Shown one piece after another: positions 1 through 64,000 of a stretch of 64,000 bases of DNA. Source of the DNA: Microvelia longipes (lineage: Eukaryota > Arthropoda > Insecta > Hemiptera > Veliidae). The position numbers and the translations under genes are program-made. Position 1 is the stretch's first letter. Every line of letters begins with the position of its first letter. The notes beneath the pieces were generated by a model. It saw only the letters and a program-made list of their open reading frames with translations, was not told the origin of the DNA and ran no database searches. The stretch lies in contig JACMZG010001870.1 in assembly GCA_018340805.1 (NCBI GenBank), forward strand, positions 52,140,658 to 52,204,657, read 5' to 3'.

Positions 1-441
1 AACATTCAGACATTATACGCAGGAGTAAAACTTTCATTAGAATAATATTTTGTATCCTACTCATAGACATGCATTTCTGTAAGTGGTAAAAAGTACTTAC
101 ATATAGTATAGAAAAGGGGTGGGGGTATAATGGAAGGCTAGACTTGGTAGTAGACGAGTATCTGGAAATGTCATTACTTCATCCAAATCTGAATTAAATG
201 GATAGTGTCAAACCTTAGAAACCCTCTAACCTCTCTTACTTAGAATCAAGATTTAAGTTAAAGTCCAGGTGGATACTTATTTTGATGAAACAAATTAAGT
301 AACCGCCTGCAAGCAAATAAATTTTACCAGTTTAAACTAAACCTTCTTGTAATGGCACAGGGGCCGATCGTCTAGCAAATACTTCTTAAGATTCTTTTTG
401 CTACAAATACTTACTAAATTAAAGTTAATAAAACTATTTAC

Positions 442-3229
<2,788 letters not shown>

Positions 3230-3756
3230 CTGTAACACATCATACATTAATTTTATTAATCACTCGCACTCATACCCGAGCTTCCCTCGGCAAATAAGTT
3301 ATTTTTTTGAAGTAGTACGTAATTGAGCACTTTATTGGACCGTTTTTAGGATGAGAAGCCAATCATTATTGTTATAGGAGGTTATTTAGTACTTTTCACC
3401 TCCGAGGACAATAATGAATGTAAAAAAAACTCCTAGGACGTAAAATTAATTCATATATTGCCGCCATTACTGTAATGTAGTGTGTTCAAAAAAACAATCT
3501 GTGTAAAACCTTCATGAGGTTTATTTAAAAACGTTTATTTTGTTTCTGTTTTTGTTCGTCGACTAATTTTTAAAAGGTGTTCTAATTGACAATTTTTGTG
3601 AGTTTATTTGTAAATTTTACATTTTTGAGTAAAAGTGTGAAGCTATGGATAAATTCAATGACGACGATAATATGGAGTTAATTGGACGTTTGTTTTTTTT
3701 TTCAATTAAGTATATAGCGCAGTTTATTTAATGAGTGCTACCTCAAAACAAAATAG

Positions 3757-3885
3757 TGTATGCCATCCGGCTGAGAATGTCTTTATGTCTTGGCTATTTT
3801 TCCCGACTCGCTTCGTTCGTCGGTAAATCTAATTGCCGTGACATAAAGACACACTTCTCAGCCTTATGGCATAAATAACTATTAT
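3757..3885. mobile_element. Small inverted-repeat (foldback) element
   Basis: The left arm contains ATGCCATCCGGCTGAGAA and GTCTTTATGTC. The right arm contains GACATAAAGACACACTTCTC and AGCCTTATGGCAT. Between them is CTCGCTTCGTTCGTCGG. The arms pair over about 35-40 bp with small gaps. It is non-coding. Confidence 0.65.
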
Positions 3886-4679
3886 CAAACAAATTTTTAA
3901 TTATTTCTATGAGGACTACACAAAAAAGAAATTGTTAACAGCTGTAAGACCAAAAAAATTCTTTGTTTAAGATGTTTATGTCAATTCGGCTTTGGTCAAG
4001 CCGTGTGCTTTATGATTGTTTGGTACAAAGTTCCTTCTTTCAATAAGTTAACAATATCTTAAATAGTTTGTTTTAACTTTTACTGAGATTACAGTAATAT
4101 TCTTAACTAAACAGACCATGAATTGAACAATTCATGGCAAAATAGAAAAATGTAGAATTACTTTAGCTCATATCTACACCGTTGCGTTATTATAGAGATA
4201 TATTTTTTTGTTTATCAATATATAACAAATATTAGGAGGCCCGATGTGTCAGACGCTCCTACCTCTATTACTTTACTTTGAATCAATGAAAGAAATGTCA
4301 CGTTGACGCAGCTATGCATATAACAAATATTTATTGATTAATAACGTGCAAATATATTTTCATATCTTCCTAAAACATTTTTAAAGATATAAACAATTAT
4401 AAGTCATAGAAAAACACTGGTCAACACTTAAGTAAATTAAATGATTTAAAAAAAATACTTACTTCTTTGTTTTAAAAATTATATCAATTATTTATGAAGC
4501 TTTATAGCCAATTATTAAACAAGCTTTGCTTTAGAACGGACTTTAATTAGATAAATAAGATGACAAAAATCTTTTATTTTAAAACGGTTCTCAAAAAGAC
4601 TTAGAAGATGACGAATTTTTCTTATAGTAAGATAATATCCATATAGTTATGATTCATCAAGTAGATTTCATGCTTTAAT

Positions 4680-5850
4680 AATAATGCTGCTTAACTCTAC
4701 ACCCTAAATTATTTAGCAACAGATCTCGATAAGTGCAGAGCGTGTCTATTCTGACATATGAGTATTAATTAAAAGTTCAGTCATGATCCGTCTTTTAGAT
4801 TCTGAGCTGTAAGGACTAAAAATTTGGTTTACACTACGCCTTTTATTTTGAAACACAAAACAGTATAATTTGAGGTATATAAATATTATTATTCATTTTA
4901 TTTGAGACACATAAGATGTTCATTGTGATCAATTAGTAATATAGATTGAAAGTTAAGTCAAAATACATGGATTAGATTCAATCTGTTAGCACTGAATATT
5001 TTTTACACATATCCTTATTATTATTTCCGAACTGATCTCAATAACGCAATCTCATAGGTAATTTTTTTAAAGTTTATTCAAGATATGACAATAAAATACT
5101 GAGATATAAGTACTCAAATTTTATTTCTTTGCACTAACTCTCTATTGTTATTTGAGTACGGATCACGATGAGTCAAACAATATAATTATTTTGACCCATG
5201 GGTCGTCTCTGTGTAAAGTTTAGTCAAAATCCATTCATTCATTAGATTTCGAGCAGTAAGCTCTCAAAATTTTAAATTACACTAAACCTCTATTATTTTA
5301 GGACCGATCCCAATAAGACTTAAAAGGTGACTACTCAGACCTGTGAGCATTATAATTTTAGAGTTTAGTCAAGATCTATCAATAATTGGCCGAGCTAAAA
5401 GAGCTCAAATTTTATTTCCTTACACTAACCCCCTATAAGTCATAAAATATGGTCATTCTGGCCCAGTTAAATCTCTCTTATTTTATAACTGATCCCGATG
5501 ATACTTGAAAGGTGACCACTAAAACCTATGAGCATTTCAATTTACTATAAGTGTTCAAATTTTATTTCCTTACAGTAACTCCCTATTGTTATTTGAGTAG
5601 TCTAAGTGTAAAGTTTAACCCAAATCTATCAATTATATTCTGAGCTGTAAGCATTTAAAACTTATTGTTTTACCCCAAACCCCTTATCGTATTTTGAGAA
5701 CAAATTTCGATGAGCCATATATGTTAATTATGACCTATGAGTCGTCCCAGCGGAGAGTTTAGTCAAGATCTTTCAATTAGATTCCAATCTGTAAGCACTC
5801 AAAGTTTTGTGTTGCACTACAGTCTATCGTTTATTTTAAAAATTTTGACA
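4680..5850. repeat. Degenerate satellite, unit about 165 bp, about seven units
   Basis: Recurring blocks appear in the same order: GATC(T/C)CGATAAG, ACCTATGAGCAT, AGTTTAGTCAAGATC, TTAGATTC then AGCTGTAAGCACTCAAA, and TTACACTAACCCCCTAT. Spacing is roughly 165 bp and divergence between units is high. The array seems to resume at about 6340 (GGTGACCACTCAGACCTATG) after the dispersed repeat at 5845-6335, which suggests that repeat inserted into it. Confidence 0.7.
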
Positions 5851-6335
5851 GGTCAGTTTAGACACCACTGATTCTTAAAAAAAAATCCCTGTAAGAAAGG
5901 AGCGGGAAAAAACTATGTAAAATTGTGTGTGCAATTTTTATTTAATTTAATTTTTTCTTAATTGTTATTTTGTAAAAAGGGTAATTTTGCCCGTTATTGT
6001 ATTAATAAATAAATAAATAAATAAACAAATCAGGTTATTTTACCCGTATTTTCTTGGCGATGTTTTTTTACATTTCTTTTGTGTAGTTTTATTTTATAAT
6101 ATCATTTTTAAGATTAATTTGAAAGTAGTTTTCAAAACGATGTAATCGAAAGAAGAACCACAATCAAAGTGAACGATTGCCGGGAAGAAGGTTTTTTCCC
6201 TACAGCGGTTATTGTGGTAGGAATTTTTTTTCTCTTTTTAAGTGAGAGGTTGGCAGCGGCTTCTCTGATTGGTCAATCCCCAAAATACTTATGACCTTGA
6301 GGATTTTTAAACTAACCGATAGACTGTAAACCCAT
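5845..6335 (+). repeat. Dispersed repeat B, copy 1
   Basis: Shares about 400 bp with 25080-25468 in the same orientation. Matching landmarks are GACAGGTCAGTTTAGACACC, TTACCCGTATTTTCTTGGCG, GTGAACGATTGCC and TCTGATTGGTCAATCCCC. No reading frame spans it. The second copy sits in an intron of the sulfatase-like gene. Confidence 0.75.
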
Positions 6336-6484
6336 AATTTTCGAATGGATTCCAATGGAATCTAACAGGTGACCACTCAGACCTATGAGTAAATATAACG
6401 TATCTTCATGACAATAACAGCGGAAGCCTGTGCCGCTCAATTTTTCTATTTTGTCTCCCCCAATATAATTTAGTTGATAAAACC

Positions 6485-7025
6485 CTTAGAATAATACTAT
6501 ATATAGAAGGAGCACAGGACCGTTAACACAATGTAATTCCACTGATAACACGAAAGCCGGTTGACTGGTGCACTTAAGTAATACTGCCAACCTGACAACA
6601 AAACATTATTTTAAATATGTGTCATAAATATCTATTAATGAAGAAAGGTCGTAAAGAATAAATATTATAACTTAAAACACCTGCTGAGTATTTAATAAAA
6701 CCGGTCTTAGATGGCAAAAGGGTGGCGGAATACAAGAATCTACATTTAGTTGACGAGGAGTACTTTTAATATAATTTTAATAAATACGTTAAACTACAAT
6801 TTAAAATGCTTTAAATATTGTAATGCACCGATATTTATATTAGTATTTTATGAAAAATGAATCATTAATTAATAATGGAACATAATAATTCAGAAACCGG
6901 AAGTATTGCTAACTTTTTTTTTAGAAAATTGTATATTGTTAGAGTGGCAGTATTACTTAGGTGCACCAGTGAACCGGCTTTCGTGTTATCAGTAGTGCTC
7001 CTTCTATATATAGTATTATTCTAAG
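6485..7025. mobile_element. MITE family C, intact copy with 8-bp target duplication
   Basis: Begins CTTAGAATAATACTATATAT and ends with its reverse complement. Inside each end lies a second matching block (GATAACACGAAAGCCGG inverted at the other end), so the inverted repeats approach 100 bp. It is flanked by the perfect direct repeat ATAAAACC (6477-6484 and 7026-7033). It encodes nothing. The duplication length fits hAT or P-like transposases. Confidence 0.9.
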
Positions 7026-9606
7026 ATAAAACCAGTTTGCTTACGTCTAAGTAGCGGAACAGTGGGATGGAGTCGTTCTTATTAGGGCTACCAGGGTAAC
7101 CGAGTAACCGCTCCAGATGTTTAGGATGTATGCCTGTGTCTAGAAAGTGATGGAACGCCGTTTTCATCCGACCAACATTAATTCTAAAACATATATTTTA
7201 CAAATATTTTTATTTTTGCTTACGGACGCGAAGCAAATTAAAATGCATTCATATTTAATATTAATGGAGTTAGTCAGTACTTCAACCATGACAGTAATCG
7301 GCCAACAGTAATTTCACTTTAGAAAGATGTGATTTAGGGGAGTTTAAGGTAGTAGATCAGAGTTTAAAGAAAGAGGACTGCTAATAAAAACACACTGGTT
7401 TATTTGGAAATTAGAATTGGTTTATTTTGCCCTGGTGCAGTATCTTTTAAACAATAGCTTCGTATCTTTTGGTTGTGCGCCAATAGGTGATGCAAATTCA
7501 GGAAAAAATTACGTTTTACAAAGAAAAATAATAAAAATATGTCTAAATGTTGTCATAAGTCAACCAACCGCATCAATTTTTAAAATGTTTCATGTTCTAC
7601 CCTTAAATCAGAGACTATAGATACTTAAACAGTAAGACTGTCGACTCAATGGTGGAAAAATTTGGATTCCAGTCGACACTAGCGCGGCGAGGGACCTACC
7701 TTTCAATTGAGTGGGCGTGTCTTGATTTTCCCGCTTTTTGCCCACAGTCAGTTTGAAATTTAATTTTTATACTTTGTATAGTTATACTTCTAACTAACCC
7801 TACCACTTTAATCTTACACAGAACACTATTTTTAAGTTTTTCATTCAAGTAATTTATTATTTTAATTGATTCAATCAGGTAATAATGAAATAGTGGCTAA
7901 AGTTTACACGTGGTAAAAGATAGATTTTGGCATTTAATGCAGCCTCTATTTTAATTACATCGGCAAGATGCGAACATGTAATTACCTGATAAAATCAGCT
8001 AAATTAATAAATTAAATTAATGAAATTTACTTATCTGCCATCAGTAAGGTTCTCTGGAAGTTTTAAAAAGGTTTCTATTTACTTTCTGAATTTTTGAAAT
8101 ACAGAACATGAAACGGCGAACCGTTTTTGTAAAAATATATACAGAAAACAATAATTTTATAATAATAATAAATGTAGCTGTCATAACCAAGAATTGCCAT
8201 GGTATTCATAAATTTTAATATAAAAATATAATCAGTCATTTTTGGAAAGCTATTGGGGTTAGTTCATGAGTTGTCTGCACCGGTCCGCCGCAGCGCTATT
8301 TTAAGTAGCTTGCGATAATCGAATCCAAACTTTTCCTCATTTAAGTTAAGCCCCCCTGCCTTAAATATTTCATTTAAATCAATCCTTTTACATCACTTTA
8401 ACCAAACCAAGCAATTTATTAATCATAAGTACAGCACCAGAGCAAAAGAAAACCAAATGATTCTTGTTATCATCAAGATCCATTTGGATCTTGATCCAAA
8501 TGGATCCGCGAACTCATCCTACCAGAAAACAGTTATATATCCACAGTTTTTAAGTCCTAAGTATTTTAATTACTCCCTCTTCATCTAAAAGAAATTGAAT
8601 TTTTAATCCAAATTAAAGACGTATTTTAAAAGCATAGTTTTTTCTCAACTTCTTTTTTCTGATTTTTATTTGTTACTAGAATTCATTATAGTAATTATCA
8701 GATAATAAAATATTATTTTAAAAATAAATAGTTGTTTAATAAGATAATATTTTGTATATTTCAACTTTATTATTTACTGTAAAAATCAGTTTCTGTTCAA
8801 GCGTTCAATAATAATAACTGTATAATTAATATTATTAAATAGTGGAAAATTAATTATTATTAATCCTACATATTACAAAAAAACTTGTTAGTTTTCATTT
8901 TTTTGTTTATAAAATATTTATTGAAAATTTTTTCTTTATTTAGTAAATATTTATAAGCTTGGTTTCATTGTCTGAAATTTATAATTGGAAAAAAGTATTC
9001 TTAGACTTTGTAGAAACAAAAACGTAAATTATTATAAAGATATATAAACAAATAATTACAATTAAATTGAATATAATGGACTAACAATAAAAATAAATAT
9101 ATACATTTTAAACAATAGTGTACCAACTCCAAATCCTCAATATGAGGCACCACGTCTAAATGCCGAATTGCTGTAAAAAGGGTTAAAAAAAAAATAAAAT
9201 AAAATAGGTAAAATAAACATAAATAAATAATATATATATATTAACTAATAAATATTAGTTATATTTATTACTAATAAATATTAGTAAACAAATTTTAATG
9301 TTGATATATATTTATCAATTTTGCATGTAACATAAAACTATATTTGTAATGTATTATGGCAAATAAATGGTTATTATTATTATTATTACAAAGAAAAGAA
9401 AGATAATTTAAAATTTTAAAAAATCTAATAATCGACGCCGTAAAATTATATAAATTCCTCATTACTTCTTTTTAATTACTATTTTATAGGATTCAGTTTT
9501 AAGGAACGAAGCCTCAGTCAAGTCCAGACTGACTTATGTATGTACTTGTCTTATGTATGTTATGACTTATGAGGCCTCTCATCATTTGCAAATTGACATC
9601 CTTTTT
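7026..9606. other. Intergenic AT-rich stretch, no gene seen
   Basis: No exon with recognisable homology or convincing splice borders on either strand. The open frame at 7417-7620 (plus) has no recognisable motif and no splice context. The one notable structure is GATCCATTTGGATC at 8477-8490 followed two bases later by its reverse complement at 8493-8506. From about 8560 to 9480 the sequence is simple A/T-rich DNA. Confidence 0.6.
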
Positions 9607-10278
9607 ACTTTTCCTCATTTATACCTTAGGTATGTAGGAAAAGTATTGTGTTTGCAAAAAATCTGAAACCGGAATTATCCGTTTTAGGCGTTTTAAGGCC
9701 TACTGAGTGGTTTTCGCAAACTTGTCTGTATGTGTGTCTGTTATCATCGTAGCGCCCAGTGTATTTATGCTAGAGAGTTTAAATTTTTTACAAAAACCAG
9801 TCTACCACTGTAGTTGTGCTATTCTGAAAATATTTTTTATGACGTCATTAACACGCAATAATTACAGCAAAAAATTCGAAAAATCATAAAAAGCGAAAAA
9901 ATGATGCGATCGGATTGTGATTTGACTCGCATGTGACTATGTATAAGAATAACATATGTTTGGTACATGTATATACCATTACCAAATAAATAAGTACACT
10001 AAGTTTCGTTTCAATACGACAAGTATATCCATGATTTTTGTTGGATCATAAAAATTAAGTAGCAACGAGCGCGGTCAGTGTTGTATGGGTGACCGCTGAG
10101 AATGATACGGATGCATTTACTATCTGAAGACGACCAATGCGAGTCTGAAGCATGTTGAACTATAAATTTGGGAACTGTACTTCTGAGGACGAGTGAAGCG
10201 AGTCCGAAGCAGGGAGGATGAGCGTAGCGAATCTGATATGATGAGGAAAAGTTCCGAGGTACCCCGTACCTGATTTTT
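9607..10278 (-). mobile_element. Repeat family A, full-length copy
   Basis: Opens with ACTTTTCCTCATTTATACC and closes with ATGAGGAAAAGTTCCGAGG then ACCCCGTACCTGATTTTT, so ACTTTTCCTCATT appears inverted near both ends. It contains the family landmarks GGAATTATCCGTTTTAGGCG, TATCATCGTAGCGCCC and TATGACGTCATTAACACGC. The open frames inside it are incidental. A non-autonomous DNA transposon is the simplest reading; no transposase copy is in the window. Confidence 0.75.
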
Positions 10279-10928
10279 ATTTTTGTATAAAACAGTAGGA
10301 TGTACATTTTATTTATTTTTAGGAGCTCGTTATTACAAAGTATTAATTTCATTTATGTCTTCCAATAAAAGTACGGATAATTACTTTCTAGTTGTAGTGA
10401 TTGTCTTGTCTTCTGTATTTTATTCATGTAAAGAGAAAATAAATAAATACATTATAAAGTTAAAAGTTTATATATTTTTATTTGTTTATATATAAATGTA
10501 TATATTCGTGTGTGAGTGTGTGTGTGTGTATGCATGTACGAGATTTTGTTGCTAGACATTTCTATGGGACACGATAACTTTTGAAAGCTTTCTCAGATCG
10601 AAATGAAACTTGGTGCAAAAATCGACCTCATTAATGTCAAGAAATATGTGTGACATCATTATCCTACAATAATGACTCAGCGAATATTTCACAAAATCAC
10701 AGAACTTCACATGTTCTGTGATTCACAGCTTCATATGTGCTGAAACTTTAAACCCAGGTACAGTTAACAAATATACGAAGTTACATTTTGTTATCAGCAT
10801 TTGTTTCAGTTTTATTGATTGACATATATCGATAAAAATCACGTTTTAGACTAATACATTTGAAAATTCGCTTATGTCGTGGCCGCATATATGAACTAGT
10901 AACATAACAAACTGATATAGGATACAAT

Positions 10929-11112
10929 CATGTGACCGCAAAGCGGCCTATACAAGCCTTTAGCCACGGCTTGTATAGGTTCAGACCTATACAAGCCTTT
11001 AGCCACGGCTTGTATGGGTTCAGACCTATACAAGCCTTTAGCCACGGTTGTTTAGGTTCAGACCTATACAAGCCTTTAGCCACGGCTTGTATAGGTTCAG
11101 ACCTATACAATA
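10929..11112. repeat. Tandem array of hairpin-forming units, about 39 bp
   Basis: About four and a half units of CTATACAAGCCTTTAGCCAC followed by GGCTTGTATAGGTTCAGAC. Each unit is an inverted repeat: ACAAGCC pairs with GGCTTGT around a short loop. Open frames on both strands here are consequences of the repeat and are not genes. Confidence 0.9.
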
Positions 11113-14100
11113 CAATATAATAATTATGATTCTCTGTCACAATATACCTACAGTTAAGTATTACTAAAGTTCTAAATTTTACGTTAAAAATATAAAAAAA
11201 TTACTTACTCAACTATTTTAGAAGATGATGAATAAGAACTTAACAATAAAACCAAAACTAGATTTAATTGCAACATTTTAATAATTAATTAAATAATAAA
11301 AATTATTATATAGAGGTAGTAAAGACGTTGACTGCGTTCTAGTAGAGTAAGCGAGGATTTGACAAATATAGATGTATAATGGGATGGAATCTGTGATTCA
11401 CAGAAAACTAACGACCCACCAAGGAAAGAAGTTTGACTGGTAAGTAATGCTACTGATTGGTTTAGAACTCACATGTGACGAGATAACCTCAACCCTGGGA
11501 TCATTGTTGTTTAGACTGTTTTTCATATATATAGCAGGACTACAATAAATTAATTTCAAGAAGGGAATGAACAGCTTTATATGTCAATGTTTAGCTCCAG
11601 TTGTAAGGGAACTGAAAAGTTTACTTAACGTATATGAGTACAACTATATAAAACGCTACCATGTTAGTATTCTACGAGATATTTAAGTGCTCAGTATTAT
11701 GTTATAACTATAACATATGTTACTGTTAATTTGTTTCGAATAGCTAATGAGTCATAGTATTAATTGTTTTCATATCTTTACTATCGCGAATAGGAAACAT
11801 GATAATATTTTATTTTGGTACAGTATATTTATCCAGGGCATTTCATTAAGAAATTAAGTTATGTCTAATTTATAAATTTTAAGTAAAAATAATTTTACTT
11901 ACTCAGCCATAAAATCAAGGTCCTTTTGGCCCTTGGTTTTTGGTCTTCAAGGGCAACTCAAAATTGGTATGTTGGGGGTTTAATGCCCCCTCCATTTGGC
12001 CGCTAGTTTAAGACGCCGTGTTAAGTTTCGCGCACCAAATTACCTTTGATTCCCTACCTCCTAAAAGGAGACTGACTATAGACAAAAATTAGCAGTTCCA
12101 AAAGTTCTTATGTCCTTCAGCGAATTTCCAAATGGAAAAAATGAGCTTATGAGATTGGGCTTATGTTTTTCTACGATAACTTTAAAAAGTTAAATTGGGG
12201 CATACCTTTATATTAATTATTTCATAATCTGTGTCATATTCCGAACAATTTGATACCAATACAATTCAAATCAGATATTTTTCCCCAAGTTATCGTTTGG
12301 CATACATAAGAACTATTACCCATTTATAATTTAAAAAAAGCTTATTGTTGGCGCACCAGAATTCATCACTTCTGATACATTTTAGGGGAAATATTACCGG
12401 AACTAAATTTGATAGCAATATTGGTATCAAATTACCCAAGATATGACGTAGTTTAACTTATTAAAGTTACTGTAGAAAAACAAATTTTAGTACTCAGATT
12501 ACCATACATGCCAGAGGATAACCAAAAATTACTACGTACACACAGCGTATTTAACAGGTGATCGTATTACATACGTATTTAATACGATACGGTTCTTACA
12601 GCGTATTAGTCGATCGAGTGAAATTACGTGATAACTGATCCCACCAAAACTTCGCGACTTTTATAGTGAAGGTTCACTTTTGCTTTCAAGGAAGTTTAAA
12701 ACAAAAAATATATTTAATTAAATTGCGATTTCTTTGCATAATAATAAAGTTACACAAAAAAAAATAACATTTCAAAAGTTATTTGTTGAATAACGGTAAT
12801 ATTTAGGTGAAATAAAAGTTCGACGAGAAGGTTATCCATTAAATACGATCGCCTCTGAAGGTACATACAGCGTATCAGAGGATCCATTAGATTGGATTCC
12901 CTCCGCATGTTTTATACAGCTAATACTACCTTATTTAGATATTGTACTTAATACGATTTAGATGTGTGTGAACGTACTAAATGATTAAAGATCGTTTAAA
13001 ATACATGTTAAAACACAGATGCTGTCCAGGAAGCCTAACAATTGATTTATCATAACCTTAACTCACTCTTAAAGGAAGTTTCAATGAAGTTACACAGAGC
13101 CCCAAAAAGATGTTTTAGACCTCTCAATGAATTAATATATATTATGCCCCCTCTAGTATATATCTCTATGTTTGAGATGTAACACCCTGTATACACTGTA
13201 AAGCGAAATTAAATGTCCTTAATAAGCAATAAAATTAACACTAATGCTGATATTTATTTTGACTTAGCTATTTTGTTTGTTATATAGTATATCTACATAA
13301 AATTTCAGCTCAGTTCAAGAAGTTTTTGATCTTTAGTGATTTTTTTTTAATTCTTGACGAGTCATTAGTACGAATAATGACGTCATAAATATTTTATAAA
13401 CACTAAGGTAATGTACCTACTTTTATGTAATTGATTTTTGTACTAAGTTATATTCAAATCCGAGGAAGCGTTATTTAAGTCCGGAAAGAAAGTTATAGTA
13501 CTTGCCAAAGAGAACAAAAAATGTACTATAATAGTGTGTTCAATATCTCATCGTTTTCTCGCACGTACAGATTTCATATATTAATTGTAAAATCAACAAA
13601 TTGCCCGTTACATTTCCTAGGTGTCTCCCGCACAATTATATTTTGTAAACTATTAATTTTTTGCAAAACTTAGTAGTATCTAATGATATAAAATCAACTT
13701 TACTTTATAAAATCTTTAATAGCTTTGTTACTATAATTATAAGCAAGAATATTAAATTGGTATAGATAAATGTGAGTAAATGTTCCTAAGGGTTGAGTAT
13801 GGACAATGTCTAAAAGTTTGAAAAAACAGATATTTGCTAGCAAATTATTTTCTTTGCTGATTCCGATGTTTTGGAATCGAATTTCGAGTAGGGTGTCGTT
13901 CCCAATATTTGATTTGGGCCAATATCGAATAAATCCTGTCATGATTCAATACTACTCAAAGTAACCAAAACGTCTAAGAGATGGTGGCAAATAACCAAAA
14001 ATCTAAAAATACAGTAGGAGAACAATAAATGTCAAGTTGGGTATCGAGTTAGAGCTTAATTTAATTAATAATTAAACCAGCCTGAAATTGATCCGAGTAC

Positions 14101-14504
14101 TCAAAATACTTGAATCCAGGGGCTCGGGTTCAAATATTGGTTCCAGAGTAAATTCTTAATACTTTTTATATTTTCACTTCGAAAGTTTATAATTACAAAA
14201 TAATTCAGTCACGGTGGTCCTCAAGTCCACTGACGACGGTGCGAGATTCCTTTGAAATGCTCGCTTTCCTGCGCACTTGCTCAGGTTTTTGGTTTATGCT
14301 TCATAGTCGGAACAGTAGCACTTTTACTTGTCTGTCAATTCTAGAATGAAAGCTAAAACATTTTTTAGATTAACATAAACTGATCTTTTGATGACTGCTT
14401 AAAATGTAATGCAGCATTGACTATACAAAGGTAAGCGTGATTTTGTGGCCTATGCCCATGGTACAAAAAAGCATAGCTCCTTCGAAAAATTCATGCCAAT
14501 TGAT
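11113..14504. other. Intergenic stretch with one foldback repeat, no gene seen
   Basis: About 12140-12530 is an inverted-repeat element: TTTTTCTACGATAACTTTAA on the left mirrors TTAAAGTTACTGTAGAAAAA on the right. A related copy lies at about 62860-63975. A block at 13040-13180 (CCTTAACTCACTCTTAAAGG onward) recurs at 27208-27350. The minus-strand frame at 13700-13942 has no recognised homology and no clear splice borders. Confidence 0.55.
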
Positions 14505-15170
14505 AATTGATCAACTTGTAAAAGTTTTTATCTTCTCCTTGTATTGTAAGTTCTACATACAGTCTTGTTATCTCACACTGTAAATGTACTTTTACTCCCT
14601 AGGGAAGAAAAGTGAAAGTGTTGCCAACTTGACAGAATTTTTTAGTAAAATTTTTAAGAATTTTAGGAAATTTTTAGAATTTGTTTCGGTGTTATGTTGG
14701 TACTACGGGTAGAATATACAATATACACACGCTAATGTTTATTAAATAACAAATATAGTATTACATATTATTCTATTGACAGCAAACAATAAAATAATGT
14801 GAAGATAGTGGCTTTATTCTCTCTTCATCAGAGTAATTGGACATGGTAAGAATAAACTAAACTAACACAATAACAATTAAGGAGCTGAAGAATATATTAA
14901 TAGTTGTTAGTATTAGTTCTCTAGTCGTAGATAAAATTTAATATGCAACAAGGGATGAAAGTTTTCAGCTCTCGTAATCTCCCTCGTCAAGCCTCGGGAG
15001 CCAAAATGTTAGTTAACTCCCTCGGCAAGCCTCGGGAGCTAACTAGGTGATCTCCCTCGGCCTACCGGCCTCGTGAGCTAATGAAGTTTCCTCCTTCGGC
15101 GCTGCCTTAGGACGAAACTTTAACTTGAGTTGTAAAACTTACTTTCATCCCTTGTTGCATAAATAACTAT
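14505..15170 (+). repeat. Dispersed repeat D, copy 1, with terminal foldback
   Basis: Matches 27435-28040 in the same orientation over about 600 bp, from TTGTATTGTAAGTTCTACAT to the end. Its right part (14940-15165) is a foldback: GCAACAAGGGATGAAAGT on the left and ACTTTCATCCCTTGTTGC on the right. Between the arms are CTCGGGAGC and CTCGTGAGC motifs. Non-coding. Confidence 0.75.
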
Positions 15171-15311
15171 AGTATTCCGACTATGAAGCGTAAACCCAAA
15201 CTCAGAGAAAGATCTGGTTTGGTATGCAAGAAAGCAAGAATTACAAAGGAAACCCTCCCTGCTTGCAGGCCACTCTCACTGCGCCAGAATTCTATGCGAT
15301 TAGGGAACTCT

Positions 15312-15565
15312 ATATAATAATAATAATAAATGCCGCCCGTTTAGAGCCTTGCGGCTCATCAGGGATAACCCCTGCGGGAACCACCTCGGGTGGTAGTAGC
15401 AACCGTTACGCTCAAAGTAAATTCTAAAGTTGGCGATAATTTATCTAAACAATAATCTTCTATAAACTGAGAGCGTAACCTGGGATGCGAACCCCAGACC
15501 TCCGTGGGTGTCAAAGGTTAGATTTAAGACTAACGCCTTAACGTCCTCGGCCATGGAGGCGGCCG
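15312..15565 (-). mobile_element. SINE with tRNA-like head (copy 2), flanked by a 75-bp direct duplication
   Basis: Same architecture as the copy at 1767-2016, with a (TAA)n tail on the left and the tRNA-like head at about 15563. Instead of a short target duplication, 15237-15311 and 15593-15667 are the same 75 bp with three mismatches (starting AGAATTACAAAGGAAACCC). Confidence 0.8.
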
Positions 15566-15667
15566 AGGAGATACAAAGGAAACCATACACATAGAATTAC
15601 AAAGGAAACCCTCCCTGCTTGCAGGCCACTCCCACTGCGCCAGAATTCTATGTGATTAGGGACCTCT

Positions 15668-16119
15668 AAAACAGATTAATACATTCTCTAACTTTGAGCC
15701 CGCTTTTCGCTCTACTTTATTAGCGATTTTTTCTAAGAAAAATTTGCTAGAACTAATTACATGAAAAATTACCCTAGACACATTTTACAGGCCTTGTAAA
15801 ATTTCACAAATGCACACACCATATTTGGTGCAACTTCGATGAAGATTGTGGCCATCATTTGAAGGTATTACTCGTAACAATGAATTTTTTTGATGCCTCT
15901 AACTTACTAGCTACTGATAATCAAGTAATAACTACATCTTAATGATATTAGTACATTTGAAAATAAAAATTCATTGTTTAAAACATGTGATAATTTTAAT
16001 GTTTCTCTACAATAACAAAAGGTCCCATCTTACAAGACGATTCCCTGGACCCCTCAGTACTTGTTTGGATGTTGCCAGCTGAGATTCTTTTCAAACGCTT
16101 TGTAAAACTCAACGGTGAT
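15668..16119. other. 3' flank of the sulfatase-like gene, no other feature seen
   Basis: AT-rich DNA with no recognisable repeat or exon. It probably includes the transcript end and cleavage region of the minus-strand gene that stops at 16150. Confidence 0.5.
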
Positions 16120-16124
16120 TTTAT

Positions 16125-16130
16125 TTTATT
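16125..16130 (-). terminator. Candidate polyadenylation signal AATAAA for the sulfatase-like gene
   Basis: On the minus strand AATAAAATAAAA follows the TGA stop at 16150 by about 20 bases. The position and exact hexamer fit a 3'-end signal, giving a very short 3' UTR. AT-rich sequence makes chance matches common. Confidence 0.45.
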
Positions 16131-16149
16131 AAATTTGGTCTCGGTTTCT

Positions 16150-18047
16150 TCAGAAAGTTTTAGTAGGATTTGTTTTGTGATGTTTCATCTGCCAAGATTT
16201 AGTAATTCGCTTGGTAGTTACATCAAGATTACCTGTTTCTTTTGCTTCAAAATAAAGTTTAGTCGATTTCATATTTGTTATTAGTGTATTTGGAGTGTTT
16301 GTAATTTTCGTCTCTCCTTGCTTTGTGGTTTCTATATTTGCAGTAGTAATTTTAAAGGTGATCTCTGATTTCGTCTGGAATTCTTCTTCGACGTCACCAG
16401 GTGTTGTAGGTTTGATTTGCTTGAGAGCCGCAGTAGAGCCAGTTATACCACAGAACATTATTGGCTGAGAACAACTTGACGAATAAGACTTAAGTTCATT
16501 CGGCAGTTTAGGTTTTTCGATACTCGTAGTCGAGGAAGACAAATGCTTCAAGAATAGCGTCAAAGGAATGTAACTCTCAGAAGGGTCGCCGTTTTCCGTT
16601 CGCGATGCTTTTATCATACTGCCTTTTAAATTGTTTAACGTTTTCTGTTCTAGTACCAATGGATTGCTGTTAAGTTCTTCGTAAGGAGTAATTAGTTCGC
16701 AAGAAGTAACGCAAAAATCACAACTGTCGTTATTTCCGGTTGGAAAAGAAGGTTCCTCTTTGGAGCAAATCTTCAGGGACTTTATCGAAGGGGCATAATC
16801 GAGGTCGTGAATAGTATCATCTTCATTGCATTTCGTTGCTTCGAGATTTGGCAGGTTAATTGAATTGTCATCATTTTTTGTTGTTAGCCATTGATCCTCA
16901 ACTAAATGTCTATTTTTCTGATTTGCAATCAAAGTTCTGCAAGTCGAACTCCCTTTAGAAGTACGAAAGCAAGAAGTAAGATCCTCATTATCTGGGTAGA
17001 GAGTATGGAGAGTAGAATGAGGTTTGGCTGTTTTTGCATGAGTAGTTCTGGGTTCTGTTTTAGGAAGTTGGCTAGTAATCCCATCAGAGTCAACGCCAGT
17101 AGGAAAAAAACTCGAACTTGAGCAAGGAGTAATTTCTGACCAAGGGCATCTGATTGTAGAATCACTATCAACAGGATAATTACTAATGTTCAACGGATTG
17201 GTCGAACCTATGGGTTGCCATGTTGGATGCTGCTTAGTCATAGTAATATAAACACTCGAGGGATATTGACTAATTGCAGGTTTGCTGGTATCATTACGGC
17301 ACTGTATAGTTACAGCGCTGCCTTCCCTTTTCATACAAGAAATGGCCCTACCAACAGGATATTTCCTTATGATATTGCTTGAACGAGTGGTGGCCATGGA
17401 TTCCCATGATATTATAGGTTGCTTATTAATAGTCTTATTAGTTTCTGATTGTGTGAACATTTCATAACTCGAGCGAGATTGGTTTGTAAACCAATCTCCA
17501 AATTGTTGACCTGTAGATTCCCCAACAGGTAAATTAATCGGAGGATAGTATTCATATGGTGATCTTGTGTTAGTTGTCTGATCTATAGTAGATGAAACAA
17601 CATCTAAGCTAACAATAGGAGAAGTTTCAACAGATGTTTTCTCTAATTTTAAAGCAGTAGAATTAATCCCGACACAACTTCCTTCATCAGTAACATCTTC
17701 AAGTCCAACTTCACTTTCCTCGCCAGTGTCAGGCTCATAATCTAAATCAATGTCCCATGTAGAAGAGATCCTAGGAAATTCCGTTTTTAGATGAGACGGT
17801 ACTGGATTAGAACCTTCGCTAATGAAAAAAGGATCAAAACTCAATAGATCACTTACAGTAGAATAATCTATTTCGTTAAAGTCATCTGCAGTAGCGCCCT
17901 CTGGTTTCATTTGATGTCGGTTTCCCTCATGCTTTATACTTTCATAATTAAAACTTTCTGTTACATTACTGATAACTGCATCATGTTCTCTATGTTTTGT
18001 CATGTTATTTACCAATTTCTCTTCATTAATTGGTAAAATCTGGGTTC
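16150..18047 (-). CDS. IDS-like: Exon 9 of the sulfatase-like gene: 631-residue disordered C-terminal tail
   Basis: The exon follows TTTTTTAG and starts with two bases that complete the split Gly codon from exon 8 (Q-F-G|G-T-Q-I-L-P). It stays open for 631 codons to TGA. Animal IDS ends shortly after the residues encoded by exon 8, so this tail is extra. It is rich in Ser, Thr, Asn and Glu, with scattered Cys and many N-x-S/T sequons. It has an acidic stretch near its start (DIDLDYEPDTGEESEVGLED) and a Lys/Thr-rich end. I recognise no domain. The uninterrupted frame and fitting splice phase support it as coding. Confidence 0.8.
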
Positions 18048-21000
18048 CTAAAAAATAATTATTACGATTGAAAAGGCAAATCTAATGTATTATAATCAGA
18101 AAATTATTCGGGAAAAGGTATCGAGAGAAAAGGACAAGTTAAATGTGAAGGTTTAGCATTCAACAAAATGGCTTAAATTCAGTCGTACAGAATTATTCTG
18201 TAAATATTTTACCCATTTTTTTTCAAATCTAAGCAGAAGGACTTTGAACTTTTCCCTCCGCGCTTTTAAGGCACTTTAACAAAACAAAAGCCAACCATTA
18301 AAACAAATTAAAATTAAAACATTGATTATTCATATTAGAGACTTTAAAAGGGATTTGATAATTGCAAGCCGGACTCGCTTCGCTCATCTTTTTTTGCCAT
18401 TTGATTTCAATCAATTTATGTGTAATGATCTTGGACTGAAGTCGTTGATCTTTGATCAACCAAGTATAATACTCACACTCTAATTTTCTAACCATTTTGT
18501 ACTCTGTTCACTTTCTCAGAATATGAAGACAACTCGATGTCGAGTAAGTATCCATTACAGTCCAAGAGCCGGACCTGAAGAAATATGACTCATTTAAAAT
18601 TAAATATTTCTAAAAATATACCTTAAATTATTAAGAAAAAACATGGTCTGCCTATCCAGAGTGGAACTCTTCATATGATTGCACATGCGTAAAATTTTAT
18701 AAAATCGCACAAAATTCAGTTTTCTTCAAATAAGTGGTTCCCTGTGGGTCGTGTGCAAAACATGAAGAGAGCATTTTTTAAAGGTAATAAAATGTTTTAT
18801 TAAACGAGTGTTTAATCATCAAAATTGGATGACTTCAGCCAAAGTTATGGCTCTTTCAAAAGCACTGAAAAAATGGGTAACTATTTATATGGGAAAATAT
18901 TGACTCTTTGTGTATGTTGGGCTATTTAACAAATGTCATAACTTTAGTTGTATTAATCCAATTTTGACGAAAAAACACTCGTTTTAAAGGAAATTTTATC
19001 AGCTTTAAAGAAAGTTCTCTTCATGTTTTGCACACGGCCAACAGGGAACCACTTATTACAAGAAAACTGGAATTTGTGCGATTTCCTAATATTTTGAGCG
19101 AGCGCATTCATATGAAGGGACTTTTCCTTTATAATTAAAGGTATATTTTCAGAAAAGTTTGATTTGAAGTAGTAAAAAAATAATCACATTTTTTAGGCCT
19201 GGCTCTTGAACTACTACTTAAGATTAGTTACCTATATGTATGTATATAGGTTGGTTTCCTATGCCAACGACTCTTCGTGTGAAGGGTCAAGAAATAGACG
19301 ACGTTTTGTGTGTGATCCTAACACAAAACGTCCTAACTTCTCAAGACGAATTTGATGAAGGATTCAAAACAGTGACGAAACGTCATTTTATTTCAATGAA
19401 GCAAAGACACAATATCAACCAACTTGTTTTGGTCAGAACATAAATACCAAACTGACTAGGTCTCGGTAAAGCCGATGGACACCTCCAGCCCTTGTTCAAC
19501 TTTTTTCTCAATGTGTCGACTAACGGACGAAAAGCAGGTCTAGTAACTAAATTTAAACACTCAGTGGGGTCTATCTTGAAATCATACAGTTCATCGGCAA
19601 CCACATTCGATTTAGACCACTTATCAGAGGAGTTAGTCAGTTTCACCCACTCTATGTATTTATACCTGAAAATAAATTGATTATAGACTAAACAAAAGGA
19701 AATGAGAAAATACATTGATTGAGTAATTTTGTTAAGAATGAATTGGCATCACAGTTGAATACATAATAAAATATGTATTCAACTATTTTTTATCTTTCAC
19801 ATTTAGTGGTAAATTTCTAAAAGCAGCATTAACAAATGGCACCATTCTAAAAGTTCCTCTAGGTATAGTAATACTTGTTCTTTGGATAAGGAACAAAGCT
19901 TTTAGAATATGATTGATGAAAGTCTTGCGAAATCCCTTAAAATTCTAATATTCCATACTAGTTTCTTTGCTAAATTATAGTTCTAAACCAACACCCTTTT
20001 TTTCATAAATCCACTCAAATTACTAAAAAATGGTCACAAGGCCCTTGGAGCCTGACCATGGACTTGGCGATAAACGTAAAAAATTGTTTCATAACGTATA
20101 AACAAACCAATAATTTATAAATATTTTTTAATATATAATATAAATTAAGTAGGGAAACAAATGGGATTTCTGTCAGACATGGGATGCAGTTCATATTTCT
20201 TCCATCTGGGAGTTTACTTAAATTTTGCAATGAGTACAGCCATCTTGGTTAACCCTTGAAAAAGTAAACAAACTACTCAAGGTGCTCAACGTTTTTGTTT
20301 TTATTGCATTTATTTTTTTCATTTGTGTAAGAAATATTTTTGTCACATCTAGTGACGGGTTAGGCGGTTCTTCACATAAGAGGTTAGTTTAACTTTAAAT
20401 TACTTGAAACTAGCGGATTTTTAACTTCTTTCTTTAATCTGTTACTGTAAATTGCAGTTAAAAATTTGGTGTTACATAATATATGATATTTTATTGGGCT
20501 TTATCGTAGTTTAAGCCCAATAAATAACTACGATGTTATTAAAATTCCCAAGTATAACTTCTTTAGCTCACCCCTAAAGTATTTGTTTTTATTTTTTGGT
20601 TAGTATGTAGAAAATGTCGCAACTAAACCTATCATCTCTCTATTTAGTAAACTTTGTGTTACCTTTGAGTTCTGATAGCATAACCCATGATTCTAATGTC
20701 TTTTTTGAGAGGTTCTTCGCTATTAGACATCATACTGGGACTAAAACTCAGTCTTGGAACCTGACTGAATACGGCTTCTTTCCATGTCTGCACAAATGAA
20801 AAAACATACGTTGTTTGTAAATAAATTTTGCATTATTTGTTCTCACATGGCAATTGGCCATGAGTATTGCGGATTTTCAATGAGAAATGAACCTCGCCCA
20901 CTTGACTCGAATAGCCCTTTCAGAGCCACGCTTTTAACCGGCTTAGGAACATGAAGAACAATAACCCACTCGACCGCTTAATAAGAATGAATTTATTTCA

Positions 21001-24000
21001 TGTAATGACATAAATCTATGCATCTATTTTTCATTTGCATGTCAACATAGAATAATACTGAATATATATAGAAGAAGCACAACTGATAACATTAATGCTA
21101 GTTCACTGGTGGTCTTAAGTAATGCTGCCATCCTAAAAATAGAATATTTTCTCATTTCTCATAAGTTGGTAATAAATCCGATCACTGAATTATTGTTATA
21201 TTTTAAAAAAATGCTGGATTATTCAATAAATGCATATATTAGTGCATTATAATTTTTGAAGCATTTTCAATTGTATATAAACGTTTTTATTTATTTGCTA
21301 ACTTTATCTGGTTTTCTACTTACTTTTTCCTGTATATATTTTGTCTATTTATCAGATTTTTTCCTTTTTACTTTGATTAGGTGATACATTTTAATATTCT
21401 TCAATTTTCCCCTAAGGGGTGATAATGAATCTTACCTACAATTTATTTCTTCTTTATTAATTGTGAGTAATTCTTTTGAGCTTATTTTTGTAGATGTTGT
21501 ATTCCTGTTTATTACTTTTTCTATCAACTTATTGGATGTCATTTTTTGATTTATTACAGATGAATGATTATAACCAGTAGGGTAGAAACGTTTCCTTTAA
21601 TAACACAGTTTTTATTTATTTACCCTTTGGACCACAGCTCTCAAACCGATTCGACACAGGGTACAAACTTTTAGTTTTTTAGAAATTAAATACTGACCTG
21701 CATTTATGAACGTTCTTCATTGATGAATATTTATGATATACTTTTAAAATAATGTTTAGTTGTTAGGGTGTTACCCCTACTTAAGACCACCGGTGAACTG
21801 GCTTTCGTGTTATCAGCAGAATTCCATTGTTTCCAGTCCTAGGCTCCTTCTATACTAGTGGTATTTGTGGTAGGTTGGAATCATGCTCCATTGTATACAG
21901 CTGAGTTCTATGAGATACGACGTACAGGTCCTGCTCAATGAGGGCGGCTGTGATACGGGCATCACAGAAGGTAAAGAAAACGTCCTCAGTTTCGAAACTA
22001 CGGGTGTTTTCAAGTAACAATCAACTACGTTCATTGTTCAACTCCCTTTAAGCTCGATTTCAAGCCCTATTTATACAAACTCGTACAAATAGTGGCCTAT
22101 GATTGACTGATGGGAATAAAAATGCCCAAGTCAATTGGGGAGCTGGGAAAAATTAATGCAGCCTCTCATTGGTTCTTCTCCGTCGAGCTGAAGTTATAAT
22201 TAGAAAAATGGGTGTAATTTCAGGCATACAGAGCTGCCAGTATAAATAGACCATTTTTAAAAGTCTAGGACCATGTTTATTTTATATTTTTAAGTGTTAA
22301 ATGTGAGTGCATTTGAAATGTTAAGGAATCGAAAGTCCAAGCTGTATCGGTCCCTCTCTCTAATCCGCTTGTATGCCAACAACCTCAAAAGAAAACTTTT
22401 TGAAAATACAGTTGACATAGCAAAGTGCGTACTTCTATTCAAATGAAATAGTAGTATATAAAACACTAACAACTTACTGGATTGATAAAAGGCTTATTCA
22501 TCATTGTGTTAATGAGTGGTACGAGGCTTGTACCCTCAGTACACACACTCTGTGTACCAGAACCAGGTTCACATACAGGCATCTGATTTAAGCCAGCCAG
22601 TTCAACCAAGGTTGGAAACAAGTCCACAAGTTCAACCAGGTTGTAAGTTAATTTCCTAAACTTGATCCTTGTTGTTATGTCTGGTATGTAGAGTAATAAG
22701 GGAACTCTGATTGATTCGTCGTAGCAGGTGTGTCCTCCCCACAGGCCTCGCTCTCCTAGACTGCATCCTAGAAACCAAATGTTAAGGGGGCAAACATCTG
22801 TCACACAAGTCTGAGCATTACAAGGTGTGTAACTCTGGGTTCATCTATTAGATAGCGCACTAGACTGCACTACTTGTGTTTTCGTCAACTCGAAAAGGGT
22901 AAATTCATGATAAGAGTCATTAATGGCGTACTAATAAACTCTTATTTATACTTCAAAATACATTATTTATTCATTCAGAAACAAAAGTCTAAACCAGTTT
23001 GATTCGCTCCGATGCTTTTGAGAGAACATAACAGTTTTGTTCTCGAAAGTAACCAATAGACCGGCTGTGAAAAGATATTGGTTGCATTCAAAGGGTCTTT
23101 GTTGGTTCCTGAGGCGTAGCCGTGGAAGCCATGTAGTTAAATTCTCAATACTAAATATTGCTTAGCGATTTAGACTGATTTAATCCCGTGGTTTGTACAA
23201 GATTTACCCTTCAGAAGAGACAAAATACTATTCATAATAATAACAAAAACTTTGTTTATTTAGAATCCAAACATTTTTGATTTAACAAAAAATAATAATG
23301 TTTTGCCACGACTGATAATAACGTATAAAAACACAGTTAACATAATGATTTATTCAAAACACCAATAAATTAAAAAAACTGATTGCAAAGTCATGTTTAA
23401 AGGAACAGTGGTGCCAACTTAAATATTTGTAAAATGCGACTAAATAAAGATTTGCTATTTAAATGAAATCGGCAATACTGTATCATAAAGAATAACTAAT
23501 GCATAACTTGATGACAAGACAAGAAGGTACACATTACACCAGACAAATAAGTTATATTTTTTCAGTCTGGAAGAAATAAAAAACGTTTTGGTGGAACCAA
23601 AGAGACTTATACTACTAAAGAGAGGACTAGAGTTAAATAGCTCAGTGATATGGGGTCTGGTCGTGTGATAATATCCATTAGGTACCCTAACAGTACTTAC
23701 TCCTACAAGAATCTCACTAGAGAACGACTAGACTCCCCCCTTAGACGTAAAAGTTTGTGACAATGGTGGATTATGAGTAAAATTAGTTGGACGTAATCCA
23801 TTGTCAGTACTATTTACAATTAACGACGTTTCGGGAGCAGGACTTTAACCTAACTTCGTAGGCAGGTATCAACGACTTTGAAACCTTGTCTACGATGGGG
23901 CCTTCCCCGGTCTATATAGGGATCAGGGTTCCTTATATACCTCCTAACCCTAATCCCTATATAGACCGGGGAAGGCCCCATCGTAGACAAGGTTTCAAAG

Positions 24001-24741
24001 TGCATAACAAAGTCGTTGATACCTGCCTACGAAGTTAGGTTAACGTCCTAACACCCAACACTTGACTCACATACCGTCTTTCTCAAGACGAACCTGATGA
24101 TGGGAGAAGTACCTGCTCCCGAAACGTCGTTAATTGTAAATAGTACTGACACTGGATTACGTCCAACTAATTTTACTCATAGACTCCCCCCTTTTAAAAC
24201 CACTATTGGAGCACGTATCCTCCCTTTAGAAGGGTAAGTCTCATTGGGTAGATCCTACCCAATACTCTCACAGAAGGATTGTTATATGAAGGTAAAATAT
24301 ATGATAGATAAAAACCTTCATTTGCAAAAATACTAATAAAAGTACTATGGCAAATCGTAGGATGTATAAGTCAAGGAAACTCAAACCGTTACCATGGTCT
24401 CCAGTCAAAGCAATGATAGTGTTATCCATGAGATTCAAATCTTCCAGCTGATTCAGTATTTCGCCTATCATATCATCTATATACGTCAGGGTTGCAAAAT
24501 AACTATGTTTCACAGCCAGTGTTTCATTCACTGCAAAATCAAATCCATCATCATTTACTCAGCAAATTTAACTTATGTTTTACTCATTTACGTAAATAAT
24601 TTATGGTTTCAATAGGGATTGTACCCTCCCCAAGGTTGAGATTTTCGTACCAAGTTTGATTAAAAAAAATATTCATCTGTTCGATCCGTTTGATAGTGTG
24701 TTTATAATTTCCACTAGAAATACATACACATATTCTATACA

Positions 24742-24826
<85 letters not shown>

Positions 24827-27800
24827 TATATATAATATATATATATAATTTATATATAATATATTTTATATATATATATACTAAGTTTCACAAAACATAT
24901 TTCGTAATGTAACTCCAAATCGGATTTTGGACACCCCCCCCCCTCCACACGAGCCATCTCATTATGGAATGAGATGGCTTCGATGATGAGAAAGGCTTGA
25001 AACAGACTTATAATGCTAGAAGGACTAGACATTATAGATCAAGGACAAGAATCAAGGAAACCTACAGACTATGGTTTAGTTTAAAAATCTTGACAGGTCA
25101 GTTTAGACACCACTGATTCTTAAGAAAAAAATCCCTGCAAGAGGGAGCAGGAAAAACGATGTAAACAAATCAGGTTATTTTACCCGTATTTTCTTGGCGA
25201 TGTTTTTTTTCGTTTCTTTTTCTGTAGTTTTATTTTATAATATCATTTTAAGATTAATTTGAAAGTAGTTTTCAAAACGATGTAATCAATAGAAGATCCA
25301 CAAACAAAGTGAACGATTGCCAGGAAGAAGGTTTTTTCCCTACGGCGGTTATTGTGGTAGGGATTTTTTTCTCTTTTAAAGTGAGAGGTTGGCAGCATCT
25401 TCTCTGATTGGTCAATCCCCAAAATACTTATGACTTTGGGGATTTTTAAACTAAACGATAGACTGTATGTCTGACTTTGCCTGTACACAATAAACAACTT
25501 GAAATGGCAATGGAACAAACCTGGTAAAACTCCATAGGGAAAGGTCAGGTTAAGATTTTTGATATCTTGATACTTCTTATAATCATAGCAGAGGTGCCAC
25601 GACACAGCAGGCATACCACTTGGCCTCACTACATTCTTAGGACACACCATATTTTTCTTTGAATTAGGTTCTGCAACATTAATAAATATTAGATTTTCTT
25701 TTCTATACATGTTAGTCATTGATAATATTAAAAATCAGGTACGGGGTACCTCGGAACTTTTCCTCATTACATCGGATTCGCTACGCTCAGCCTCCCTGCT
25801 TCGCTCATCCTCAGGATGTACAATTCGCCAAATTTATACTGCAACATGTCTTCGGACTCGCTTCGCTCGTTTTCAGAAATACAGTTCGCCAAATTATACT
25901 GCAACATGCCATTGGACTCGCTCGTCTTCAGATAGTGAATGCATCCGCATCATTCTTAGCGGTCACCCATACACCACTGACCACACTCAATGGTCCTTAA
26001 TTTTTATAATCCAAAAAAAATCATTGATATACTTGTCGAATTGAAACAAACATTGTGCAACTATTTATTGCGTTAAGTGATACATTTTTACTAAATATAA
26101 ACTCAATTGGACCATTTCCCAATTTTTTACTATTTTGTAAAAAACGTACACAAGTCATTCAATAAAAATTGAACTAATGCTGATAATGAGATGAAACTTA
26201 GAGAAACTTATACAAAGTCACATGCGTGCCAAATCTCAATCCGATCGCATCGTTTTTCTGCGTTTTATGATTTTTTGAATTTTTGTTGTGTCATTATTGC
26301 GGGCTAATGACATCATACCTGAGTGCAATCACTGGATTGTTTCTCAATCAAGCGCACCAAGCCATTAAAACTGTGCTAACTCTAATACTTGTAACAATCA
26401 CAATTGTTGTTGTATTATTCAATAAATAAAATAAAAAAATAAAAAAAAAATAAATGACATCATAAAAAATTATTTTCTAAATAGCACAACTACAGTGGTA
26501 GACTGATTTTTGTACAAAGTTTGTCTGCCTCCGTGGCCGTGATCGTAAAGGCGTTCGATTTCGGCCCCGGAGGTCCGGGGTTCGCAGCCCGGGCTATGCT
26601 CTAAGATTTTATGAATAGTATTTGTATTAAAAAGATTTCGCCAACTTTAATTAATTCTTGGAGTGTAGTAGATCCAACCCACCTGAGGTGGTTCCCGCAG
26701 GGTTAATACCCTGATGGGCCGAAAGGCCCTAAAACGGGCATTTTATTATTTTTTTTAAATAGCACAACTACAGTGGTAGACTGATTTTTGTACAAAGTTT
26801 CAACTCTCTAGCAGCGCTACGATGATAGTAGACACACACATACATACAGACAGACAACTTTGCAAAAACCACTCAGGAGGCCTTAAAAACGTCTGAAACG
26901 GATAATTCCGTTTCGATTTTTTTTGCAAACACAATACTTTTCCTATATACCTACTGTATAAATGAGGAAAAGTAAAAATAGCTTAAGTCTGAGTAGAGGA
27001 CTAGATTTAGATGGTAACATCATAGAGATATTATTACTAGAGGGGCCCTATAGGTTAAATTGTGAAACATCGAAAAAGTAACCTGACCACCTTCGCTTAT
27101 AAATATAATCAAATAATCAGTACAAAAATACAATAACATATATAGTAAAACGTTAAAAATACAAATCAAAACACTATTAATGTACTGGAAACCAAAATAA
27201 ATTTAATAATTATAACCTTAACTCACTCTTAAAGGTTTCAATGAGGTTACAAAGAGCCCCTGAGAGCCCCAAAATGATGTTTCAGGCCTCTCAATATATT
27301 GAGATAGGCTTTGCCCCCTCTAGTATATATCTCTATATATACCAGAAGTATAAATAGAACCAGAGTAATAAGTAGACGTCAGAATTTGAGGCTTGTTTTA
27401 CTCTGATTTACTGCTAATATAGATTGAATTCATGTTTTTATCTACTCCTTTTATTGTAAGTTCTACATACAGTCTTGTTACCTCACACTGTAAATGTGCT
27501 TTTACTCCCTAGGGAAGAAAAGTGAAAGTGTTGCCAACTTGACAGAATTTTTTAGTAAAATTTTTAGGAATTTTAGGAAATTTTTAGGATTTTTTTCGGT
27601 GTTATGTTGGTACTACGGGTAGAATATACAATACACACACGCTAATGTTTGAATTACAAATATAGTATTACACATTATTCTATTGACAGCTTACAATAAA
27701 ATAATGTGAAGATAGTGGCTTTATTCTCTCTTCATCAGAGTAATTGACATGGTAAGAATAAACTAAACTAACACAATAACAATTAAGGAGCTGAAGAATA

Positions 27801-30800
27801 TATTAATAGTTGTTAGTATTAGTTCTCTAGTCGTAGATAAAATTTAATTTGCAACAAGGAATGAAAGTTTTCAGCTCTCGTATTATCTCCCTCGTCAAGC
27901 CTCGGGAGCTAACTAGTTGATCTCCCTCGGCCTACCGGCCTCGTGAGCTAATGAAGTTTCCTCCTTCGGCGCTGCCTTAGGACGAAACTTTAACTTGAGC
28001 TGTAAAACTTACTTTCATCTCTTGTTGCATAAATAACAATTACTTTTCCTCATTTATATCGTAGGTATATAGTGAAAGTATAGTGTTAGCACTAAAGTAA
28101 TATATAAACCAAGTAGGGAGCTCACATATTACATATTGTCCTCCAGGAAGTTGGCTCAAATTTTCCTATGACCGCGGCCATTTTGTTTTAGCCTAGTAAA
28201 TGTAAACAAAGTATTAACGGTACTCAAAATTTTTGTTTTTATTGCATTTATTTGAACAGTTTAGTTTAAAATGTTAACAAATTGTGCAAGAAATACATTT
28301 TGCCACATCCAATAGTGGTTTAAGTATGTATCTTTAAATACTAGGTTTGTTTAGATTACTTAAAACGAGCGGCTAATTAAACTTTTTTTTTCTTGTGCAC
28401 TATTTAACATAGACAATTTTACAAATGATATTTGTTTTTTCCCCTTCAAATATTCATTGTAATTAGTAATTTAACAAATTTAACCTAATTTTTTTTAATG
28501 TAATAAAAGCAATTGTAATTTTAAGGCAATACACTGTCGTCTGCATTTTCGTCAAAATCTTAATAAAAACATGTGGTTTACCTTCACTATAGTTTCTCTT
28601 TATCTAAATTATTATAATAATTATTTCACAGAATTTAATAAAAAATCATTAAATTATCACGAACATATTAAAATACGAAAACACGATAAAATGTAAAACT
28701 CACCTATTGTTATCAGGGTTGCCAATAAAATTAAATTAAAAAAACCTAAATCCTAAAAAGGCGCATGCGCAGTTATTCTAATTTTAGCTATTTTTTATTT
28801 TTGAGCCAGCTATCAGCTGATCGGGCAGGTCTGAATTTTTTTTACATGTGTCAGCATAGGAGTTTCCCAACTTGGTTTATATATTACTTTAGTGTGCACT
28901 TAAAATCCAAAACCGTGATTTCACATGAATTGTCTATTTCAGGTGCTTTATAGACCTCCTGAATAATTTTTAACAAATTGTCTGTCTATACGTGTGTGTG
29001 TGTTTTTTATCAACTTAGCTCCCACTTTGTTTATGTTACAGAGTTAAAACTTAGTAAAAGAAAGAATTTAGACAAAGAGCCCAGGGGTGTTTTGTTAATA
29101 AAAAGTATAATGGCTTGAAACGGGTTTAATTTTTCGTAAATACCTTCCTGAACAAGGATCTGCAATTCTGCCGACTCGTATCGGATGGGTATCCCAGGCA
29201 GAACGCACTTTAGGGGTCAAAGGTTCTGCCTGGGACACCCATCCGATACGAGTCGGCAGAATTGCAGATCCTTGTTCAGGAAGGTATTTACGAAAAATTA
29301 AACCCGTTTCCAGCCATTACACTTTTTATTAACAAAACACCCCTGGGCTCTTGGTCAATAAAGTGCGTTTTGCCTGGGACGCCCATCCGATACGAGTCTG
29401 CAGAATTGCAGATCCTTGTTCAGAAAGGTATTTACAAAAAATTAAACCCGTTTCCAGCCATTACACTTTTTTTTAACTTGTGTGGTAAATTTGACCTGTA
29501 AAGTGCGTTCTGCCTGGGACACCCATCCGATACGAGTCTGCAGAATTGCAGATCCTTGTTCAGGAAGGTATTTACGAAAACTTGAGACCGGTTCCAGCCA
29601 TTATACTTTTTATTAACAAAACACCCCTGGGCTCTTGGTCTATAAAGTGCGTTCTGCCTGGGACACCCATCCGATACGAGTCGGCAGAATTGCAGATCCT
29701 TGTTCAGGAAGGTATTTACGAAAAATTGAGACCGGTTCCAGCCATTACACTTTTTATTCACAAAACACCCCAGGGCTCTTGGTCTAATAGATAAGTCTAG
29801 TTTTGCTATTCAGTGTCGTTAACCAGTAAAAATTAAAAGAAAATAAAAAAAATGTTTTGTTCAATTTGAAATTTTTGCGCATGTAGTCATTTATAAGATC
29901 AATAAATGCGCTAAGTTTCAACTTATTATCAAGATTAGTTATAATTTTTCTTGCATTGGTTTTTAAAAAGACCGTTAAGAATCGAAAAATAATCCAAATT
30001 AGTTAAAGTCAGGTAAAAGAGTTTCCCTCTGTTATCAATGTTATCTTTAAAGGAACTTTTTGTTATTAAGTTGATAAAAAAAATTACTTAAATATTTCAA
30101 AGGGAATCTGAAGGGAACGCCAGGTCTGAAAAATCCAATGCTTAGAAAGAACGGTTTGTTTTCCTTCGTTTGTTCCTTCCCTGGTGGTGTTTTCTCTGTT
30201 TCTTTTTTCAAAGGTGCCTTGTTAGTCTCATCTTCTACCAGAGCTTCAGGTATGTTAAGGAGTGGAGTTTTAAGTGATCTAGATGATAACAAATCTGCTT
30301 CATCATAGTCCAAATGATGGATCATACAAACAGAACTATCGATTATGTTTCCTTCATTCTTATTAATCAATTTATCAAAATCGCCACTAAACTTCGGACA
30401 GTTCAAAATCCTATTTTGAAAACTAGAACGTTTTTCCCAATCATCAAATGAAGTTAAACTTGATTCATTTCTAATTTGATAAAGACCTCTAACAGCACTT
30501 AATTTGTCAAATAAATTTACATGAGTTCTTTTGGTCATATTAAAAAACACCATGGCACTTGCATTATTAATAGAACTAGGGTGAGCACCCATGTTGATTA
30601 AAATAATAGCACAACTCAGACTCTCGTTTCTAACAGGTATGAAAGATTTACGAATTTCAGAAGAATAATCACTTGTTGTAAAAAGACAGTTCCCTCCAGT
30701 CATTTTGGAATCAAAATTAATTGGGATCCCAACATCATATTCAGTCTTAGATTCATCTGTTGAAGTATAGTTAATAGATTTAGTCGTTAGGATGCTGCTG

Positions 30801-33800
30801 ATGATTGGTTTTGATGTGGAAGAAGGTTTTATAAATATAGAAACATCATCAGCGAATATTGTAGAATTAGTTTTTAAAACTGAGTTAGGGTTTAAGAATG
30901 ACTTAGTACTGTTAGTAACTGACTTATCAGTGGCATACCTGGAAATATATCTAGCAGGGCCATTTTTAGTAATTGATATAGTAAAGGCATTCCTAGTGGT
31001 TGTTTGTTCAGCAGTTGTACCTCGAGGAGTATATTTAGCATTGGAATTTCTAGTAATATACCTACCAGGACCACCTTTAGTAGTATATTTATCATTGGCA
31101 TCCCTAGTAATTGCTTCAGCAGTGATATTACTATAAGAATATTTAGCAGTAGCATCTTTGGTGATAGGTTTAGTAGAGCTTCCTTCAGTAAATAATTTAA
31201 TATTGACATATTCAATAATATATTTATCTTTAGTGTCTTTAATAATATATTTATTAGTGAAGTATCTGGTAATCGATTTAGCAGTGGTATCTCTAGTAAT
31301 ATGTTTGGCAGTGGTATCTCTAGTAATATGTTTGGCAGTGGTATCTCTAGTAATATGTTTGGCAGAGGTATCTCTAGTTATGGGTTTAGTAGTGGTATAC
31401 TTAGGGATTGATATAGATGTGGTATCTTTAGTTATTGATTCAGCAGAGTCTTCATGGTTAATTGCACAGCCAGCTTTAGGGTGAGGGTCTCGAGAGCTCA
31501 GCACAGGTTTCACTGTGCTCATATAAAGTCCAGGTAAATTAGCTGTAATATAATCGGGCTGCTTTTTTGAGCTATAAGAGCATATTGAATCTTCTAAAGA
31601 GGTGATAGGTTTCATTGTTCCAGAAGTAATATTTGGTTTTGTACATGATGACATTTCGTTTTTAGGTTTCATTGGTTTAGTACAAGATGTCATTTCCTTT
31701 TTGGGATTATTTCGTTTGGTAGTACATGAAATTTTATGAGTAGGTTTATTTGGTTTTGTTGTAGATGTTATTTGGTTCTTAGGTTTAATTGGTTTTGTAC
31801 AAGATGACATTTCATTTTTAGGGGTGATATTTGGAATTACACAAGATGAGGTTTCGTTTTCAGGTTTCATTGGTTTTGTACAAGATGTAATTTCGTTATT
31901 AGGGGTAATATTTGATTTGGTAGTACATGATATTTTATGAGTAGGTTTATTAGGTTTTGTTGTAGATTTCATTTGGTTCTTAGGTTTAATTGGTTTTGTA
32001 CAAGATGAAATTTCGTTTTTATGGGTAATATTTGGAATTGCACAAGATGACATTTCGTTGTTAGGTTTCATTGGTTTTGTACAAGATGTAATTTCGTTTT
32101 TAGTGGTAATATTTGGAATTGCACAAGATGACATTTCGTTTTTGGGGGTGATATTTGGAATAACACAAGATGACGATTCGTTTTTAGGGGTGATATTTGG
32201 AATTGCACAAGATGAAATTTCGTTTTTAGGGGTGATATTTGGAATTGCACAAGATGACATTTCGTTTTTGGTGGTAATATTTGGAACTGCACAAGATGAC
32301 ATTTCGTTTGTAGTGGTAATATTTGGAATTGCACAAGATGACATTTCGTTTTGGGTGGTAATATTTGGAATTGCACAAGATGACATTTCGTTTTGGGTGG
32401 TAATATTTGGAATTGCACAAGATGACATTTCGTTTTTAGTGGTAATATTTGGAATTGCACAAGATGCCGATTCGTTATTAGGTTTCATGGGTTTCGTACA
32501 AGATGTCATTGCGTTTTTAGGATTATTTGGTTTGGTAGTCCATGATATTTCATGAGTAGGTTTATTTGGTTTTGTTATAGATGTCATTTCGTTTTTAGGG
32601 GTAATATTTGGAATTGCACAAGATGACGATTCGTTTTTGGGGGTGATATTTGGAATAACACAAGATGACGATTCGTTTTTAGGGGTGATATTTGGAATTG
32701 CACAAGATGAAATTTCGTTTTTAGGGGTGATACTTGGAATTGCACAAGATGAAATTTCGTTTTTAGGGGTGATATTTGGAATTACACAAGATGAACTTTC
32801 GTTTTTAGGTTTAATTGGTTTTGTACATGACGTCATTTCGTTTTTAGGAGTATTTGGTTTGGTAGTACATGATATTTTATGAGTAGGTTTATTTGGTTTT
32901 GTTGTAGATGTCATTTCAGTTTTTGGTTTCCTTGGTTTGATAGTACATAATAATTCATTTGTAAGTTTGTTTGGTTTAATTGAATATGTCATTTCGTTTT
33001 CAGGGGTAATATTTGAATTTGGGCAAGCTGACATTTCGTTTTTAGTTTTACTTGGTTTTGTACAATTTGGTTTTTCGTTTTTAGGTTTGATTGGTTTGGT
33101 AGTACATGATGCTTTATTTGTAGGTTTATTTGGTTTTGTTATGGATGTCATTTCATTTTTAGGGGTAATAGTAGGTTCTGTACAAGATGACATTTCATTT
33201 TCTGGGGTAATATTTGGTTCTGTACAACCTGGCAATTCGTTTTTAGGTTTACTTGTCTTTGAACCTGATGGCATTTCGTTTGTAGGTTTAATTGGTTTTG
33301 TACAAGATGGCATTTCGTTTTTAGGCATATTTGGTTTTGTAGTACATATTTTATGTGTAGATATATTTGGTTTTGATGTAGATGTCATTTCATTTTCAGG
33401 GGTTATATTTGGTTTTGTGCAAGTTGACATAGGTTCACTTGGTGTGGTAGAACATGATATTTCATTCGTAAGTTTATTTGATTTCGTTGTCATTAGTTTT
33501 TTATGAGAAATATTCGGTGTAGTAGAAAATGACTGTTCGTTTCTAAGTTGTTTTGTTATTGGTGATGATGAAATTTTAATTTTAGGAGTAATATTTGGTT
33601 TAAATGGCTTATGAGTTTCTCTAGGGTTCGAATGCCTATCTGTAGTTGTATCATATTTTCCATTAGAGCTTTTAAATCTTTGCAAAAAATTCTTTGCGCT
33701 AAGAACAATTTCTTGATCAGGGAGCAGCTTAGTGTACTGAAACTCAGGAAACAACGGACAGACCAGACTAGATATGACACTTATTTGCTTCTTGTTGTTA

Positions 33801-36800
33801 ACGAAGAGACAGGTGGAGTCATTATCATGGCGTGATGACTCCGGCATGAAGCTTTCACTCCATGACCTGCTCCCTACATTGCTAGTATTTCTTTCGTCAG
33901 TAGATAATGCTGAGTTATCACCTGTAAATATAAGGACATAGTTTACATAATACCTGTAAACATAAAAACAATACAGGTGTTATTATTAAAGGCTTTAGAA
34001 AGAGCACAGGACTGTAAACACAATGTAATTTTACTGATAACACGAAAGCTAGTTGACTGGTGTTCCTAAGTAGGGGTACCACCCTAACAACAAAACATTA
34101 TTTTATAAATGTGTTATAAATAACCACTAATGAAAAAAGATCTTAAGTTACCAATGAAATAACTTAAAATAAAAACCCTGTTAAGTACTAAATAAAATCG
34201 GTCTTAGATAAGCAAAAGGGTAGGGGGATACGGAAATCTACATTTAGTTGATGAGGACCACTTTGAAAATAATTGGCATTAAAAACGTTAAAATACAATT
34301 TAAAAAGCTTAAAATATTGTAATGCACTGATATTTATATTATTTTTTTTATGAATAATCAATTATTAATTAATAATAGAACCCAATAATTCAGCAGCCAG
34401 AAATATTGCCAACTTCATTAAAAAAACATTTTATTTTGTCAGGTTGGCAGCATTACTTAAGACCACCAGTGAACCGGCTTTCGTGTTATCAGTAGTGCTC
34501 CTTAGAGGTAATATACGAATAAAATTATGTATTTGTTGTGGGATTGGTCTGAGATGGGGTATTCCGCACATACAGAGATGATATCTCAGTGACACCCTGT
34601 ACGTTTCTGATTAAGTTTTCTCTGTAATAAAAACCGAATAAGTTATAATAAATTGAGAGTTGAAATTTTCTCTCCTAGTAATGTGAACTTAGACTTATGT
34701 GTGAATGTAGAAGTTAAAATTCTTTCAGTGAAAGCCAGAGATGCAGAGTATGTCCCAACACTCGAACATAATTTGGGAAAAATAGGGTAGGGGATGGGGA
34801 AAGTTTTGCTTCGAAATATCATGAGGAAAATGTTGACAAAAATTACAAACCAATAACATTTGTTTGTAAAACTGTGTATTTTATTTGTATCGTTGTCTCA
34901 ATCACTAGCACTTCTGCAGCTTAATTACTGACAAGTGAATCCAAAATCGAATCTCTTATTTTGAATTCTCTTATTTTAGACAATGGCCCGCCTTTCACAT
35001 ATTGTAAATATTTTTATATATTTTAAAAAGGGTATTGGTTTCAGTTTGATTTACTCTTTACCTCTTTTATAATTACTTTTTTTATTTCTAGACAAATACT
35101 CATATTTATATTATAGGGGATATAAAGTAAAATTTACTGATCGACTTATCTTAGTATTGTGTGTAATGCATTGTCAGCAAAATACCTATAATATATAAGG
35201 ATGTAAATAAAAGTCTATCCACATATAAATTTCAACCAATGTAATGATGACAAAACTGGCTTTCAACCTAATACAGGTCATCCTCAGTGCCGGTGAGAAG
35301 AAGCTAATTTTTCCTCTTGAGTCTTGTAACAAGATTTGAGACTGTCTGACAGTCTCAATTTATTTACAAATGTAAATTATTTGTAGTTCATTATTATTAT
35401 TTATTTTTTTATTAATCTCTTATTCTTTGTAATTCTATACTTTCAAAAATATTTTTATACTTGTTAAAGAAAATAATAAACATTTATTTATTTATTTATT
35501 TATTCTCACCGGCACTGAGGATGACCTGTATTAGGTTGAAAGCCAGTTTTGTCATCATTACATTGGTTGAAATTTATATGTGGATAGACTTTTATTTACA
35601 TCCTTATAGTAAAAAATCCACTAGCGCTTATAATTTAAATACTATAATATATGTTTTTTACTTTTCTTCAATTATATCATAGGTATAAAGGTAAAGACTG
35701 CCTCCGTGGCCGTGATTGTATAGGCACTCGATTTCGGCACTGGAGGTCCAGGGTTCACAGCCCGGGCTATGCTCTAAGATTTTATGATTGTTATTTGTAT
35801 TAAAAAGATTTCGCCAACTTTAATTAATTCTTATAGTGTAGTAGATGCAACTCACCTGATGTGGTTCCTGATGGGCCAAAAAACGATAAAACAAGCATTT
35901 TATTTTTTTAAAGGAAAAAATTGTGTTTACACTAATTATCCGAAACTGAGATTTCACCTGAATTGTCCATTTCAGGTGTTTTAAGACCTGCTGAGTGGTT
36001 TTCACTAAGTAGTCTGTCTGTTTAAAACTTATGTATTCACTGTCTAAATACATAAACCACAAATATAAAATTTGAAGATTTTCATATTCAAAGGGCTAAT
36101 GAAGGGAGTCCAAAGTAAGTAATGAGGATAAGTGAAGGGAATCTAGTGTGGGGAGGAATAGTTAGAAACAGCTTAAGCTTCTACTAAAACCCTAAGATCC
36201 AACAAAATCTAGTTGTCCACAATCTTAGTTTTGATTCAAGAAAATAAAATTCCATATAAATTTTACCCAATGGAAAGACCTTCCCGATTGACTTAGTCAG
36301 GTAGCCGTTCTGCTTGAAGTATTGAGGCATGGTGGTAATATTTTCATTGTTCCATGAAGACAAGGAGTCAGGTCGCCGGCTCGTGAATAAAGAGAGCCTG
36401 CTGGCACCAGGTGACGGAATCTGTAACACATTGCATAATAGCCTTTCTCATATTATATTCTTAAGCTTATATTATTATTATTAAAAAGAGACAAATTTAC
36501 ATTAAAACGTAGAAAGTGAAGAATTGGACAATACACAATGAACAGCTACCAATAAGCACTTGAAAACAAAAAGATTATGGGCTATAGAAACTAAAAGTGA
36601 ATAATGAATGCAAAGCTGCAGACAGTAAATTTAGGCTTTGACCCATGGACTTCTGACTGGGCGTGGAGGGTAAAAGGATCATTTCAGCAAGGTTAGAAAA
36701 GATCCTTGCTGTCGAGTGATGTCAAAACACTCACCTCACCAGAGACTCACAGCATCAAAGCCTGTAGCAATTAACTCTTGAAGATCCCACGAGACAAGAT

Positions 36801-38314
36801 AGAGAAATGTAAGGCCTATACTAAAACACTGGATTTAAGTAAAACTTATAGGATATTTAAAATTAGTTTATATGAACATAAATGTAAACTTTGAGGCTCA
36901 TTATAAGTGGGAGAGACAGCTACAACACTGCAAGTGTTAAAATGAGGGATCAGCAGTATAGACAGTGTTCCGACTCCCAACCTTTACGTGAACCTGAGCA
37001 AATTCTGTCACTTTTAGTTCTCTGAATATCCATATTGTAGCACCACAAGTCCTGCCTCTCTTCTATTTTTCACCAGCCATAAAAACTGGTTCATGCAGCT
37101 TTCTTTTTTGAATTGGTTTATAAAGTGCTTAATACAAGAGTTGAATTTATATAGATTTTATTTTTTCACCCGATCTCCCGGTTTCAGCTTTACCTCATAT
37201 TCCATGGTGGTAATTTTTCATGAAGCTCAAGTAAATAATAAAATTGCTTTGATTTTCAATGTTCATATGGTTTGTGATAGAACATCAAAAATGAACATTA
37301 ATTTGATAGAACATCAAAAATGAACATTAATTGCCTCTGACGTGATATATGTATACCTTTTCCGGTGATAAAGCCCCAGTTTTGGAAACATACAGCTCCA
37401 GCTGCTAGACACGTCGTAGAGAGTTCAGACCGGGCTAATTTTATTTTTAGAAAAGCTAAGAGTACCCAAGAGGGGTTTAGAAATATTAAGGGTGTCCCCC
37501 CCCCCCAAAAGTAGTTCATTCGGAAAATAACAGTAAAAATTATTCCCTCAAACATAATTTAAAACTTTTACCAGCACAATTTGTGAAAGAATATTTGCTT
37601 GCATTTCTGAAATCCATCAGATATACTTAAATATTGTACGTGTAAAATACTTATAAAATTAATATCATTGAGAACACATTGAATTATATTAAAAATTGCA
37701 CTCTTAGGTGACCGTTGATTAGCAAAAGCTAAAAATCAACAATGCAGCATGTAGGTACTAGTGCCGCAGACTAGCGGTGTGGTAGATGAACTAGACTTTC
37801 CTTGATTGAGAGCTGGTCGAAAAACGGTGGAAGTCAAAATAATTGATAGTCAAAGGTGTTCAGGTTACTTTTCAATATTTTAAAATTCAACCAATAGGGT
37901 CCAAAAAATTGGCAATAACTATACCATCTAAATAGTAAGTATAATAAATTAAGTTATTTTATTCATTTTAAATTGAATAATGTCTCTACCGCCGACCACT
38001 TATATTATACATCACTTAATACAAAAGGTTCAATGCTTTACAAACATATAATAATAATGACAGTTCTGTGATATGTCAAAAACTGACAGTAAATTAGTTA
38101 CCTGGGTAAAAGCATTCTGAAAGATCAAACATTTCGAAGAAAATAAATTTATATTCGGAGTAAACGGAGAATCAGATCCGTTCCTAAACAAATTGCTCCG
38201 GAAATTCGGAACGATTATTAAAATAACGTTCCTTTTACTCGATTCCACGGACAAAACAAGTAAAATCACTAAAGAAACCAGCACATTTTGAATATCACTC
38301 AACCTTCCCGCCAT
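16150..38314 (-). CDS. IDS-like: Secreted iduronate-2-sulfatase-like pseudoenzyme with giant repeat insertion and C-terminal tail
   Basis: Nine exons: 38314-38102, 36420-36267, 33921-30088, 25670-25521, 24530-24393, 22767-22478, 20787-20663, 19665-19448, 18047-16150. All introns are GT-AG, all phases fit, and the total is 7020 nt (2339 residues plus stop). Residues 1-26 are a signal peptide. The remainder follows animal iduronate-2-sulfatase: NVILIIV, IFQNAFTQ, TMPQYFKQNGYLTKSIGKVF, PFFLSIGFFRPGVPFRFP, FPYGVLPV, TGDHG, LVELVDLFPTLVELAGL, IRIMGYAIRT. Normal IDS is a lysosomal enzyme of about 550 residues that desulfates heparan and dermatan sulfate. Here the metal-binding DD is PN, the formylglycine CxPSR is PGASR, and three more catalytic residues differ. 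About 1170 repeat residues interrupt the domain. Hydrolase activity is very unlikely. The ATG at 38314 is chosen because the signal peptide follows it. Confidence 0.92.
18563..19208. mobile_element. Foldback element, arms about 230-290 bp, in intron 8 of the sulfatase-like gene
   Basis: The left half (AAGAGCCGGACC, then CATATGATTGCAC, AAGTGGTTCCCTG, TGCAAAACATGAAGAGA, TTTATTAAACGAGTGTTT) reappears as its reverse complement on the right (AAACACTCG, TCTCTTCATGTTTTGCA, CAGGGAACCACTT, CATATGAAG, GGCCTGGCTCTT). No coding sequence. Confidence 0.7.
19300..19332. other. Perfect 12-bp inverted repeat (hairpin)
   Basis: GACGTTTTGTGT at 19300-19311 and ACACAAAACGTC at 19321-19332 enclose nine bases. 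It lies in intron 8, just upstream (plus-strand sense) of a degraded hammerhead-like motif at 19351-19386, and probably belongs to the same element. Confidence 0.7.
21055..21855. mobile_element. MITE family C, degraded long copy
   Basis: Starts near ATAATACTGAATATATATAG with GAAGAAGCACAACTGATAAC. Ends with CTGGCTTTCGTGTTATCAGC and GGCTCCTTCTATACTAG, which match the ends of the intact copies. It is longer in the middle and more diverged, and no target duplication is clear. It lies in intron 6 of the sulfatase-like gene. Confidence 0.6.
23772..24181. mobile_element. Long foldback element carrying a hammerhead-like motif
   Basis: The left arm starts TATGAGTAAAATTAGTTGGA and the right arm ends with its reverse complement. 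The arms (about 150-200 bp, with a gap on the left) meet near 23931-23950. TAGACTCCCCCCTT-like sequence occurs just outside both ends, a possible target duplication. It lies in intron 5 of the sulfatase-like gene. Confidence 0.75.
24091..24131 (+). ncRNA. Hammerhead-ribozyme-like motif inside a foldback element
   Basis: The core CTGATGA (24094-24100) is followed by helix II GGGAG/CTCCC (24102-24106 with 24116-24120), then GAAA (24121-24124), C and GTC (24126-24128). Helix I is AAC before the core and GTT after GTC. Helix III is the self-complementary ACGT. All invariant core bases are present. The left arm of the foldback lacks the CTGATGA half. Activity is inferred. Confidence 0.5.
24740..24882. 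repeat. (TA)n microsatellite
   Basis: About 140 bp of nearly pure TA dinucleotides with a few interruptions, in intron 4 of the sulfatase-like gene. Confidence 0.9.
25080..25468 (+). repeat. Dispersed repeat B, copy 2
   Basis: Matches 5845-6335 from GACAGGTCAGTTTAGACACC to ACGATAGACTGTA. It ends about 50 bp from exon 4 (25521-25670) of the sulfatase-like gene, so it lies just inside intron 4. Confidence 0.75.
25731..26973 (+). mobile_element. Repeat family A, copy interrupted by a SINE
   Basis: Opens AAAATCAGGTACGGGGTACC, continues with AACTTTTCCTCATTACATCG and ends AAATGAGGAAAAGT. It contains several TTCGCTCG-type motifs and the usual CTGAAACGGATAATTCCG segment. A SINE sits within it. The short plus-strand frames at 25709-26044 fall here and are not genes. 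Confidence 0.75.
26523..26755 (+). mobile_element. SINE with tRNA-like head (copy 3), flanked by a 45-bp direct duplication
   Basis: Starts GTCTGCCTCCGTGGCCGTGA, has a B-box-like GGGTTCGCAGCCC, then a body with TTCGCCAACTTTAATTAATT, and ends CCTGATGGGCCGAAAGGCCC plus an A/T tail. The same 45 bp (TAAATAGCACAACTACAGTG onward) lies at 26478-26522 and 26756-26800. The short hairpin GGGCCgaaaGGCCC near the 3' end recurs in degraded form in the other copies. Confidence 0.85.
27435..28040 (+). repeat. Dispersed repeat D, copy 2, with terminal foldback
   Basis: Same landmarks as the copy at 14505-15170, including CCCTAGGGAAGAAAAGTG and the paired arms GCAACAAGGAATGAAAGT and ACTTTCATCTCTTGTTGC. A short internal segment is missing relative to copy 1. 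It lies in intron 3 of the sulfatase-like gene. Confidence 0.75.
29070..29785. repeat. Satellite: four direct units of about 143 bp plus one inverted unit
   Basis: Direct units begin TTCTGCCTGGGACACCCATC at about 29224, 29367, 29509 and 29651 and end CACCCCTGGGCTCTTGG. The first unit (29070-29215) is in reverse orientation, so the junction near 29216 is a head-to-head inverted repeat. Small frames on both strands are by-products. It lies in intron 3 of the sulfatase-like gene, about 300 bp from the repeat exon. Confidence 0.9.
30088..33921 (-). CDS. IDS-like: Exon 3 of the sulfatase-like gene: about 1170-residue repeat insertion inside the sulfatase domain
   Basis: Acceptor TTTACAG, donor A|GTAATT, 3834 nt. 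The first 84 codons align to IDS (SRSWSESF, then LLPDQEIVLSAKNFLQRF), and the last 22 or so align again (PFFLSIGFFRPGVPFRFP). In normal IDS these parts are only a few residues apart. Between them are about 45 units of 13-14 residues, typified by MSSCAIPNITPKNE and MTSCTKPMKPKNE. A Thr-rich 9-residue array (ITRDTTAKH) follows, then a less repetitive Ser/Thr-rich part. Most units hold one Cys, and many hold an N-I-T sequon. In a secreted protein this suggests heavy glycosylation. The frame stays open through 3.8 kb of repeats. Confidence 0.88.
33993..34505. mobile_element. MITE family C, diverged copy
   Basis: CTTTAGAAAGAGCACAGG at the left and GCTTTCGTGTTATCAGTAGT with GCTCCTTAG at the right match the inner parts of the intact copies. 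The outermost bases are eroded and no clean target duplication remains. It lies in intron 2 of the sulfatase-like gene, 72 bp from exon 3. Confidence 0.65.
35198..35606. mobile_element. Inverted-repeat element with about 100-bp arms
   Basis: The left arm (35198-35295) begins AAGGATGTAAATAAAAGTC and ends CAGTGCCGGTGAGAA. The right arm (35503-35606) is its reverse complement. The right arm contains CTGAGGA, an ACCT/AGGT hairpin and GAAA, which recalls a hammerhead core with a damaged helix III. Located in intron 2 of the sulfatase-like gene. Confidence 0.8.
35700..35910 (+). mobile_element. SINE with tRNA-like head (copy 4), decayed
   Basis: Starts CTGCCTCCGTGGCCGTGAT, with a B-box-like AGGGTTCACAGCCC, the body TTCGCCAACTTTAATTAATT, and a degraded CCTGATGGGCC tail region. 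It sits between family A-like fragments on both sides, so it probably inserted into a family A copy. Confidence 0.75.
36267..36420 (-). CDS. IDS-like: Exon 2 of the sulfatase-like gene: former formylglycine site, now PGASR
   Basis: Acceptor GTTACAG, donor G|GTAAAA. It encodes IPSPGASRLSLFTSRRPD, then ITTMPQYFKQNGYLTKSIGK and VFPLG. It aligns without gaps at its start to IDS AVCAPSRVSFLTGRRPD. The Cys that is normally converted to formylglycine is Pro75, while Ser78-Arg79 stay. Further on, the catalytic Lys of GKVF is kept (Lys118), but the following catalytic His is Pro121. The exon is otherwise well conserved. Confidence 0.9.
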
Positions 38315-38975
38315 GACATTTTTCCGTTTGGTTTGTTTTGACAAATCAGCTGATTTTATTTTGTCGTCAAAATACAAAAATGTAAAGATACAAGAAACTC
38401 AACGATAGAACTTAAATAAAACTACTTAATATTTTTTTTCTTTCTTACTTTTAATTTATATTTATTAAAATAATATTAATTTGTTAAACATTTTTTTGTT
38501 AACTTTCATTTTTTCTAACGACCTTCCTCTGACGTCACTATCAGCTGTCAAACACAAAAATTGCAGAATTTGCGTCTTTAGTTTTTATTCATTGTACATT
38601 TTATTTTAGATCATTTCAAATTAGTTGTTGAGTTAGTTTTCTGTAAGATATTAGATTAGTTTGTACAATCTTGTGTATTATAGTGTATAAATGATAATGT
38701 AAATAAGTCGAATAAGCACACTAAATAGATTTGTTTTTGTTTACATTTGGATAGTTTTTGTTGTAGCTACAGAAATCAGTTGTTCTGTGTTGATGACATT
38801 ATCTTATCAAGGTCAATTTACTCTTTTTTAAAAAATATGCATTTTAAATGATAGATTTTGATGATTGTGATAAAATTATACTGGAGAAACGTACAATTGA
38901 TAAGGCTAACTTAGTTTAAGCTGTAATTATAGGTGGGTAGTTGTTTGTAATGATACAGAGGGACAGATAGATGAT
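38315..38975. promoter_or_regulatory. Head-to-head intergenic region, candidate bidirectional promoter
   Basis: The start codons of the sulfatase-like gene (minus) and BCAS3 (plus) are 661 bp apart and transcribed away from each other. The interval holds a perfect CRE palindrome TGACGTCA at 38530-38537, a CAGCTG E-box at 38542-38547, and the palindrome AAATCAGCTGATTT at 38343-38356. It has no repeat copies, unlike its surroundings. The motifs are visible; regulatory function is inferred. Confidence 0.5.
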
Positions 38976-59789
<20,814 letters not shown>

Positions 59790-60223
59790 TGGCTCCTTTC
59801 TATTTTCAATATTTTATTTGTTGTGGTCAGTTTAACAGTGTTTTGATATTATATGTTCGATTAAATGGATTGCCTTTGATAACAAAACTACGTCAATTCA
59901 TTATGACGGGGCACAAACAATCTCTCCATTAGGGTAAATGTATATTTTAATTCATTATTTATACTAGTGTTGAATGTTGCAAACTTATTGACCAAAGAAC
60001 AATATTTTAACCAAATATAAAAATGCAACATACGTATATAATACTGAAACTCTTCATTCTGGTGTGTTATTTCCATTAATCCATTATTAATGTAAATGTA
60101 ATGTGATAGAATGGAATGGATGTGATACTGTACCAATAATTACGGGAATAATTTAATCATTTTCTAATGTAAAGGGATTAATGTAATACTGCATCAATGT
60201 GGAGTATTTGTGTATTCCTTTAG
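59790..60223. other. 3' flank of BCAS3, weak poly(A) candidate only
   Basis: An ATTAAA at 59860-59865 is the nearest possible polyadenylation hexamer; the first perfect AATAAA downstream is at 61391-61396. No exon or repeat is recognised in between, apart from the palindromic elements listed separately. The transcript end is undetermined. Confidence 0.4.
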
Positions 60224-60401
60224 TATAGTATGACACAACATTAAAATGAATTGACAGCGTGGGTAAATTATGCGAGGTAGCCAATGAAATTAGTCCTGGA
60301 TGGTTAACTACGCCCACAATTTTATATCAGGCTAACCTCATTGGTCCCTCAACACTATTTTCCTACGCTGTCAACTGATTTTAAAAGTGTGTCATACTAT
60401 A
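60224..60401. mobile_element. Palindromic MITE E, copy 1
   Basis: Ends TATAGTATGACAC and GTGTGTCATACTATA. Inside are TTGACAGCGT and the matching ACGCTGTCAA, then CCAATGAAATTAGTCC opposite GCTAACCTCATTGG. The whole 178 bp folds on itself. Confidence 0.8.
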
Positions 60402-61053
60402 ACACGAAGGGATTAATGCAATCCTTTACCCATGTGATAGATTTGTTTGTTCCTTTATTCATTTGGAATTTGACCAACGTGAAGGGAATAATGTAATCCT
60501 TTTACTCTTTTCAAAGAATTATTACGACTTTTTATAATTTGTAAACAACATAATGCCGTTATGTTTGTTAACAAACATAACGACATCATATTATATCAAA
60601 GCACTGCACTGATGAACGTTTTAAAGTTAAAACTAAAAATTACTGGTACAGAAGCCAATTAACACAGGGAGCATTACTCAAATACTCGAGCATTACTCGA
60701 GTAGTTGTGAAGGGAATTCCCTCTACTTGAGTACTTCTGAGTCAGGTTTTGATTTTGTGTTTAGAAAGCTTTCTACCCTCCTGAATTATCCTGGGTACAT
60801 TTTTAACTTTAACCTTAATTTATATTTTTAATTTTTGTTGAGTATAATTTTTTTAATATCTTTTAAATGTAGCAAACTTTTACTCCCCTCTAATCCATTA
60901 CCAGAAACAAGATTAGAGAATATTTGTATAAAGGATGGCTCTCTTTTTTTTTGTTGAAAAAAATATCTGGAAGGTGTTAAAATGATAAAGACTCATTTAT
61001 TGTGATAACTAACAATGACAGTTTGGTTAGGACTTGATTTTCCTTTAGTATTG

Positions 61054-61193
61054 CACACGGCTAAAATCAGTTGACAGCATAGGAAAATAGTGCTAAGGAA
61101 CCAATGAAGTTGGTCCGATTTGAAATGGTAGGAGTGGTTTAACATCCAGGAATATCCTCATTGGCTCCCTGGTCAACTGATTTTAGCCGTGTG
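61054..61193. mobile_element. Palindromic MITE E, copy 2
   Basis: CACACGGCTAAAATCAGTTG and its reverse complement form the ends of a 140-bp element. Inner blocks AACCAATGAAGTTGGTCC and CCTCATTGGCTCC match copy 1 at 60224-60401. Confidence 0.8.
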
Positions 61194-61399
61194 TTACACT
61201 GTAATGCATCAGATTTTTCGACTCTTCTAGGAAAAAGTGCAAAAGATAAATTCATAATTGTGAATTATCTGTTGGAATCTCCCATAACAATTAGCATTTG
61301 TGCATTTTCCTTTACAATATGCTATTTTGACTGCTCTTATAGGACTTTCCATTTAAACATTTTCAATTGCCAATTTTTTTTGGGAATTTCAATAAAGAA

Positions 61400-62730
61400 T
61401 TAATAATTTCAAAAGATCTTCAGGGATTTCAATTAACACTTGGAAAAAATCTTTAAGGTCCTTTCATAACAATTTTAAAACTGGAACTCTATTAAATAAT
61501 ACGGAATATCGTTGTAGAATATGACCTCTGATATAAGTGAAGTGTGGATAGGGCTTGTTAATCTGTGTATCCTAACATCCCTCTGTATTATAAGGAAACG
61601 ATAGCATCATTGCCACGTGCTGGGATTTCCACCACTTTTCTTTTTGTAAAGCAAACCCCTTTGGCATTCGATGATTTCCTCAGATAAGTTAAATTGTAAT
61701 TAGAAGTTCTAACTTACCAAAGTTAGAACTGAAGAGTTAGTTGCTATTATTAACAACACCTATGCAGTTTTTTTTTCTTCAATATCCCAAACTTTATTAA
61801 TTGTTATGTTGAGAAACTTTTTAACAAATTTGTAAATTTAAATGGCTAGTTAAAAAACGAATCCAAAATTTTAAAGTGATTTTGGTCTATTTACGATGGT
61901 TGGATCTGTTTTTAAATTTCACCTTTATTTTAATTCGGGTGGGGTGAGTATAGAGAAACTGTACTCACTGCAGTGTAGACTTATATCTCGCGCCGCCCAT
62001 ACATTTGTTTTCTGTAATTTTGGCAGTTATTCGGCTGCTTTATTCATTAGAGGATCCTAACCATTGTGCATAGACCTTTGTAAACTGTTACGTACTCCTA
62101 AGTTATTCTTTTATTTTATAATAAGTTATGACCTAAGTCATTTGATAAAAAAGCCACAAATGATATGTCATAGTCGATGGTTATAATACAACATAACTTT
62201 TTAACTTAAAGTTAATATTATTCTTAATTAGTAGTAATGAGATATTTTTAGCTGTTATTGAATTGGCTGCTGAATCAATTTTTTAACCAATATTTATTTT
62301 ATTTTCGGTAGAGACACACAAAAACAGAGTATGGACCGTGAAATTATTCTTAAACTTTCCGACATCTTGTTGAAAGTAAGGACGGAAGAAAAATACTCAA
62401 CAAGAAATCGGAAGGATCTTTATTTAGTTATTTTATCCCGAAAAGTCATACAGATCTTTATGAATTGCGCTTGCTTATCTTCTGTAGTAAAAAATCTAAT
62501 TATGAATCCTAACATGTGACATTATAACCGAGTTGAACAAGAAAAGTTTGTATGTATAAACTTATCTTTAGGGAAGGTAATAACTTGGTTCATTGCTCTG
62601 CTCGTTTTTCGACCAATCACTTTTAAGTACAGGTTTGTCTGTACTCTGTTTTTATAGATACTCTACAGTAACATATTAATTTTACTTTTCAATTAATTGT
62701 CTCCATTTTATGTTATTAATAAGATTTTAT
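61400..62730. other. Downstream intergenic stretch, nothing recognised
   Basis: AT-rich DNA without recognisable exons, repeats shared with the rest of the window, or structured motifs. The plus-strand frame at 62331-62519 has no family resemblance and no clear splice context. Confidence 0.5.
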
Positions 62731-62859
62731 TTTCACTATGCAGGGTGGTTCATTAAAAATACAGCTTTGTGTGGAGCTGTTGCGATAACATTGGTATCTA
62801 CCCCCACTATGTTGACCACTGGAAGTTCAAATACCAAATTATTTGTTTGGTAACTGTCT

Positions 62860-63975
62860 GCCATGTATGGTAATCTGATTATCAAAACGTGTTTTTCTAT
62901 GGTGAATTGAAATCGGAGGATACTTTTATAGTTACGATTTGAAAAAACTGTGTCATGTGCCAAACAACTTGTTACCAATATCATCAAATTCCTTTTATTT
63001 TTCCCTGAGCTATCGTTTGACATAACTAAAGACTACTACCAGTTTATAATTTAAAAAAATCAGGTTCAGGGTACCTCGTAACTTTTCCTCATTACATCAG
63101 ATTCGTTATGCTCATTTTCCCTACTTCAGAATCGCTTCACTCGTCCTCAGAAATACAGCGCGTCAAATTTATACTGCAACATGCCTTCGGACTCACTTCA
63201 CTTGTCCTCAGATAATTCTCAGCAGTCACCCATTCAGCACTGACCACGCTCAATGCTCCTTAATTTTTATGATCCAACAAAAATCATGGATATACTTTTC
63301 GTATTGAAACAAAACTTAGTGCACTTATTTATTAGGTAATAATTTACACTTGTATCAAATTTCAACTCAATCAGACTATTTTCCAATTTTTTAAAAAACG
63401 TACACAAGTCATTCAATAAATATTGAACTAATGCTAATAATGAGATGAAACTTGTCACATATGTTAGTCTTATACAAAGTCACATGCGTGCCAAATCTCA
63501 ATCTGATCCCATAATTTTTCCGCGTTTTATGATTTTTCAAAATTTTTGCTGAGTCATTATTGCGGGTTAATGACATCATAAAAAATATTTTTTAAATAGC
63601 ACAACTACAGCGATAGACTGATTTTTGTACAAAATTTCAACTCTCTAGCATAAATACACTAGGAGCTACGATGACAACAGACACTCACATACAGACAGGC
63701 AACTTTGCGAAAACCACTCAGGAGGCCTTAAAAGCGCCTGAAACGGATAATCCCGGTTTTGGATTTTTTTGCAAACACAATACTTTTCCTATATACTAAC
63801 GGTATAAATGAGGAAAAATTATAAGATCACTGCTACTCCTGAATTCATCACTTCTAATAAATTGTATGGGAAAAATTTCTCCCAAGGTTGGCTTTGATAC
63901 AATCTAACTTTTTCAAGTTCTCATAGAAAAACACATTTTGGTAATCAGATTACCATACATGCCAGACAATCACGA
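62860..63975. mobile_element. Foldback element interrupted by a family A copy
   Basis: TGCCATGTATGGTAATCTGA near 62870 and its mirror CAGATTACCATACATGCCAG near 63950 are the arms, with TTTTTCTATG and CATAGAAAAA inside. A similar element is at about 12140-12530. The family A element (63057-63820) lies in the middle, in the region that reads TTTATAATTTAAAAAAA in both copies. Confidence 0.7.
63057..63820 (+). mobile_element. Repeat family A, complete copy without SINE
   Basis: Opens ATCAGGTTCAGGGTACCTCG and AACTTTTCCTCATTACATC; closes GGTATAAATGAGGAAAAATT. About 760 bp, which gives the family's basic length. It contains the CCACTCAGGAGGCC and CTGAAACGGATAATCCCGG segments. Non-coding. Confidence 0.8.
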
Positions 63976-64000
63976 AAAGAATAATCAGGTATTTACACTT

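Follow-up and report, generated by a model that had tools for sequence, protein, structure and literature searches.

Gene structure and location

The window (the whole 64-kb stretch of DNA that was analysed) carries a predicted gene on its minus strand, with nine exons that join into 2339 codons plus a stop codon without an internal stop or frameshift (Table 1). The introns are GT-AG in eight of eight cases, and an AATAAA lies approximately 20 nt downstream of the stop codon of exon 9. Nine intact exons and 2339 codons had been described in the original prediction for this locus, and that model was reproduced here, in frame and with all introns GT-AG. The interval given with it, 24393..38314, holds exons 1-5 only (24393 is the end of exon 5) and leaves out both the LWGGH exon and the tail; the real extent of the gene is 16150-38314. 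Its title and reasoning, on a dead iduronate-2-sulfatase (IDS), were silent on the two additions to the protein described below, an insert of 1164 residues and a tail of 632 residues.

Table 1. Features of the predicted gene in the window.
Feature	Position	Strand	Remarks
Exon 1	38102..38314	-	Signal-peptide-like N-terminus (residues 1-26, judged by eye) and first sulfatase strand
Exon 1, D45-D46 site	38204-38209	-	Pro36-Asn37 there instead
Exon 2	36267..36420	-	Carries formylglycine site and GKVF
Exon 2, formylglycine site	36409-36411 (Pro75)	-	PGASR instead of CxPSR
Exon 2, His138 site after GKVF	36271-36273	-	Pro121 there instead
Exon 3	30088..33921	-	Insert flanked on both sides by sulfatase sequence
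Insert, residues 213-1376 (1164 aa)	30161..33652	-	Within exon 3; span of the composition count
42-bp repeat array, core	31996..32852	-	20.8 copies, 82% matches; 14-residue unit, SSCAIPNITPKNEM-like
27-bp repeat array	31265-31398		5 copies
Exon 3, H229 site	30119-30121	-	Gly1390 there instead
Exon 4	25521..25670	-	Sulfatase domain
Exon 5	24393..24530	-	GDHG: D334 and H335 retained as Asp1495 and His1496
Exon 6	22478..22767	-	Retains Cys1562 and Cys1572
Exon 6, K347 site (LWGGH)	22733-22735	-	Gly1508 there instead
Exon 7	20663..20787	-	C-terminal subdomain of sulfatase
Exon 8	19448..19665	-	Sulfatase homology ends here
Exon 9	16150..18047	-	S/T-rich tail; stop codon at 16150-16152

Relationship to iduronate-2-sulfatase

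Both sulfatase halves of the predicted protein (hereafter, the window protein) have IDS as their best match, as expected if the gene descends from it. The closest solved structures are those of human IDS (6IOZ and 5FQL) at an E value of 2e-79, with the next solved sulfatase at 1.4e-35, and the Pfam Sulfatase family scores 122 bits against the joined halves (residues 27-211 and 1377-1707). A search of a protein collection returned 932 matches at E <= 1e-3; among the best 120 of these 932, identity to the window protein is 44% or less and the top named proteins are IDS from beetle, locust, bee, scorpion and spider. The query for the structure match, for the protein-collection search and for the genome search with the protein's own halves (discussed below) joined residues 27-170 to 1327-1707, and that for the trees and for the mapping of structural cysteines joined residues 27-212 to 1377-1707.

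In two trees of chosen homologues, the window protein groups with insect IDS (support 77/74 and 92/96) and lies in neither the beetle nor the bee/wasp group, both of which are well supported. The tip branch leading to it is long, at 2.37 and 2.04 changes per column compared to median tips of 0.39 and 0.42, making its exact position in the trees unsure. The four Cys residues that pair in human IDS are present: C171 and C184, which we take to be a pair, and C422 and C432. The pairing of the latter two in the human enzyme is given in the excerpted text of PMC5472762. Across 12 other IDS proteins, 84 alignment columns are invariant, and the window protein matches 58 of them in a 13-row alignment, part of which is misaligned close to the insert; this count uses residues 27-170 and 1327-1707 and so includes some of the insert and misses a short true stretch.

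Active-site residues

The excerpted text of PMC5472762 lists ten active-site residues of IDS (D45, D46, C84, R88, K135, H138, H229, D334, H335 and K347), with H226 named apart from these ten; the metal Asps, H229 and K347 are there described as holding the metal or the sulfate. These ten residues were placed on the alignment of the best 120 of the 932 homologues, using residues 27-212 and 1377-1707 joined as the query. Six of the ten are replaced in the window protein (D45P, D46N, C84P, H138P, H229G and K347G), including two of the four metal ligands D45, D46, D334 and H335. R88 (as R79), K135 (as K118), D334 (as Asp1495) and H335 (as His1496) are retained. The formylglycine motif reads PGASR and lacks the Cys of the CxPSR that marks an active sulfatase, and the H138, H229 and K347 that such an enzyme would carry are Pro, Gly and Gly.

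Such changes are rare among the homologues. Nine of the 120 listed do not span all ten sites and were excluded; in 107 of the remaining 111, all ten sites are intact (accepting H, N or Q at H335, where N occurs in 2 of 119 listed homologues), and the deviants comprise two proteins with one change, one with two and one with three. Six losses in a single protein thus exceed chance. Most of what the original prediction said of individual residues agrees with this mapping: the replacements at P36, N37, P75, P121 and G1508 are borne out, as is the retention of the GKVF Lys (K118) and the DHG Asp-His (D1495 and H1496). It had counted six of nine sites as lost; the six holds, but the list excerpted from PMC5472762 gives ten sites. 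Its lost catalytic His, placed at Phe1387, is three residues off, as Phe1387 corresponds to H226, a variable site. H229 is the second His of GYHKPH (Gly1390 here), judging by spacing and by conservation (His in 117 of the 120 listed homologues at H229 vs. 75 of 120 at H226). An alternative exon with CxPSR, a case that had been raised as counting against a dead enzyme, was looked for in all six frames of the 64-kb window; C-x-[PA]-[SA]-R is absent from each of them, so no such exon lies within the window. On sequence grounds, the gene is real, intact and IDS-derived, and its predicted product cannot act as a formylglycine sulfatase.

Two other roles for the altered cleft can be weighed on these residues. 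The protein could still be an enzyme, by a mechanism independent of formylglycine and of the metal pair, and the retained D334, H335, R88 and K135 would suit this; it is nevertheless highly improbable, as the nucleophile has been lost along with the metal ligands and the two catalytic His, and formylglycine is essential for IDS according to the excerpted PMC5472762. Alternatively, a basic cleft could bind heparan or dermatan sulfate extracellularly and compete with other binders, making the protein a decoy or regulator. R88 and K135 are retained, the sulfatase halves and the insert are basic, and there is a precedent in inactive heparanase-2, which appears to counteract heparanase-1 (PMC12406646, in excerpt). 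We consider such a glycan-binding role unlikely, however, since the groups that would hold metal or sulfate (both metal Asps, H229 and K347, with roles as given in the excerpt of PMC5472762) are gone.

Insert and C-terminal tail

The insert lies in the loop just ahead of the strand that bore H229. It is 36% S+T+P, with a net charge of +59, 43 Cys (about one per 14 residues) and 38 N-glycosylation sequons, and its repeats are rich in Lys and Asn. In the part made up of 14-residue repeats, S+T+P rises to 41% and the Cys form a ladder: the gap from one Cys to the next is 13 or 14 residues in 26 of 36 cases. The tail (residues 1708-2339) is acidic and S/T-rich, and a Pfam search of it matched no family. 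Two alignment-free models, one covering residues 1180-1378 and the other the tail, have mean pLDDT values of 33.6 and 34.4, respectively, which neither support nor exclude a fold. Together, insert and tail constitute 77% of the protein, suggesting that its function has likely been altered. A search for an orthologue of giant length gave no match at E <= 1e-3; a search at intermediate length, scoring only the 7991 candidates that share most words, gave 19 weak matches only, the best with 32% identity across 18% of the query.

If the gene model were mis-joined, the mature mRNA would be without the tail exon or the exon 3 repeats and the dead sulfatase would be of ordinary size. This could explain why the tail has no Pfam match and why no giant homologue was found in these searches, but it is decidedly unlikely: exon 3 is contained in a single open frame of 1310 codons and is sulfatase-like at both ends, and exons 8 and 9 join in frame at a GT-AG intron. 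The six active-site losses hold regardless of how these exons are joined.

Probable maintenance of the gene

The gene combines an intact reading frame with lost catalytic residues, as expected of a pseudoenzyme gene. The original prediction had called its product a secreted pseudoenzyme and the gene not decaying, and the intact frame, the retained Cys, the 58 of 84 kept columns and the lack of a second IDS in our genome searches (see below) agree with this, although secretion is judged from a signal peptide recognized by eye. That the gene is maintained we infer from the intact frame alone: long neutral decay is disfavoured because 7 kb of reading frame has stayed intact along a branch of such length. 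Among the repeats (20 of 29 copies), pN/pS is 0.60 in frame vs. 0.70 and 1.49 in the shifted frames, and as 0.60 is hardly under the 0.70 of the frame shifted by one, this ratio says little.

A unitary pseudogene caught early, in which catalytic constraint was recently lifted and the frame has not yet been hit, would be consistent with the repeat pN/pS (indistinct from neutral), with the long tip branch and with the lack of an orthologue in the giant- and intermediate-length searches. We nonetheless think it quite unlikely, because 2339 codons are open and 16 splice ends are intact despite 2.0-2.4 changes per column, and because the losses cluster at active-site residues while the structural Cys are retained.

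Other sulfatase and heparan sulfate genes

The genome was searched for a second, intact IDS, as the original prediction had suggested, and none was found by two protein queries: the matches to the protein's own halves (nine) and to the intact IDS P0002 (six) are all exons of the dead-IDS gene. The gene is thus apparently not a spare duplicate. Pfam Sulfatase has 17 matches in the genome, of which one is the dead-IDS gene, twelve were read and four lie near those that were read; by eye, the twelve resemble arylsulfatase B, Sulf and PIGO. As both protein searches of this one assembly were negative, the species may have no IDS activity.

Loss of the whole iduronate branch was considered and rejected, as protein queries found a full-length 2-O-sulfotransferase and N-terminal epimerase exons. 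The query with human 2-O-sulfotransferase hits a single contig in six places (residues 1-283/284, 44-62% identity), and that with human C5-epimerase hits three exons, with 56-64% identity, that cover only residues 10-143 of 523. The frames of the exons read are open except for stops at match edges or in an apparent intron. Neither Pfam nor the protein query recovered the C-terminal half of the C5-epimerase from the genome, so iduronate synthesis is not secured. Pfam Sulfotransfer_2 has two genome matches only, resembling (by eye) chondroitin and 6-O-sulfotransferase, and IDUA has no Pfam match in the genome; absence by Pfam is weak evidence here, because Pfam missed the sulfotransferase that the protein query found. 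From these matches, 2-O-sulfation of heparan sulfate appears possible in the species, and epimerisation is partly supported.

Proposed history and function

The reading that we favour, with a probability of roughly 0.55, is that the gene encodes a maintained, probably secreted, dead IDS turned mucin-like glycoprotein, in a species that may lack IDS activity. The gene derives from animal iduronate-2-sulfatase, and the species is insect-like. At the sequence level, the gene has lost the nucleophilic Cys, the two metal-binding Asps, a Lys and two His, with the fold segments and structural Cys retained. It also carries the repeat insert (1164 residues) in the loop before the H229 strand and the S/T-rich tail (632 residues) after the domain. 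The protein is probably secreted, given its composition and the signal peptide seen by eye, and the folded dead domain would carry a long arm that is basic, heavily glycosylated and able to form disulfides. From its composition, this arm may serve a secretion or matrix as a structural or mucin-like component. We give less weight to the further idea that the species would be without dedicated IDS activity, yet still able to 2-O-sulfate heparan sulfate.

The window protein resembles animal IDS (human 5FQL and 6IOZ) in the sulfatase fold sequence of both halves, the structural Cys and its tree position with insect IDS, and differs in having lost six of ten sites and in bearing an insert of 1164 residues and a tail of 632. 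P0079, an IDS-like database protein, is also without the Cys (C84G) and carries H138P and H229R, but it is of ordinary length (476 aa) and retains the metal Asps. A sister relationship between the two is rejected (p-AU 0.0006, both branches being long), and catalytic loss in IDS-like proteins therefore seems to have arisen more than once. Heparanase-2 is likewise a dead enzyme whose fold has been retained in the same substrate world (PMC12406646, in excerpt); in contrast to the window protein, for which the searches gave no active IDS partner, it has an unrelated fold and is the paralogue of an enzyme that is still active. In the excerpts of PMC6530529 and PMC2515642, mucin-like proteins of insects are secreted and contain tandem repeats rich in T/S/P; the repeats of the window protein instead interrupt a sulfatase fold, contain much Lys and Asn and have a regular Cys ladder. 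A literature search for a dead IDS found none described, judging by titles and the openings of abstracts.

IDS is the enzyme lacking in Hunter syndrome, and its loss is severe in mammals. We suggest, tentatively and with the odds against it, that this species may be a natural animal IDS knock-out: one that still 2-O-sulfates heparan sulfate and whose sole IDS gene now encodes a secreted mucin-like structural protein. If its IDS gene has been recast in this way, the species must tolerate, excrete or otherwise degrade the material that builds up in Hunter syndrome. If true, an animal would have dismantled a lysosomal sulfatase while retaining at least one substrate-making gene, and heparan sulfate turnover without IDS would be testable in a living species. 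A single-copy metabolic enzyme, and not a spare paralogue, would then have been remodelled to bear a giant repeat arm.

Features around the IDS-like gene and related sulfatases

A long inverted repeat, spotted by eye in intron 5 of the IDS-like gene, is probably a small mobile element. Upstream of this gene, on the opposite strand, are the exons of a BCAS3-like gene. Pfam and PDB searches with a 1094-codon open frame returned no match in either database.

Features in the window and arylsulfatase-B-like loci elsewhere in the genome
Feature	Position	Strand	Remarks
Inverted repeat	about 23780-24200		intron 5
BCAS3-like gene exons	41170-46257	+	Pfam BCAS3_WD40 match
Open frame, 1094 codons	56505-59786	+	Lys/Ser/Glu/Asp-rich
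Arylsulfatase-B-like exon, locus L007	contig C518, 30.47 Mb		177-bp match
Arylsulfatase-B-like exon, locus L008	contig C562, 54.39 Mb		177-bp match

The translations of L007 and L008 are identical across these matches, reflecting either an assembly duplicate or a recent duplication.

The database IDS-like protein P0079 carries the replacements C84G, H138P and H229R (human IDS numbering); its lack of the formylglycine Cys is a second such case, apparently independent of that in the IDS-like protein of the window.
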